Source: Methanocaldococcus lauensis
GTDB taxonomy: Archaea > AGJL01 > Methanococci > Methanococcales > Methanocaldococcaceae
Length of the DNA: 64,000 nt
Direction of reading: 5' to 3'
NCBI GenBank assembly: GCA_902827205.1
Contig: LR792634.1
Span: forward strand, 186,001 to 250,000
The translations under genes were made by a program, and so were the position numbers. Positions 1-64,000 of this stretch are shown piece by piece. The notes under the pieces are model-generated. The model saw only the letters and a program-made list of their open reading frames with translations, made no database searches and had not been told where the DNA came from. Each line of letters opens with the position of its first letter. Position 1 is the stretch's first letter.

Positions 1-54
1 CCGGGTCGCGGGCTCGAAAGGCCCGCATGATTGGCCGGACTACACCACCGGAGC
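1..54 (-). tRNA. tRNA-Glu (anticodon TTC), 3' part cut by window edge
   Basis: Read on the minus strand, the sequence begins GCTCCGGTGG and contains an anticodon stem CGGGC/GCCCG around the loop CTTTCGA, giving anticodon TTC. The D arm is visible. The T arm and 3' acceptor strand lie beyond base 1. It is the last gene of a four-tRNA minus-strand array. Confidence 0.9.
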
Positions 55-62
55 ACATATAG

Positions 63-137
63 TGGGCCCGAAGGGATTTGAACCCTTGACCACTCGGTTA
101 TGAGCCGAGCGCTCTAACCAGGCTGAGCTACGGGCCC
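63..137 (-). tRNA. tRNA with CAT anticodon (elongator Met or Ile2)
   Basis: A complete cloverleaf with acceptor GGGCCCG/CGGGCCC, discriminator A at base 63, T-loop TTCAAAT and anticodon stem CTCGG/CCGAG around CTCATAA. Archaeal initiator tRNAs normally start AGCGGG, so this is not the initiator. The acceptor and the anticodon arm look like archaeal tRNA-Ile(GAT), which makes a lysidine/agmatidine-type Ile2 tRNA reading AUA a real alternative to elongator Met. CCA is not encoded. Confidence 0.88.
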
Positions 138-172
138 AATAAAAAAATAAAAAACTGATTAAAAATTAATGG

Positions 173-245
173 CGCCCCCAGCAGGACTCGAACCTGCGAC
201 CTACGGATTAACAGTCCGTCGCTCTACCAACTGAGCTATGGGGGC
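173..245 (-). tRNA. tRNA-Asn (GTT)
   Basis: A complete cloverleaf on the minus strand: acceptor GCCCCCA/TGGGGGC, discriminator G at base 173, anticodon loop CTGTTAA (GTT) and T-loop TTCGAGT. The three bases after the discriminator (170-172 on the plus strand) read CCA, so the CCA end appears to be encoded. Confidence 0.94.
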
Positions 246-256
246 ACATAAAATGG

Positions 257-330
257 TGCCGCGGGGGTGATTTGAACACCCGACAACTGGATCTTCAGTC
301 CAGCGTTCTCCCAGGCTGAACTACCGCGGC
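257..330 (-). tRNA. tRNA-Phe (GAA)
   Basis: A complete cloverleaf on the minus strand: acceptor GCCGCGG/CCGCGGC, anticodon loop CTGAAGA (GAA), T-loop TTCAAAT and discriminator A at 257, followed by an encoded CCA (254-256). It is the first gene of the array and lies just downstream of the shared promoter. Confidence 0.94.
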
Positions 331-364
331 ACCGAATGTTTGCATTATTATCCATTATACTTCA

Positions 365-382
365 CATATATAAACTTTTCGG
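365..382 (-). promoter_or_regulatory. BRE/TATA promoter of the tRNA array
   Basis: On the minus strand this reads CCGAAAAGTTTATATATG, a purine-rich BRE followed by a TATA box. The expected start, about 25 bases downstream, falls near base 345, a short distance before tRNA-Phe. The same AAAAGTTTATATA core occurs upstream of the small heat-shock gene. Confidence 0.7.
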
Positions 383-429
383 TTTAATATAGTAAAATAT
401 ATAAATATTATAAATAAGTGAGATTAATA

Positions 430-813
430 TTAATCTATTAACATAGAAAATAACTTTATAATATCTTTTGAACTTAAAACACCAACTATTTTTTCTTCAC
501 AAGGTGACTTAACATACAAATGGTGGATATTATGCTCTACCATAATATCAATTGCTTTTTCTAATGGAGCTTCAGGACTAATTGTTATTGGATTTACAGA
601 CATAATTTCTTCAGCTGTTTTATCTAATTCATGATAATGCTTTAATATATCAGTATCAGTTATTATTCCCCAAAACCTTTCTCCATCAGAAACTACAACA
701 GATGATATATCATATTTTGCCATAGTTTTAATTACATCACATAACTTTGTATCTAAAGATACTTCTACAACTCCCTTTTTCATAATATCTCTAACCAAAT
801 ATTTAGATATCAT
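430..813 (-). CDS. CBS-domain pair protein
   Basis: A 127-residue protein made almost entirely of two CBS motifs (roughly residues 5-60 and 65-127), each with the typical IITDTDILK or VLSSKDIIK ending. Such stand-alone CBS pairs bind adenine nucleotides or S-adenosyl ligands and act as sensors; the ligand and partner here are unknown. A longer reading from GTG at 822 is possible, but that GTG is part of the GGTGA ribosome binding site, so ATG at 813 with a 5-base spacer is preferred. It is divergent from radA, and no cotranscribed partner is visible. Confidence 0.85.
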
Positions 814-1034
814 ATACTTCACCGTAACTTTACTTTTATCATTAAATTTTCAATTAAAAAATTTTCAATCACTAAGTATAAAAGATTTTTCAATATAATT
901 AATTATTTCAAGTAATCAAATATTAAAATACATATCTTAATAACAACATTCATATAGTCCTTTGACAATAACACTCTATTACTTATCTTATATCATAATA
1001 TTGACAATTATAAATTTATGCTGATGGTGATAAT

Positions 1035-1997
1035 ATGGACGATTTAACTCAATTACCTGGTGTAGGCCCATCAACTGCAGAGAAGTTAAAAGAAGCTGGT
1101 TATACTGACTTTATGAAAATTGCAACTGCAACTATTGGAGAACTTACAGAAATTGATGGAATTAGTGAGAAAGCAGCTGTAAAAATTATAGAAGCCGCAA
1201 GAGAACTATGTAATTTAGGATTTAAAAGTGGAAGTGAAATTTTAAATCAAAGAAAATATATTTGGAAATTATCTACAGGAAGCAAAAATTTAGATGAAAT
1301 TTTAGGTGGAGGCTTAGAGAGTCAGTCAGTTACAGAATTTGCTGGAATGTATGGTTCTGGAAAAACGCAGATAGCTCATCAAGCATGTGTTAATTTACAA
1401 TGTCCTGAGAGAATTTTAGCTGATGACTCAATAAGAGATGAGTTTTTAAATGAACCAAAGGCAGTTTATATTGACACAGAAGGGACATTTAGACCTGAAA
1501 GAATTATCCAAATGGCAGAAGCCTTAGGATTAGACGGAAAGGATGTTTTAAACAATATTTTAGTCGCAAGGGCTTATAACTCAGATATGCAAATGCTTTA
1601 TGCAGAAAATGTTGAAAAGTTAATTAGAGATGGACTCAATATAAAATTAGTAATCGTAGATTCATTAACATCAACATTTAGGACTGAATATACAGGTAGA
1701 GGTAAATTAGCAGAGAGACAACAAAAATTAGGTAGGCATATGGCTACGCTCAATAAATTGGCAGATTTATACAACTGTGTTGTTATAGTAACTAACCAAG
1801 TAGCTGCCAGACCTGATGCAATATTTGGAGCCTCAGAGCAAGCAATTGGAGGACATATAGTGGGACACGCAGCAACATTTAGAATATTTTTAAGAAAAGC
1901 AAAAGGAGATAAAAGAGTTGCTAAGCTATATGATTCTCCACATCTACCAGATGCAGAAGCTATGTTTAGAATAACTGAAAAAGGAATTCACGATTAA
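1035..1997 (+). CDS. radA: DNA repair and recombination protein RadA
   Basis: The archaeal RecA/Rad51 recombinase, which assembles on single-stranded DNA and performs ATP-dependent strand exchange. The 320-residue sequence has an N-terminal helix-hairpin-helix domain ([17 protein letters not shown], about 7-23), Walker A GMYGSGKT (104-111), a Walker B region LVIVDSL, and the L1/L2 DNA-binding loop region ending [10 protein letters not shown]. Length is normal for the family. There is no intein, unlike the Pyrococcus homologue. The start is ATG after GGTGATAAT. It is monocistronic: a T-rich tract follows the stop (about 2005-2036) that could terminate transcription. Confidence 0.97.
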
Positions 1998-2004
1998 AAA
2001 TTTG

Positions 2005-2036
2005 ATTTTTTAGTTTATTTTTTATTTTTCTTTTCA
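2005..2036 (+). terminator. T-rich tract after radA
   Basis: Just after the radA stop there are several oligo-T runs (TTTTTT, TTTTTT, TTTTTC, TTTTC) with no hairpin. Archaeal RNA polymerase terminates at such tracts. The call rests on composition and position only. Confidence 0.45.
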
Positions 2037-2195
2037 AAGAATCGGAAGAATGCCATTTAATTACATTTATATCCTCTACTACATTACTAATAGCGGTTTG
2101 GGACTGTTTAATTTTCTATATACAAATATTTATATTTATAGATTTCCATTACCGAAAGATTTGGATATAAGTATATACTAAGAAATAAAGATTAT

Positions 2196-2350
2196 AACTG
2201 CCGTTCTGGTTCTCCGCTACAAATGGAACAAATCGTAGCAGAGAACCTTCCAACCCCCCAACTTCATTGGCTGACAATCGGGGTTTAAAAGAAACCACAT
2301 CTTCAGCTTACCCATTCGGGCTTAGTTTCCCCACATATCGGGACTGCCAC
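2196..2350 (-). other. GC-rich structured island (candidate ncRNA or transposon-end remnant)
   Basis: About 155 bases between radA and the metallo-hydrolase are strikingly GC-rich. The minus-strand RNA can form a 13-pair helix (arms 2235-2247 and 2208-2220, one pair being G-U; on the plus strand that pair would be C-A, so minus is favoured), a helix AACCCC/GGGGTT (about 2251-2286) and a GAAAC/GTTTC helix enclosing a GCCC/GGGT hairpin. No credible protein is encoded. In such genomes GC-rich islands usually mark stable RNAs. An IS200/IS605 TnpB-associated RNA or element end is the alternative. The flanks 2037-2195 and 2351-2510 show nothing I recognise. Confidence 0.5.
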
Positions 2351-2523
2351 GTTATAATATATCCTTATTTAAATCTTTGGATAGTATTTTATAGAAACAA
2401 AAGTATAGATTTGTTTTGTATGTTCTATTTAAGGAAACTGCCCATTTATTATACCCAACCTTTTAACTCACAATAAAATTTTAATAGTGTAATATTAAAG
2501 TATAATATAGTGAGGTGATAAAG

Positions 2524-3177
2524 ATGATTACATGGTATGGTCACGCGTGCTTTAAAGTAGATAATGTTTTAATAGATCCATTTGTTCCAAATCCATTGTG
2601 TAACTTACCTTACGATGTAATAATGGAAGGGGTAGATGTAATAGCAGTTACTCATGGACATGCAGATCACTTAGGAAAGGCCGAAGAGTTATCTAAGACA
2701 TACAATGTTCCAGTAGTAACAAATCATGAAATTAGTGTTTATCTATGTGAAAGAGGAGTTAATGCTGAAGGAATGAACATTGGAGGAACTATTGAAATTA
2801 ATGGGGCTAAATTAACAATGGTTAAGGCAGAGCATTCATCTGATATATCTCCAACAATCAGCGGGGGAGTGGCTGCTGGTTACATTATAAACGATAGAGT
2901 ATATCACGCAGGAGATACTGGAGTATTTGGTGATATGGAACTAATTGGAGAAATATATGCTCCAAAAATTGCATTACTTCCAATAGGTGGAAGATACACA
3001 ATGGGAATTGATGAGGCATTAGTGGCTATTGAATTGCTATATCCTGAAATAGTTATTCCAATGCATTACAACACATTTCCATTAATTGAAGTTGATGTCA
3101 ATGAGTTTGTTAAAAAGGCAGAGGCTTTGGGAGTAGAGGTTATAGTTCCAATGATTGGAGAGCCAATTGACTTATAA
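2524..3177 (+). CDS. Metal-dependent hydrolase, UPF0173 (metallo-beta-lactamase fold)
   Basis: A 217-residue protein with the metallo-beta-lactamase fold: the HGHADH metal motif is near residues 44-49, further ligands are in VKAEHSSD and YHAGDTGVFGDM, and a final histidine sits in PMHYNTFP. It matches the UPF0173 family of stand-alone zinc hydrolases, related to UlaG-like lactonases. The substrate is unknown. The longer GTG start (2515) is embedded in the GAGGTGAT ribosome binding site, so ATG at 2524 is chosen. It appears monocistronic. Confidence 0.9.
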   Translation: MITWYGHACFKVDNVLIDPFVPNPLCNLPYDVIMEGVDVIAVTHGHADHLGKAEELSKTYNVPVVTNHEISVYLCERGVNAEGMNIGGTIEINGAKLTMVKAEHSSDISPTISGGVAAGYIINDRVYHAGDTGVFGDMELIGEIYAPKIALLPIGGRYTMGIDEALVAIELLYPEIVIPMHYNTFPLIEVDVNEFVKKAEALGVEVIVPMIGEPIDL

Positions 3178-3340
3178 ATTATTCTTTTAAAACTCTTTTA
3201 TTTTTGTTAGATTTTCTTTGTTTATTTTTTAATTATATTTTTGGTTGTTTATAATTATGTCACAAATATAAACAAAACCAAAAATTTTATATATTATTAC
3301 GCATATGTGATATATTAGAAAATAAAAAAGGGTGATAACT

Positions 3341-3658
3341 ATGTTTGGATTCGGAAGAGGATTTGGAAGAAGATTCTTCTGGAGATACTTCCCAGCAACT
3401 GTTGGAAGATACAGATACATAGGACCATGCAGATGTGGATTTGGACCACATGCATTTTATGTTGATGACAGTGGAAGAATAGTTCATGCGTGGGATTTAT
3501 ATAGAATGCCATACAAAGATACACCTGTAACTACCGCTACAGACAGAAATTACTTATTAGACAGATTAAAAGAATTAGAAGAAGAAAAAGCATTAATAGA
3601 GGAAGAAATTGCAGAACTAAAGAGAAGATTAAAAGATTTAGAAAATCAAAATAAATAA
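3341..3658 (+). CDS. Gly/Arg-rich, coiled-coil protein (DUF5320-like)
   Basis: A 105-residue protein. The N-terminus is Gly/Phe/Arg-rich (MFGFGRGFGRRFFWRYF), a CRC pair sits near residue 30, and the last 35 residues form a heptad-like coiled coil (LKELEEEKALIEEEIAELKRRL). This layout resembles DUF5320 proteins, often found near nitrogenase-accessory-like (NifX/NifB, MRP) genes in anaerobes; the assignment is by pattern only and the function is unknown. ATG at 3341 follows GGTGATAACT. A TATA-like TTTTATATATT lies near 3286-3296. The next gene follows after 8 bases, so the two are probably cotranscribed. Confidence 0.75.
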   Translation: MFGFGRGFGRRFFWRYFPATVGRYRYIGPCRCGFGPHAFYVDDSGRIVHAWDLYRMPYKDTPVTTATDRNYLLDRLKELEEEKALIEEEIAELKRRLKDLENQNK

Positions 3659-3666
3659 GGGATATA

Positions 3667-3870
3667 ATGGAAATGAAAAGATTTATTTGTGCTAAATGTA
3701 ATAATATTATAGAAGTTCCTTATGGTGTTCCAAAACCTGACTTTTGTCCTTATTGCAACGCTCCAAGTATTTATATTCATAGAATAGATTCTGGAGGGAG
3801 GGGGTTAGGTAGAGGAAGAGGTAGAAGATGTGGTATGAGATTTATCAATAATAACCATCCAACAGAATAA
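3667..3870 (+). CDS. Small zinc-ribbon protein
   Basis: A 67-residue protein with two CxxC knuckles (CAKC near residue 8 and CPYC near 27) that should bind one zinc or iron, followed by a basic GGRGLGRGRGRR stretch. It is likely cotranscribed with the Gly/Arg-rich coiled-coil gene 8 bases upstream, and both carry Gly/Arg tracts, which suggests a functional pair. Rubredoxin-like electron transfer or nucleic-acid binding are both possible. ATG at 3673 is an alternative start. Confidence 0.75.
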   Translation: MEMKRFICAKCNNIIEVPYGVPKPDFCPYCNAPSIYIHRIDSGGRGLGRGRGRRCGMRFINNNHPTE

Positions 3871-3874
3871 TATT

Positions 3875-4357
3875 TTATAGCATATAATTTTTATATAAAC
3901 CTAACATGCCAATAAATATTATCTGAACAGATATAGCCACTAATAAAAGTCCCATCATAGTTGTCGTTATAGCCCCTGGACCAGATATTAAAGGAATAGC
4001 CAAAGGGACATAAACTATGCTGTCAATATCTTTTAACTCTATTTTTTCATCAGGTTTGTGTTTTGTTTTAGGCATTTCTGCGTGAAGCATGTCCCACGCT
4101 ATTTTAAACAACAATATTCCTCCCGCAACTCTAAATGCATCTATTGTAATTCCAAAGTAACTAAATATGCAGTTTCCAAATAATGCAAATAGTAATAAAA
4201 CGATTGTTGAAGTTATTATCGCCTTTTTAATTATTTTTACTTTTTGCTCCTTTGGATAAGGATAGGTTATAGAATGGAATATTGGAATTAAGCCAATAGG
4301 GTCTATTGTAATAAAAAGAGAGACCAATCCATAAATATAAAAATTAAATAAATCCAT
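3875..4357 (-). CDS. MarC-family membrane protein, internally shortened
   Basis: The family hallmarks are present: TIDPIGLIPIF near the N-terminus, AFRVAGGILLFKIAWDML, PLAIPLISGPGAITTTM, and the terminal helix GLLLVAISVQIIFIG. MarC (UPF0056) proteins normally have six helices and about 200 residues. Here the protein has 160, and AITTTM runs directly into MGLLLVAISVQ, so the usual penultimate helix and loop of roughly 45 residues appear to be deleted in frame. Whether the product still folds is uncertain. ATG at 4357 has GGTGGTGA in front; a GTG at 4366 is the longer option. The stop lies 4 bases past the stop of the convergent zinc-ribbon gene. Confidence 0.8.
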   Translation of the reverse strand: MDLFNFYIYGLVSLFITIDPIGLIPIFHSITYPYPKEQKVKIIKKAIITSTIVLLLFALFGNCIFSYFGITIDAFRVAGGILLFKIAWDMLHAEMPKTKHKPDEKIELKDIDSIVYVPLAIPLISGPGAITTTMMGLLLVAISVQIIFIGMLGLYKNYML

Positions 4358-4392
4358 ACTCACCACCAGAAAATTTTAAAATAAAAGGATTT

Positions 4393-5484
4393 TCAAAACA
4401 TTGAATATAAAATACTTCCTAAGACAATCCACCAAACTAAAAAAGTTATTGAATTTAATGTTCTTTCATTTATAATTAGCTCTAAATATTTCCCCATCAT
4501 TGAAATAAATTTATTTTTTCTTTCCTTTAATAATTCTGGCAAAGCGTTCCAAACGTGGAAACCATCTAATGGCATTGCTGGTAAAAGATTAAATAAAGCC
4601 AGTAAAAAGTTAAACCAGTAAGTCCAGTATATTGTATTTATAAATAATGCCATATCTTCAGTTGGCTCTAATATAACTCCAATTTTTCCCTCTTTTGAAC
4701 TAACAATTTTATAGGTTAATATTTTATTGTCTTTAATAACTTTTATTACATATTCAGTATTTGGCTTTATAGTGTTTGCAAATTCCTTAAAATCTTTCAA
4801 TGATTCTATTTTTTTGCCGTTAATTTCATAAATTACATCTCCTTTCTTTAAAAACTCTGATGCTGGTTCTTTAACATCAATAACTTTTAACTCTGTTGGT
4901 AATGTATAAGCAAAAGACAATAAAGGAATTGAAATTAAAAATATAATTAAATTAGCCAATGGACCCGCTGAGGCAATAGCCCCTCTAATTTTCTTCTCTG
5001 CATTCTTAAACTCATCTCCCAACTCAACAAAAGCTCCCAATGGAATTCCTAATAATAAAAGTATTCCAGAACTTTTTACTTTAATTCCAAAAGATTTTGC
5101 AAATATTCCATGTGCCAATTCATGAACTGATACTGCTATCAATAATGCAATAATTCCAGGAATCCATGGAATAACATTTCCAAATAAAAATACTACTGGC
5201 TTAGCCGCCTCTTTTGGTAGTGTTCCAGAAGCGAGTTTTATACTCATAATTATTAAATTTAAGAGCATAAATCCTCCAAGTATAACACATATAGGAATAG
5301 AAATAATTCCAATTTTTTGCCAAATTTTATATTTACCTAATTTTTCAATAGTCTTTAATCCCAACTTAGTTCTTAAAATTCCAAAAATTCCTATATATGT
5401 CTTTAAATTTATTGAATCTCTAATAGTATATAATATTATCCAAATGATAATTGCGAAAAATAAAATAAGTTTAGATGTATCCAT
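4393..5484 (-). CDS. Site-2 protease family intramembrane metalloprotease with PDZ domain
   Basis: A 363-residue polytopic membrane protein. The zinc motif HELAHG is at about 121-126, and the third ligand region NLLPAMPLDGFHVW is near 300, the two hallmarks of M50/S2P rhomboid-unrelated intramembrane proteases. Between them lies a PDZ-like domain (VKEPASEFLKKGDVIYEINGKKI). The family cleaves membrane-spanning helices of regulators; the substrate here is unknown. The start has a strong GGAGGAGAT site. It lies upstream of marC on the same strand, 35 bases apart, so cotranscription is plausible. Confidence 0.93.
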   Translation of the reverse strand: MDTSKLILFFAIIIWIILYTIRDSINLKTYIGIFGILRTKLGLKTIEKLGKYKIWQKIGIISIPICVILGGFMLLNLIIMSIKLASGTLPKEAAKPVVFLFGNVIPWIPGIIALLIAVSVHELAHGIFAKSFGIKVKSSGILLLLGIPLGAFVELGDEFKNAEKKIRGAIASAGPLANLIIFLISIPLLSFAYTLPTELKVIDVKEPASEFLKKGDVIYEINGKKIESLKDFKEFANTIKPNTEYVIKVIKDNKILTYKIVSSKEGKIGVILEPTEDMALFINTIYWTYWFNFLLALFNLLPAMPLDGFHVWNALPELLKERKNKFISMMGKYLELIINERTLNSITFLVWWIVLGSILYSMF

Positions 5485-5623
5485 ATTAAATCTCCTCCAA
5501 GATATTTATTTATAAGGTTATAAGGATTTCTTTTTAAATAAATGAAAAATATTATATAATAGTTAGTATGAACTCTATCCCATAAAATAATATTATAAAT
5601 TAAATTTTATAAAAGGTGAAAGT

Positions 5624-6058
5624 TTGGAAGCATTAATTTTAGTAGGTCATGGTAGTAGATTACCATACAGTAAAGAGTTGTTAGTAAAATTAGCTGAAAA
5701 AGTTAAAGAAAAAAATCTATTTCCAATTGTCGAAATTGGTTTAATGGAGTTTAACGAGCCAACAATACCCCAAGCTGTTAAAAAGGCAATTGAAAGAGGT
5801 GCTAAAAAAATTATAGTAGTTCCTGTCTTTTTGGCACATGGAATTCATACGACAAGAGATATTCCAAAAATGTTGGGATTAATTGAGGAAGAGGATAATG
5901 ATCATAATCACGATGAACATCATCATCACCATCACCACCATCATCATGAACACGAAAAATTAGAAATCCCAGAAGATGTTGAAATAATATATAGAGAACC
6001 TATAGGAGCAGATGACAGAATTGTGGATATAATTATAGATAGAGCTTTTGGAAGATAA
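5624..6058 (+). CDS. cfbA: Sirohydrochlorin nickel/cobalt chelatase CfbA (CbiX small)
   Basis: The 144-residue short CbiX-type chelatase inserts Ni into sirohydrochlorin for coenzyme F430 (CfbA) and Co for cobamides. Seen: N-terminal LVGHGSRLPYSKE with the catalytic His, a second metal-facing His in FLAHGIHTTRDIP, and an internal loop of ten consecutive histidines flanked by Asp/Glu/His (about residues 93-118), typical of methanogen CbiX and likely a metal-storage loop. The start is TTG at 5624 after AGGTGAAAG; no better ATG exists upstream. Monocistronic. Confidence 0.95.
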   Translation: MEALILVGHGSRLPYSKELLVKLAEKVKEKNLFPIVEIGLMEFNEPTIPQAVKKAIERGAKKIIVVPVFLAHGIHTTRDIPKMLGLIEEEDNDHNHDEHHHHHHHHHHEHEKLEIPEDVEIIYREPIGADDRIVDIIIDRAFGR

Positions 6059-6179
6059 TTTTAATTTTTCATTAGTTTCTACTTATTTTATACTTATTTT
6101 AATTTGGGAATACTTTTTATTTTTAACATGAATTATTTCATTATTTACTTTATTATTATGTATTAATGGAGGTTATTGT

Positions 6180-6995
6180 ATGTTTGCTCCGGGGCACATA
6201 ACTGGATTTTTTGCAGTGCATAAATCAAAAGATACATTAAAAACTGGATCTATAGGGGCTGGAATTACTGTAAATAGAGGAGTAAATCTTAATATAGAAG
6301 AAGGTAGTGGAAATATATATTACAATAAAAAAAAAGTAGATATATGTTCAGTAAATAAAGTATTAACATACTATGAAAACTTTGGATTTGATAAAAATAG
6401 CTATGACATATTTTTTACATCTGACTTTCCATTAGGCAGTGGTTTGGGGATGTCTGGTGGCTGTGCTTTAACACTATCTAAAAAATTAAATGAAATGTTG
6501 GATTTAAAAATTAATTATGTTGAAATAGCACATATTAGTGAAGTAGAATGTGGAACTGGTTTGGGAGATGTTATTGGCCAATATGTGAAAGGTTTTATTA
6601 TAAGAAAATCTCCCGGATTTCCTATAAATGTTGAAAAATATACAATTGATAAAGATTATTATATAATTATTGAAATATTTGGAAAAAAGGAGACTAATAA
6701 AATAATTACCAACGATAAATGGATTGAAAAAATAAATGAATTTGGTAAAAAATATTTAAATGAACTATTAAAAAATCCAACATTAGAAAACTTTATAAAT
6801 CTCTCATATAAATTTGCAGTTAATACAGGATTAATTAATGGAAATATTTTAGAACTCTGTAATGATTTAAAATTTACAGTAGGAGCTTCTCAATCTATGC
6901 TTGGAAATACTTTATTCTGTATTTCAAAAAAAGATACTCTAAATGATGCTATTTCTATTTTAAAAAATCCAATTGTTTGTAAAATTTACTATTAA
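6180..6995 (+). CDS. Pantoate kinase (GHMP family, archaeal CoA pathway)
   Basis: Phosphorylates pantoate to 4-phosphopantoate, the archaeal route to coenzyme A in place of pantothenate kinase. The 271-residue protein starts MFAPGHITGFF and carries the GHMP ATP-binding motif PLGSGLGMSGGCAL (about 84-97), with a C-terminal FTVGASQSMLGNTLF resembling GHMP motif 3. The start is ATG after GGAGGTTATTGT. Its last 4 bases overlap the stop of the convergent methyltransferase gene. Confidence 0.9.
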   Translation: MFAPGHITGFFAVHKSKDTLKTGSIGAGITVNRGVNLNIEEGSGNIYYNKKKVDICSVNKVLTYYENFGFDKNSYDIFFTSDFPLGSGLGMSGGCALTLSKKLNEMLDLKINYVEIAHISEVECGTGLGDVIGQYVKGFIIRKSPGFPINVEKYTIDKDYYIIIEIFGKKETNKIITNDKWIEKINEFGKKYLNELLKNPTLENFINLSYKFAVNTGLINGNILELCNDLKFTVGASQSMLGNTLFCISKKDTLNDAISILKNPIVCKIYY

Positions 6996-7633
6996 ATTTT
7001 ATTTTTATTTTCTATTCTAAAAACAACTACTGGAATATTTACAACTTTCTTTTTATGAAACTCATATATTGCAGGAATTCTAAAATATGCCTCATAAATG
7101 TGGGTTATTTCTCCTCCTTTATCTTTTACATAGTTCATGACGAAATCTTTTGTTGAATAGTTGTGTATAGAATATATTACATCTGCAATTTCTAATGCTT
7201 TATCTAAGAATATTCTATCTGCATACTTTTTTTGAGCACCAAATGGAGGATTTTGAATAACTACTTTCTTTAAATTGTAATCATCATTAAGAACATTTTT
7301 AAGAAATTCTTTATTTAAATCTCTAATATCCATACAGTAAAAATCTACATCAACATTTAAATTTTTAGCATTTTCCTCTGCTATTTTAATACTTTCTTTG
7401 TCAATATCAACCCCTATAACCCTTTTAGCTCCTAATATCTTACTACCTATTGCTAATCTACCAGTTCCACATCCTAAATCAATAACTACATTATTATAAA
7501 AATCATTCATTGCAAAAAATAAAATATCACTTGCTAATTTACCATCAATAGTATATTGTTCTAAATCAACCTTTGGATTAGGATGTCTTTTTAATGAATC
7601 TAATATCATCTCTAAATGTTTTTTCTTTATCAT
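6992..7633 (-). CDS. METTL5-like RNA N6-adenine methyltransferase
   Basis: A 213-residue Rossmann methyltransferase with the SAM motif VIDLGCGTGRLAIGS (about 50-64) and the N6-adenine catalytic motif NPPFGAQ, both characteristic of the METTL5/MJ0882-like branch. Eukaryotic METTL5 modifies small-subunit rRNA; by analogy this enzyme probably modifies rRNA, which is inference. ATG at 7633 follows GGTGAAGAA. Convergent with the pantoate kinase gene, overlapping by 4 bases. Confidence 0.85.
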   Translation of the reverse strand: MIKKKHLEMILDSLKRHPNPKVDLEQYTIDGKLASDILFFAMNDFYNNVVIDLGCGTGRLAIGSKILGAKRVIGVDIDKESIKIAEENAKNLNVDVDFYCMDIRDLNKEFLKNVLNDDYNLKKVVIQNPPFGAQKKYADRIFLDKALEIADVIYSIHNYSTKDFVMNYVKDKGGEITHIYEAYFRIPAIYEFHKKKVVNIPVVVFRIENKNKI

Positions 7634-7701
7634 TTCTTCACCATTTGTATATATAACTATATAGATTTATTATCCAATAAAAAATAAAAACTGAAAGTTT
7701 T

Positions 7702-8145
7702 TTATTCAATGTTTATTCCTTTCTTAATTGATGTTTCTGCCTTTGGTAATGTAACTACTAAGACACCATTTTCAAACTTAGCAGATGCATTTTCCTCTTT
7801 AACATGAGCAGGAAGTTTTATTGTTCTATAAACTTCTTCCTCTTCTGGTATCTCTGAGTAAATAATTCTTTCACTTTCAGTAATCATCAATGGGCTTCTT
7901 TTTGCTCTGATTTCTAATGTGTCTCCAACAGCATTTAAGACGATGTCTTCTTTATTAACTCCTGGTAACCATGCAATAACCTTTATATGGTCGTCTCCTT
8001 CAATAATTGATATTGGCATGAATCCTTTACCAGATATTTGTATTCCAAAAGAACTTTGAACAACTGTAGAACCACTTATTGGTGTAGCAAAAAACTCTTT
8101 GAACATTCTTTCAAATAATGAGTCAAATGGATCTCTTCCAAACAT
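7702..8145 (-). CDS. hsp16.5: Small heat-shock protein Hsp16.5
   Basis: A 147-residue alpha-crystallin chaperone nearly identical to the M. jannaschii protein that forms a hollow 24-mer and holds unfolding proteins. Seen: N-terminal [19 protein letters not shown], alpha-crystallin core about 45-137 with [11 protein letters not shown], and the C-terminal IXI-like anchor GINIE. GTG at 8154 would add three residues, but GAGGTGAGAGCT places the start at ATG 8145. It stands alone behind a strong BRE/TATA element. Confidence 0.97.
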
Positions 8146-8190
8146 AGCTCTCACCTCTTTTCCCTCTATGTATAAAATGTTTTTAAAGTT

Positions 8191-8206
8191 CTATATAAAC
8201 TTTTCT
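8191..8206 (-). promoter_or_regulatory. hsp16.5: BRE/TATA promoter of the small Hsp gene
   Basis: The minus strand reads AGAAAAGTTTATATAG, sharing the AAAAGTTTATATA core with the tRNA promoter. The predicted start near base 8168 leaves a short leader carrying GAGGTGA. No obvious palindromic operator adjoins it. Confidence 0.6.
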
Positions 8207-8322
8207 ATTTTATGAATTTATATGGTTAGATATACAACAATAACAAAAGAATTTATAATAAAAACAAAACCTTAGAAATATTTTAAGAAAATTCTAATAA
8301 TAACAAAATTGAGGGATTACTG

Positions 8323-9471
8323 ATGTTTAGAAAATTAAAGGAAAAACTCTTAAAGACTGCATCAAAAATTACTGAAAAAATCTACAATAAAGGAGAAGCT
8401 GAAGAAGTAAAAGAAAAAATAGAACCAGAAATTAAAAAAACTGAAAGTGAAAAAACAGAAAGCTCTAAAAAAGTAGAAGAAGTTAAAGAAATTAAAAAAG
8501 AAACTACATCAGAAGAGGAGAAAAAAATAAGTTTCTTTGATAGATTTATTTTAACGAGGACTATTAAAAAGGCTCTCAAAAAAGAAATTGTAATTTTAGA
8601 GGAAGATATTGAAGATATATTAGAAGAGTTAGAAATAGAGCTTTTAGAATCTGATGTAGCCTTAGAAGTTGTAGAAAAGTTAATTGAAAACATTAAAAAA
8701 GAGTTAGTTGGGAGAAAAATATCTCCTAATGACAATGTTGAAGAAATTACAATTAACGCTGTAAAAAATGCTATAAAAAATATATTATCCCAAGAAAAAA
8801 TTGACATTGAGGAGATTATAAAAAAGAATAAAGCAAAAGGAAAGCCAACAGTTATTGTATTTGTTGGAATAAATGGAACTGGAAAAACCACGACAATAGC
8901 TAAATTAGCATATAAATTAAAACAAAAAGGATATAGTGTTGTTATAGCAGCAGGGGATACATTTAGGGCTGGAGCGATAGAGCAGTTAGAACAGCATGCA
9001 AAAAATGTAGGTGTTAGAGTTATTAAGCATAAACAAGGGGCTGATTCAGCAGCAGTTATATACGATGCGATACAACACGCTAAGGCGAGAGGAATTGATG
9101 TCGTTTTGGCAGACACAGCAGGAAGGCAGGCAACAAATACAAACTTAATGGAAGAAATCAAAAAGGTTGTTAGAGTTACAAAGCCAGATTTAGTTATATT
9201 CGTTGGAGATGCTTTAACTGGAAACGATGCAGTTTATCAGGCTGAAGAGTTTAATAAGGCAGTGAATATAGATGGGATTATATTGACAAAAATAGATGCA
9301 GATGCAAAAGGAGGGGCGGCATTGTCAATTGGCTATGCAATTGGAAAACCTATTTTGTATTTAGGAGTTGGGCAGAGATATGAAGATTTAATTGAGTTCG
9401 ATGCTGATTGGATGGTTAAAAAATTATTTGGTGAGGAAGAGTTTAAGTTTTCTACTGAAAGAGAGTTTTAA
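8323..9471 (+). CDS. ftsY: Signal recognition particle receptor FtsY
   Basis: The SRP receptor GTPase that docks SRP54-ribosome complexes at the membrane. The first 75 residues form a Lys/Glu-rich charged A-like region, followed by the NX four-helix bundle and the NG GTPase domain: G1 [30 protein letters not shown]3 DTAGRQ, G4 [14 protein letters not shown]. Length is 382 residues, normal for methanococci. The start ATG follows GAGGGATTACTG. It ends 5 bases before the convergent MnhG-like gene. Confidence 0.96.
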
Positions 9472-9476
9472 AATTT

Positions 9477-9755
9477 TTACTTAGATAAATTATCTAATTT
9501 GTCATTGTATGCCGCATTTGCAATTGCATGAGCCAAAAATGGAGCTAAAATTAAATAAACAAATGCTAATAATGGTTCTCCTAACGCTATAAAAATTAAA
9601 AAACATGCACAATCTATAACTCCTAAAATATGTATTCTCGCATAAATAATATTTTTTCTATCTTTTTCAACCCACAATCTATATGAAGCCAATAGTATTC
9701 CCAAAGAAGATATAAAAATAAGTATATCCTTAACAATGTCAATATATACCTCCAT
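9477..9755 (-). CDS. MnhG/PhaG-like small membrane subunit
   Basis: A 92-residue protein with three predicted helices. The pattern IIYARIHILGVIDCACFLIFIAL followed by APFLAHAIANAAY matches the MnhG/PhaG antiporter-subunit family, also used as small subunits of Eha/Ehb energy-converting hydrogenases. No other antiporter or hydrogenase subunit lies nearby, so the complex it belongs to is unclear. The upstream ATG at 9767 is part of an ATGGTGAA ribosome binding sequence, and ATG at 9755 is spaced 5 bases from GGTGA. Confidence 0.75.
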   Translation of the reverse strand: MEVYIDIVKDILIFISSLGILLASYRLWVEKDRKNIIYARIHILGVIDCACFLIFIALGEPLLAFVYLILAPFLAHAIANAAYNDKLDNLSK

Positions 9756-9831
9756 AAGATTCACCATTTAGTGGTTATAATTTATAATGATTAATAATGA
9801 TAAATCTTATATATAAATTTTGGTGATAAAA

Positions 9832-10392
9832 ATGTTCATAGTGTTTGAAGGTATTGATGGTAGTGGTAAAACGACACTATCAAGACTATTATCTAAATCT
9901 CTCAATGCTTTTTGGACTTGCGAACCTACAAATAGCCCAATAGGGAAGTTAATTAGAGAATTTTTACAAAAAAAAGTTAAATTAGATGATAGAACATTAG
10001 CATTGCTATTTGCCGCAGATAGAGTAGAGCACACAAAGATAATAAAAGATATTTTAAAAAGTAGAGATGTAATTTGTGATAGATATTTGTATTCCTCAAT
10101 AGCCTATCAAAGCGTTGCAGGTGTTGATGAAGATTTTATAAAATCAATAAATAGATACGCTTTAAAGCCAGATATAGTTTTTTTACTAACTATTGATGTT
10201 GATGTTGCTTTAAAAAGAGTTAAAGGTAAAGATATATTTGAAAATAAAAGTTTTCTACAAAAAGTTCAAGAAAAATATTTAGAATTGGCAGAAGAATACA
10301 AATTTATCGTAATTGACACAACTAACAAGACAATAGATGAAGTTCATAAGGAAATTTTAGAACATTATAAAAAGTATAGCAACAAATTATAA
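9832..10392 (+). CDS. tmk: Thymidylate kinase
   Basis: Phosphorylates dTMP to dTDP. The 186-residue protein has the P-loop EGIDGSGKTTLS (about residues 6-17), the DRYLYSSIAYQ motif and a lid region with KRVKGKD. The true start is ATG at 9832 after GGTGATAAA; a TTG at 9820 would add four residues and absorb the ribosome binding site. Divergent from the MnhG-like gene. The short intergenic region carries a TATATAAATTT TATA box and a partial copy of the TTATAATGATTAAT motif (9782-9795). Confidence 0.95.
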   Translation: MFIVFEGIDGSGKTTLSRLLSKSLNAFWTCEPTNSPIGKLIREFLQKKVKLDDRTLALLFAADRVEHTKIIKDILKSRDVICDRYLYSSIAYQSVAGVDEDFIKSINRYALKPDIVFLLTIDVDVALKRVKGKDIFENKSFLQKVQEKYLELAEEYKFIVIDTTNKTIDEVHKEILEHYKKYSNKL

Positions 10393-10529
10393 CACAAAAA
10401 ATAATAAACAAGATAAAAACTAAATCTATCTCAAATATTACTAAAAAATTGCTATTTAATAATTAAGGTATAAAGTATATAAATGACTACATCCAGTTAT
10501 TTTTGTATAGAAGTTTATGAGGGATATTT

Positions 10530-11114
10530 ATGGATATTGCCTATGAGATTCCTGTCTCAGAAGTAATGAGTTTTCCAGTAATTACCGCTACAAAGGACAT
10601 GACAGTTTATGACATCGCCAACATAATGAAGGAGAAAGATATTGGGGCTGTTGTTATTGTAGAAGGCAAGGAGCCTATAGGAATAGTTACAGAGAGAGAT
10701 ATTATAAAAAGAGTTGTTGCAAAAAACCTAAAACCAAAAGACATATTAGCTGAGGAAGTTATGAGTAAAAAATTAATAACAATTCCTCAAACTGCTTCAA
10801 TTAATGAAGCCGCTAAGATCATGGCTAAATATAAGATAAAAAGATTGCCTGTTGTAAAAGATGGGGAATTAGTAGGAATAATAACAGAGAGCGATATTAT
10901 TAGGGTCTCACCAAAATTGTTGGAAATAATTGCTGAATATGCTTCAATAAAGCCAGAAGATGAGAAAGAGGTTATTCCATTAGATACTGACGAATTTTCT
11001 GAAGAGTATATATATGGAATTTGTGAAAACTGTGGATATCAAGGGAGAGTTAGACTATATCAAGGAAGATATTTGTGTGATGAGTGTATAGAAGAATTTA
11101 AAGAAAAAGAGTAA
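10530..11114 (+). CDS. CBS-domain pair with C-terminal zinc ribbon
   Basis: A 194-residue protein: two CBS motifs (about 8-65 and 75-130; GIVTERDIIKRV and GIITESDIIRVS) followed by a zinc ribbon CENCGYQGRVRLYQGRYLCDEC. CBS pairs sense adenine nucleotides; the ribbon suggests nucleic-acid or protein binding. Similar archaeal proteins are usually called CBS zinc-finger regulators. The start ATG follows GAGGGATATTT. No operon partner is visible. Confidence 0.85.
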   Translation: MDIAYEIPVSEVMSFPVITATKDMTVYDIANIMKEKDIGAVVIVEGKEPIGIVTERDIIKRVVAKNLKPKDILAEEVMSKKLITIPQTASINEAAKIMAKYKIKRLPVVKDGELVGIITESDIIRVSPKLLEIIAEYASIKPEDEKEVIPLDTDEFSEEYIYGICENCGYQGRVRLYQGRYLCDECIEEFKEKE

Positions 11115-11133
11115 AAATATTAAAAATAAAAAT

Positions 11134-12042
11134 TTATTCATGAGCAATTCCTATAATATCCTTTAATTCTAAGTTTTCTTCTTTTAAAAACTTTATAATT
11201 TCATCACAAACTTTTTTAAATATATCATATCCTCTATAATAAATTCCACTTCCTATTTGGACAGCAGAAGCACCAGCCATCATATATTCTATAGCATCCT
11301 CTCCACTAACTATTCCTCCTACTCCAATTATTGGAATGTCAAAGTTTTCATAAAGATCCCAAACAATTTTTATACCTATTGGTTTTATTGCCTTACCACT
11401 TAAACCACCAAATTTATTCCCTAAAATTGGCTTCTTTGCCTTTATATCAATAGCCATTCCTCTAACTGTATTTATCGCCACTAATCCATCTACTCCAGCA
11501 TCTACAACTGCGTTGGCTATCTCTAATATATCTGTAACATTAGGTGTTAATTTAGCAAAAACTGGGATTTTTACTGATTTTTTTACAGCCTTGCAAACAC
11601 TGTAAGATAAATCTGGATTCTGCCCAATTGTGGCTCCATAACCTTTTGCATGAGGACAAGATATGTTTAATTCAATGATATCTACATATTTCTCCATCTT
11701 TTTAGAAACTTCAACAAATTCCTCCTCATCCTTACCATAAACAGAGCCAATAATTTTAACATTCATTTTATTTAAATCTTCTCTAACTTTTTGTAATTCC
11801 TTTACATATTCATCAATTCCAGGATTTGGCAGCCCCATAGCATTTAAAAGTCCTCCATCAACTTCAACAATAGTTGGATTTCTATGTCCAGGATTTGGAT
11901 TTTTTCCAATAGATTTAGTTGTTACAGCTCCTGCTCCTCCTTTGGCAATTCTCTTTAACGCACTTCCAGTTTCTCCCATAATACCGCTCGCCAAAAAAAC
12001 TGGATTTTTAAATTCTATCCCACATATTACTGTCTTTAACAT
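11134..12042 (-). CDS. pyrD: Dihydroorotate dehydrogenase, class 1B catalytic subunit
   Basis: Oxidises dihydroorotate to orotate in pyrimidine synthesis. The 302-residue FMN barrel shows GLPNPGIDEYVKEL, the active-site loop LNISCPHAKGYG with the catalytic Cys of the 1B class, and the FMN phosphate region GVGGIVSGEDAIEYMMAGASAVQIGSG. Longer frames reach 12159, but the extra N-terminus is AT-rich and unlike the family; GGTGAATAT before ATG 12042 fixes the start. Class 1B enzymes pair with PyrK, which is not nearby. Confidence 0.95.
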   Translation of the reverse strand: MLKTVICGIEFKNPVFLASGIMGETGSALKRIAKGGAGAVTTKSIGKNPNPGHRNPTIVEVDGGLLNAMGLPNPGIDEYVKELQKVREDLNKMNVKIIGSVYGKDEEEFVEVSKKMEKYVDIIELNISCPHAKGYGATIGQNPDLSYSVCKAVKKSVKIPVFAKLTPNVTDILEIANAVVDAGVDGLVAINTVRGMAIDIKAKKPILGNKFGGLSGKAIKPIGIKIVWDLYENFDIPIIGVGGIVSGEDAIEYMMAGASAVQIGSGIYYRGYDIFKKVCDEIIKFLKEENLELKDIIGIAHE

Positions 12043-12220
12043 ATATTCACCAACCAAAAGTTTTAAATAGTAATTGTTATGGTATAGAGATATTAAATTT
12101 TTAATGACATATATAACTTTGAATATCCTTTTCTTTGAAAAATTTAAAAATATTTTCAAACATTAATTTTGGGGATTTATATTTAAATTTAAAATTAAAA
12201 ATACTTAGGGTGATATATCT

Positions 12221-12490
12221 ATGCCAGCACCAAGATACAGATCAAGATCATACAGAAGAATATATAGAAGAACTCCAGGAGGAAGATTAGTTATACACTA
12301 CAAAAGAAGAAAACCAAATAAAGCAAGATGTGCTATATGTGGAGCTGAATTGCACGGAGTTCCAAGAGGGAGACCAGTTGAAATAAGAAAATTACCAAAA
12401 TCTCAAAGAAGACCTGAAAGACCTTATGGAGGCTACCTATGTCCAAGATGCTTAAGAAGATTAATGATCAACAAAGCGAGAAGTTTATAA
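12221..12490 (+). CDS. rpl34e: Ribosomal protein L34e
   Basis: An 89-residue basic 60S-type large-subunit protein found in archaea and eukaryotes. Seen: [21 protein letters not shown] and two zinc-binding CxxC pairs ([10 protein letters not shown] and CPRC). ATG follows GGTGATATATCT. It heads the L34e-cmk-L14e cluster common in methanogens. Confidence 0.97.
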
Positions 12491-12558
12491 AGACATTCAA
12501 AAAGTTTATATATCAAAAGTATTTTATGTTTATCAATCCATTTTAAATGGGTGAATAG

Positions 12559-13095
12559 ATGATAATTACCATTGGGGGGCTACCAGGGACGGGAACTACA
12601 ACAATTGCTAAATTAATAGCAGAAAAATACAATTTAAAGCATGTATGTGCAGGGTTTATATTTAGAGAGATGGCTAAAGAGATGGGAATGGACTTACAGG
12701 AATTCAGTAAGTATGCTGAAGAACATAAAGAAGTTGATGAAGAAATTGATAGAAGGCAGGTAGAAATAGCAAAAAAAGGTAATGTAGTGTTAGAGGGAAG
12801 GTTGGCGGCGTGGATGCTATTAAAGAATGGAATAAAACCAGATTTAACATTATGGTTTAAAGCCCCCCTTGAAGTTAGGGCTGAGAGAATTAGCCAGAGA
12901 GAAAGTATAAGTAAAGAAGAGGCTCTAAAAAAAATGTTAGAAAGAGAAAAAAGTGAAAAAAAGAGATATAAAGAAATTTATAATATTGACTTAGATGATT
13001 TATCTATTTACGATTTGATTATTGATACATCAAAATGGAATATCGAGGGAGTGTTTAATATTGTCTCCTCAGCTATTGATAACTTAAAAAAATAA
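12559..13095 (+). CDS. cmk: Cytidylate kinase, archaeal type
   Basis: Phosphorylates CMP/dCMP. The 178-residue compact NMP kinase has P-loop [11 protein letters not shown] (about 7-17), a [11 protein letters not shown] segment and RISQRE in the lid. It begins with ATG after GGGTGAATAG and lies between ribosomal genes L34e and L14e, the conserved archaeal arrangement. Confidence 0.95.
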
Positions 13096-13160
13096 CGAGG
13101 GGGCGATATTAAACCTCCCTCATTGGAGGATGAGTTGTGATTCGCGAGAGTCACAACAAC
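13096..13160 (+). other. Structured GC-rich leader before L14e
   Basis: The 84-base gap between cmk and rpl14e is unusually GC-rich and self-complementary. A 7-pair hairpin GTTGTGA/TCACAAC (13134-13140 with 13151-13157) is preceded by competing pairings GAGGG/CCCTC (97-101 with 117-121), CCTCC/GGAGG (114-118 with 125-129) and CTCAT/ATGAG (119-123 with 130-134, last numbers of 13xxx). These could be an autoregulatory r-protein leader, a small RNA or a processing signal. No box C/D pair was found. Confidence 0.4.
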
Positions 13161-13179
13161 AAAAATGAGGTGAGGTAGA

Positions 13180-13422
13180 ATGGCTGCTATTGAAATAGGA
13201 AGAGTTTGTGTAAAAACCGCAGGAAGAGAAGCAGGAAAAATCTGTGTTATTGTAGATATTTTAGATAAAAACTTTGTTATTGTAGATGGATTAGTTAAAA
13301 GAAGAAGATGTAACATAAAACACTTAGAACCTACAGAGAAAAAAGTAGATATTGAAAGAGGAGCTACAACAGAAGAAGTTAGATTGGCATTAGATGCTGC
13401 AGGATTATTAAAGGAGGAATAA
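13180..13422 (+). CDS. rpl14e: Ribosomal protein L14e
   Basis: An 80-residue KOW/SH3-like large-subunit protein: [20 protein letters not shown] begins the KOW motif and [12 protein letters not shown] contacts rRNA. ATG follows GAGGTGAGGTAGA. It is separated from cmk by a structured leader. Confidence 0.96.
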
Positions 13423-13499
13423 ATTAAATATAAGTTTGATATTCTTAATTATATCTTCACTTTTTTATTGTATTATTTTTAGTTGTATGGTGAAGTTTA

Positions 13500-14492
13500 A
13501 TGGAATTATTAAATTATTTAAAAAGAGATGATATCCTTTTTTTATGTCATCATAATGCAGATCCTGATGCTGTTGGGAGTTGTGTGGCATTAAAATATTT
13601 AGCATCTCAACTAAATTCAAAAGGGAATTATAGAATTGTAGCAGATTCTGTTAGTAAAATCTCAAGGAACATTTTAAACGAAATTGGTGAAAGCGTTGAT
13701 GTAGAAATATATCCCAAACTTCCACAAACTGTATTTATAGTTGATACTGCCTCAATAAATCAATTAAAAGTTAATTTTGATGAACTAAAAAATAAGGATG
13801 TTATTTTAATTGACCATCACAAAAAGACAGAGTTGGCTGATATTTGCAAATACTACATAATTAAAGAAGATTATCCCTCAACATCTGAGATTATAGCAGA
13901 GATTTTTAGAGAATTAAATATATTTCCTCCAAAAAATGTTAGAATAGCCTTGTTATGTGGAATAGTTTATGATACTAAACATTTAAAGTTAGCAAATCCA
14001 AAAACATTTGAATTAATAAGTTACTTAATAAAAGATATAAGTTTTCAAAAAATTTTATCTCTTTTATCTCAAGAGAGTGATTATAGTAAAAGAACTGCCC
14101 ATTTAAAGGCGTGTAGTAGAATGGAAATAAAAGAATTTGATAAAATTAAGATAGCCTTATCTTATGTTAGTTCTCACGAGGCATCTTGTGCTAAAACCAT
14201 AGTAAGTATTGGTGCAGATATTGCCTTTGTTGTGGCGGTTAGAAAAAAAGAAGGGGAAATAAGAGTTAGCGCAAGATGTAGAAAGCATGTTTCTAGGTAT
14301 GTGCATTTAGGAAATCTAATGGAAAAAATAGGTAAAGAGTTAGGTGGCAGTGGAGGAGGACATAGTGAGGCAGGAGGTTTAAATGCTCCTTATGATAAAA
14401 GTAAAAGTAAAGAAAAAGTCATAAAAGAAGTTTTAAATCTTTGCTATAAAAGATTTGTAGAGGAATACAAAAAAGCTAAGAATATCAATTAA
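13500..14492 (+). CDS. DHH/DHHA1-family phosphoesterase (RecJ/nanoRNase-like)
   Basis: A 330-residue two-domain protein. The DHH domain shows LCHHNADPDAVGS (about 16-28), VFIVDTAS and the hallmark IDHHKK (about 100-105); the DHHA1 domain ends GGSGGGHSEAGG. The family hydrolyses single-stranded DNA, short RNA or pAp/cyclic dinucleotides. This one is shorter than the archaeal RecJ/GAN nucleases, so nanoRNase-type activity is possible. ATG follows GGTGAAGTTTA. Confidence 0.88.
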   Translation: MELLNYLKRDDILFLCHHNADPDAVGSCVALKYLASQLNSKGNYRIVADSVSKISRNILNEIGESVDVEIYPKLPQTVFIVDTASINQLKVNFDELKNKDVILIDHHKKTELADICKYYIIKEDYPSTSEIIAEIFRELNIFPPKNVRIALLCGIVYDTKHLKLANPKTFELISYLIKDISFQKILSLLSQESDYSKRTAHLKACSRMEIKEFDKIKIALSYVSSHEASCAKTIVSIGADIAFVVAVRKKEGEIRVSARCRKHVSRYVHLGNLMEKIGKELGGSGGGHSEAGGLNAPYDKSKSKEKVIKEVLNLCYKRFVEEYKKAKNIN

Positions 14493-14503
14493 AAAATAAA
14501 AAC

Positions 14504-14848
14504 TTAGAATGTTATTACTCTATCACTTTCTTTAACAAATGCTACTAAATCATGCATAGTTCCTAATTTTACACCTTCAATTAAGTCCTCTTCTTTTAAT
14601 CCTCTTGCTTTAGAACAAGGACCACATGCTTTAACTACTGCACCAAGTTCAATGGCATTTTTTAATAATTCTAAATAGTTAGGAACTTCTGAAGGATTTT
14701 GCTCTTTTTTAGCAACATATACACCATTTTCAAGTAGGAAAATATTTACCTCTATACCCTCCAACAAAGATGTTAAAGCAAATCTTAAAGCGGAATATGC
14801 TCTTTCTTTTCCATAAGGTGCCTCTGTAATAATTACTGTAAATTTCAT
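14504..14848 (-). CDS. DsrE/TusD-like sulfur-relay protein
   Basis: A 114-residue DsrE-fold protein (ITEAPYGKERAYSALRFALTSLLEG) with a conserved cysteine pair in VVKACGPCSKARGL, near the position of the sulfur-carrying Cys of DsrE/TusD. It is immediately downstream of the TusA-like gene on the same strand (13 bases), a typical persulfide-relay pair. Role inferred: sulfur transfer for tRNA thiolation or cofactor synthesis. ATG follows GGTGAAATA. Confidence 0.85.
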   Translation of the reverse strand: MKFTVIITEAPYGKERAYSALRFALTSLLEGIEVNIFLLENGVYVAKKEQNPSEVPNYLELLKNAIELGAVVKACGPCSKARGLKEEDLIEGVKLGTMHDLVAFVKESDRVITF

Positions 14849-14861
14849 TATTTCACCTTAT

Positions 14862-15077
14862 TTATTTTCTTATAACTATTCTAAATCCATTTTCAGTTTC
14901 TTCATAACTAACTACTTTATAGCCATTATTTTCAGCAAATCTTTTAATGTTTTCCAATGCTGGCTTATAATCCCCTACAACTTCTAATTCCTCTCCTTCT
15001 TTTAGTTCTTCCAATGCTCTTTTTGTCTTTAAAACAGGAATTGGGCAAATGTCTCCAGTAACATCAAGTTTTTTCAT
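14862..15077 (-). CDS. TusA/SirA-family sulfur carrier
   Basis: A 71-residue TusA-fold protein with the diagnostic N-terminal DVTGDICPIPVLKTKRAL; Cys of the CPxP motif carries persulfide. It is cotranscribed with the DsrE-like gene downstream. ATG follows GGTGATATT. In methanogens this pair occurs without the rest of the E. coli Tus relay, so the acceptor is not known. Confidence 0.9.
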   Translation of the reverse strand: MKKLDVTGDICPIPVLKTKRALEELKEGEELEVVGDYKPALENIKRFAENNGYKVVSYEETENGFRIVIRK

Positions 15078-15250
15078 AATATCACCATAAAGTTTTTACT
15101 AAAATTAACCAAAAATAGATATAAAAAATTAATCTAAAAGAAAATTAATCACATCTTAGTTATTAAATAATCTAATGAGCAAAAATAGCACATAATATCT
15201 ATATATATGATAATATTAATTAAAAATAGCAAACTTCTTTAAGCTAAATC

Positions 15251-15421
15251 TTAAAATAAAATAGGTGCTACAGCAGAAACTATTATTAATCCTGCTAATA
15301 TGTATCCTAAAACTTTTGATACTTCACTACCAGTATATGCTCTTGTTAGATCTCTTTTTAAATTTTTTATGTCATCAAAATTATTTTCCTCAACACCTAC
15401 ATATTGGAACTTTACATCCAT
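15251..15421 (-). CDS. Small single-span membrane protein, unknown
   Basis: A 56-residue protein: a charged N-terminal 35 residues (FDDIKNLKRDLTRAYTGSEV) and one C-terminal helix (GYILAGLIIVSAVAPILF), so probably tail-anchored. I do not recognise the family. The start is placed at ATG 15421 with GAGAGG six bases upstream; in-frame ATGs at 15427 and 15460 are alternatives. A BRE/TATA-like element (minus-strand AAAAAGGTATATATATTAC, about 15479-15497) and operator-like palindromes lie upstream, which supports it being expressed. Confidence 0.6.
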   Translation of the reverse strand: MDVKFQYVGVEENNFDDIKNLKRDLTRAYTGSEVSKVLGYILAGLIIVSAVAPILF

Positions 15422-15500
15422 AACCATCCTCTCCATTATGTTATTCTCAATTATATTCAATTATATTGTTGAAAAAAGTAATATATATACCTTTTTGCTC

Positions 15501-15577
15501 ATGATAAATCATTATAAATGATTTCAAATGAAAAATAATGACAAATTTGTTTAATTTATAATGATAAATAATTATAA
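15501..15577 (-). promoter_or_regulatory. Two operator-like palindromes upstream of the small membrane-protein gene
   Basis: 15556-15577 is a 22-base near-palindrome differing by two bases from the perfect 22-base palindrome at 30464-30485 before cdhC. 15501-15517 repeats 17 of the 22 positions and directly adjoins the BRE of the minus-strand gene at 15421. Repetition of the same motif next to a promoter suggests a transcription-factor site; the protein is unknown. Confidence 0.45.
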
Positions 15578-15633
15578 ATTTAATAAAATAAATTCTTGTT
15601 GATTTTCTCATCACGCTAATAAAAATTTTTATT

Positions 15634-15697
15634 CCATTTCCATAGGGGGTTTCACCCCCTATGGTTCGGATACCCCCGATGCATAGCTTCTTACGAG
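15634..15697 (+). repeat. Dispersed hairpin element, copy 1
   Basis: CCATAGGGGGT / ACCCCCTATGG (15640-15650 with 15654-15664) forms an 11-pair hairpin with a TTC loop, followed by a conserved tail GGTTCGGATACCCCCGAT and CATAGCTTC. Copies of hairpin and tail occur at 17109-17158 and 58462-58500. The left flank CCATTTCCATAG and the right end CATAGCTTC..CGAG recur at 55027-55090. It sits just past the end of the sugar-kinase gene and could also act as its terminator-like structure. Confidence 0.7.
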
Positions 15698-15707
15698 TTA
15701 TTGCTTA

Positions 15708-17108
<1,401 letters not shown>

Positions 17109-17158
17109 GAACCATAGGGGGCAGAGCCCCCTATTGGTATACCCCCGAACTATTGAAG
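17109..17158 (+). repeat. Dispersed hairpin element, copy 2
   Basis: CCATAGGGGGC, a short AGA loop and GCCCCCTATtGG form the hairpin, followed by TATACCCCCGAA, as in copies 1 and 3 and in the same orientation. It is flanked by about 38-41 base direct repeats derived from the isomerase gene end, which marks it as a past insertion. Confidence 0.7.
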
Positions 17159-18391
17159 TTATCTATCACCATAATTCCCACATTCCTTTATTAATTTCCA
17201 ACATATTCTCTTCTCTTCTTCAACTGCTGGCTGGTTGTATGCATCAATATTATATAACTCTCCCATAAAGCCAACTTGCATTTCATACATATACATCATT
17301 GCCCCCAAAGAAAACTCATCAATTTCATCTAAGGTTATTCTCACATTAGGTACTCCACGCTGTGTTAAAGCCATTTCAGTAGCTATTTGCTCACATTTAA
17401 TAATATTTGAAAGATTACAAGAAATTTTTTCGTCATTTATATCTTCAAATGTTATCTCTTCATCTAAATCATACCTTTCAGTTGTTATAAAAGTAATAAC
17501 TTTATCTTTTTTTCCATCCATATATAGTTGTAAAAGTGAATGTTGATCCTTAGCACCTATTGAAAGTAGAGGAGTTAAACCATTGTTATTTTTACCTAAA
17601 CTTTCTCCAAAGAGTTGTTTATACCACTCCCCAAAATACTTTAATCTTTCAATATAACTCATAACTACAGATATACTTCTACCTTTTTTCTCGTGTAGAT
17701 AGTGTATTACCCCATTTAACAATGCAGGATTTTTAAAAATATCTTTATTTTGACAAAGTTTATCCATATACTTTGCTCCTTCTAAAATTTTTGATATATC
17801 AATTCCTAATGAGCATAATGGAGCCAAACCAACCACTGTAAAAACAGAAAATCTACCAGGAACATTTTCAGGGATTGAATATACTTTATAATTATTTTTT
17901 TCCGCCTCTCTTTTTAATTTACCACCGTTAGTAATAAAAATAATATCCCCTTTAAATGAATCTAACTTCTCAATTTTTCTTTTTATTAAATAGTAATTAA
18001 CTAAGGTTTCCAAAGTATTTCCTGATTTGCTAATAATGTAAATTATCGAATTATTTAAATCTACTTTTTTTAATATTGAAAGAGTTTTTTCTGGATCGCT
18101 GTTGTCTATAAAATAGGCGTTATTATAATTATATAATGAAAGTCCATAATATATTGCCATTGTTCCCAATATAGATCCTCCCATTCCTACAACTACAACA
18201 TTTATTCCATCTTCATTTTTAAAATCGTTGTATTTATTTAAATCATCGTATATAATTTCTCTAAATCCTATAACTCCTTTATTTAACTTTTCCATTAAAT
18301 TTGAATATGCTCCATTAAAATCTACTTTTTCAAAGTCCTCTAAACTAACATCTCCAATATTAACAGCGTTTTTGTAATCATACTTCAACAT
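17159..18391 (-). CDS. pgi: Glucose-6-phosphate isomerase
   Basis: Interconverts glucose-6-phosphate and fructose-6-phosphate. The 410-residue SIS-fold enzyme belongs to the bacterial-type PGI superfamily: VVGMGGSILGTMA, the phosphate loop ISKSGNTLETL, and the conserved QLFGESLGKNNNGLTPLLSIGAKDQHSLLQLYMDG with the active-site residues. ATG at 18391 follows GGGAGATT. It lies between glgA (upstream) and the ADP-dependent kinase (downstream) on the minus strand, an operon-like sugar-phosphate module interrupted by a 50-base hairpin insertion. Confidence 0.96.
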   Translation of the reverse strand: MLKYDYKNAVNIGDVSLEDFEKVDFNGAYSNLMEKLNKGVIGFREIIYDDLNKYNDFKNEDGINVVVVGMGGSILGTMAIYYGLSLYNYNNAYFIDNSDPEKTLSILKKVDLNNSIIYIISKSGNTLETLVNYYLIKRKIEKLDSFKGDIIFITNGGKLKREAEKNNYKVYSIPENVPGRFSVFTVVGLAPLCSLGIDISKILEGAKYMDKLCQNKDIFKNPALLNGVIHYLHEKKGRSISVVMSYIERLKYFGEWYKQLFGESLGKNNNGLTPLLSIGAKDQHSLLQLYMDGKKDKVITFITTERYDLDEEITFEDINDEKISCNLSNIIKCEQIATEMALTQRGVPNVRITLDEIDEFSLGAMMYMYEMQVGFMGELYNIDAYNQPAVEEEKRICWKLIKECGNYGDR

Positions 18392-18423
18392 AATCTCCCG
18401 CTATATTGTTTTATTTATATTTT

Positions 18424-19992
18424 TTATTTTAAGTAATGATTATAAAGAGATCCGCCAAACAATCCTTTATATTTTCTTATAGATGGAGAATTCTGCCAAC
18501 TTAGGTTTCTAAGAACATGATAATAGCAATTTTTCATCATCATAGATAATGGGGAGTTTTCATCGTATGGATGCTTTGGACATTTGTATCTAACATACTG
18601 CATAAATATGCAGATCTCATTAAGTTTGTAAAATGTCCAATTTAGTGCATGTTCTACCCCCCAAATAAAGCCAATTTTATCTGGAACTTTAAATAAAACT
18701 CCTGTTGCCTTATCAAAATTTGCATGCTCATAAGGGTTATAATGTAAAGGAATTATTGTATCCTTTAACCCTCCAGTTTCTGTAGCAATTACAGGAGTGC
18801 AATATGCCATAGACTCCATTTGTACTAAACCACAAGGTTCCCAATATGATGGCATAACTGTCCAATCACTTCCTGCAAATACTAATGAAGATAATGGAAG
18901 GCAATATCCTATTAAAGCTAAAATCTTATCATCATATTCTTTAGCAAGATTTTTTAATCTATCTTCAATTTCTTTTTCCCCTTTTGTCAAAAATACAAAT
19001 CTTATATCATGCTTTTCTAAAAGTTCAGGAATTGCCTCAAACATTGTATTAAATCCTTTTTGATATGTGGCTCTACCAACAAATCCAATTAAAGGAGTTT
19101 CTATATCTCCTTTTAACTCTCCATAAACTTCTACATCAGTGGCTGAAATTCCTTTATCTCCTACTTTATTCCAATCTTCAACATATTCATAAATTCCTCC
19201 CCTATAAAACCAAGAATATTTTATTTTTGGTTTTATATTTTTAGCATCTTCTGCGGTATATGGTGATATATAAGCATAATCCTTTGGATTAAGTTTGTTA
19301 TTTGAAAGGGTAACCATCCTATCTATAATTTTTATTGGGTCGTATTCATCAATATCTATTCCATTTAATATTCCAACAAATGGCTTATTGTTTATAAATT
19401 TCTTTATATATGGACAGTTTTTTATTTCTTCAGCGTGTGTAGGGCTTACAGTATTAACAGCATCGGCATATTTTATTCCAAACTCTAAAAAAGTCATAAC
19501 TTCTCCTTTATATTCAACAATTGCTCCTTTAAACGCCTCATTATGAATAGTTAATGTGGTAGGAAGATCTAAAATATCACTACATTTAGCTATAGCTAAA
19601 CCGCACATCCAATCGTGTCCAGAAACTACATCAACATCTTTAATATCATCCAAATAGCTAACTACTAAGTCGGCAAATATTTCATATTTAATAGGGTCCC
19701 AAATGTCTAAATTGTTTATTTTTTCATTGCTAAATACTATAATATCTACTCCAGTTGTGGGATGCTTTGTTTTTAAAACATCAAAAGAAATTTTTGCTCC
19801 TTTATAAACAATATTAATTTTTTTAATAACTTCATAGGGATAGTTATAGTATCTGTTATAATGGTTTAAAGTTAATACAAGTACTTCATTATTAAAATTT
19901 TTTAAAAATTTGGGTAAATCTTTCATTACATCTCCTAAACCACCATAAGATACTATAGGAGTCATTGTTGGAGAAAGAATAGCGAGTTTCAT
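18424..19992 (-). CDS. glgA: Glycogen synthase, GT5 type
   Basis: Elongates alpha-1,4-glucan from a nucleotide-glucose donor. The 522-residue protein has the N-terminal donor/acceptor motif SYGGLGDVMKDLPK (about 17-30), GHDWMCGLA, NGIDIDEYDP, and a C-terminal GT-B motif with VMPSYWEPCGLVQMESMAYCTPVIATETGGL containing the E-x7-E retaining-transferase signature. GTG at 20001 is a longer start; ATG at 19992 follows GTGATAACT. Divergent from the GT4 gene, with pgi and the ADP-kinase downstream. Confidence 0.93.
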   Translation of the reverse strand: MKLAILSPTMTPIVSYGGLGDVMKDLPKFLKNFNNEVLVLTLNHYNRYYNYPYEVIKKINIVYKGAKISFDVLKTKHPTTGVDIIVFSNEKINNLDIWDPIKYEIFADLVVSYLDDIKDVDVVSGHDWMCGLAIAKCSDILDLPTTLTIHNEAFKGAIVEYKGEVMTFLEFGIKYADAVNTVSPTHAEEIKNCPYIKKFINNKPFVGILNGIDIDEYDPIKIIDRMVTLSNNKLNPKDYAYISPYTAEDAKNIKPKIKYSWFYRGGIYEYVEDWNKVGDKGISATDVEVYGELKGDIETPLIGFVGRATYQKGFNTMFEAIPELLEKHDIRFVFLTKGEKEIEDRLKNLAKEYDDKILALIGYCLPLSSLVFAGSDWTVMPSYWEPCGLVQMESMAYCTPVIATETGGLKDTIIPLHYNPYEHANFDKATGVLFKVPDKIGFIWGVEHALNWTFYKLNEICIFMQYVRYKCPKHPYDENSPLSMMMKNCYYHVLRNLSWQNSPSIRKYKGLFGGSLYNHYLK

Positions 19993-20115
19993 AGTTATCA
20001 CAACCTTTTTATACCATACATTATTAACACTTATAATGTTTATTAAATATCTAATATTTATTCAATATTAATCTTTAAATTGTAGATTATATAAAGATTA
20101 CTACTTAGTGAGAAA

Positions 20116-21285
20116 ATGAGAATAGCAATGATAGCTTGGGAGTATCCTCCAAGGATTGTGGGGGGTTTGGCTATTCACTGTAAAGGTTTGGCAGAGGGTT
20201 TGGTTAGAAATGGACACAGAGTAGATGTTATAACAGTTGGCTACGATTTACCAGAGTATGAAAATATAAATGGAGTAAATGTATATAGGGTTAAACCCAT
20301 AACTCATCCAAATTTTTTAACTTGGACTTTGTTTATGGCTGAAGAAATGGAAAAGAAATTGGGTATTTTAGGAATTGATAATTACGATGTTATTCATTGC
20401 CACGATTGGATGACTCACTTTGTAGGGGCTAATTTAAAGCATGCCTGTAGAATGCCCTATGTTCAGTCAATACATAGTACTGAAATTGGCAGATGTGGGG
20501 GATTATATTCTGATGATTCGAGGGCTATACATACGATGGAGTATTTATCTACATACGAATCCTGTCAAGTGATAACTGTAAGTTATTCTTTAAAGGAAGA
20601 AATTTGTTCTATATTTAAAACTCCTGAAGATAAAGTTAAAGTTATCTACAATGGAATAAATCCATGGGAATTCGATATTAATATGAGTTGGGAAGAGATT
20701 TTAAATTTTAGAAGAAGTATTGGAGTTCATGATGACGAAAAGATGGTTCTATTTGTTGGAAGACTGACATATCAAAAAGGAGTTGAGTATTTAATAAGGG
20801 CAATGCCTAAAATTCTTAAAAAACATAATGCAAAATTAGTTATTGCTGGAAGTGGAGATATGAGAAACTATTTGGAAGATTTATGCTATCAATTAAATAT
20901 AAGACACAAAGTAATTTTTTTAGGCTTTGTCAGTAAAGAAATGTTAAAGAAACTCTATAAATCTGCTGATATTGTAGTTATTCCATCAGTCTATGAGCCT
21001 TTTGGAATCGTTGCATTGGAGGCAATGGCATCTGGAACTCCTGTGGTTGTTAGTTCGGTGGGAGGTTTGAGAGAGATTATAACCCATGAATATAACGGAG
21101 TTTGGGTTTATCCTAAGAATCCAGATTCAATTGCATGGGGTGTAGATAGAGTTTTATCTGACCCAAATTTTAGGGATTATATTGTAAATAATGCAAAAAA
21201 AGATGTCTATGAAAAATACAGTTGGGACAATATAGCAAAAGAAACAGCTAATGTTTATAAAATAGCCATTGAAATGATGAGGTGA
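20116..21285 (+). CDS. GT4-family glycosyltransferase
   Basis: A 389-residue GT-B retaining glycosyltransferase: AWEYPPRIVGGLAIHCKGLAEGL at the N-terminus, CHDWMTHFVGANL, NGINPWEF, LFVGRLTYQKGVEYLI and the E-x7-E motif EPFGIVALEAMASGTPVVVSSVGGL. Its partners (GH15, GH57 and the divergent glgA) suggest a role in glycogen or storage-glucan synthesis rather than cell-surface glycans, which is inference. ATG follows GTGAGAAA. The downstream HTH gene starts 5 bases past its stop, so the two are coupled. Confidence 0.88.
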   Translation: MRIAMIAWEYPPRIVGGLAIHCKGLAEGLVRNGHRVDVITVGYDLPEYENINGVNVYRVKPITHPNFLTWTLFMAEEMEKKLGILGIDNYDVIHCHDWMTHFVGANLKHACRMPYVQSIHSTEIGRCGGLYSDDSRAIHTMEYLSTYESCQVITVSYSLKEEICSIFKTPEDKVKVIYNGINPWEFDINMSWEEILNFRRSIGVHDDEKMVLFVGRLTYQKGVEYLIRAMPKILKKHNAKLVIAGSGDMRNYLEDLCYQLNIRHKVIFLGFVSKEMLKKLYKSADIVVIPSVYEPFGIVALEAMASGTPVVVSSVGGLREIITHEYNGVWVYPKNPDSIAWGVDRVLSDPNFRDYIVNNAKKDVYEKYSWDNIAKETANVYKIAIEMMR

Positions 21286-21290
21286 TTGAT

Positions 21291-21503
21291 ATGGAAGATA
21301 TGTGGGGAAAAATTGGAGAAACTGCTGGAAGAGTTTATCACCTATTAGAAGAAGGAGAAAAGAGCTTGTCTAATATAGAAAGAAGTTTAAGAAAAGAAGG
21401 ATACAATACAAATATTGTAAAAATGGCAATTGGATGGTTAGCCAGAGAAGATAAGATATTTGTGCTAAAAGATGGAAATAAGTGGATTATCAAATTAAAA
21501 TAA
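21291..21503 (+). CDS. DUF2582-type small winged-helix protein
   Basis: A 70-residue winged helix-turn-helix domain (ETAGRVYHLLEEGEKSLSNIERSLR, then KMAIGWLAREDKIFV) matching the DUF2582 group of tiny archaeal/bacterial HTH proteins. Its ribosome binding site GAGGTGAT overlaps the stop of the glycosyltransferase, so it is translated from the same mRNA and may regulate this glycan cluster. GTG at 21282 is a longer but less likely start. Confidence 0.85.
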   Translation: MEDMWGKIGETAGRVYHLLEEGEKSLSNIERSLRKEGYNTNIVKMAIGWLAREDKIFVLKDGNKWIIKLK

Positions 21504-21581
21504 ATAAAAATCATTGAAATTTATTTTTTATTTTATTTTTTTATTTTTATATTTGTGATAAAATAGTTTTAAGTGATCTAT

Positions 21582-23423
21582 ATGAGCGGTATTGTAGGAA
21601 ATAGCAGTTTATTAGTTAAAATTGGAGATTATGGAGAAATCAACTATTTATTTTATCCTCATATTGGGTATGAAACTCATATATTTGATTCAGCATTGGC
21701 AATATACGACAAAAAAATAAAATGGCATTGGGATGATGATTGGAATATATACCAAAATTATATTCCTGAGACAAATATCTTTAAAACTATCTTAGAAGAT
21801 GATAAGATTATATTAACAATTAAAGATTTAGTTCCAGTGTCTCACAATGTGTTAATTAGAAGATTGTATATAAAAAATAAATTAGATAAAAAAATATCCT
21901 TTAAATTGTTTTTTTATGAAAGTTTAAGAATCGGAGAAAATCCCACAGAAAACACTGTAAAATTCTTAGATGAAGGAAACTGTATTGTAAAGTTTGATAA
22001 AAAATATATCTTCTGCATAGGTGGTGATAAAAAAATTGACTCATTTCAGTGCGGTAATAGATATAGTAAAAATAGTGCCTATATAGATGTTGAAAATGGT
22101 ATATTAAAAGAAAATAAAGAAAGTTCTGGGCTAATGACAGATAGTGCGATCTGTTGGAATATAGAAATTGATGAAAAAAGAAGTTTAGCATTTAATATTT
22201 ATATAATTCCACAAAAATTTGATGGTGATTTATCAATAATTACTGAACAGTTGAATATAATTAAAAATAACAGTGAAAATATTAAGAATCTTTCATTAAA
22301 CTATTGGAGGAACTATATAGGAGATATTAGGAAATATATAAATCCTGAATTAGTTTCAGATAGTAATATTTGCTCTATTGCTAAAAGAGCGTTGATGATT
22401 CTATTGATGCTTTGTGATAAAGATGGGGGTATTATTGCCTCTCCTTCATTACATCCTGATTATAGATATGTGTGGGGTAGAGATGGAAGTTATATAGCGA
22501 TAGCCTTAGATTTATATGGAATTAGAGGAATTCCAAATAGATTTTTTGAATTTATGTCCAAAGTTCAGAATGATGATGGTTCTTGGCTCCAAAACTATTA
22601 TGTTAATGGTAATCCAAGATTAACGGCATTACAGATAGATCAAGTTGGCTCTGTATTGTGGGCTATGGATGTGCATTATAGATTAAGTGGAGATAGGAGA
22701 TTCGTTAAAAGATATTGGAATACAATAGAAAAGGCTGGAAATTATTTAAATTGTGCTGGTTTAAACTTTACTCAGTGCTATGATTTATGGGAAGAGAAGT
22801 TTGGTGTCTTTGCATACACAATGGGAGCAATATATGCTGGTTTAAAGTGTGCATACAGTATGAGTAAGGCGGTTGATAAAAGGGAGGAAGTTAGACATTG
22901 GGAAAAAACCATTGAATTTTTAAAAAAGGAAGTTCCAAAGAGATTTTATTTAAAAGAGGAAGGTAGATTTGCTAAATCGATAAATCCTCTAAATAAAGAG
23001 GTTGATATAAGTATATTAGGTTTAAGTTATCCATTCAATTTAATAGATGTAGATGATGAAAGAATGATAAAAACAGCTGAAGATATTGAAAAATCTTTTA
23101 ATTACAAAGTTGGAGGAATTGGAAGATATCCGAGTGATATATACTTTGGAGGAAATCCTTGGATAATATCTACATTATGGTTGAGTTTATACTATAAAAG
23201 GTTGTCTAAAGTTTTAAAAGAAAAAAATGATGAAAGATACAGTTATTTCTTACAAAAATCAAAAAAATTATTTGATTGGGTGGTAAAGTATAGTTTTGGA
23301 GGTATGTTTCCAGAACAGATACATAAAGATTTAGGAATTCCAATGTCTGCTATGCCATTAGGTTGGAGTAATGCAATGTTTCTTATCTCAATATACGAAA
23401 ATGACAATATTATAATTCCATAA
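21582..23423 (+). CDS. Glucoamylase-like GH15 glycoside hydrolase
   Basis: A 613-residue protein: an N-terminal beta-sandwich domain (about 1-260) and a C-terminal (alpha/alpha)6 barrel with YRYVWGRDGSYIAIALDLYG, QIDQVGSVLW, DLWEEKFGVFAYTMGA (general acid Glu region) and PEQIHKDLGIPMSAMPLGWSNAMFL (catalytic base Glu). It releases glucose from storage glucan. There is no signal peptide, so it acts in the cytoplasm. ATG at 21582 follows GTGATCTAT; GTG at 21573 is the longer option. Confidence 0.93.
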   Translation: MSGIVGNSSLLVKIGDYGEINYLFYPHIGYETHIFDSALAIYDKKIKWHWDDDWNIYQNYIPETNIFKTILEDDKIILTIKDLVPVSHNVLIRRLYIKNKLDKKISFKLFFYESLRIGENPTENTVKFLDEGNCIVKFDKKYIFCIGGDKKIDSFQCGNRYSKNSAYIDVENGILKENKESSGLMTDSAICWNIEIDEKRSLAFNIYIIPQKFDGDLSIITEQLNIIKNNSENIKNLSLNYWRNYIGDIRKYINPELVSDSNICSIAKRALMILLMLCDKDGGIIASPSLHPDYRYVWGRDGSYIAIALDLYGIRGIPNRFFEFMSKVQNDDGSWLQNYYVNGNPRLTALQIDQVGSVLWAMDVHYRLSGDRRFVKRYWNTIEKAGNYLNCAGLNFTQCYDLWEEKFGVFAYTMGAIYAGLKCAYSMSKAVDKREEVRHWEKTIEFLKKEVPKRFYLKEEGRFAKSINPLNKEVDISILGLSYPFNLIDVDDERMIKTAEDIEKSFNYKVGGIGRYPSDIYFGGNPWIISTLWLSLYYKRLSKVLKEKNDERYSYFLQKSKKLFDWVVKYSFGGMFPEQIHKDLGIPMSAMPLGWSNAMFLISIYENDNIIIP

Positions 23424-23464
23424 TATAAAAATAAATATAAAAATAAATCTTTGAGATGATAGAT

Positions 23465-24820
23465 ATGTTAATAACATTCACTTTCGAAGTTCATCAGCCA
23501 CACAGATTAAATAAAAATATTAATAAAAAAGGAAATAATTTTTGGGAGAAGTATGTTGATACAAATCTAAATAAGGAGGTTTTTAATAAAGTGGCAAATA
23601 AATGCTACATTCCTGCAAATGAGTTAATTTTAGAACTTATTGATGAATATGACTTTAAAGTAAATTATTCAATCACTGGCTGTTTTATAGAGCAATGTTT
23701 AGAGTTTAATGAGTATGTTTTGGATTTATTTAAAGATTTAGTTAAAACAGGAAATGTTGAGTTGATTGCTGAAACCTATCATCACTCTTTATCAAGTTTG
23801 TATGAAAATGAGGAGGAGTTTATTGAAGATATAGAATTACATAAAAAATTATATAAGGATGTTTTTGGAGTAAAACCTAAAATATTTAGAAATACTGAAT
23901 TAATCTACAACAACAGAATTGCAAAAATTACTAAAGACTTAGGTTTTGAGGCAATATTTACAGAAGGTACTGAGAAAATATTAAGTTGGAGAAGTCCAAA
24001 TTATTTGTATCAATCTCCTGATGGTATGAAAATCTTGTTGAGAAATTATAGGTTGAGCGATGACATTGGTTTTAGATTTTCAGCAAGGGATTGGGATCAA
24101 TATCCATTAACCGCAGACAAATATGCTTTATGGTTAGCATCGACACCCGGAGAGGTTATAAATATCTATATGGACTACGAAACTTTTGGAGAGCATCATT
24201 GGAAAGAATCTGGAATATTTGAATTTTTAAGATACTTACCTATTGAAATTTCAAAACATGAACACTTAGAGGTTGTTAATGTAAATGAAGTCGTTAAAAA
24301 ATTAAAACCAAGAGGAGAAATTTATGTTCATGAATTTGCTACAATATCGTGGGCAGACACTGAAAGAGATGTTAGTGCGTGGTTAGGAAATAGAATGCAA
24401 AAAATATCTTTTGAAAAATTAAAGGAAATTGGAGAATTTATAAAAGAAAATAAAGATAAATTAAAAAAATCAGAAAAATTTGATGAAATATATAAAATAT
24501 ATAAAATTTTACAGACAAGTGATAACTTCTATTATCAATGCACCAAGGGCTTTGGAGATATGGATGTTCATATGTATTTTAGTCATTTTGACTCACCATT
24601 TGACGCCTATGCCTCTTATTTGAACATTTTGTATGACTTTAAATACTACATAAAAGATGAGATGAAAAAGTTAAATAATAGAAGTGATTATGATAGTAAA
24701 GAAAAATTAATTGTAAATAATGATATAGAAATAAAAAACATAAATGATAACAATAACAAAGAATGTATTGAAAAGAATGAAGAGCCTAAAGATGAAAACG
24801 ATAAATTTATAATAGCATGA
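23465..24820 (+). CDS. GH57-family alpha-amylase/glucanotransferase
   Basis: A 451-residue protein with the GH57 hallmarks: EVHQPHR (motif 1), GCFIEQ, IFRNTELIYNN (nucleophile Glu by family comparison), IYMDYETFGEHH (acid/base Asp) and ISWADTERDVSAW. It degrades or rearranges storage glucan. The last 45 residues are a low-complexity Asn/Lys/Asp/Glu tail with no domain. The start is most likely ATG 23465 (GAGATGAT upstream), alternatively 23456. It follows the GH15 gene by about 40 bases and precedes apgM by 7. Confidence 0.9.
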   Translation: MLITFTFEVHQPHRLNKNINKKGNNFWEKYVDTNLNKEVFNKVANKCYIPANELILELIDEYDFKVNYSITGCFIEQCLEFNEYVLDLFKDLVKTGNVELIAETYHHSLSSLYENEEEFIEDIELHKKLYKDVFGVKPKIFRNTELIYNNRIAKITKDLGFEAIFTEGTEKILSWRSPNYLYQSPDGMKILLRNYRLSDDIGFRFSARDWDQYPLTADKYALWLASTPGEVINIYMDYETFGEHHWKESGIFEFLRYLPIEISKHEHLEVVNVNEVVKKLKPRGEIYVHEFATISWADTERDVSAWLGNRMQKISFEKLKEIGEFIKENKDKLKKSEKFDEIYKIYKILQTSDNFYYQCTKGFGDMDVHMYFSHFDSPFDAYASYLNILYDFKYYIKDEMKKLNNRSDYDSKEKLIVNNDIEIKNINDNNNKECIEKNEEPKDENDKFIIA

Positions 24821-24827
24821 GGGAGAA

Positions 24828-26063
24828 ATGATGAAAGAGAAGTGCGTTATATTTATTATAGATGGACTTGGAGATAGACCAAATGAAAAGGGGTTAACTC
24901 CTTTAAAGGAGGCTAAAACTCCAACAATGGATAGAATGGCTAAGGAAGGAATATGTGGTTTGATGAACGCTATTGATATTGGAATAAGACCTGGAAGTGA
25001 TACTGCTCACTTATCTATTTTGGGTTATAATCCTTATGAAGTATATACTGGAAGGGGTCCATTAGAAGCTTATGGCGTTGGTCTAAATTTAAAAGAGGGA
25101 GATATTGCTTTTAGATGCAATTTTGCCACGGTTGATGAAAATTTTGTTGTTTTAGATAGAAGAGCTGGAAGAATTAGTCCAGAAGAGGCTGAAGAATTAG
25201 AAAAAGAAATTGATGGCTTAGAAATTGATGGAGTTAAAGTTATTTTTAAATCATCTAAGGGATATAGAGGGGCTTTAATTTTAAGAGGAGAGGGATTATC
25301 ATATAAAGTAAGTGACGGAGATCCTCACGAAGAGGGAGTTAAAGTTAATGAAATAAAACCGTTGGATGATTCTGAAGAGGCTAAAAAAACAGCGGAAATT
25401 TTAAATAAGTTATTAAAAATTGTTTATGAAAGATTAAATAATCATCCAATAAACATAGAAAGAAGAAAAAAAGGATTACCTCCTGCTAATATAATACTAC
25501 CAAGAGGTGCTGGAATAGTTCCAAAAATAGAGAAGTTCTCTAAAAAATATAATATGAGAGGAGCCTGTATCTGCGGAACTGGTCTTATAAAAGGAATAGC
25601 TAAAATGATTGGCTTAGATTGTATAGAAGTTGAAGGAGCTACTGGAACTCCTCAAACAAATTTTATGGGTAAGGCTAAGGCGTTAGTAGAGGCTTTAAAA
25701 GAATATGATTTTGTTTTGGTAAATGTTAAAGGAGCTGATGAGGCAAGTCATGATGGTAATTACAATCTTAAAAAAGAAGTTATAGAAAAAATAGACAAAA
25801 TGCTATCTTATGTATTAGAGCATATTAATAAAGATGATGTTTATTTTGTATTAACTGGGGATCACTCCACACCTATAGAGATGAAAGATCACTCAGCCGA
25901 TCCAGTTCCAATAGTTATTTGGGGTAAAAGTGTTAGAACTGACGATGTTGAAGAATTCAATGAATTTAGCTGTGCAAAAGGTGCATTGCATTGGATTAAA
26001 GGAGAGCATGTAATGAAGATATTGTTAGATTTAACTGGAAGAAATGAAAAGTTTGGAGCATAA
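24828..26063 (+). CDS. apgM: 2,3-bisphosphoglycerate-independent phosphoglycerate mutase, archaeal
   Basis: Interconverts 2- and 3-phosphoglycerate. The 411-residue alkaline-phosphatase-superfamily enzyme shows IDGLGDRPN, the phosphorylated Ser in RPGSDTAHLSILGY, DGDPHEEGVK, ADEASHDGN and TGDHSTP metal ligands. It is the last gene of the glucan-breakdown operon, linking released hexose to lower glycolysis. Either ATG of an ATGATG pair (24828 or 24831) may start. It abuts the convergent DUF505 gene with no gap. Confidence 0.95.
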   Translation: MMKEKCVIFIIDGLGDRPNEKGLTPLKEAKTPTMDRMAKEGICGLMNAIDIGIRPGSDTAHLSILGYNPYEVYTGRGPLEAYGVGLNLKEGDIAFRCNFATVDENFVVLDRRAGRISPEEAEELEKEIDGLEIDGVKVIFKSSKGYRGALILRGEGLSYKVSDGDPHEEGVKVNEIKPLDDSEEAKKTAEILNKLLKIVYERLNNHPINIERRKKGLPPANIILPRGAGIVPKIEKFSKKYNMRGACICGTGLIKGIAKMIGLDCIEVEGATGTPQTNFMGKAKALVEALKEYDFVLVNVKGADEASHDGNYNLKKEVIEKIDKMLSYVLEHINKDDVYFVLTGDHSTPIEMKDHSADPVPIVIWGKSVRTDDVEEFNEFSCAKGALHWIKGEHVMKILLDLTGRNEKFGA

Positions 26064-27782
26064 CTAAGTATATAATTTTTCATAAGCCTTAACTAAGATT
26101 TCTCCTGCTTTTGTAATACTTTTTTTACCAAGGAATCCTAAAGCTCTTAAAATAACAAGAGCTTTGTGAATTTCTTCTTCACTTAAACTTAAGTGTTTCT
26201 TAATGAGTTTTACTTCATCCTCCTTATAACCTCTCTCTTCTCTACTTTCCTTCCAAATCTTATTAAATTTATCTAAATTATTGTAAATTACTTTTAATAT
26301 GTTAAATGTTGTTGGAGTAATACCAAACTTTGTTGATAGAAGTTCATCAATTTTTGCATATTCTATTGCTGTTTTAACATCGGTTCCAAGGTCTGTAAGT
26401 TTTATAATTTTATTTTGTAATTCTACAATGAACCCTTTAGATTCTGCTTCTCCAATAGCCTTAATTATAGCCTTTTCATCTCCTCCTACAAGATCTTGGA
26501 CTAATTTTATAACTTCATCTTTATGTATATATTTCCCCTTAGGAACTTTTAAAAGTATTGCAATATCATATTTAGTTAAATAGGGCTTTCTCTTAATACT
26601 CTTTGAGAATTTAATCATTGTATGTCCTTTTTGAGTAACTCCTTTTTTTATTAAACCTTCTTCTTTACCTGCTAAAACCCACTCAGCTATTGGAACATCT
26701 CCACTCAATGCATAAGTTATTGCCTTCATTCCCTCAGTTGTAACGACTCCTAACTCTACTATTGTTCTACCCCAGTTTGTAACCCAGTATGTATCTTTAT
26801 TTTTCATAAACTTTCTTTCTATTAGTTCTTTAGATTCAAGAGTGTGCAAAATTTCTCCAAGATCTTCAACATCTACTCTTCTCTGAATTTCACTGTATGT
26901 TGGTAAAATATCGGGAGTATGTTTATTAATCTCCTCTAATTTAAGTAATCCTTCTAAAACCTTTATCTCATCATCCAATACATAAATTGGCAATGTCTTT
27001 TTTTCAACGATTCCCATAGATTCATAAGTATCTATCATTGCATTACCTAACTCTGTAACTCCACTCTCATCATGGAAACCCATTTCATCAAGTTCTTTTG
27101 AAGTTCCTCCCGATCTTAATAATTCAATATCACTACCCTTTAAAATTAAAGGTCTATTAAATACTTTAACATAAGACAATATTTTTAATGCTAAATCTGC
27201 TGTTTTTGTTGTTGTATATGCCTGTCCTCCTTCAGTTCTTGGAGATATATAAAGCATTCTCATTGCCTGAAGGGCATTAACAATATTATCTCCATATTCT
27301 ACAGTGTTTTTGTGAGTAATCAACTCTTCTAATGTACTAATTTTAGGAATTTTGTTTATAAAGTCAATAATTTCTTTTGTTAAGTATAGAACTGGATGTG
27401 TTTCTGTAAATATTTTTAGTATTTCTTTTCCAATTTCATTTAAATTTTCATTTTCATCTAACATCTGTCTCTCTTTAAGTAAAACTTTCCAATTTTCTGG
27501 AATGTAATTAGTTTCCTCAAATAGTTGTAATATCTTTATTATCTCAGTATCGACGAAAACATCTGGCAATTCTTCAATGTTTAATTTATCAACGATTTCC
27601 ATAAGCTTTTTTCCAGCATCTGTAAATGTTATTTTTCCATCTTCTAATTCTACAAATCCTAAGATAAACAATTCAAGGATTCTACTTTTAAATTCTTCTG
27701 GTAATTTCTTTCTAATTTCCTCTTGAACATCTGTTTTTTTCATTTCTCTTAAAATTTCAAGATGTCTCTTCTTTAAAAACAT
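26064..27782 (-). CDS. DUF505 multi-winged-helix protein
   Basis: A 572-residue methanogen-typical protein (DUF505). It is built of repeated winged-helix-like units: LKKRHLEILREM, EEFKSRILELFILGFVELEDGKITFTDAGKKLM, EYGDNIVNALQAMRMLYI, and the C-terminal KALVILRALGFLGKKSITKAGEILVKAYEKL. There are no catalytic motifs. A DNA- or RNA-binding regulatory role is inferred from the folds only. The start is ATG 27782, or the adjacent ATG 27785, after GGTGAA. It converges on apgM. Confidence 0.8.
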   Translation of the reverse strand: MFLKKRHLEILREMKKTDVQEEIRKKLPEEFKSRILELFILGFVELEDGKITFTDAGKKLMEIVDKLNIEELPDVFVDTEIIKILQLFEETNYIPENWKVLLKERQMLDENENLNEIGKEILKIFTETHPVLYLTKEIIDFINKIPKISTLEELITHKNTVEYGDNIVNALQAMRMLYISPRTEGGQAYTTTKTADLALKILSYVKVFNRPLILKGSDIELLRSGGTSKELDEMGFHDESGVTELGNAMIDTYESMGIVEKKTLPIYVLDDEIKVLEGLLKLEEINKHTPDILPTYSEIQRRVDVEDLGEILHTLESKELIERKFMKNKDTYWVTNWGRTIVELGVVTTEGMKAITYALSGDVPIAEWVLAGKEEGLIKKGVTQKGHTMIKFSKSIKRKPYLTKYDIAILLKVPKGKYIHKDEVIKLVQDLVGGDEKAIIKAIGEAESKGFIVELQNKIIKLTDLGTDVKTAIEYAKIDELLSTKFGITPTTFNILKVIYNNLDKFNKIWKESREERGYKEDEVKLIKKHLSLSEEEIHKALVILRALGFLGKKSITKAGEILVKAYEKLYT

Positions 27783-28006
27783 CATTTCACCTTAATTTTT
27801 TAAATTTACTTAAAATAGCGTTTTAAAATTTATTATAAAAATTTATTATAATATAACTTATTTTTAACTATTTATTAAATATATTTATGTTGCTAATACT
27901 ATAAAAACTTTTCTTTAAGTGTAAAATGTGATTATAGAAATATACCAATGAAAAGAAATAAAATAAAAAATAAAAAATAGACAAATTAAAATAAAAAATT
28001 TTTACA

Positions 28007-28996
28007 TTATTTCTTCCTCTTCCACATTCTTGGGTAAGTTCCTCTATCCATATAAACTCTTTCCATATCCACAGCAACGCCTTTATCTGCTTTTAATATC
28101 TCTTTTGTGCTCATTAAAGCCTTTCCAACGCCAATAGCTTCCCCTTTTAGAGTTTCAACTAAAACTGTCTCTCCCTTCCCAATACTTTTACTTAACTTAG
28201 AGATTCCTCTAACATAAACATCTGCTCCATGACAAATAGCATCTACTGCTGAATCTTTAACAACAACCTTCTTTAAATGCCTTAAACCATACTCCATAGG
28301 TTTAATTATTTTCCTTAACTCTTCCTCATCTCCATCCTCTATCCAAAAATGATAAGCATCTAATAGATCATGTAAATATATAGCATCTTTTTCTTTAAAA
28401 CATCCACTTTTAGTTCTCCTTAGTTCTTGCATATGTGCAGATGTCCCTAAAGCCTCTCCAAGATCTTCACATAGCTTTCTTATATAAGTCCCAGATTGGC
28501 ATTTAACTCTAAATAGGACATCTCTACCCTCTTTATCTAATAATTCTAATTCATAAATCTTCCTTATCCTTAATCTTCTTTTAACTGCCGCCTTTAATGG
28601 AGGTCTTTGGTAAATTTTGCCAGTGAATTCTTTAAATACTCTTAATATATCATCTTCAGATGCATCTCTATGTAAATGCATCAAACAAACATACTCCTTT
28701 GGAGGTAAATGCCACATAGGTATTGTTTTTGTCGCTCTCTCTAATGCCACTGGCAAAACACCAGTAACCTTTGGATCTAATGTCCCACCATGTCCTGCCT
28801 TATTTAAATTCAATATTTTTTTTACCCAAGTAGAAACCTCGTGAGATGTTGGGCCCCTCGGTTTATCTATAACTACAACGCCATACTTTATTAAATCCTC
28901 TATCTTTCTCTCGTATGGATTAGAACCATACTCCCAATTAGTTTCTGATTCTTCTCTTACTATTAATTCATCCTCAACCTTTGTTTTTTTACACAA
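28007..28996 (-). CDS. truB: tRNA/rRNA pseudouridine synthase TruB/Cbf5
   Basis: The archaeal Cbf5, which makes Psi55 in tRNA and, in H/ACA RNPs, guide-directed pseudouridines. The 329-residue protein has VVIDKPRGPTSHEVS, the catalytic Asp in GGTLDPKVTGVLPVA, and a C-terminal PUA domain (VKDSAVDAICHGADVYVRGISKL). It starts with TTG at 28996, spaced 4 bases from GGTGA; no ATG is suitably placed. A small AtpZ-like gene ends 10 bases upstream and is probably cotranscribed. The following gap 27783-28006 contains nothing recognisable. Confidence 0.95.
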   Translation of the reverse strand: MCKKTKVEDELIVREESETNWEYGSNPYERKIEDLIKYGVVVIDKPRGPTSHEVSTWVKKILNLNKAGHGGTLDPKVTGVLPVALERATKTIPMWHLPPKEYVCLMHLHRDASEDDILRVFKEFTGKIYQRPPLKAAVKRRLRIRKIYELELLDKEGRDVLFRVKCQSGTYIRKLCEDLGEALGTSAHMQELRRTKSGCFKEKDAIYLHDLLDAYHFWIEDGDEEELRKIIKPMEYGLRHLKKVVVKDSAVDAICHGADVYVRGISKLSKSIGKGETVLVETLKGEAIGVGKALMSTKEILKADKGVAVDMERVYMDRGTYPRMWKRKK

Positions 28997-29006
28997 AATC
29001 TCACCA

Positions 29007-29180
29007 CTACTTATAACTCTTTACAAATTTAAAGAACCTTACAAATCCTACTAAGACACCAACTAATAAACCTATAACCACATAAACCATATTGTTAGTA
29101 TCTTTCCCTATAATATAACCAACCATAATACCCATAACAATACAAAAAACAAATTCAAAGGCAATGTCTCTAAACTTCAT
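29007..29180 (-). CDS. AtpZ/AtpI-like small two-helix membrane protein
   Basis: A 57-residue frame. It encodes two hydrophobic helices with glycine zippers: FVFCIVMGIMVGYIIGK, a short turn, then MVYVVIGLLVGVLVGFVRFF, and a basic end KFVKSYK. This matches the AtpZ/AtpI pattern (helix, GYxxG/D turn, GxxxGxxxGF helix). AtpI-type proteins aid assembly of, or ion loading near, rotary ATPases. Its stop is 10 bases before the truB start on the same strand. The ribosome binding site is weak (GCTGATGACT), so translation may depend on an upstream signal. Confidence 0.6.
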   Translation of the reverse strand: MKFRDIAFEFVFCIVMGIMVGYIIGKDTNNMVYVVIGLLVGVLVGFVRFFKFVKSYK

Positions 29181-29247
29181 AGTCATCAGCTATATTTATT
29201 TTTATTTTGATTATTAATAATTAGCATTTTTTATTGGTGATGTAACT

Positions 29248-29769
29248 ATGAATAAGAATCTATTGATGAAAAAAATTGGGGAAAATATAGATAATTTAAT
29301 ACAAAACAATCCTCCAAAGAGAAGTTTAGGGGACTTAATTCCATTATCAATATTTCAAGCGGTTAGAATAGGTATTTTAACTACTGGCTGTGGTATTGAG
29401 GCAATTATATACAACATAGGTAAAGATATTGGAAAGAATGTAATATCAAATTATATTAATGGAAATAGTTTAAATGAAATATTAGAGGATTTTGCTGAAA
29501 TCTTAAAAAAGGCAAAGATTGGAAAATTAGAAATTGAAAAAATAAATGAAAAAGAAAATGAAATAATTTTAATATTGAAGGAGTGTGTTTCTTGCTACAA
29601 TGCCCCAAATGTTGGAACTACACTGTGTCATTTTGAGGCAGGATTAATTAGTGGAACCTTAGAGAAGTTATTAAAAAGAAAAGTTAAAGTTATTGAAACG
29701 AAGTGTTGTGGAAAGGGGGATGATTATTGTGAATTTTATGTAAAAATTGGAGAAAAAATTTATTGGTAA
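29248..29769 (+). CDS. V4R-domain protein
   Basis: A 173-residue protein whose C-terminal two-thirds is a V4R (4-vinyl reductase) domain: FQAVRIGILTTGCGIEAIIYNIGKDIG, a cysteine cluster CVSCYNAPNVGTTLCHFEAGLISG and TKCCGKGDDYCEFYV. V4R domains bind small hydrophobic or signalling ligands, often with a metal. It is translated directly before the Lrp regulator gene (the stop is followed at once by that gene's leader), which suggests it is the sensory partner of that regulator; inference. Confidence 0.85.
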   Translation: MNKNLLMKKIGENIDNLIQNNPPKRSLGDLIPLSIFQAVRIGILTTGCGIEAIIYNIGKDIGKNVISNYINGNSLNEILEDFAEILKKAKIGKLEIEKINEKENEIILILKECVSCYNAPNVGTTLCHFEAGLISGTLEKLLKRKVKVIETKCCGKGDDYCEFYVKIGEKIYW

Positions 29770-29787
29770 ATGCATAGTGGTGGAATA

Positions 29788-30237
29788 ATGAATCTTGACG
29801 AAATTGATTTAAAAATTTTAAAGATTTTGCAAGAAGATGGAAGAAAATCATATAGAGAAATAGGACGACAGTTAAAAATTAGTGAGGGAACAGTTAGAGC
29901 GAGAATAAAAAAGATGAAAGAAAAAGGAATAATAAATGGATTTTATGTATCTATAAATCCACATAAATTAGGAAAAGATATTATAGCAATTTTAGGACTT
30001 TATTTAAAACCTTGCGAAGTTAAAAAAACCCTTGAAATTTTAAAAGGTTATGATGAAATAGTTCAAATTTATCAAACTACTGGGGAATATGACGCTGTAT
30101 GTTTGGCTGTTCTTGAAGATATGGAAGAATTAGGAAATTTTTTAAGTGAAAAAATATACCCTCTTGTTAATGTAAATGGCTGTAAGGTTACTCTTGTTCT
30201 TAATATCATAAAAGAGGGTCACAAAATTCCAATATAA
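29788..30237 (+). CDS. Lrp/AsnC-family transcription regulator
   Basis: A 149-residue protein: N-terminal winged helix (MNLDEIDLKILKILQEDGRKSYREIGRQLKISEGTVRARI) and a C-terminal RAM/AsnC ligand domain (IYQTTGEYDAVCLAVLEDMEELGNFL). ATG at 29788 is preferred after GGTGGAATA; ATG at 29770 is the longer frame. It forms an operon with the V4R gene. The intergenic region toward cdhC carries two clear palindromes, so it may control cdhC; not demonstrated. Confidence 0.93.
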   Translation: MNLDEIDLKILKILQEDGRKSYREIGRQLKISEGTVRARIKKMKEKGIINGFYVSINPHKLGKDIIAILGLYLKPCEVKKTLEILKGYDEIVQIYQTTGEYDAVCLAVLEDMEELGNFLSEKIYPLVNVNGCKVTLVLNIIKEGHKIPI

Positions 30238-30413
30238 ATTATGTTTAAAATATTAAAAAAAGTAAAAAAATATTACTCAAAATTTAAAATAGAAAGTTTT
30301 AAAAACCCTTCTTTTTTAATACGCAATTCTATACATTTTATTGAAGAAGTTCCAGTTTTACAAATAATTTTTTACGAATTTTTACTTTTTTAATAAACAA
30401 TAATTAACAATCC

Positions 30414-30426
30414 TACGCATTGCGTA
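30414..30426 (+). promoter_or_regulatory. Operator-like palindrome TACGCATTGCGTA
   Basis: A perfect 13-base palindrome (TACGCA, central T, TGCGTA) that is GC-containing in very AT-rich DNA, lying between the Lrp-type gene and cdhC, about 30 bases upstream of the cdhC TATA region. A half-site TACGCA occurs at 30320-30325. Size and symmetry fit a dimeric winged-helix regulator such as the adjacent Lrp protein. Apart from the palindromes, 30238-30500 holds no convincing gene. Confidence 0.5.
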
Positions 30427-30463
30427 ATTTGCTATAATATATAGTTTGTAGTTTAAAATATAT

Positions 30464-30485
30464 TTATAATGATTAATCATTATAA
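30464..30485 (+). promoter_or_regulatory. Perfect 22-base palindrome at the cdhC start region
   Basis: TTATAATGATT followed by its exact reverse complement, placed between the TATA-like AAAATATATTT (about 30456-30466) and the cdhC ribosome binding site (30491-30495), where a repressor would block initiation. A copy with two differences is at 15556-15577. Confidence 0.55.
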
Positions 30486-30500
30486 ATTATGGTGAAATTA

Positions 30501-32720
30501 ATGGTTGTTGAAAATATAATTGAAGGTGCAAAAAAAGTATTGAATTTAACAAAAGAATCTTTAAAAAATGTGGAAAATAAGGAAGTTGGTTATAAAGGAA
30601 CTAATTATAATCTTCCTTTAATATATGGGCTCTTAGGAAAAAAAGTCAAAGATATTAACGAGTTGAGAGAGTTAATTAATTCTCTTGAAATTAAAGAAGA
30701 AAAGACATTGGAAAACGCTCTCGATGCTGGAGTAGTAACTTTAATATGTGCTGAAGCGTTAGAGGCATTAAAATATGCAACAGAAGAACAGCCTTATAAA
30801 GAACCTTATGTTGGATTTATACCAGATGAAACTTTAAGAAGTTTAGGAGTTCCACTCGTAGAGGGAACAATACCAGCAATTTTAGTTGTTATTGGAAAGG
30901 TTGGAGATAAAGAAAAATTAAAGAAATTAATTAATGATATTAGAAAGAGAAATATTTTAGCATTATTCGTTGGAGAAATAATTAAAGAAATGGACGAGGC
31001 GGGAATAGAATACGGATTTGATAAATTACTAATTCCTCTTGGAGAAACTATAACTTCAGCCGCTCATGCGGCAAATCTTGCTATAAGAGCCCCACTAATT
31101 TTTGGAGGTATTGAACCAGGAAAAACAGAGGAAATAATTGATTATATAAAGAATAGAGTTCCAGCAGTTGTTATCGCATTAGGAGATATTGATGACATAA
31201 CACTTTCTGCAGGGGCTGGATGTATAAAGGCAGGAATTCCTGTTATAACAAACAATCCAGTTCCAACTATTGAAGGAGCCTTAGAAAGTTCAGACATTGA
31301 TAATATTGTAGAAAATGCTTTAAAAATGAAAGGTATTGAAGTTAAGGTTACTGAATTTGATATTCCAGTATCTGTAGGACCGATGAATGAAGGGGAAAGA
31401 GTTAGAGGCCCAGATATGTATGTTGAGTTAGCAGGGCCTAAGAGTTATGGTTTTGAATTGGTTAAAGTTGTAGAAAATGCAGAAGATAAAGTAGATGTTA
31501 TAGGAAAAGATTTGGATGAGATGGAAGAGAAAGGAAGATATCCATTTGCAATAATTGTTAAAGTTAGTGGAAGTAATTTAGAAGAGGATTTAGAGGGGGT
31601 TTTAGAAAGGAGGGTTCATGAATTTATAAACTACATAGAGGGAGTTATGCACTTAAATCAAAGAGATCAAATTTGGATTAGAATAAATAAAAATTCATTT
31701 AATAAAGGGTTGAGATTAAAGCACATTGGAAATGTCATTCAAAGATTGTTTAAGGCAGAGTTTCCATTTATAGAAAAATGTGATGTAATATTAATAACTG
31801 ATGCCGAGAAAGTTAAGGAGGAGTTAGAAAAAGCCAGAGAAATTTATAAAAAAAGAGATGAGAAAACAAAATCTATAAGGGATGAGGATGTAGATGTATT
31901 TTATGGCTGTGTAATGTGTCAGAGTTTCGCTCCAACTCATGTTTGTATTATAACCCCTGATAGGCCTGCTTTATGTGGAGGAATTAATTATTTAGACGCA
32001 AGGGCAGCGGCGAAGATAGATCCTAACGGACCAATATTTGAAGTTCCTAAGGGAGAGTTAATAGATGAGAAATTGGGGATTTATTCAGGAGTTAATGAAG
32101 TTGTTAAGGAGAAATCACAAGGAGCTATTGAGGAAGTATCACTACATAGTGCCTTAGTCAATCCTTGCACATCCTGTGGTTGTTTTGAAGCTGTTGTATT
32201 CTACATTCCAGAAGTTGATGGATTTGGAGTAGTCCATAGGGGATTCAAAGGAGAAACCCCAGTGGGAATTCCATTCTCATCTCTTGCAGGGCAATGTAGT
32301 GGAGGTAAACAGGTTCCTGGATTTTTAGGGGTTTCTATTGCCTACATGATGTCTCCAAAGTTTTTGCAAGGAGATGGAGGGTGGGAGAGAATAGTGTGGT
32401 TACCAAAAGAGTTAAAGGAAAGAGTAAAAGATGCTATACCAAAAGATTTGTATGATAAAATAGCCACAGAAGAGGACATCTCTAATACTGATGAGTTGAT
32501 TAATTTCCTAAAAGAGAAAGGTCATCCAGTAATTAAAAAAGAAGAGACTGAAGAAATTGAAAAAACTAAAGAAGAGATAGAAAAAGTAAAAAAAGTTAAG
32601 GAAGAAAAAGAGGGTATAGATATTAGAGAGGCTATATTAGACATTGCAAAAGAAAGAGGTATTCAAATAATTATGAAGAATGTAAAGATTATTATAAATC
32701 TAAATGTTAAAAAACCATAG
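30501..32720 (+). CDS. cdhC: Acetyl-CoA decarbonylase/synthase beta subunit, full-length ACS type
   Basis: Makes acetyl-CoA from CO, a corrinoid methyl group and CoA at the Ni-Ni-Fe4S4 A-cluster. The A-cluster ligands are visible in YGCVMCQSFAPTHVC and NPCTSCGCFEAVVFY. The 739-residue protein also keeps the N-terminal domain (about 1-290: ETLRSLGVPLVEGTIPAILVVIGK, PLGETITSAAHAANLAIRAPLIFGGI) seen in bacterial AcsB but lacking in the roughly 470-residue CdhC of Methanosarcina. The C-terminus has a Lys/Glu-rich linker and a short extra segment. GGTGAAATTA precedes ATG 30501; ATG 30489 is inside that site. No other cdh gene adjoins it. Confidence 0.95.
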   Translation: MVVENIIEGAKKVLNLTKESLKNVENKEVGYKGTNYNLPLIYGLLGKKVKDINELRELINSLEIKEEKTLENALDAGVVTLICAEALEALKYATEEQPYKEPYVGFIPDETLRSLGVPLVEGTIPAILVVIGKVGDKEKLKKLINDIRKRNILALFVGEIIKEMDEAGIEYGFDKLLIPLGETITSAAHAANLAIRAPLIFGGIEPGKTEEIIDYIKNRVPAVVIALGDIDDITLSAGAGCIKAGIPVITNNPVPTIEGALESSDIDNIVENALKMKGIEVKVTEFDIPVSVGPMNEGERVRGPDMYVELAGPKSYGFELVKVVENAEDKVDVIGKDLDEMEEKGRYPFAIIVKVSGSNLEEDLEGVLERRVHEFINYIEGVMHLNQRDQIWIRINKNSFNKGLRLKHIGNVIQRLFKAEFPFIEKCDVILITDAEKVKEELEKAREIYKKRDEKTKSIRDEDVDVFYGCVMCQSFAPTHVCIITPDRPALCGGINYLDARAAAKIDPNGPIFEVPKGELIDEKLGIYSGVNEVVKEKSQGAIEEVSLHSALVNPCTSCGCFEAVVFYIPEVDGFGVVHRGFKGETPVGIPFSSLAGQCSGGKQVPGFLGVSIAYMMSPKFLQGDGGWERIVWLPKELKERVKDAIPKDLYDKIATEEDISNTDELINFLKEKGHPVIKKEETEEIEKTKEEIEKVKKVKEEKEGIDIREAILDIAKERGIQIIMKNVKIIINLNVKKP

Positions 32721-33078
32721 AGAGCACAGATCCATTTTTAAGATATTATTAGTTGCATACACTATTATTTAACAGTTTCGAAAGGCATATTTTTCTATAT
32801 ATTTATATGTCCTCACACAAATTTTCATTCTTCAAAAATAATATTCTTCTTAATTTCACATCTCAAGGAACCACTAATTAGACACTTTTTAGAGCCATTT
32901 ATAACTAATTTTTAATTCTTCTTTATTTAGTTATAATTAGATTAAATATTTAAAATATTACTTTCAAATGATTTTTCGACAGCTTCATCTACTTTTATTT
33001 TAGATTATTTTATCAATTATAAAAATTATTTTTATATTTATTTAAATTCTACTAATAAAAAATTAAGAATTAAACTAA
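32721..33078. other. Gene-free AT-rich gap
   Basis: About 360 bases between the convergent ends of cdhC and the radical SAM gene. Both strands are full of stops. I see oligo-T tracts suitable for termination but no repeat, RNA or promoter that I can support. Confidence 0.6.
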
Positions 33079-34479
33079 TTAATAAACTCTTTTAGTTAGT
33101 ATGCATCCGGGATCTTCTCTTAAATAGTCTTTAAAGTATGCGTAAGCTCTTGCTCTACAACCTCCACATACATATTTATATTCACATTTACCACAGATAT
33201 CTAATTTTTCTCTATCTCTTAAATCGTTTAAAACCTTATTATTTCTCCAAAATTCTAAAAAATCTTCTTCATCATTAAATTCTTTAAAGTTTCCTAATTT
33301 TAATGGGAAAAACACACATGGCTGAATATCTCCGTTGGCCTTTAAACTTAAATAAAATCTACCGCATCCACAGCCACCAATAAAGTTTGCTAAACTCTTT
33401 AATCTGTCATCTCCATCTAAATCAACATTTGCAAAGTGTGTAGCAAGATAATATTTGTTATTCTCTAATGCAGTTCTTGAATAATATGGAGCAGTGGATA
33501 AAAAGGCAGTTTTACATTTTTTATTAGTTTCATTCATTAACTTATCCCATAATAGATTAAGTAATTCTTCCCTTTCTTCGGCAGATAAATCTATATCAAA
33601 ATCCCCCACACCTACAGGAATGTAGTTATATAGTATAAAGTAATTTACTCCTAACTCTTCAGATAAATCAATAACATTTGGAACATCCTTATAGTTTAAT
33701 TTAGTAGCAGTCATTGATATTCCACAGCAGATTCCTTCCTCTATAACATTTTTTATTCCCTCAATAGTTTTGTCATAAATGCCTTTAATTCCTCTAAATT
33801 TTTCATGGGTTTCTTTAGTACCATCTAAACTAATTTGGACAAAATCAACATTATGCTCTTTTAATTTTTTCACATTTTCTTTATTTAATAGTGTTCCATT
33901 TGTAGCTATAGAAATCTGCATTTCATAACTTTTAGCTATATCTATTAATTCAAATAAATCTTTTCTCATTAATGGTTCCCCCCCAGAAAATGCAATAGCT
34001 ACTATTCCAGCATTACCAAAAATATCAACAACTTTCTTAGCCTCTTCACTATTTAACTCATCTTTTAGTGGCTTTCCAGCATTTGCATAGCAATGCTTAC
34101 ATTTAAGATTACATCTATATGTTACATCCCAAACTACTAAAAATGGAGCTCCTGAAACAAATGGCTTTTTTACTCCAAAATATGCTAATCCTCTTATCAC
34201 ACTTATTAATCCTTTTTTAAAATAAGGATCTTTTAAATAATTTTTGAATTCTTCGATATATTTTTCTCCAGCAAATGTCTTTAAACCTTTATCTACTAAC
34301 CTTTTAAAAACCTTATACTTAATTGAACAAATATCCTCTCCATTAATGTATGCATTTATATAATTTTCAATGATTAATTTGCCATTAGAATCTTTTTTAA
34401 ATAAATCTAAGATTTGACTTTTTACCAGAGGATTTAAAATAAATTTTGAAAAAATTAAAGCCATATTTTCAGGATCCAT
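33079..34479 (-). CDS. Radical SAM/SPASM-domain enzyme
   Basis: A 466-residue protein with the radical SAM cluster motif CNLKCKHC (Cys about 123, 127, 130), SAM-binding FSGGEPLMR, and a C-terminal SPASM/twitch cluster: [21 protein letters not shown] then [19 protein letters not shown]. It is preceded by about 110 residues of helical N-terminal domain. The general architecture is that of NirJ/AlbA/MoaA-like enzymes that modify peptides or tetrapyrroles; the substrate is unknown. The start is ATG 34479 after GGTGGAAAT rather than 34497. Confidence 0.9.
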
Positions 34480-34574
34480 ATTTCCACCACTTAGCAATAA
34501 ACCATCAATCTAATTACAACTTTTATAATTACTAATATTTATTACTTTCTATTCACCAATCAAACTTTTTTATT

Positions 34575-35294
34575 TTAAATTCCTAAGAATAATCTTTCTC
34601 CTAAAAATTCTGGTAATCCACTTTTAACAATTTTTTCATATGCTTTCTTAATATCATATTCAACTCTTACAATTTCTATTTTAAAATTCTTTGTATCAAA
34701 TATGCAATAACTCGCCTTATTTATTCTATCTCTTGGCTGTCCTACGCTACCTGGGTTTATTAAATACTTTTTATCATCCTCTAAATATACCACTCCCCTA
34801 TGTAGTAAAATATTTTCAGTTTCAGAATTAACAAAAGGAATATGAGAATGACCAACAAAAATTAAATCTCCACAGTCAAATACATCATCAACATAATCTG
34901 GAAAAAGATATTCCCAAAGTTCTGGATACTTAGGATTAGCGTGAGAAAAAACAACTTTTTTATTTTTTATTTTATCCTCAATAACTAATGGGAGAGAATC
35001 CAAAAATGAAAGATTTTCCTCAGTTATAATATTTTTAGTCCATAATATTGCTATAACTCCATAAGTATTTAAAGCATCTAAACTTTCTTTACCTAAAACA
35101 TAATAGTCATGATTTCCAGCCACGCATTTACATTTAAGCTTTCTTATAATTTCAATGCACTCATTTGGATTAGCTCCATAACCTACAATGTCTCCTAAAC
35201 ATACAATTTTTTTAATTTTTCTATTTTTTATATCATCTAAAACAGCAGTTAATGCCTCTAAGTTTGAATGTATGTCACTAATTATTGCTATCAT
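34575..35294 (-). CDS. Calcineurin-like metallophosphoesterase (YfcE/DR1281-type)
   Basis: A 239-residue two-metal phosphoesterase: DIHSNLEAL, GDIVGYG, GNHDYY, FSHANP and GHSHIPF are the five metal/catalytic motifs. The C-terminus has NPGSVGQPRD, the lid element of the YfcE-like group. It probably hydrolyses cyclic or simple phosphodiesters. ATG follows GTGATTCCTA. Monocistronic or coupled to the downstream radical SAM gene 96 bases away. Confidence 0.9.
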   Translation of the reverse strand: MIAIISDIHSNLEALTAVLDDIKNRKIKKIVCLGDIVGYGANPNECIEIIRKLKCKCVAGNHDYYVLGKESLDALNTYGVIAILWTKNIITEENLSFLDSLPLVIEDKIKNKKVVFSHANPKYPELWEYLFPDYVDDVFDCGDLIFVGHSHIPFVNSETENILLHRGVVYLEDDKKYLINPGSVGQPRDRINKASYCIFDTKNFKIEIVRVEYDIKKAYEKIVKSGLPEFLGERLFLGI

Positions 35295-35450
35295 TAGGAA
35301 TCACTTTTAAATTTGTTATTATTAAAGTTATTTTTAATATTAATATTAGTAATGTTTAAATAGGTTATAATCATTTACTATTACATAAATTAAATAAATA
35401 GTATTATTATATTACAAAATTTCAAAATAGTGTTAAAAAGTGTGATAATT

Positions 35451-36539
35451 ATGCAATATATTTATCCATTTACAGCAATTGTAGGACAGGAAAAGATGAA
35501 AAAAGCTTTAATTTTGAATGCGATAAATCCAAAAATTGGAGGAGTGTTGATTAGAGGAGAAAAAGGGACTGCAAAATCAACTGCCGTTAGAGCATTGGCT
35601 GATTTACTTCCAGAGATTGACGTTGTTGAAGGTTGTCCCTTTAACTGTGACCCTAATGGAGAACTATGTGACATTTGCAAAGAAAAGAAGAAAAAAGGAG
35701 AATTAAAAATAACAAAAAAGAAAATGAAAGTTGTAAATTTACCAATAGGGGCAACAGAAGATAGAGTTATTGGAACTCTTGATATTGAAAAGGCAATAAG
35801 AGAAGGTATTAAAGCATTAGAGCCAGGAATTTTAGCAGAGGCAAATAGAAATATTCTATATATTGATGAGGTTAATTTACTCGATGATCATATAATAGAT
35901 GTTTTATTAGACGCGGCGGCAATGGGTTGGAACATAATTGAAAGAGAAGGAGTTAAAATAAAGCATCCTTCGAGTTTTATACTCGTTGGAACTATGAATC
36001 CCGAAGAGGGTGAGTTAAGACCGCAAATATTAGATAGATTTGGACTAATGGTTGATGTTGAAGGATTAAACAATGTTAAAGATAGGGTAGAGGTTATAAA
36101 GAGAGTGGAAGAATTTAATAACAATCCTGAAGAGTTTTATAAAAAATTTGAAGAAGAGCAAAAAAAAGTTAGGGAAAGAATAATCAAAGCCAGAGAGATT
36201 TTAAAGGATGTTGAAATTAGTGATGAACTTTTGGAATTTATATCTAAGGTTTGTATTGAGTTGGGGATTCAAACTAACAGGGCAGATATTACAGTAGTTA
36301 GAACTGCTAAGGCAATAGCGGCATACAATGGTAGGACAAAAGTTAATTTAGATGATGTTAAGGAGGCTATGGAGTTAGCATTGCCACATAGAATGAGAAG
36401 AAAACCATTTGAGCCACCACAATTAAATAAAGAAAAATTAGAACAGATGATTAACGAATTTAAAGAACAACTAAATAATAATGAAAATAAAAATAATGAA
36501 AAAAATAATGAAGATGACTTAAAAAAAAACATGATGTAA
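35451..36539 (+). CDS. chlI: Chelatase AAA+ small subunit (ChlI), zero-frame product of chlD/chlI gene
   Basis: A 362-residue AAA+ ATPase of the Mg/Co-chelatase ChlI/BchI family: Walker A GEKGTAKS (about 36-43), a BchI-type cysteine insert [40 protein letters not shown], sensor [14 protein letters not shown]. It then enters an Asn/Glu/Lys linker and stops (TAA 36537-36539) just after an A9 run. The next frame continues without interruption into the VWA (ChlD) domain, so this is either the separate small subunit or the product when no frameshift occurs. Expected partner is CobN for cobalt insertion; not in this window. ATG follows GTGATAATT. Confidence 0.9.
36524..36530 (+). promoter_or_regulatory. 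Slippery heptamer A AAA AAC for -1 frameshifting
   Basis: In the ChlI frame the codons are TTA AAA AAA AAC ATG ATG TAA. A AAA AAC fits X XXY YYZ exactly. Slippage by -1 gives CAT GAT GTA AAT..., which stays open to the VWA stop. A 6-pair hairpin TTCTGA/TCAGAA (36556-36571) lies 25 bases downstream. Transcript slippage on the A9 run, or a fixed frameshift mutation, would look the same. Confidence 0.7.
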
Positions 36540-37459
36540 ATGATGATATAGAAGATTCTGAAGGTTCAGAAAGTAATAATGAAAATAACAATGATAATGG
36601 AGAATTTGAAGAAACTTTTAACATAGATTACAACACTAAAATTAATCCAAATATAATAAGATTTAAAGTTAGAGATAACATTTACAGATATGGCTCTGGA
36701 AGACATATAAAAAGTTACAGTAAGAGAGGAAGATATATTAAATTTAAATATCCAAAAGGAAAAGTTACTGATATTGCATTTGATGCTACATTTAGGAAGG
36801 CATCTATAAAACAGAAAGAGAGAAGAAAAAAATCCAATAAAAAACTGGCAATATATTTAGAGAAAGAGGATTTAATGGAAAAAGTTAGAGAAAAAAAGAT
36901 TTCATCATATATATTATTTGTTGTTGATGCCAGTGGTTCTATGGGAGCAATGAGAAGAATGGAGGCGGCAAAAGGGGCTATAGTTTCTTTACTCTTAGAT
37001 GCCTATCAAAAGAGAAATAAAATAGGAATGATTGCATTTAGAAAGGATAAAGCTGAGTTAATTTTACCATTTACGTCTTCTGTGGAACTTGGAGAGAAAC
37101 TATTAAAGGATCTCCCTACTGGTGGAAAAACACCATTAGCTGATGCATTTGTTAAGAGTTATGAAGTTTTTGATAGAGAACTAAGAAAAAATCCAAATAT
37201 TATTCCAATTATGATAGTAATAAGTGACTTTAAGCCAAATGTCGCTATAACTAAAGATTACATTAAAGAAGTTTTTGATGCTTGTGAAAAAATTGCTGAA
37301 AGAGAAATTAATGTTGTATTAATAGATACTGAACCACAGTCATTTATAAAAATTGGTATTGGTAAAGAACTTGCAGATAGATTTGGCTTTAAATATTACA
37401 AAATAGATGATTTGAGTAAAGATGCAATAGTAAATATATGTAAAGATCTTTTAAATTAA
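36530..37459 (+). CDS. chlD: Chelatase medium subunit region (ChlD linker and VWA domain), -1 frame
   Basis: Open from the A9 run without any start codon until ATG 36875. It encodes a continuing acidic Asn/Glu/Asp linker ([20 protein letters not shown]), a basic segment ([25 protein letters not shown]) and the ChlD/BchD-type VWA domain with MIDAS motif VVDASGSMG, then [11 protein letters not shown] and ISDFKPN. Joined to ChlI through the frameshift it gives a 669-residue ChlID, the normal size of methanogen chelatase medium subunits. An independent gene starting at 36875 would lack half the linker and has no ribosome binding site. Confidence 0.85.
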
Positions 37460-37462
37460 AAA

Positions 37463-38059
37463 TTAACCTTTATAAATTCCATTTATAACCATAAGTTCCT
37501 CAAAAGGTACTTTTAAAGTATCTACTTTTTTAACATAAAAACCAAGAGATTTTAATTTATCAACTGTTTCTTTTTCACCAGTTAATGAACTTTGAAGTAT
37601 TTGGACAACACCATTTTTCTTTATGTAGTTTGGCAATTCATCAATAAATCTATCTAAAATTTCTCTTCCACTTTTTCCTCCATCAAATGCATAATTTAAA
37701 TAACTGTCTATCTTATCATCTTCGGATGTTGGTAAATATGGAGGATTAAAAAGTATTACATCAAACTTTCCTTTGACATTTTCAAACAAATCACTTTTAA
37801 AAACTATAATATCAACATTATTTAGTTTAGCATTTTCTTTCGCTATTTCTATGGCGTAAGGATTTATATCAACGCCAACAACCTTTTTAGCCCCTCTTTT
37901 TGCACAGGCTATAGATATCAATCCAGTGCCTACTCCAATCTCTAAAACTTCTTTATTTTTAACATCTACAAGATTTTTTAATAATAATATAGAATCTTCA
38001 GATGGTTCATAAACTTCTGGATGTAATTTTATTTTAATTCCTTCTATATTTACGATCAT
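37463..38059 (-). CDS. HemK/PrmC-type methyltransferase (Mtq2-like)
   Basis: A 198-residue SAM methyltransferase: PSEDSILLLKNL, SAM loop VLEIGVGTGLISIACA, and NPPYLP, the Gln/Asn-modifying signature. Archaeal members resemble eukaryotic Mtq2, which methylates the GGQ Gln of release factor eRF1; that target is inferred. The start codon lies within the end of the HAD gene (26-base overlap, GGAGAAG upstream), so translation is coupled. It converges on chlD with a 3-base gap. Confidence 0.87.
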   Translation of the reverse strand: MIVNIEGIKIKLHPEVYEPSEDSILLLKNLVDVKNKEVLEIGVGTGLISIACAKRGAKKVVGVDINPYAIEIAKENAKLNNVDIIVFKSDLFENVKGKFDVILFNPPYLPTSEDDKIDSYLNYAFDGGKSGREILDRFIDELPNYIKKNGVVQILQSSLTGEKETVDKLKSLGFYVKKVDTLKVPFEELMVINGIYKG

Positions 38060-38861
38060 CTTCTCCTACCTGAATTTCTCCATTTATTACCTTTTTACAA
38101 ACATCTACGATTTCACTTATATTATAAATTTTTATATCTGCTACTTCGAGAGCTTTTTTTGACACATTTCCATTTTGTAAGGTTACCACTGCCAAATCAC
38201 TCTCAATCATTGCTGGAACATCATTAGCCCCATCTCCAACCATTATTGTAAAGTAACCTTCTTTTTTTAAATTTACTATTAAATCTCTTTTTTGTTTCTG
38301 ATGAGCCTCTGCCATAATATATTTTTCGTCAAGATTAATAATTTCAGCCAATTTTTTTAAAAAACCTTTTCTATCTCCTGAGGCAATATATACTTTAATA
38401 CCCATTTCTTTTAATTTTTTAATAGTATCTTTAACTTCCTTAAACAAACATCCCGCAGTTGCTATTGTATATTCAACCTCTCCAAGATATGTATCAATTA
38501 TTAAAGCACTACCGTATCCTGTCTCTATATCATATTTTTTTAAAATGTTCAATGGTTCCTGCAAATCTTTAACTTTGGTTTTTCTATCTTTGTAAATTCC
38601 TTCTTTATTTATTGGTGGATTGCAATAAGATATTCCAATATCAACCTCTTTCAATAAATCAGAGATTAACATTTCTGGATCTCTGTTATCTACTACTTTT
38701 AATGGGTCCTCTTTAATTATAACTAATGCTCTACCTTTTTTTTCATCTACAATATCTACAGTTTGGACATTACATATAAATTTATTTTTTCTCAAATCTT
38801 TAATAACTCTCATAATTTTTACAAGAGTTCCAGCACTATCAAAAACAACTGCTACTTTCAT
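38034..38861 (-). CDS. HAD-superfamily hydrolase
   Basis: A 275-residue protein with HAD motif I FDSAGTLVK, motif II IASGDRKGF and motif III/IV VGDGANDVPAM. GDGANDVPAM is the P-type ATPase-like type, and motif I has DSAGT where most phosphatases have DxDxT, so the second Asp is missing. Together these suggest a divergent phosphatase or P-ATPase-like soluble domain. It overlaps the downstream methyltransferase gene and probably forms a two-gene operon. ATG start follows GGGATTGTT. Confidence 0.85.
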   Translation of the reverse strand: MKVAVVFDSAGTLVKIMRVIKDLRKNKFICNVQTVDIVDEKKGRALVIIKEDPLKVVDNRDPEMLISDLLKEVDIGISYCNPPINKEGIYKDRKTKVKDLQEPLNILKKYDIETGYGSALIIDTYLGEVEYTIATAGCLFKEVKDTIKKLKEMGIKVYIASGDRKGFLKKLAEIINLDEKYIMAEAHQKQKRDLIVNLKKEGYFTIMVGDGANDVPAMIESDLAVVTLQNGNVSKKALEVADIKIYNISEIVDVCKKVINGEIQVGEDDRKYRRN

Positions 38862-38943
38862 AACAATCCCATTTAAATAACCTTACAATTATCTACATAA
38901 TATAGATATGTAATTAAAGGTATAAATAAAAAAGTGTGATAGT

Positions 38944-39588
38944 ATGAGAAAAAGAATAGTATTAATAATAACCACCATAATATTAACTGTGATGTCTTCA
39001 ATGTGCATTAATAAAGAGGAGGGAGGTTATATGGAAAATAAAGCTATCAATGGAAAGGTTTTAATGGTTATTGCTCCAAAAGATTTTAGAGATGAAGAAC
39101 TTTTTGAACCAATGGCTGTATTTGAATCTAATGGTTTAAAGGTTGATGTAGTTTCTACTAAAAAAGGAGAATGTGTTGGAATGTTAGGAAATAAAATTGA
39201 GGTTAAAAAAACCATATATGATATAAATAATGTAGATGATTACGATGCAATAGTTATAGTGGGGGGAATAGGTTCAAAGGAATATTTATGGAACAATACA
39301 AAGTTGATAGAATTAGTTAAAGAATTCTATGATAAAGATAAGGTAGTAGCAGCAATATGTTTGTCTCCAGTTGTTTTAGCAAGAGCAGGAGTTTTAATAG
39401 GTAAAAAAGCAACTGTATTTCCTGCACCAGAGGCTATAGAGGAGTTAAAAAAATATGGGGCTATTTATGAAGATAAAGGAGTTGTTGTTGATGGAAATGT
39501 AATAACTGCAAAATCTCCAGATTATGCAAGATTATTTGGTTTGGAAGTTTTAAAAGCTATAGAAAAAGAAAAGAATAAAAATAAATAA
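38944..39588 (+). CDS. PfpI/DJ-1-family protein with N-terminal membrane anchor
   Basis: A 214-residue protein: a hydrophobic N-terminal helix VLIITTIILTVMSSMC, then a DJ-1/PfpI domain from about residue 35 with VLMVIAPKDFRDEELFEP, IVIVGGIGSKEYLW and the nucleophile elbow AAICLSPVVLARAG. Family members are glyoxalases, deglycases or cysteine proteases. The N-terminal helix ending in Cys looks like a lipoprotein or signal anchor, which would place the domain outside the membrane. ATG at 38944 follows GTGATAGT; a shorter cytosolic start at ATG 39031 (MENKAINGK, preceded by GGAGG) is also possible. Confidence 0.85.
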   Translation: MRKRIVLIITTIILTVMSSMCINKEEGGYMENKAINGKVLMVIAPKDFRDEELFEPMAVFESNGLKVDVVSTKKGECVGMLGNKIEVKKTIYDINNVDDYDAIVIVGGIGSKEYLWNNTKLIELVKEFYDKDKVVAAICLSPVVLARAGVLIGKKATVFPAPEAIEELKKYGAIYEDKGVVVDGNVITAKSPDYARLFGLEVLKAIEKEKNKNK

Positions 39589-39617
39589 TTACAAAATTAA
39601 TTATAAATTAATAGTGT

Positions 39618-40301
39618 TTACTCTTGAGATTGGGCTTCTGCAACACTTTCTTCAGTTTCTTCTTTTTCTTTTATAAATCCTTCATTTTCTTCTTTTTTAG
39701 CTAAAGATAAAACTTCAGATTTGTATATAATAACATTCTTTATTGGGAATATCTTCTTACACTCTTCTCTTATTTTCTCAGCCATTTCTCCAAACAACAT
39801 TGCCTGAACATACATTGGGAATGTTTTTTCCTTAGCCATATTTCTTATAATTTCTTCCATTTTCTTTCTGATGTCTGATTTTTGTTTAGCGTTCGCCCTA
39901 TATGCTGTTAAAACCATAGCCTTTGTTCTTATTTTATATCCATCCTGCGTAGTTACATCGAGGATGGCGTCAATTCTACTTCTCCTTCTTCTAATTTGTG
40001 ATTTCATATACTCTCTTGTAGTATCATGTCCATAAAATTGTGCTATTGCTTTATTTCCTGTAATTCCAAAGATTTTGAAATATACTCTATGCATGTGCTT
40101 TGTAGGATCTCCAGTTAAGTCTCTTAAACATGTTTCTGCTACTCTACCTAAAACTAAACTTGGATCATTTGCTGGGGTATATCCAATAAAAACTCCACCA
40201 AATTCAGGAGTTGCATAAATTTCATACCATACTTTTTCTTTCCACTTATCTCTCACTTTTCTTACTTTTCTTCTTGATCTTGCAGTTCTTGCAACAGCCA
40301 T
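39618..40301 (-). CDS. rps3ae: Ribosomal protein S3Ae (eS1)
   Basis: A 227-residue small-subunit protein: basic N-terminus MAVARTARSRRKVRKVRDKWKEKVWYEIYATPEFGG, core with LRDLTGDPTKHMHRVYFKIFG and an acidic C-terminal tail (EEETEESVAEAQSQE). ATG follows GGTGAAAAA. It is downstream of the zinc-finger protein and S2 genes on the minus strand, probably one transcript. Confidence 0.96.
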   Translation of the reverse strand: MAVARTARSRRKVRKVRDKWKEKVWYEIYATPEFGGVFIGYTPANDPSLVLGRVAETCLRDLTGDPTKHMHRVYFKIFGITGNKAIAQFYGHDTTREYMKSQIRRRRSRIDAILDVTTQDGYKIRTKAMVLTAYRANAKQKSDIRKKMEEIIRNMAKEKTFPMYVQAMLFGEMAEKIREECKKIFPIKNVIIYKSEVLSLAKKEENEGFIKEKEETEESVAEAQSQE

Positions 40302-40332
40302 TTTTTCACCTTAAAAATTTAATTATTATTTT

Positions 40333-40941
40333 TTATTCTTCTCTATAGTACTCAGATATGTCAATATAATTCCTTACAGGTTTTACAACTTCCCCATACA
40401 ACCTTTTTATATCTTTAGCCTTTGCTTTTTTAGGAAAACCTTTCTCAGCTTTTATTTTCTTTAGTTTAAAGAATCCATCGTTTATTTTATAAACTTTATC
40501 TAATTCAAATTCGAAATCGTTTGGAACATAAATATATATTCCATAAGTTTTACTTTTATCATTTATTGAAATTCCTAATTTTTTAGGAATAGATAAGGAT
40601 TTACCCCAAATATATTTAATATCTCTACCCAATGCAGATTTTACAGGTTCAGGAGTTTCGATTTTAGTTATTTCAATATCTTCTCCATCAATATTTATAA
40701 TGTCACCAACTTTGTAGGTTTCATCTTCTGGAATATTAATTACTTTAGATTCAGAAATGTCGTATCTACTAATGATTAATTTTATCTGGTTTAATTTAAC
40801 TTTATCAATAACTTCTTTAACAGTTCCACAGTTTGGACATTTAACTAAATAATAGGCAGATTTATCATAAATTTTCTTTTTTAATACTTCCATCTCTTCA
40901 CAACCACAATTCTCGCAAACCATATATATTTTTTCAGGCAT
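40333..40941 (-). CDS. HVO_0476-family zinc-finger protein
   Basis: A 202-residue archaeal protein with an N-terminal zinc finger CENCGCEE...CPNCGTVKEV, a beta-rich middle (VGDIINIDGEDIEITKIETPE) and a basic C-terminus (KKAKAKDIKRLYGEVVKPVRNYIDI). It belongs to a conserved family of unknown function, and location between S2 and S3Ae suggests a link to the ribosome or translation. ATG 40941 with GAGAGGT upstream is chosen over TTG 40959. Confidence 0.8.
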   Translation of the reverse strand: MPEKIYMVCENCGCEEMEVLKKKIYDKSAYYLVKCPNCGTVKEVIDKVKLNQIKLIISRYDISESKVINIPEDETYKVGDIINIDGEDIEITKIETPEPVKSALGRDIKYIWGKSLSIPKKLGISINDKSKTYGIYIYVPNDFEFELDKVYKINDGFFKLKKIKAEKGFPKKAKAKDIKRLYGEVVKPVRNYIDISEYYREE

Positions 40942-40960
40942 TTTTAAAACCTCTCTCAAT

Positions 40961-41626
40961 TTATTTTTTTCTTCTCCTTCTTCTTCTCTTATCTTTTGGC
41001 TGAATTATTATTCTATATTTTGGATTTGCTGCTCTCTCTAAGAATTCTTCATATGTAAATGGTAAGTTAGTGTCATCAGATATAACTCCCTTATTTTTGA
41101 GGAACTCTCTTGTTAGCAAGTAGTAAATTAATGCCACAGCCTTTTTACCTTTATTGTTTGTTGGAATAACCAAGTCTATGAATGAAGTTAAGTGTTCAGT
41201 ATCACATAAACTAACTATTGGAACTCCTATTTCTATAGCCTCTTTCAAAGCCTGTCTATCGACTCTTGGATCACTGATAAATACAACCTCTGGTTCTATA
41301 AAGCCTTTGTATGAAGGGTTTGTTAAAGTTCCAGGAACAAATCTTCCTGCAATAGTTCTAACTCCCGTGTATTTACCAAATTCTTCTAATGGACCCATTG
41401 TATAAATTCTTCTTGAAACAGCCAATATATCCTCTGGCTCATATCTTGCTAAAAACTTAGCGGCAATTCTTAATCTTTCATCTGTTTTTCTAACATCTAA
41501 AACATACAATCCATCACTTCTAACTCTATATATAAATTTCTCCATATCTTTTGTTTTTTGCTGAGTACCTATGTGAATTCCTGAAGCTAAGTATGTATCT
41601 AATGGTACTAACAGCTCTTCACTCAT
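40961..41626 (-). CDS. rps2: Ribosomal protein S2 (uS2)
   Basis: A 221-residue small-subunit protein: [73 protein letters not shown] and a C-terminal KRRRRRRKK tail. GGGTGGAAAAT puts the start at ATG 41626, not GTG 41641. First gene of S2, zinc-finger, S3Ae. The 173-base leader region up to L15e (41627-41799) has a weak GGGG/CCCC pairing but no clear element. Confidence 0.97.
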
Positions 41627-41799
41627 ATTTTCCACCCTCAAAATAGTGGTTTTTATTTATTTAAAGATTCGGGGCTTTAAAAATTAGTAGTTGTTATCCC
41701 CAAAATGTTTAAAAATTGATTAATAAAGGGGGTATATAAAATTTTCTTACTATATCATTTATTTATAGTTTCATAAATATTATCGTCAGTGTAAATAAT

Positions 41800-42384
41800 T
41801 TACTTACCTCTTCTTCCATGAGCCCTTATACTTGGTCTTACCTTTTCAGCACCAATTCCCTTATTTCTTAATCCTCTACCTTTCTTACCTGCTGATGTTA
41901 AACCTCTAAATGCTCTTCCTCTGTGTTTTCCAGAGCATAACCAGTTAAGTTGAGGATCTGCCTGAATAACTGGGTGGTAAGGATCTACAAGAATAACCTC
42001 ATACCACTTATATTTTCCATCTTCTCCCACCCAGTAACTGTTTAAAACTTCCATGTTTGGATATTTTCTTGCTGCTCTCTCTTCGGCGATTCTTTGAATT
42101 GATTTACCCATTGTTATTTTATTAACCCCTAATGTTGCTGGCTTTTTTGAATTCTTTGGTCTTGGTTTTCTTAATCCTCCTCTTCTAACTCTAACTCTAA
42201 CAACGATAATTCCCTGTTTAGGTTTGTATCCTAATGCTCTTGCTCTATCTAATCTTGTAGGTCTTTCTATTCTAACTACTGCTGGTTCTCTTCTCCACTG
42301 TATTAATCTTTCCCATAATAATTCTCTAACATATGTATCTTTTGGTCTTTTCCACGCTTCTCTTATATATTTATATATTCCCAT
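41800..42384 (-). CDS. rpl15e: Ribosomal protein L15e
   Basis: A 194-residue very basic large-subunit protein: [25 protein letters not shown]-like segment [21 protein letters not shown], and [40 protein letters not shown]. Length is typical. ATG follows GAGAGGGATAGT. A BRE/TATA lies about 45 bases upstream. Confidence 0.97.
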
Positions 42385-42430
42385 ACTATCCCTCTCTTAA
42401 GGGTTCAGCATTTAGCCACATCCCCTTTTT

Positions 42431-42446
42431 GTATATAAAACTTTTA
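42431..42446 (-). promoter_or_regulatory. rpl15e: BRE/TATA promoter of L15e
   Basis: The minus strand reads CTAAAAGTTTTATATAC, matching the BRE/TATA layout of the tRNA and small Hsp promoters in this window. Predicted transcription start is near 42410, giving a leader of about 25 bases with GAGAGGGAT. Confidence 0.6.
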
Positions 42447-42586
42447 GAGTTATTAACTAATAGTAACTACTATATTAACTTAACGGTTTAATATCATAGA
42501 CTTTTAAAATTTTATTTAATGAAAAGATTTTTATAGTAATTTCATATTAATTTATTTTGGTTATTCCTAAAAATGAGGTGATTTTA

Positions 42587-42928
42587 ATGGAAATTCCCCA
42601 ACAAATTCAAGCTCAATTAATGCAATTACAACAATTACAGCAACAATTACAAATGATTATGTTACAAAAACAAAATGTTGAATCTGAATTAAATGAATGT
42701 AAAAAAGCATTGGAAGAATTAGAAAAATCCACAAGTGAGGAAGTTTATAAGTTAGTAGGTGGATTATTTATAAAAAGAAAAAAAGACGATGTTAAAAAAG
42801 AGTTAGAGGAGAAAATAGAAACTTTAGAACTAAGAGTAAAAACTTTAGAAAAACAGTCTGAAAAATTACAAACAAGATTAAAAGAATTACAGGAAAAAAT
42901 TCAAAAAATGATTCCTACAGCCGTTTAA
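42587..42928 (+). CDS. pfdB: Prefoldin beta subunit
   Basis: A 113-residue chaperone subunit: two long coiled-coil helices (Gln/Leu-rich 5-40 and Glu/Lys/Leu-rich 70-110) linked by the beta hairpin [17 protein letters not shown]. Prefoldin hands unfolded proteins to the thermosome. GAGGTGATTTTA sets ATG 42587. Its last 4 bases overlap the end of the convergent PurM-like gene. Confidence 0.95.
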
Positions 42929-44289
42929 AACTTTAAATATTTATTCTTCTTATTTAATAATTCTACTACGAAATCCTTCTTTTTAATTGCCTCATCACAC
43001 GCTTTTCTAACTTTTTCTTTCATTTCTTCTAAGTTTTCTGGAGGTTTTTCTCCAACTACCTTTTTAACTGGAGTATAGGCGGATTCTCTAAACATTGGCT
43101 TCAAAGAAATCCTTTTATTATCTTCAATTAAATAACTCTCATTCCCCTCTTCAACATATCCAACCTCTATAGCTCCAGTAACCTTTTTTATCTCATTGGC
43201 ATATTCTTCTGGGCAAATAATCATTAATGAGTCAGTAGAAACTCCTAATGGGTCTATATCCAATGCCTCAAGCATTTCCAAGACCTTTGGATTTATTGTT
43301 TTATAAACTTTCTCTTTATCAAAAACTAACGAAACTTTTGCAGTTTTTGAAATTTCATAGGCATCTCCTCTTAAACCACCATTAGTTACATCAGTCATTG
43401 CATGAATATTTTTAATTAAACCACTTCTAATCAAGTTTTGGCAAGCTTTTATAAAATCTACATTTAGTGTTTCGTAAATAACATCAAACCATCCGTAATA
43501 TAAGGCAGTTGTAGTTATTGTCCCCCCTCCACTACCCTCAGTCATCAATATAATGTCTCCAACCTCTGCATTTCTTCTGGCTGTGGGTTTTCCTTCTTTT
43601 ATAACTCCTATTGCACCAACAGCACTAACTAATCTTTCCCCAATAACCATATCTCCTCCAACTCTTAAAGTACTCCCTCCTATCAAAGGAACATTGACCG
43701 CTTCAGATACAGCACATATTCCAGCAGTGAAATCAAATATTTTTCCAACATCTCCGTCATCTGCCAAATGAATATCACTAATTAAAGCAACAGCCTCTGC
43801 TCCCATAACATAAACATCTCTTAAAGCTGCTCTCGTTACGTGAAACCCTCCCAAAAAAGGGAAATCACTTAATCTCGAATGAGTTCCATCTATTGCCGCA
43901 ACTATATATTTAGCGTTATCAACTTTAACTATTCCAGCATCATCTTGCTCCTCTGTTGAAACATATGCCTTAACATTTGTGCTTTTAACTATTCTTGCTA
44001 TTTCCCTATGAACAAAAAAATCTCCCTCTCCTCTACTACCAACACCCATTTTTCCCATTGTAACTTTAGATTCTGGATATTTCAATAAATTTTTTAACTT
44101 TTCATCCTTAATCTCTTTAAATTTTTCAGTAGTTTTTACCTCTTCTAATATTGCTTTTATAAATTTTTTTGCAAATTCTTCATCAATATCTTCTTTGATT
44201 TCCAATATTCTTTTAAAACCATCTTCAATAATCTTATTTTCAGGAATATTTTTTCTTAAACATCTTCTAACATATCCTTCTAAATCCAT
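42925..44289 (-). CDS. AIR synthase (PurM)-related protein of methanogens
   Basis: A 454-residue protein of the PurM/HypE/SelD/ThiL ATP-binding fold: about 75 residues of helical N-terminus, then [36 protein letters not shown] (Asp-rich metal site), [18 protein letters not shown], and the C-terminal half [20 protein letters not shown] and [16 protein letters not shown]. Related methanogen proteins are annotated AIR-synthase-related; the substrate is unknown. GGTGAAAAA sets ATG 44289. The family usually activates a carbonyl or acid with ATP. Confidence 0.82.
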
Positions 44290-44542
44290 TTTTTCACCAA
44301 GTTTGATATTCAGCATTAGGTATTAATTTATGTAAATAGCAAAAATGTTTAAATATTAGCATTAGTATTTCATACAATTGATTATATATTACCATTTTTA
44401 GCATATATTTATATATTCAAAAATTTAAAGATTAATTCTATATTTATCTAAATATAAAAGTTAAAAATCAATATTATTTAATTTTAAATGTTTCATTCTA
44501 TGATAATTTTTAGTTTAAGATTCAGTTTAAAAAGGTGTTAGT

Positions 44543-46510
44543 ATGTTTTCAATAAAATTTAAAACTACCGAAGAATTGCCCGAACCTTCTCCAAGATTAA
44601 TTGACCAAGTTATTGGACAAGATGAAGCGGTTAAAATTATTTTATCAGCCGTAAAAAACAAAAGAAATGTTATTTTATTAGGGGATCCTGGAGTTGGAAA
44701 ATCAATGATTGTAAAAGCAGTAGGAGAAATTTTACAAGATTTTGGAGATTTTACCCCTTACTATGTAATTGCAAAACCTAATTTAAAGAATATGGAGAGA
44801 CCAATAGTTGAAGTTATAGATGGAGAGTACAAAGAAGATTTAAAAGAGATTCCAAAGTTAGATTTAAAATCTCCTAATCCATTAACTTTAATTTTAATAA
44901 TGGTTGGAGCGATAATTTTGTCACAGTATTTTTTAAGAAGCATACCTGAAAAGTATCTATTAGCGTCAGTGACAATAACAGCTTTAATTGTATTAGTATT
45001 TGGGTTCATTATAATATTAACAAGTATAATGGGAGCTTCAAGAGCTTCAATGAGCAACTCTTTAAGTCCAATGGATTTAAAGCCAGTTCTATTATATGAA
45101 TGCAAAAAGAGACCTCTTGTTAGAGCGAGTGCATACAATGTAACGAGATTATTGGGGGATATTAAGCACTGTCCATTAGGTGGAAGACCTCCATTAGGAA
45201 CTCCACCACATAAGAGAATTATATTAGGGGCTATTCACGAGGCTCATAGAGGAATTTTGTATGTCGATGAAATAAAAACAATGCCCTTAGAAGTTCAAGA
45301 TTATATATTAACTGCATTACAAGATAAATGTCTCCCAATTAGTGGAAGAAATCCAAACTCAAGTGGGGCTACTGTAGAAACTAATCCAATTCCATGTGAT
45401 TTTATTTTAATAATGTCTGGAAATATGGATGATGTCTATAATTTAAGAGCCCCTCTATTGGATAGAATCGACTATAAAATTGTCTTAAAGAATAAAATGG
45501 ATAATACCTTAGAAAATAGAGACAAAATTTTACAATTTATTGTTCAAGAAATAAAAAATAACAATTTAAATCCAATGACTTATGACGGATGTTGTGAAGT
45601 AGTTAAAATTGCTCAATACTTAGCTGGTTCTAAGGATAAATTAACATTGAGATTAAGATTACTTGCTAACATTATAAAAATGGCAAACGATATAGCGATG
45701 GGTAAAGAAATTGAAGAATTATTAGGAAACTTTGATGAAAAAGGTAATTACAGTCCAGAAACTAAAAAAGATGAAAATAAAAAAGTTTATATCACTGCTG
45801 AGCATATAAGAAAGGTGTTTGAATCTGGAATTTACAGTATGGAGAAACAAGTAGCTTTAAACTACATTAAAAACTTTAAGAGATACAAACACATAGTGCC
45901 TAACGACACACCAAAAGTTGGGGTAGTATATGGATTGGCAGTTATAGGAGTTGGAGGAATTGGAGATGTAACCAAAATTATAGTTCAAATATTGGACTCA
46001 AAGAATCCAGGAACTCACTTATTAAATATATCAGGAGACATTGCAAAGCATTCTATAACATTAGCATCTGCATTATCAAAAAAACTGGTTAGCGAAGGAA
46101 AACTTCCACTACCTAAGAAAGATATAGATTTAAATAATAAAGAGATTTATATCCAATTTAGTCAGTCATACTCAAAAATAGATGGAGATAGTGCTACAGC
46201 GGCAGTATGTTTAGCAATAATATCTGCCTTATTAAACATCCCTCTAAAACAAGACTTTGCAATAACTGGAAGTTTAGATTTAAATGGAAATGTTTTGGCA
46301 ATTGGAGGAGTTAATGAAAAAATAGAGGCGGCAAAGAAATATGGGTTCAAGAGGGTTATAATTCCAGAGGCTAATTTAATTGATGTTATAGAGAGTGAGG
46401 GGATAGAAATTATTCCAGTAAAAACTTTAGACGAAATAATTCCATTGGTGTTTGACTTAGAATCTATTGATAAAAATACAGAAACTGAAACATCTAAGAT
46501 TTCCAAATAA
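44543..46510 (+). CDS. lonB: Archaeal membrane-bound Lon protease (LonB)
   Basis: A 655-residue ATP-dependent protease on the inner face of the membrane. AAA+ domain with Walker A GDPGVGKS (47-54), two transmembrane helices inserted at about 116-160 (LTLILIMVGAIILSQYFL, TALIVLVFGFIIIL), Walker B region GILYVDEIKTM, and the C-terminal Ser-Lys protease domain with Ser550 (DGDSATAA) and Lys593 (GGVNEKI). No intein, unlike Pyrococcus. ATG follows AAGGTGTTAGT. The region 44290-44542 upstream is AT-rich promoter DNA. Confidence 0.97.
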   Translation: MFSIKFKTTEELPEPSPRLIDQVIGQDEAVKIILSAVKNKRNVILLGDPGVGKSMIVKAVGEILQDFGDFTPYYVIAKPNLKNMERPIVEVIDGEYKEDLKEIPKLDLKSPNPLTLILIMVGAIILSQYFLRSIPEKYLLASVTITALIVLVFGFIIILTSIMGASRASMSNSLSPMDLKPVLLYECKKRPLVRASAYNVTRLLGDIKHCPLGGRPPLGTPPHKRIILGAIHEAHRGILYVDEIKTMPLEVQDYILTALQDKCLPISGRNPNSSGATVETNPIPCDFILIMSGNMDDVYNLRAPLLDRIDYKIVLKNKMDNTLENRDKILQFIVQEIKNNNLNPMTYDGCCEVVKIAQYLAGSKDKLTLRLRLLANIIKMANDIAMGKEIEELLGNFDEKGNYSPETKKDENKKVYITAEHIRKVFESGIYSMEKQVALNYIKNFKRYKHIVPNDTPKVGVVYGLAVIGVGGIGDVTKIIVQILDSKNPGTHLLNISGDIAKHSITLASALSKKLVSEGKLPLPKKDIDLNNKEIYIQFSQSYSKIDGDSATAAVCLAIISALLNIPLKQDFAITGSLDLNGNVLAIGGVNEKIEAAKKYGFKRVIIPEANLIDVIESEGIEIIPVKTLDEIIPLVFDLESIDKNTETETSKISK

Positions 46511-46528
46511 ATAATAAGAAGTGCTATT

Positions 46529-46813
46529 ATGGACGAGAGAGAAATAGAAGAAAATTTTAGAGTATTAAATAAAAAAATTTTGGAATTAGAAAAAAGAGTA
46601 GATGCTAAACTAAAAGAAAACGAGAAAAAGATAGATGAGAAAACTAATAAAATACTAAGTCAAGAAACTATTTTAATTTTAGGATTATACTTAAAAATTA
46701 TGGACGATATTAAAAAAAATTTAAAAATTATTCGTATTAACATAATACTCTTAGAACTTTTAATTATCTTTCTATACATTGCCGTTATAATATTAATATT
46801 AAAGATATTTTGA
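46529..46813 (+). CDS. Coiled-coil protein with C-terminal membrane helix, unknown
   Basis: A 94-residue protein. Residues 1-50 form a highly charged coiled coil ([35 protein letters not shown]), and residues 68-94 are a strong hydrophobic helix ([25 protein letters not shown]), so it is a membrane-anchored coiled coil. I do not recognise the family. It lies 18 bases after lonB and its stop overlaps the ribosome binding site of fucA, so the three genes are probably cotranscribed, and it may interact with membrane-bound LonB (inference). Confidence 0.75.
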
Positions 46814-46821
46814 GTGAAATT

Positions 46822-47367
46822 ATGAATAAAAGTCTATTTATTGAAATCTGTAAAAGATTATATGATAGAAAGTATGTAGTAGGTAGTGGAGGGAATGTTT
46901 CAGTTAGAGATAAAAATATAGTTTATTTAACGCCAACTGGCTCTATTTTAGGGTTTTTAAAAGAAGATGATATTGCTATAATGGATTTAGATGGAAATAT
47001 TATAAAAGGAAATCCTACATCTGAAAGAAATCTCCATTTAATGATTTATAGGAAAAGGAAGGATGTAAATGCTATAATCCATACTCATTCAATTGTCTCT
47101 ACTTTTTTATCAATAATAGATAAAGAAATAGAAATATTAACAGCAGATGGAAAAGTATTTTTAAAGAAAATTGGATATGTTGATTATTATGAGGCGGGGA
47201 GTTTAAAATTGGCAGAAGAAACTGCAAAAAGAGATGAAGATGTGATAATATTAAAAAATCATGGTGTAGTTTGCTTAGGAAAGGATTTAATTGATGCCTA
47301 TGTAAAAGTGGAAACTTTAGAAGAGCAGACTAAACTAACTCTTTTAAAACTTCTTGTAAATAAATAA
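46822..47367 (+). CDS. fucA: L-fuculose-phosphate aldolase
   Basis: A class II zinc aldolase of 181 residues: [12 protein letters not shown], the zinc-binding HTHSIVST and the base LTADGKVFL, with a third ligand at ILKNHGVV. In methanogens it supplies lactaldehyde, thought to feed lactate for coenzyme F420. ATG 46822 follows GAGTGAAATT, itself overlapping the TGA of the upstream gene. Confidence 0.92.
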
Positions 47368-47377
47368 ATTTTTTTGA

Positions 47378-47659
47378 TTATTTAACTCTCTCTAACTCAC
47401 TAACTATGCTCCATATCTGTGTTCTTGTATGTAGTGGCATATTAGGGTCGTTACTAATTTCATCCAATATGTGAATTGCAGTTGCACTCCTTACAATTGG
47501 TTCTTCGTCCTCTTTTAAAATAGTTTCTTTAGCCTTTTCTGCAGCTGCTCTAATGTTTCTTGGAACAGTAGTATCATTAATTATCTCATCTAACATTAAT
47601 GCAACATCTTTTAATATCTCTTCAGGAGTTTTTTCCCTTGCCGCACTACCAAACACCAT
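47378..47659 (-). CDS. UPF0147 family protein
   Basis: A 93-residue, all-helical archaeal protein (LKDVALMLDEIINDTTVPRNIRAAAEKAKETIL ... RTQIWSIVSELERVK) of the widely conserved UPF0147 family, function unknown. GGTGAGAGTT sets ATG 47659 over GTG 47668. Convergent with fucA, 10-base gap; divergent from glmS. Confidence 0.88.
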   Translation of the reverse strand: MVFGSAAREKTPEEILKDVALMLDEIINDTTVPRNIRAAAEKAKETILKEDEEPIVRSATAIHILDEISNDPNMPLHTRTQIWSIVSELERVK

Positions 47660-47827
47660 AACTCTCACCTCATAAGATATTTTATAGTATTAATTATATT
47701 AATTTCATTACTTAAAAGAACTTTAATATGAAATAAATTAAATCAAATAATATATATACCAAACTACTATTATCTAAATTATTATTTATTATTGTTAAGA
47801 AATATTTAGGCTTATCGGTGAAATGAT

Positions 47828-50800
47828 ATGTGTGGAATTATTGGATATATTGGAGATGAAAAGGCATCAAAGATATTATTGAATGGTTTAAAAAGATTGG
47901 AATATAGAGGATATGACAGTTGTGGAATCGGAGTTATTAATAAAGACAGATTAATTATTAAAAAGGATGTTGGAAAAGTTGATGAAGTATCTAAAAAAGA
48001 GGATTTTTTAAGTGTTGAGGGTAATATAGGAGTAGGACATTGTTTGCATCCAGATACCTATATTATTCTATCAGATGGTAGAATGAAAAAGATTTCTGAA
48101 ATTGATGATAAAGATGAAGTTATATCAGTTAATTTTGAAGATTTAAAACTATATAACAAAAAAATCAAAAAGTTTAAACATAAATCACCCAAGGTATTAT
48201 ATAAGATAAAAACTGCTTTTTCTGAACTTATCACAACTGGAGAACATAAACTGTTTGTGGTAGAAAATGGAAAGATAGTTGAGAAATGTGTTGAGGATTT
48301 GAATGGAAGTGAGTTAATTGGTATAGTAAGGAAGTTAAATTATAATTTTAATTATAAAGTTGAGTTTGAGATAATAAATAATATAAATCCAATCAAATCC
48401 CCAAAAACCCCTACGCCCGAATTAATGCAAATTGTTGGTTATATTATTGGAAAAGGTTATTTCCCTTCAAATAGAATGTTGAGATTAAAAGATGAAAGGA
48501 AAGATGTCTTGGAATATTACAATAAACTATTTAAAAATGTTTTTAATTTAGAAGGAAATATTAAAAAGAATAATGGTTATTACATATTGGAGATAAACAG
48601 CAAATACTTGGTGGATTGGTTTAAAAAGAACATTCCAGAGTTGTTTAATAAAAGAACTCCAGAATTTGTATTTAGATTAAATAATAATTTAGTTGCATCA
48701 TATTTAAGGGGAATATTTGATGCAGAAGGTTATATAGGAGTTGATGCTAAGCAAATTGGTATAGGAATGACTTCTGAATGTCTTATAAAAGAAATTCAGT
48801 TCTTGTTGTTGAGATTTGGAATTTTAGCATCATATTTAAAAATAGAAAGAGAAGAGAAAAATTATACTAATGTATATAAACTTCTTATAAGTGATAAAAA
48901 ATCCTTTGAATTATTTAAGAAATACATTGGCTTTACTGCAAAGGACAAAATGGAGAAATTAATTAATATATTAAACAAAATGAAAGGACTTAACTTTAGA
49001 TATATTTCAGTTCCAATGACTAAAAAAGAAATAATAGAATTTGTAGGCGTTTCATTAAAAACAATAAAAAATGAAGATAACTATTGCACTGATTACACAA
49101 TAGAAAAGATTATTAAAGAATTAAATAGTAGAGGATTATATGACAAAGCAAACTACCTAAAGAAATTCTTAGATGGAGATGTAGTTTGGACAAAATTTGA
49201 GATTGAAAAGATTGAATCTGATGTTGAGTATGTTTATGATTTAGAGGTTGAAGATTATCACAACTTTATTGGAAACCTAATAATTAATCATAATTCGAGA
49301 TGGGCAACGCATGGTAATGTAAGCAAAGAAAACGCTCATCCACACACTGATTGCAATGATGAAATAGCAGTGGTTCATAATGGAATAATTTCTAACTATA
49401 AAGTATTAAAGGAGGAGTTAATTAAAAAAGGGCATAAGTTTATATCAGATACAGATACAGAGGTTATTTCTCATTTAATTGAAGAAGAATTAAAGAAATT
49501 TGAATATATAAATGAAGAAAATTACATAAAAGCTGTTAAAAATGCGATTAAAAAATTAAAAGGAACTTATGCATTAGCCATAATAAATAAAAACTTTCCA
49601 AACCTATTAATTGGAGCAAGAAATGAAAGTCCCCTAATTTTAGGAGTTGGAAATAATAGTTATTATTTAGGTAGCGATGTTACAGCATTTTTAGATTATA
49701 CAAATAAGGCGATCCCATTAGAAGATGGCGATATTGTTATAATTAAAAAAGAAAATGATAATTATAAAGTTGTTATAGAGAATGATGGAAAAATTGTAAA
49801 AAGAGATATAATAAAAATTGATTGGGATATAAGCTCTGCTGAAAAGATGGGATATCCTCACTTTATGTTAAAGGAGATTATGGAACAGCCAGAAGTTTTA
49901 AAAATCTCTGCTAAAATATCCTCTGAGGAAATTAAAAAATTAGCTAAATGCATCAAAGATTATGAAAGGGTTTATTTTGTTGCTATGGGGACATCACTAC
50001 ATGCGGCAATGGTTGCTGAGTATCTATTTTCAAAGTTAGGAAAAGTTGTTATTGCCTGTGATGCATCAGAGTTTTTAAATAAAGGGGTGGTAGATGAAAA
50101 AACATTGGTTATAGGAATTACTCAAAGTGGAGAAACTTATGATACTTTAAAGGCTTTGAGGTTTGCTAAGAAAAATAAAGCTAAAACAGGAGTTATAGTA
50201 AATGTTATTGGAAGTTCTGCAACAAGAGAGGCGGATATAACCATTATGATGGGTGCAGGAATTGAGATTGCAGTATGTGCTACTAAAACTTACACTTCTC
50301 AATTAATGATAATTTACAGACTGTTTATAGAGTATGGAAAACTTATTGGTAGGGATATGAGTAAATATGAAAAAGAAATCAATAAAATCCCTGAGTATGT
50401 AAGAGAGGTTTTAAATAAAAAAGATATAATTAAAAATATTTCTCAAAATCTAAAGGTAAATAACTACATATTTATATCTAAGGGGATAAATATTGTTAGT
50501 GCATTGGAAGGAGCTTTGAAGTTTAAAGAAATTACCTACTTACATGCAGAGGGTATGAGTGGAGGTATGTTAAAGCATGGGACAATATCACTAATAGATG
50601 AAAATATTGATACTATATCAATAGTGCCACCAAGAAGTTCCTCAGTGTATGAGTCATTATTATCAAATATTGAAGAAGTTTTAGCAAGAGGAGGAAAGGT
50701 AGTGGCTATAACTCCAACTGAAATTGATAACACATATAACATATTAGTTCCAGAAGTTATTGAAGAGATTTCTCCAATTGTCTATGCCCCTGCATTTCAA

Positions 50801-50884
50801 TTGTTAGCCTACTATAAAGCTGTTGAACTTAGAAGAGATGTTGATAAACCAAGAGGTTTAGCTAAGAGTGTTACAGTGGAATAA
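47828..50884 (+). CDS. glmS: Glutamine-fructose-6-phosphate aminotransferase with intein
   Basis: Makes glucosamine-6-phosphate from fructose-6-phosphate and glutamine. A 1018-residue precursor: after removal of a 418-residue intein the host enzyme is 600 residues. Exteins: N-terminal nucleophile Cys2 (MCGIIGYIGD), glutaminase domain with RWATHG, and two SIS isomerase domains (GTSLHAAMVAEYLFSKLG, ITQSGETYDTL, and the end LAKSVTVE). The intein sits in the glutaminase active-site loop between GVGH and SRWATHG. ATG follows GGTGAAATGAT. Stand-alone transcript. Confidence 0.97.
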   Translation: MCGIIGYIGDEKASKILLNGLKRLEYRGYDSCGIGVINKDRLIIKKDVGKVDEVSKKEDFLSVEGNIGVGHCLHPDTYIILSDGRMKKISEIDDKDEVISVNFEDLKLYNKKIKKFKHKSPKVLYKIKTAFSELITTGEHKLFVVENGKIVEKCVEDLNGSELIGIVRKLNYNFNYKVEFEIINNINPIKSPKTPTPELMQIVGYIIGKGYFPSNRMLRLKDERKDVLEYYNKLFKNVFNLEGNIKKNNGYYILEINSKYLVDWFKKNIPELFNKRTPEFVFRLNNNLVASYLRGIFDAEGYIGVDAKQIGIGMTSECLIKEIQFLLLRFGILASYLKIEREEKNYTNVYKLLISDKKSFELFKKYIGFTAKDKMEKLINILNKMKGLNFRYISVPMTKKEIIEFVGVSLKTIKNEDNYCTDYTIEKIIKELNSRGLYDKANYLKKFLDGDVVWTKFEIEKIESDVEYVYDLEVEDYHNFIGNLIINHNSRWATHGNVSKENAHPHTDCNDEIAVVHNGIISNYKVLKEELIKKGHKFISDTDTEVISHLIEEELKKFEYINEENYIKAVKNAIKKLKGTYALAIINKNFPNLLIGARNESPLILGVGNNSYYLGSDVTAFLDYTNKAIPLEDGDIVIIKKENDNYKVVIENDGKIVKRDIIKIDWDISSAEKMGYPHFMLKEIMEQPEVLKISAKISSEEIKKLAKCIKDYERVYFVAMGTSLHAAMVAEYLFSKLGKVVIACDASEFLNKGVVDEKTLVIGITQSGETYDTLKALRFAKKNKAKTGVIVNVIGSSATREADITIMMGAGIEIAVCATKTYTSQLMIIYRLFIEYGKLIGRDMSKYEKEINKIPEYVREVLNKKDIIKNISQNLKVNNYIFISKGINIVSALEGALKFKEITYLHAEGMSGGMLKHGTISLIDENIDTISIVPPRSSSVYESLLSNIEEVLARGGKVVAITPTEIDNTYNILVPEVIEEISPIVYAPAFQLLAYYKAVELRRDVDKPRGLAKSVTVE
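48041..49294 (+). other. Intein in GlmS (418 residues), with degenerate LAGLIDADG endonuclease
   Basis: Begins with Cys1 (CLHPDTYIILSDG, block A) and ends LIINHN before the +1 Ser, so all splicing residues are present: block B TTGEHKL with its His, block F VYDLEVEDYHNFIGN, penultimate His and terminal Asn. A dodecapeptide endonuclease lies in between: IVGYIIGKGYF (block C) and LRGIFDAEGYIGV (block E). The first motif has Lys where the catalytic Asp should be. An HTH-like segment (MTKKEIIEFVGVSLKTIKNE) follows. Confidence 0.95.
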
Positions 50885-50894
50885 AACCTTATAC

Positions 50895-52259
50895 TTAGGA
50901 AATAGTTGCAATAGTTCTTATAAAGCCTCCCCCATCACCTACTGGAACGCTCTGTCCGTATTTTCCACAGTAACCTACGCTTAGTTTAAAATCTTTTGTA
51001 ACGGCATCTACCTTAAATAATATATCCAAGATTTCTCCACTTAATCCAGCATCTTTTAAAACTTGAGTTAATTCTCCATTTTCAATTAAATATGCTTCAA
51101 CTGCACTAAACTGGAATAAACCTTTACCAGTATCAACCTGTCCTCCCCTTGAACCTTTTAAAAATATTCCTTCTTTTGTATCCTCTAAGAGTTCATCAAA
51201 TGACCAATCTCCTGGTTTTATATAAGTATTACTCATTCTTACAATTGGCTTATTTAATCCCTCTGATCTACCATTTCCTGTTAATTCAGCATTCATTCTA
51301 CCAGCGGTTTCTCTTGAATGTAGATAAGTTTTTAAAATTCCATTTTCAATAATAACTGTCTTTTTTCCTTCAACTCCTTCATCATCATATTTGTAAGAAC
51401 CAAAGGCATCTTTAACCGTAGCGTCATCTATAACTGTTACATATTCACTCCCAACACTCTCTCCTAACTTGTCTTTAAATACACTATCGTTTTGTAAAAC
51501 TAAATCAGCCTCTGAAGCATGTCCAACAGCTTCATGTATAAAAACTCCAGCCAACTCTGGATCTAATATCACTTTAAATTTCCCTTTTGGGCAATTTTTT
51601 GCTTTAAGTAATCTTAAAGCTCTATTTTTTGCCTCTATAGATAAATTTAAATAATTATCCAATATTTTCTCAAATCCAAAACCTCCTGTTCTCTCAGCAC
51701 CATATTGCAAATTTTCATTTTCTTTAGCAACGCAATTCATATACATTATGCATCTTGTTATTTCTCCTTCAATTCTTGAACCTTCACTATTTATGAATAG
51801 TTTTTTACCCAATACATCAGAATAGCTAACAGATATACTTTTAATTTTTTTATCCATTATATTTTTGTAAGCATCTATTATTATATCTTTCTTTTCATCA
51901 ATATCCACTTCGACAGGATTTATTTTTCCAATCATTTGGTAATTATCTACTATCGCCTTATAATCTTTTAGAGATACTTCTTTTTCTGAATATTCATTTG
52001 AAATTTTAGCCATTTTATATGCCTTATTTATTAAATTTTCAATTTCTTTTTCATTTATAATGTTTGATGAAGCAAATCCCCAGCCATTTTTATATAAAAT
52101 CCTAACAGCAACTCCTTGTCCTAATCCAGAAGATATCTCTTCTATTTTTCCATCCTTTAATATTATGGAGTTAGTTTGCCCAGAATGTATTCTTAAATCT
52201 GCATAATCTCCTACTTCTAAGAGTTTTTCCAATTTTTCTATATTGATACTGTTAATCAT
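50895..52259 (-). CDS. tldD: TldD-family metalloprotease
   Basis: A 454-residue protein of the TldD/PmbA (U62) family. The TldD-type metal motif is HEAVGHASEAD at about 233; the conserved C-terminal CGKYGQSVPVGDGGGFIRT is also present. TldD acts with TldE to degrade or trim peptides, including antibiotic precursors in bacteria; the TldE partner is not in this window. ATG 52259 follows GGTGATTTT. Its tail is convergent with glmS. Confidence 0.93.
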   Translation of the reverse strand: MINSINIEKLEKLLEVGDYADLRIHSGQTNSIILKDGKIEEISSGLGQGVAVRILYKNGWGFASSNIINEKEIENLINKAYKMAKISNEYSEKEVSLKDYKAIVDNYQMIGKINPVEVDIDEKKDIIIDAYKNIMDKKIKSISVSYSDVLGKKLFINSEGSRIEGEITRCIMYMNCVAKENENLQYGAERTGGFGFEKILDNYLNLSIEAKNRALRLLKAKNCPKGKFKVILDPELAGVFIHEAVGHASEADLVLQNDSVFKDKLGESVGSEYVTVIDDATVKDAFGSYKYDDEGVEGKKTVIIENGILKTYLHSRETAGRMNAELTGNGRSEGLNKPIVRMSNTYIKPGDWSFDELLEDTKEGIFLKGSRGGQVDTGKGLFQFSAVEAYLIENGELTQVLKDAGLSGEILDILFKVDAVTKDFKLSVGYCGKYGQSVPVGDGGGFIRTIATIS

Positions 52260-52354
52260 AAAATCACCATCACATTTTATATATTCTCTTCATGTTAATA
52301 TTTTATTTGTCATTATAACTCACAATCTATCTATAAAAAAATTTAGGTGGGATT

Positions 52355-52999
52355 ATGAAAAAATTTATCCTATTTGTATTAATAAATGTTCTTCCAATAG
52401 CTATAATTGGATGGTATTTGTATGAAAATATTGGAGGAGCGGAATCATTAAATGAAGTTATAGAAAACTCTCCATTTAAAGAATTTACATACATTGACCA
52501 CGATGTTATTATGAATAACAAAGAAAATATAAGTAATATTAATGGGATTTACAAAGACCTTTTAATATTTATTAATGGAGTTTATATTAGTAGTGATGGT
52601 AATACTGTTGGAATAAAAGTTCCTATGGCATTTATATTTAAATATATAAAAATTGATGATTATAAGTATTACAACGGTTGTATTATAAAAGGTAATGGTA
52701 ATTTAGGGAAAGCAACACCAAATGATTTAACAGTTTTAATTCCTCAAAACTTTAAGGACATTGTTATTTATAATAGAGATAGCGTTATAGCTGGGGTAAT
52801 TACTAATAACGAAACTGTATATGTGTGGGTTTTCAGGAAGAAAGGAAATATTACTGCAGAAACGATAAAATTATATTTTGAGAATGTAAAAAAACATAAT
52901 CCAGATTTAATTGAATATAAAGTTATTGATTTTAAAGATAAATTTTATGTATATCTTAGATATAGAGGACACTATTTAAAATTAAACAAATTAATCTAA
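52355..52999 (+). CDS. Hypothetical exported or anchored protein
   Basis: A 214-residue protein with an N-terminal hydrophobic helix (FILFVLINVLPIAIIGWYLYENIGG), then a mostly beta region rich in Asn/Lys/Ile with no motif I recognise. The helix is either a membrane anchor or an uncleaved signal. It is upstream of hemD by 10 bases and hypD follows, so it belongs to a likely three-gene transcript. ATG follows GGTGGGATT. Confidence 0.75.
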   Translation: MKKFILFVLINVLPIAIIGWYLYENIGGAESLNEVIENSPFKEFTYIDHDVIMNNKENISNINGIYKDLLIFINGVYISSDGNTVGIKVPMAFIFKYIKIDDYKYYNGCIIKGNGNLGKATPNDLTVLIPQNFKDIVIYNRDSVIAGVITNNETVYVWVFRKKGNITAETIKLYFENVKKHNPDLIEYKVIDFKDKFYVYLRYRGHYLKLNKLI

Positions 53000-53008
53000 T
53001 GGGATAAA

Positions 53009-53725
53009 ATGAAAGTTGTTATTACAAGACCTAAGGAAAGATCTGGGGTATTTGCTAAATTATTAAAAAAAGAAGGTTTTGAACCAATATTATTTCCTAC
53101 TCTGGAGATAGTTTATAACAAAGATGTTAATGTTGATTTAAATAAATATGATTGGATTATTTTCACATCTCCGAGTGGCGTTATTGGATTATACAACATA
53201 TTGGACGATAGAAAAAAAGATAGGGTTAAAGATAAAAAAATTGCTGTCATTGGTGAAAAAACTGCAAAAACTTTTAAAAAATATTTTGGTAAATCTCCAG
53301 ATATAATTCCAAAGGAATACACTGCTGAAAAATTATTGGAAGAATTAAAAAAAGTCATTAATGGAAATGAAAGATTTTTAATTCCTACAACACCATCAAC
53401 CAGAGACATTTTAAAAAATAATTTAAATGCAGATTTATTGTTTGTTTATAACTCTGTTGAACCAAAAAATTTAAAAGAAAAGTTTGAAAAATTAAAAAAA
53501 GAATTAAAAGATGAAAAATTTATTTTAACATTTACAAGTGGATTAACTGCTAAAAACTTTTTTAAATATGTGGATAAGGAATTTTCCAAGATTATAGAGA
53601 AGAATTATATTGTAGCAATAGGTCCAATAACTGGAAAAGTTATTGAAGAATTTGGATTTAAACCTTTACTACCTAAAATATACACTATTGAGGGAATTAT
53701 GGAAGTTATAAAAAATATTAAATAA
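53009..53725 (+). CDS. hemD: Uroporphyrinogen-III synthase
   Basis: Cyclises hydroxymethylbilane to uroporphyrinogen III, the precursor of sirohydrochlorin, F430 and cobamides. The 238-residue two-domain HemD fold has VVITRPKERSGVFAKLLKKEGFEPILFPTLEI at the start, DWIIFTSPSGV and LTFTSGLTAKNFF in the second domain. ATG follows GGGATAAA. Followed by hypD, with which it is probably cotranscribed. Confidence 0.92.
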   Translation: MKVVITRPKERSGVFAKLLKKEGFEPILFPTLEIVYNKDVNVDLNKYDWIIFTSPSGVIGLYNILDDRKKDRVKDKKIAVIGEKTAKTFKKYFGKSPDIIPKEYTAEKLLEELKKVINGNERFLIPTTPSTRDILKNNLNADLLFVYNSVEPKNLKEKFEKLKKELKDEKFILTFTSGLTAKNFFKYVDKEFSKIIEKNYIVAIGPITGKVIEEFGFKPLLPKIYTIEGIMEVIKNIK

Positions 53726-53754
53726 ATTACAAAGAGTGTGGTGGGGTTTTATAG

Positions 53755-54831
53755 ATGATAAATGTAAATGATAGAAATTTAATAAAAAAAGCCATTGAAA
53801 AAATAAACAAACTGTCTGAAAAAGTTGATAGGTTGAAAATAATGCACGTATGTGGAAGTCATGAACATACAATCTGTAAATATGGAATTAGAGACATTCT
53901 TCCTGAAAATATTACTGTAATTCCTGGCCCAGGTTGTCCTGTATGCGTTACTACACAAAAAGAGATTGATACAGCAATATATTTGGCTGATAATGGATAT
54001 GTTATAACGACACTTGGAGATATGTATAGAGTTCCGGGAAGCGAAAAATCATTGATGGAAAAACAGGCAGAGGGTTGTGATGTTAGAATTGTTTATAGTA
54101 TTAGTGAAGCTGTAAAAATGGCTAAAAAAGAAAGAGATAAAAAATTTGTTTTTGTGGCAATTGGCTTTGAAACAACTGCTCCAACAACAGGAGCAGAGTT
54201 AATTAGTTTAAAAGATAAAGATATTGATAACTTTTTTATTTTAAACTGTCATAGGCAAACCCCTCCAATTATGGAATTTTTGCTGAGTGAAAAAACATAC
54301 ATAGATGCATTTATTTGCCCCGGACATGTTTCAACGATAACTGGATTAAAGCCATATTATATGCCATGCGAAAAATATAAGGTTCCAATGGTCGTTGCTG
54401 GATTTGAACCAATTGATGTATTAATGGCTATAATTATGATATTAAAGCAAGTAATAACGGGAGATATAAAAGTTGAAAATGAATATATAAGGGCTGTAAA
54501 ACCAGAAGGGAATGTATTGGCTCAAAAGATAATAAACGAAGTTTTTGAAAGTATAGATGTGCCTTGGAGAGGGTTTCCAATTATAAAAAATGGCGGATTT
54601 GGATTAAGGGAGAAATATAAAAAGTTTGACATTTATGAGCATGAAGATATTCCAGAGATTAAAGAAAAAATCCCAAAAGGTTGTATATGTGATAAAATAT
54701 TAAGAGGAGAAAAACTACCAACGGATTGTCCATTATTTGGAACAGCTTGCAATCCATTAAATCCAGTAGGTAGTTGTATGGTTTCAGATGAAGGAACTTG
54801 TAGAATATTTTATAAGTATAGAAAAATTTAA
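53755..54831 (+). CDS. hypD: Hydrogenase maturation protein HypD
   Basis: The scaffold, with HypC, that carries the Fe(CN)2CO group for [NiFe]-hydrogenases. The 358-residue protein has MHVCGSHEHTICKYG, PGPGCPVCVTT and the C-terminal [4Fe-4S] cluster motif GTACNPLNPVGSCMVSDEGTC. Hydrogenases are central to methanogenesis. A spacer of about 8 bases separates ATG from GGTGGGG. Confidence 0.95.
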   Translation: MINVNDRNLIKKAIEKINKLSEKVDRLKIMHVCGSHEHTICKYGIRDILPENITVIPGPGCPVCVTTQKEIDTAIYLADNGYVITTLGDMYRVPGSEKSLMEKQAEGCDVRIVYSISEAVKMAKKERDKKFVFVAIGFETTAPTTGAELISLKDKDIDNFFILNCHRQTPPIMEFLLSEKTYIDAFICPGHVSTITGLKPYYMPCEKYKVPMVVAGFEPIDVLMAIIMILKQVITGDIKVENEYIRAVKPEGNVLAQKIINEVFESIDVPWRGFPIIKNGGFGLREKYKKFDIYEHEDIPEIKEKIPKGCICDKILRGEKLPTDCPLFGTACNPLNPVGSCMVSDEGTCRIFYKYRKI

Positions 54832-55319
54832 AAATTCTATTTTATGACAACTCTCCGCCTAAAGTAGAGGCTTTAGGAGAGGAGCTTATGGGTTGCTAAG
54901 CCCACTATCCTTACTGTAGCAAAGCGAGGGCTACGAAATCCGCAAGGATTTCGTTTAATCCCTCTCGAGATTCGGGATTACATATAGGACTATATACATA
55001 AAATAAATCCTAATCCCCTCCCGTTTCCCATTTCCATAGCAAACCGATATCTATGGAAATGGGTTATCCTCAGTCCATAGCTTCATCGAGATTACCAATC
55101 TCTCTGCTGTGGGTTCATTGGACTTCCGGGCTGAACGGAGACAGCCCCATAAAAGGAATTTATATTAACCTCGAAGGCAGAGCCCTCTCATCGGTTATAT
55201 AACAATATTGTCTCACTGATATTTAGAAGCTGCTACAAACCCTATCTCCTTGCTTCGCAAGGAGAGTAATGAAATCTGAAAGATAACAGAGATTCTTAGC
55301 AACAATTTATGTAAATAAT
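54832..55319. other. Gene-free hairpin-rich GC island (probable IS200/IS605-type remnant or ncRNA)
   Basis: Almost 490 bases between hypD and the phosphoesterase hold no open frame but at least six hairpins: 54851-54880 (about 11 pairs with a 3-base bulge), 54933-54954 (9 pairs, GCAA tetraloop), 55027-55063 (13 pairs), 55088-55102 (GAGATT/AATCTC), GGGCTG/CAGCCC near 55125-55145, and 55245-55265 (9 pairs, TTC loop). The left edge TGACAACTCTCCGCCTAAAG resembles ends of archaeal IS200/IS605-type elements from memory. Inferred: a decayed transposon or its guide-like RNA; a stable RNA gene is the alternative. Confidence 0.45.
55027..55090 (+). repeat. Dispersed hairpin element, divergent copy 4
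   Basis: CCCATTTCCATAG / CTATGGAAATGGG forms a perfect 13-pair hairpin with an 11-base loop. It shares CCATTTCCATAG at the left, GGNTATCC in the middle and CCATAGCTTCATCGAG at the right with copy 1 (GCATAGCTTCTTACGAG), but lacks the G5/C5 stem. Confidence 0.55.
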
Positions 55320-56036
55320 CTACAAATGTGTTTTTGCAAACTCTTGTAGTTTTTTAAGAGTTCCAAAATTCAACAATCCAATATCAGTTATTCCAATAAC
55401 TTCAGAATTTAGATAATCTTTTTTTATAACTTTTGATGAAGGAGGATTGTTAATTAGATCATTTCCCGGAGACAATGGATTAAATGCTGGTAAAACAATA
55501 TATTTTTTATTTAATAAATAAATTGGAAATTTTATAATAGCCCCTACTTCATCTCTAAGTTTTATTGAAGGATGCTCATGTCCCAAAATCCAATATTTTT
55601 TCTCTAACAAATCCTTAGAAACTTTTAGATATTTATCTCCGTGGAAAATTAAATAATCATTTAATATAAAATAATCATAAACTTCATAACCAGTAGAAGA
55701 AATAAATGTGTCATGATTTCCTTTAATTAAAATAATATTAACATATTCTTTAACAAAATCAATAAACTCCTTCAATAATTTAATTTCTCTTGGATAGGGC
55801 TTAAAATTATGCTTTATATCTCCATTAATTATTAAATTGTTAATTTTATATTTTTCAATTATTGATAATATATTTTTTACAACAATATCCTTTTGTAACA
55901 GTGGAAAATTAGCTCCTCCCTCGTTGAAAAATATGTCAAAACCTATATGTGTATCTGAAATAATTCCATAATCTTTATAAATTAAGCATCTATCAATTGT
56001 TATATAAAAATCTTTAATTTTAAGTTTATCTTCCAT
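55320..56036 (-). CDS. Archaeal metallophosphoesterase (YpfH-like, unknown substrate)
   Basis: A 238-residue calcineurin-like enzyme: [35 protein letters not shown] and LGHEHPSI supply metal ligands. It matches the archaeal family often annotated as predicted ICC-like phosphoesterase; DNA-repair association is known for some relatives but not shown here. AGTGGTTTT places the start at ATG 56036; the longer frame from 56123 has an AT-rich, unconserved N-terminus that overlaps the end of rps15. Confidence 0.85.
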
Positions 56037-56109
56037 AAAACCACTTTCAAATGTGTGGTTGTTTAAAAATAAAAGTAAAAGATTAAAATAAGAGAATAAA
56101 TCATTAACT

Positions 56110-56571
56110 TTATGCCTGTTCAACCAACAATCTTGCAGTTTCTGGAGTGTATCTCCAATCTGGTGGCAAGACTCCTCTTGACTTGTAGTATTTTACTAAT
56201 CTTCTAATTTTTGATTCTATTAATTGTAATCCTCTCTTTGAGTGTAAATCCTTTGGATGCTGTTCTAAGTGTTTTCTTAAATTGACTGCTCTTCTCATTA
56301 AGTTTAATAAATCTTCTGGAACTTTTGGATATAAGCCATGTTCTTTCATAATTTTACTTATTTTTTTACCAGTAATTAATTTAACATCTGGTATTCCATA
56401 AGTGTCTCTCAATATTAAACCAATCTGTGCTGACTGATAACCTTTCTTAGCTAACTCTACTACTAACTGTTCTACTTGCTCCGGTGTATATTGGACCCAT
56501 TCAGGAGGTTCTTTCCTGAAGGGTCTCTTTGAACCGGAGCGACCTCTTTTTCTTGCATGCATTCTTGCCAT
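56110..56571 (-). CDS. rps15: Ribosomal protein S15 (uS15)
   Basis: A 153-residue archaeal/eukaryotic S15/S13e: basic N-terminus [25 protein letters not shown], then [22 protein letters not shown] and the S15 core [32 protein letters not shown]. It binds the central-domain three-way junction of 16S rRNA. GGTGATAATA sets ATG 56571 over ATG-less 56580. The 5' coding region pairs with its own leader. Confidence 0.97.
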
Positions 56572-56606
56572 TATTATCACCCGATGGTCGCCAGTCCAAA
56601 GAGACC
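56522..56606 (-). promoter_or_regulatory. rps15: Long leader-coding helix enclosing the S15 ribosome binding site
   Basis: On the mRNA, the leader segment (56606 down to 56586) can pair with codons in the S15 N-terminus (56544 down to 56522): 10 Watson-Crick pairs (GGTCTCTTTG/CAAAGAGACC), 6 more with two G-U wobbles, a 2-base bulge, then 5 pairs CGACC/GGTCG. The 41-base loop holds GGTGATAATA and the AUG. This would fold the start site into a hairpin loop and is probably an autoregulatory operator. Confidence 0.65.
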
Positions 56607-56749
56607 TGGCATTTTTTAACTTTTTATTTTTTCTTATTTTCTATAGGAATAGTAATGTTTTTATTTATGTTGTCAAAATTTATATTTTAACTTTTGTAGT
56701 TTCTAATGAAGATCTATAAAAGACCTATTTATAATTTTTGGTGAATACC

Positions 56750-57484
56750 ATGTTATTAAAAGTTGAAGATTTGCATGTTCATAGAGGTAACAGGAAAATA
56801 TTAAAGGGAATAAATTTAGAGGTAAAGGAGAATGAGATCCATGCCATAATTGGGCCGAATGGAGCGGGTAAATCCACATTGGCTTACACAATAATGGGAG
56901 TTTCTGGTTACAAACCAAGTAAAGGAAGGATTATTTTTAAAGGAGTTGATATAATAAATAAGAGCATTACTGAAAGAGCGAGAATGGGATTAACCTTAGC
57001 GTGGCAAGAGCCCGCGAGATTTGAAGGAATTAAGGTTAAAACATATTTAACCTTAGGAATGAATGAGAAATACAAAAAAGATAAAGAAATAATGGAGCAA
57101 AAAATTAGGGAATCTTTGGAGTTGGTTAAATTAGACCCTGATAAGTATTTAGATAGATATGTTGATGAGACTTTAAGTGGAGGAGAAAGGAAGAGAGTTG
57201 AATTGGCATCTATAATATGTATGGAACCAGATTTAGCTATTCTTGATGAGCCAGATAGTGGAATTGACATTGTATCATTTGACGAAATAAAAAGAATTTT
57301 TGATTATTTAAAAGAAAAAGGATGCTCTTTATTGGTTGTTACCCATAGAGAGGAACTTGCAGAGAGTGCTGATGTTGTTTCTTTAATTTGCAATGGAGAA
57401 GTTATAAAAAGTGGAGATCCAAAGGAGGTTGGAGAATTTTACAAGAAAAATTGTGGAAAATGTTACAAGTTTCAAAGAGATTAA
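56750..57484 (+). CDS. sufC: SUF system ATPase SufC
   Basis: The ABC-type ATPase of the Fe-S cluster assembly scaffold. The 244-residue protein has Walker A GPNGAGKST, signature LSGGERKRVEL, and Walker B LAILDEPDSGIDI. The SufC-typical LAWQEPARFEGI segment in place of the usual Q-loop region is visible. GGTGAATACC sets ATG 56750; the longer start at 56738 lies before the ribosome binding site. Followed 25 bases later by its partner sufB. Confidence 0.96.
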   Translation: MLLKVEDLHVHRGNRKILKGINLEVKENEIHAIIGPNGAGKSTLAYTIMGVSGYKPSKGRIIFKGVDIINKSITERARMGLTLAWQEPARFEGIKVKTYLTLGMNEKYKKDKEIMEQKIRESLELVKLDPDKYLDRYVDETLSGGERKRVELASIICMEPDLAILDEPDSGIDIVSFDEIKRIFDYLKEKGCSLLVVTHREELAESADVVSLICNGEVIKSGDPKEVGEFYKKNCGKCYKFQRD

Positions 57485-57509
57485 AATTTAAAGTGTATGG
57501 GGGATTTGT

Positions 57510-58457
57510 ATGGTTAAAGAAGAATTGATGGAAATAATGGAGGCATTAAAATATACATCAGATAATCCTGAAAAAGTTATTCATGGAATAGGTCCAAGAA
57601 TTATAGTTAAAGAAAATAAAATAATAAATATTGAAAGATCTGAGGGAATAATATTGGATGGAAAAGAAGAAGGAGATAGGTTAAAAGTAAAGATGGTCGT
57701 AAAGAAAGGTTATAAATTTAAAGAGCCAATACATATGTGTTTTGGTATTACTAAGGAAAATGTATCTCAAATTATAGATGTAGAAATTGTATTAGAGGAG
57801 AATAGTGCTATATCATTAATGTCTCACTGTTCATTTTTAAAGGGTAAGGGAATTAAGCATATTATGAATGGAGTTATAAAAATTGGAAAAAATGCAAGAT
57901 TTTCATATAATGAGTATCACTATCACGGTATGGAAGGAGACATTTTAGTAAAACCAACAGTAAAAGTAGAAATTGACGAAGGGGGAATATATACTTCAAA
58001 CTTTACCCTAACAAAAGGTAGAATTGGTACATTGGATATTTATCAAGAGATTGATGCTAAAAAGGATGCTATAATTGATATAATGACGAGAACTTATGCT
58101 ATAAAAGATGATGTGGTTAAAGTTGATGAAATAGTTAAATTAAATGGAGAGAATGCAAAGTGTATTATAAAAAGTAGAGGAGCGGCGATGGATAACTCTA
58201 AGATATCCTTAAAATTAAAAATTGAAGGAAATGCTCCATACTGTAAAGGACATATTGACTGTGCAGAGATTACTAAGGGAAATGCAGAGGTTGAATCAAT
58301 TCCAATACTCGTTGTTAGAGATGACAGAGCGAGAATTACCCATGAAGCGGCAATAGGTAGCGTTGATAAGAAGCAATTAGAGACATTGATGGCTAAGGGA
58401 TTAGATGAGGATGAAGCTACAGAAATAATAGTTAAAGGTATGATTGGGGATTTATAG
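57510..58457 (+). CDS. sufB: SUF scaffold protein SufB/SufD
   Basis: A 315-residue right-handed beta-helix SufB/D protein, the minimal archaeal form that pairs with SufC in a two-gene Fe-S assembly system. Typical parts: HMCFGITKE, HCSFLKGKGIKHIMNG, RARITHEAAIGSVDKKQLETLMAKGLDEDEATEIIVKGMI at the end. ATG follows GGGGGATTTGT. A hairpin element begins 5 bases past the stop and may act as the operon terminator. Confidence 0.93.
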   Translation: MVKEELMEIMEALKYTSDNPEKVIHGIGPRIIVKENKIINIERSEGIILDGKEEGDRLKVKMVVKKGYKFKEPIHMCFGITKENVSQIIDVEIVLEENSAISLMSHCSFLKGKGIKHIMNGVIKIGKNARFSYNEYHYHGMEGDILVKPTVKVEIDEGGIYTSNFTLTKGRIGTLDIYQEIDAKKDAIIDIMTRTYAIKDDVVKVDEIVKLNGENAKCIIKSRGAAMDNSKISLKLKIEGNAPYCKGHIDCAEITKGNAEVESIPILVVRDDRARITHEAAIGSVDKKQLETLMAKGLDEDEATEIIVKGMIGDL

Positions 58458-58461
58458 CCAT

Positions 58462-58500
58462 CCATAGGGGGATTCACCCCCTATGGTTCAGGATACTCCC
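58462..58500 (+). repeat. Dispersed hairpin element, copy 3
   Basis: CCATAGGGGG / CCCCCTATGG (58462-58471 with 58477-58486) forms a 10-pair hairpin with an ATTCA loop, followed by GGTTCAGGATACTCCC, the same tail as copies 1 and 2. It lies directly after sufB. Beyond it, 58501-58670 is AT-rich promoter DNA for argG (TATA-like AATATATTTATAACC near 58609-58623). Confidence 0.7.
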
Positions 58501-58670
58501 AAATATTTGCCTTTTTTGTTTAATTTTAGATTAGAATAAAAAGAATATAACAAAAATTTGTGTTTTACAATAGTTTCACATTAGTATTTTTATAATGTTT
58601 GTTTGTTAAAATATATTTATAACCCAATTTCATATTAATATATATTTAAAAAACTATTGGAGGTAAGATT

Positions 58671-59864
58671 ATGGAAAAAATAGCAGTATTGGCATATTCT
58701 GGAGGATTAGATACAAGCTGTTGTTTAAAGTTATTGGAAGATAAGTATGGGTATAAGGTAATTTCTGTCTGTGTAGATGTTGGACAGCCAGAAGAAGAAA
58801 TAAAGGAGGTTGAAGAGAAAGCCAAAAAACTTGGAGTTTTAAAGCACTATACAATAGATGCAAAAGAAGAGTTTGTCAAAGATTATATATATAGGGCTAT
58901 AAAGGCAAATGCGGTTTATGAAGGTTATCCATTATCAACAGCATTGGCAAGACCTCTAATAGCTTATAAAGTTGTTGAAGTTGCTTTAAAAGAGAATGCT
59001 GAAGCAGTAGCTCATGGATGCACTGGAAAGGGTAATGATCAATTCAGATTTGAGACAACTATAAGAATCAAAGCACCACATTTAAAAATTATTGCTCCTA
59101 TTAGAGATTTAAACTTAACGAGAGTTGAAGAAATTGAGTATGCAAAAGAAAAAGGAATTCCAATCCCTACAGAGAGCAAAAAATATAGTATAGACGAAAA
59201 CTTATGGGGAAGAAGTATTGAAGGTAGTGAATTAGAGAATCCTAACTTTGTTCCACCAGAAGAGATATATGCATGGACTAAAAACCCAGTAGAAGATAAA
59301 GAAGAAGAGATTGTTGAGATTGAATTTAAAGAAGGAATTCCAATAGCCATAAATGGAGAGAAATTAGAACCAGTTGAGTTGATAAAGAAGGCTAATGAGA
59401 TTGCCGGAAAACATGGAGTTGGAAGAATAGACATTATGGAAGATAGAATTATTGGATTAAAATCAAGAGAAAACTATGAATGTCCAGGAGCTGTTCTACT
59501 ATTAACAGCTCACAAAGCTTTAGAGCAGTTAGTTTTAACAAGAGATGAACTTAGATTTAAAGAGATAGTTGATAGCTTATACGGAGAATTGATTTATAAA
59601 GGATTGTGGTTTGACCCATTAAGGGAAGATTTAGATGCATTTATAGATAAAACTCAAGAAAGAGTTACTGGAACTGTGAAAGTTAAATTATTTGGAGGAA
59701 CTGCAAGAGTTGTTGGTAGATACAGTGATTATGCATTGTATAGCAAAGAGATGGTTTCGTTTGATGAAAAGGAGATTGACCAAAAAGAACTTGCAGGAAT
59801 GGTTAAATATCATGGATTGCAGGCAATGTTATACGAGTTAGTTAAAAAAAGGTTTAAAAAATAA
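58671..59864 (+). CDS. argG: Argininosuccinate synthase
   Basis: Joins citrulline and aspartate in arginine synthesis. The 397-residue protein has the ATP-pyrophosphatase P-loop [46 protein letters not shown], and the C-terminal multimerisation helix. ATG follows GGAGGTAAGATT. The next gene begins about 30 bases after its stop. Confidence 0.97.
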
Positions 59865-59891
59865 TTTTTAATGCTATTGAAAATAAGGTGA

Positions 59892-60947
<1,056 letters not shown>

Positions 60948-60952
60948 AAATT

Positions 60953-61570
<618 letters not shown>

Positions 61571-61597
61571 TTATTCCTCATCTATATTTAAGTATAT

Positions 61598-62386
61598 TTA
61601 ATTTCTATGTTCTTTAGTAGCATCTAACACTGTATAACTAATTTTTGCATTATCCAATCTTTTAATAACTTTCTCAGCCATTTTTCCAGTTATTAAAGCG
61701 ATAACATTAGAACCTCTATTGCAGGCATTTACTATACCTTCTGGAACAGCAAATCTTATATCTGGTTTAATATTTAACTTTCTCGCTACAACGTAGGCAA
61801 CAGTTCCCATTGTGGCTACAACATAATTATCGGTCTTATTAAGATAATCTTTAATTAAATCAAAATTGACAGCCCTTGAACCCCCAATAACTTCTGGTGG
61901 GATTTTGAATACTATAACCCTTCCCTTTGGAACATCTATAATTCCTTTAATTTCACAGATAGAAATATCTTCTCCCTTTTTTCCTCCATACAATACTTTA
62001 GCCTTTGCCTCTCCTTTAGGTTTCTTTGAAGCATACAATAAACCTTCTTTCATATATAAATATACAGTTTCTCCATCTTTAACATCCTCATCTGCAATTG
62101 CTGGCCATATATCTTTATATCTATAAACTGCAGAATTAATTTCATCTAAGTATTCTCTAAATTCAGATATCCAATTTTTCAACTTTCTTAAACCTTTTTC
62201 AGTAACTACATACTCTCCTCTACCTCTTGACTTAACATAACCCTCCTTAACTAAATTCCTTATGTGCTCTGAAACTGCCTGAACTGTTATTCCTAAATTT
62301 TCAGCAATGTCTTTTTGTTTTATATGTGGCTGTTTTCTTATAATTTCAGACAAAACTTGAAATTCAGTTATACTTCTCTTCTTCAT
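61598..62386 (-). CDS. HTH transcriptional regulator with C-terminal sensory domain
   Basis: A 262-residue protein: an N-terminal MarR/Lrp-like winged helix (QVLSEIIRKQPHIKQKDIAENLGITVQAVSEHIRNLVKEGYV) then about 180 residues of a methanogen-specific domain (YLYMKEGLLYASKKPKGEA, DVPKGRVIVFKIPPEVIGGSRAVNFDLI). Conserved among methanogens; target unknown. ATG follows GAGGGAGTTTAT. Probably cotranscribed with nep1. Confidence 0.85.
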   Translation of the reverse strand: MKKRSITEFQVLSEIIRKQPHIKQKDIAENLGITVQAVSEHIRNLVKEGYVKSRGRGEYVVTEKGLRKLKNWISEFREYLDEINSAVYRYKDIWPAIADEDVKDGETVYLYMKEGLLYASKKPKGEAKAKVLYGGKKGEDISICEIKGIIDVPKGRVIVFKIPPEVIGGSRAVNFDLIKDYLNKTDNYVVATMGTVAYVVARKLNIKPDIRFAVPEGIVNACNRGSNVIALITGKMAEKVIKRLDNAKISYTVLDATKEHRN

Positions 62387-62531
62387 ATAAACTCCCTCAT
62401 AAATTTTAATTTGGATATATTATAACTTATATATCACTCAGTATTTAAATGTTAAAGATTACTTTAATAATAGATTATAAGATTATTATAATGTATCTAA
62501 ATACCGAATTATAGATTATAGGTGATACTAT

Positions 62532-63338
62532 ATGGATATATTATTAGTAAATGATGATGGTATTTATTCTCCCTCATTGATAGCATTATATAAATCTTTA
62601 AAAGAAGAGTTTCCTGATGCTAATATAACTATAGTAGCACCAACAAATCAGCAGAGTGGTATTGGAAGAGCAATAAGTTTATTTGAACCTTTAAGAATGA
62701 CTAAAGTTAAATTAACTAAAGATATTGTTGGCTATGCTGTTTCAGGAACTCCAACTGATTGTGTAATTTTGGGAATATATCAAATATTAAAAAAAGTTCC
62801 TGATTTAGTTATATCAGGAATAAATATTGGAGAAAATCTTGGAACTGAGATAATGACCTCTGGAACCTTGGGAGCGGCATTTGAAGCTGCCCACCATGGA
62901 TCTAAAGCTATAGCGTCATCTTTACAGATAACCTCAGACCATTTAAAATTTAGAGAGTTAGAAATTCCTATAAATTTTGAAATTCCTGCAAAGATTACTA
63001 CAAAAATTGCTAAAAAATATTTAGATTATGATATGCCCTGCGATGTTTTAAATGTAAATATTCCTGAAAAAGCCAACTTAGAGACACCAATAGAGATTAC
63101 AAGATTGGCTAAGAGGATGTATTCTACTCATGTAGAGGAGAGAATAGATCCAAGAGGTAGAAGCTATTACTGGATTGACGGATATCCAATATACGAAGAT
63201 GAGGAAGATACTGATGTTTATGTTTTGAGAAAAAAAGGACATATTTCAATAACTCCTCTAACCTTAGACACAACTATTAAAAATTTAGATGAATTTAAAA
63301 AGAAATATGGAAAAATTTTATGTGAAATTAAAAAATAA
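62532..63338 (+). CDS. surE: 5'/3'-nucleotidase SurE
   Basis: A 268-residue metal-dependent nucleoside-monophosphate phosphatase/exopolyphosphatase: DDG metal site in LVNDDGIYSPSL, APTNQQSG, SGTPTDCV, and SGINIGENLGTEIMTSGTLGAAFEAA. Divergent from the HTH gene; the 145-base intergenic region carries promoter-like AT-rich DNA. GGTGATACTAT sets ATG. Confidence 0.96.
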   Translation: MDILLVNDDGIYSPSLIALYKSLKEEFPDANITIVAPTNQQSGIGRAISLFEPLRMTKVKLTKDIVGYAVSGTPTDCVILGIYQILKKVPDLVISGINIGENLGTEIMTSGTLGAAFEAAHHGSKAIASSLQITSDHLKFRELEIPINFEIPAKITTKIAKKYLDYDMPCDVLNVNIPEKANLETPIEITRLAKRMYSTHVEERIDPRGRSYYWIDGYPIYEDEEDTDVYVLRKKGHISITPLTLDTTIKNLDEFKKKYGKILCEIKK

Positions 63339-63446
63339 TGTTAAATTTATTAAATTTATTTATCTTTATTGTTTAATATTGATTAATTTTAAATATTACA
63401 ATCACAAAAAAATATAAGGTTTTGAATAAGGAAAAAGGTGGTTTTA

Positions 63447-64000
63447 TTGACTTGCACTATAATAGTTGGTGGACAATGGGGAGACGAAGGAAAAGGAAAG
63501 ATAATAAGCTATATTTGTGATAAAGACAAACCATCAATTATTGCGAGAGGTGGAGTAGGACCTAATGCAGGACATACAGTAACTATTGGAGAAAAATCTT
63601 ATGGAATTCGAATGATACCAACAGGATTTCCATACAAAGAGGCAAAATTAGCAATAGGGGCTGGTGTTTTGGTAGATCCTGAAGTTTTGTTAAGAGAAGT
63701 TGAAATGCTCAAAGATTTTAATGTTAAAGAGAGATTAATTGTAGATTATAGATGCGGAATTATTGAAGAAAAACACAAAATTATGGATAGAAAGGATGAA
63801 CACTTAGCTAAAGAGATTGGAACTACAGGAAGTGGTTGCGGTCCTGCAAATGTTGATAGAGTTTTAAGAGTTTTAAAACAGGCGAAAGATATTGAAGAGT
63901 TAAAAGAATTTTTAGGAGATGTTTCTGAGGAAGTAAATGATGCTTTAGATAGGGATGAAAATGTTTTAATTGAAGGAACACAAGGGACTTTATTATCATT
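63447..64000 (+). CDS. purA: Adenylosuccinate synthetase, 5' part (runs off the window)
   Basis: Joins IMP and aspartate using GTP in AMP synthesis. The frame stays open to the window edge, giving the first 184 residues: P-loop [38 protein letters not shown] and EGTQGTLL. The sequence is of the shorter archaeal form. The start is TTG at 63447, five bases from GGTGG; no nearer ATG exists. Confidence 0.95.

Follow-up and report, generated by a model that had tools for sequence, protein, structure and literature searches.

A probable programmed -1 frameshift between ChlI and ChlD of Methanocaldococcus lauensis, compared across its order

Introduction

Frameshifting by -1 in Mg-chelatase genes of Methanocaldococcus and Methanococcus is described in the accessible text of PMC3711429 (2013), which reports a cluster of 23 chelatase frameshift genes. 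In E. coli, cassettes of three genes shift at 63, 40 and 10% with runs of 11, 9 and 7 As, respectively, and the nine-A cassette, written there as A_AAA_AAA_AA, has the run and phase of the site analysed here. Known as fs-chlD in that paper and in PMC9227772 (2022), whose accessible portions both name Methanocaldococcus, the gene is the same as ours, with the same -1 direction and a poly-A site. According to the accessible portion of PMC9227772, fs-chlD signals are "usually" accompanied by structure, whereas the order studied here has no conserved downstream structure; and the available part of PMC5009743 gives the conserved motif as A_AAA_AAR, whereas the last codon of the site here is AAC in 21 of 24 orthologues. 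Two reviews, as far as their available text goes (PMC8211752, PMC5009743), count it as one of the few archaeal cellular genes that are likely to be frameshifted. The available portion of PMC8037382 (2021) repeats the suggestion and says that the gene's mechanism has had no detailed study.

Other described systems resemble this locus more distantly. The dnaX gene (tau/gamma) likewise yields two products with a shared AAA+ N-terminus from one gene with an A-rich site, and both one-ORF and two-ORF arrangements are reported (PMC3711429, accessible text). Its function is unrelated, and its default in E. coli is the long product, whereas the default in the window is the short one; two orthologues in our set, L026 and L029, share the polarity of E. 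coli dnaX. In Saccharolobus solfataricus, fucA1 is an archaeal cellular gene with a -1 frameshift at an A-AAA-AAT heptamer (PMC8211752, PMC8037382, available portions). It is a different gene, for which those portions describe a stem-loop and rare codons, whereas chlID has no conserved structure. The NCBIfam family TIGR02442, putative cobaltochelatase, has the same domain order, but as an in-frame fusion in 43 loci elsewhere among the matches listed.

A first-pass annotation, made from the letters alone, had proposed that a -1 slippery site fuses ChlI to ChlD. The evidence supports that reading; the proposal is sound but already known, being in print for the genus (PMC3711429, accessible text). 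A six-A form of the site, a constraint on its AAC codon and a flip of polarity were not found in the literature searched, and Antonov 2020 (Mol Biol Evol) might describe the six-A form or the flip. The same search found nothing on a chlD frameshift in Methanothermococcus and nothing on slippage of archaeal RNA polymerase at homopolymers. Nor did it find anything under MJ0441, which we take to be a locus tag. Two concrete hypotheses emerge from comparing the order: a ribosomal slip at A AAA AAC that needs no stimulator, and a flip of polarity that arose naturally.

Architecture of the chelatase locus

The window is the whole stretch of 64,000 nucleotides analysed, from contig LR792634.1 of M. 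lauensis; all features below lie on its plus strand. ChlI, the small AAA+ chelatase subunit, occupies the zero frame at 35451..36539, running from ATG 35451 through 362 codons to a stop, with GTG 35430 as an alternative start that would give 369 aa. TIGR02442 matches it at 532.5 bits over profile positions 1-350 of 641 (the whole-protein cut-off is 779.45), and TIGR02030 at 443.1 bits, slightly below its cut-off of 466.95. Among solved structures, it lies closest to the ChlI chains 8osf and 6l8d and to 1g8p, the 38 kDa subunit of Mg-chelatase. The -1 frame, at 36518..37459 with its stop at 37457-37459, encodes the remainder of an acidic linker and the VWA (integrin I) domain of ChlD. It gives a Pfam VWA_2 match at E 2.5e-12 and a TIGR02442 match of 260.1 bits over positions 361-641, and the nearest solved chain to its VWA part is the Mg-chelatase 60 kDa subunit in 2x31. 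Since the two matches cover positions 1-350 and 361-641 of a single profile, the two frames are halves of one known protein; joined by the shift, they would form a 669-aa ChlID counted from ATG 35451.

A low-complexity linker rich in N, D, E and K (36447..36680, ends approximate) varies between species and holds a conserved A-run inside. Scanning the -1 frame for ATG, GTG and TTG finds none upstream of 36875, so the linker has no start of its own. At the junction, the ChlI frame reads GAC TTA AAA AAA AAC ATG ATG TAA, with T at 36520, nine As at 36521-36529 and C at 36530. Within the slippery site TTA AAA AAA AAC (36519..36530), the canonical heptamer A AAA AAC spans 36524-36530 and overlaps with a second heptamer, A AAA AAA, which spans 36521-36527, and the zero-frame stop TAA (36537..36539) lies two codons past AAC. 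The A9 homopolymer (36521..36529) is a possible site of transcript slippage too. Re-reading the letters bears out what the first-pass annotation had stated: the ChlI frame runs into TTA AAA AAA AAC ATG ATG TAA, the -1 frame is open to 37459, and the product sizes of 362 and 669 aa agree with the coordinates from ATG 35451. A AAA AAC also stands in X XXY YYZ phase as described there, with A AAA AAA in phase as well, and the architecture as a whole is real.

A-rich heptamers are common in this window, which has 29% GC. In the 63 ORFs that reach 80 aa, the in-phase counts are 6 for AAAAAAC, 39 for AAAAAAT and 44 for AAAAAAA, and a -1 shift gains at least 60 codons only at the chlID ORF. Across both strands of the 1.48 Mb genome, TAAAAAAAAAC has 2 copies and the backwards pattern likewise 2, so the motif alone is not over-represented. 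The run by itself therefore proves nothing; its conservation does. The only other sense-strand A9 in the kept window ORFs lies at 6327-6335, within the ORF 6180-6995, where shifting by -1 does not open a frame of 60 codons.

Conservation across the order

The phylum set comprises 36 genomes, 26 of which have a ChlI match at E <= 1e-40. The VWA half follows in the -1 frame in 24 of these and in frame in two (L026, L029). Counts of 24 orthologues include the window's gene and leave out L033 and L034, which are divergent (55 and 53% identical); L012 and L014 are one gene split over two contigs, and L014 is not counted again. All 24, the two fused genes included, carry the A-run in one codon phase. 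Its length is A9 in 19, A11 in L007, A10 in L012 and A6 in L030-L032, and the heptamer is A AAA AAC in 21 orthologues, A AAA AAU in L032 and A AAA AAA only in L007 and L012. As in described fs-chlD genes, a ChlI-like frame is overlapped by a -1 ChlD half without a start, an A-rich heptamer is present (24/24), and the window's own genome combines a single ChlI match with three CobN homologues.

At the level of sequence, codon choice is the strongest test of this conservation. All 24 orthologues spell the site's last Lys codon AAA, compared with an average of 65% AAA in 10 near-invariant ChlI Lys columns, none of them all AAA. Its Asn codon is AAC in 21 of 22, compared with 27% AAC, and a maximum of 12/24, in 7 near-invariant ChlI Asn columns. 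Naive binomial values (3e-5 for the Lys codon, 2e-11 for the Asn codon) ignore shared ancestry, which makes the mixed ChlI columns the fairer control.

A stop lies 0-4 codons past the slippery codons in 22 of 22 unfused orthologues, and in 10 of the 22 it comes directly after the Asn (or last Lys) codon. dN/dS in the VWA frame is 0.04-0.13, which indicates purifying selection, for 10 of 12 pairs; the motif search missed the VWA in L024, L028 and L030-L033. In the 24 unfused loci, here with L033 and L034, the overlap between the frames measures 10-46 nt, and the first -1-frame start in relatives lies 36-513 nt past the stop, at a place that is not conserved. A ChlI search of the window's own genome gives one match only, without a separate chlI.

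The genus comparison that the first-pass annotation had called for agrees with its reading: the A-run is conserved across genus and order. The synonymous constraint it proposed looking for is visible in the AAA and AAC counts, and none of the patterns it had listed against itself, such as close relatives with an unfused frame and no A-rich run, is seen among the 24 orthologues.

The divergent chlID copies L033 (G017) and L034 (G014) also have the VWA in the -1 frame. L033 reads TCT AAA AAA AAA CGG, nine As in another phase, and L034 is similar. L033 sits on a long branch beside fused genes of Thermoproteota/Archaeoglobaceae (100/98 and 99/94); judging by this placement, it may be an independent frameshift case, possibly acquired.

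Two orthologues with joined frames

L026 (G021, 681 aa) and L029 (G024, 648 aa) carry ChlI and VWA in one frame. Both retain CTA/TTA AAA AAA AAC in unchanged phase, and a -1 shift there would yield products about the size of ChlI (356 and 359 aa). The two group with the unfused A9 row L025 (97/96; 100/96 in the larger tree), and L027 joins these three next (100/99 in both trees). Because L026 and L029 are nested with unfused L025 and L027, the fusion is derived. A tree constrained to keep L026 and L029 together is not rejected (AU p 0.44), and L025 joins L026 only weakly (88/17); the frames may have been fused once or twice. L025 and L026 align without gaps downstream of the site, and L026 has one extra base between AAC and the shared TCTGAA, as judged by eye (the aligner placed the gap upstream of the run). 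In a four-row alignment, L029 is three bases shorter than L026 there.

L026 and L029 are separated by about one synonymous change per site, and the chance of both having AAA AAA AAC is about 0.04 by a rough hand estimate from codon-pair counts. No other ChlI was found in either genome: G021 has two further matches at 9e-5 or worse, and G024 three at 8.5e-9 or worse, in ORFs taken for other AAA+ proteins. G021 keeps cobN in two copies, of which one lies 478 bp from chlID, and no cobN was detected in G024.

These sequences are suggestive of a polarity flip. We tentatively propose, as an idea somewhat short of probable, a two-way product switch in which a small indel immediately 3' of the site would make ChlID the default and a -1 shift at A9C would then produce ChlI. 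If the shift runs at about 40-50%, such a flip would hardly alter the I:ID ratio, which would explain both its tolerance and the survival of the site. If the flip is true, the I:ID ratio would be what selection holds. Quick -1 stops were also considered as evidence of inverted sites in fused genes and were rejected, as 91-92% of nearby codon positions reach a -1 stop within 8 codons. Since such stops are nearly ubiquitous around the site, only the retained A9C counts for the flip, and the background of A-runs in the fused linkers of other lineages reduces its weight.

Homologues in other lineages

A GTDB r220 scan shows at least 80 loci, none of them titled as belonging to this order, and near relatives may be missing from it. 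A crude frame test of 80 loci among the matches listed finds 43 in-frame fusions, 17 loci without a VWA match, 3 with separate genes, 10 with the VWA in the -1 frame ("fs-1?") and 7 with it in the +1 frame ("fs+1?"). Only L090, L098, L107, L111 and L117 are counted as frameshift sites; the VWA matches of the others lie 530-1821 nt off and resemble neighbouring genes. Five Chloroflexota loci among the matches listed have short-linker -1 sites with A-runs. In the Chloroflexota loci L107, L111 and L117, GTA AAA AAA AAG stands near the end of the ChlI frame at 55-60% GC, nearly the archaeal site with G for C.

The larger tree has 64 rows and includes 16 of the 25 rows of this order. The AU test rejects a single clade of the five Chloroflexota loci and the order's 15 rows (p 0.0018), a grouping that was defined only once the tree was in view. 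Strongly supported branches alone force at least three state changes among the 64 rows. Together, these results fit repeated origin. Repeated loss from a frameshifted ancestor, as proposed in the accessible portion of PMC9227772, is a possible history as well.

Fused genes elsewhere rarely carry a comparable site. Between -30 and +450 of the ChlI match end, 33 of the 43 fused genes among the matches listed have no in-phase AAAAAA heptamer, 10 have an in-phase AAAAAAN heptamer, and TAAAAAAAAAC occurs in none of the 43. Runs of at least nine As are found in 4 of these 43 (L046, L063, L068, L100), none followed by C. Candidate inverted sites are not claimed: the run of L046 is shorter in L047, and the A AAA AAG shared by L051 and L052 is absent from their neighbour L115. 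In the Lokiarchaeota loci L063 and L068, A10G and A9G, at +139 and +145 counted from where the ChlI match ends, have the same phase and a similar position, and the third row of that clade, L073, has A7 only, in another phase. The L063 and L068 runs reflect either chance or another inverted slip site.

Fused genomes that lack a slip site had been expected to have a stand-alone chlI gene, and this expectation failed. Among the matches listed, 4 of 43 fused genomes (G038, G047, G066, G075) have a second ChlI-size gene at E <= 1e-50, G051 has a 203-aa ChlI fragment, and none was found in the remaining 38, many of which are MAGs. Two products are thus not generally required. Separately, the ChlI-like frame of L120 (archaeon Dive96_bin2.169) ends GGT AAA AAA AAA AGG TAA, with a VWA match in the -1 frame 738 nt past the ChlI match, which represents either a frameshift or a neighbouring gene.

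Mechanism of the shift and alternative explanations

The gene very probably uses a programmed -1 frameshift to make two chelatase products. Some ribosomes would terminate at TAA 36537 and release ChlI, the small AAA+ subunit. Another sizeable share would move back one base with Lys-tRNA and Asn-tRNA on A AAA AAC, or alternatively with two Lys-tRNAs on the overlapping A AAA AAA, and read on through the linker and VWA domain. The product would be ChlID, a medium subunit with the same AAA+ module, and ChlI and ChlID would together drive a CobN-type chelatase as its ATPase motor. The earlier proposal of one gene giving both ChlI and ChlID fits the conservation, the synonymous constraint, the purifying selection on the -1 frame and the lack of a separate chlI. 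We infer from these features that the shift occurs in this archaeon, and the I:ID ratio and the metal are to be read in the same conditional way. Several observations count against the frameshift reading: no conserved structure, few Shine-Dalgarno-like words upstream, an A9 run that suits transcript slippage, fused genomes elsewhere that mostly lack a further ChlI-size gene, and no nearby cobN in the genome of the window (G000).

RNA stimulators were considered and rejected. Folds downstream of the site are on average no more stable than shuffles, with a mean z of +0.25 (50 nt) and +0.05 (90 nt) over 24 loci and lowest values of -1.97 (L023) and -1.65 (L009), and no conserved downstream RNA structure was found in these loci. 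Shine-Dalgarno-like words upstream of the site occur in only 7 of the 24 and are not conserved. Slow termination at the adjoining stop might help the slip.

The identity of the slipping machine turns largely on one clade. L030 and L031 read TCA AAA AAC TAG and L032 reads TCA AAA AAT TAG, so the heptamer, its X XXY YYZ zero-frame phase and the adjacent stop are kept without a homopolymer of at least eight, which 3 of the 24 orthologues thus lack. This A6 clade (100/100) sits among A9 rows and joins two of them in the larger tree (98/94); from its nested position, the long run was probably lost and the heptamer kept. Alternatively, RNA polymerase could add one A at A9, so that a share of mRNAs with A10 encodes ChlID in one frame. 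Runs of A9-A11 in 21 of 24 orthologues suit such slippage, and in the accessible text of PMC3711429 Thermus dnaX slips at nine As and the efficiency of chelatase cassettes rises with run length. That text also gives eight As as the usual minimum, however, and the A6 clade falls below it. Moreover, 21 of the 22 Asn codons at the site are AAC even though near-invariant ChlI Asn columns more often use AAT, and either codon would end the run equally well. Retention of the six-A heptamer thus favours ribosomal slippage and, together with the preference for AAC over AAT, the tandem slippage of two tRNAs. The first-pass remark that A9 also permits transcript slippage holds for the run itself, but the comparison shifts the weight to the ribosome; polymerase slippage is an unlikely, if serious, account, and the ribosome is probably what slips.

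A frame break at the run might merely have been tolerated, with slippage restoring some ChlID and ChlI as a by-product. In favour of this, 43 of 80 loci among the matches listed are fused in frame and 38 of those 43 come from genomes without a stand-alone ChlI, so ChlID alone can suffice elsewhere; runs of at least nine As also occur in 4 of the 43 fused linkers anyway. Against this, none of the 22 unfused orthologues has its ChlI stop more than four codons from the site, and the site persists in two frame-joined genomes about one synonymous change per site apart, a point that is suggestive only, given the estimated chance of about 0.04. We regard this account as rather improbable. Alternatively, ChlI and ChlD might be two separate genes, with translation of ChlD beginning on its own or coupled to that of ChlI where the frames overlap; the overlap of 10-46 nt in the 24 unfused loci is one that coupled genes can have. 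With no -1-frame start before 36875, and with first starts in relatives 36-513 nt past the stop and unconserved, this arrangement is very improbable. Homopolymers are error-prone, which could point to a sequencing error or a pseudogene; that explanation, of negligible probability, is already refuted by comparison. Run and frame relation repeat in independent genomes, the -1 frame is under purifying selection, and an A-run of identical phase in the same-species genome (L003) and 22 further orthologues excludes a sequencing error.

CobN partner and function

Gene neighbourhoods point to the partner of this putative motor. Coordinates for 21 genomes show that 14 of the 26 have a cobN no more than 5 kb from chlID and 3 more have one at about 11 kb; in G009, G014, G024, G030 and G034, cobN is missing either from the contig of chlID or altogether. 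G000 has three CobN homologues, none near chlID. Co-occurrence over the 36 genomes is weak, with cobN present in 24 of the 26 that have a ChlI match and in 8 of the 10 that lack one; adjacency is the better evidence. Given cobN within 5 kb in 14 of 26 genomes, ChlI and ChlID most likely power a CobN-type chelatase.

An aerobic B12 route is doubtful for a strict anaerobe. In the accessible portion of PMC9227772, Methanocaldococcus fervens is assigned small and medium subunits for cobalt chelatase, with the aerobic B12 route marked, and the available text of the review PMC5009743 leaves the ligand open.

Some genomes depart from this pattern in their CobN genes. G015 and G016 have CobN homologues in open frames of 1660-2128 aa and no ChlID was found there, so their large subunit either has no ChlI/ChlID motor or works with another partner. 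In the genome of the window, one of the three CobN homologues (G000:C1:1164825-1167881) contains an internal TAG, and copies in G003 and G005 are in pieces, which suggests decay of a CobN copy in several species.
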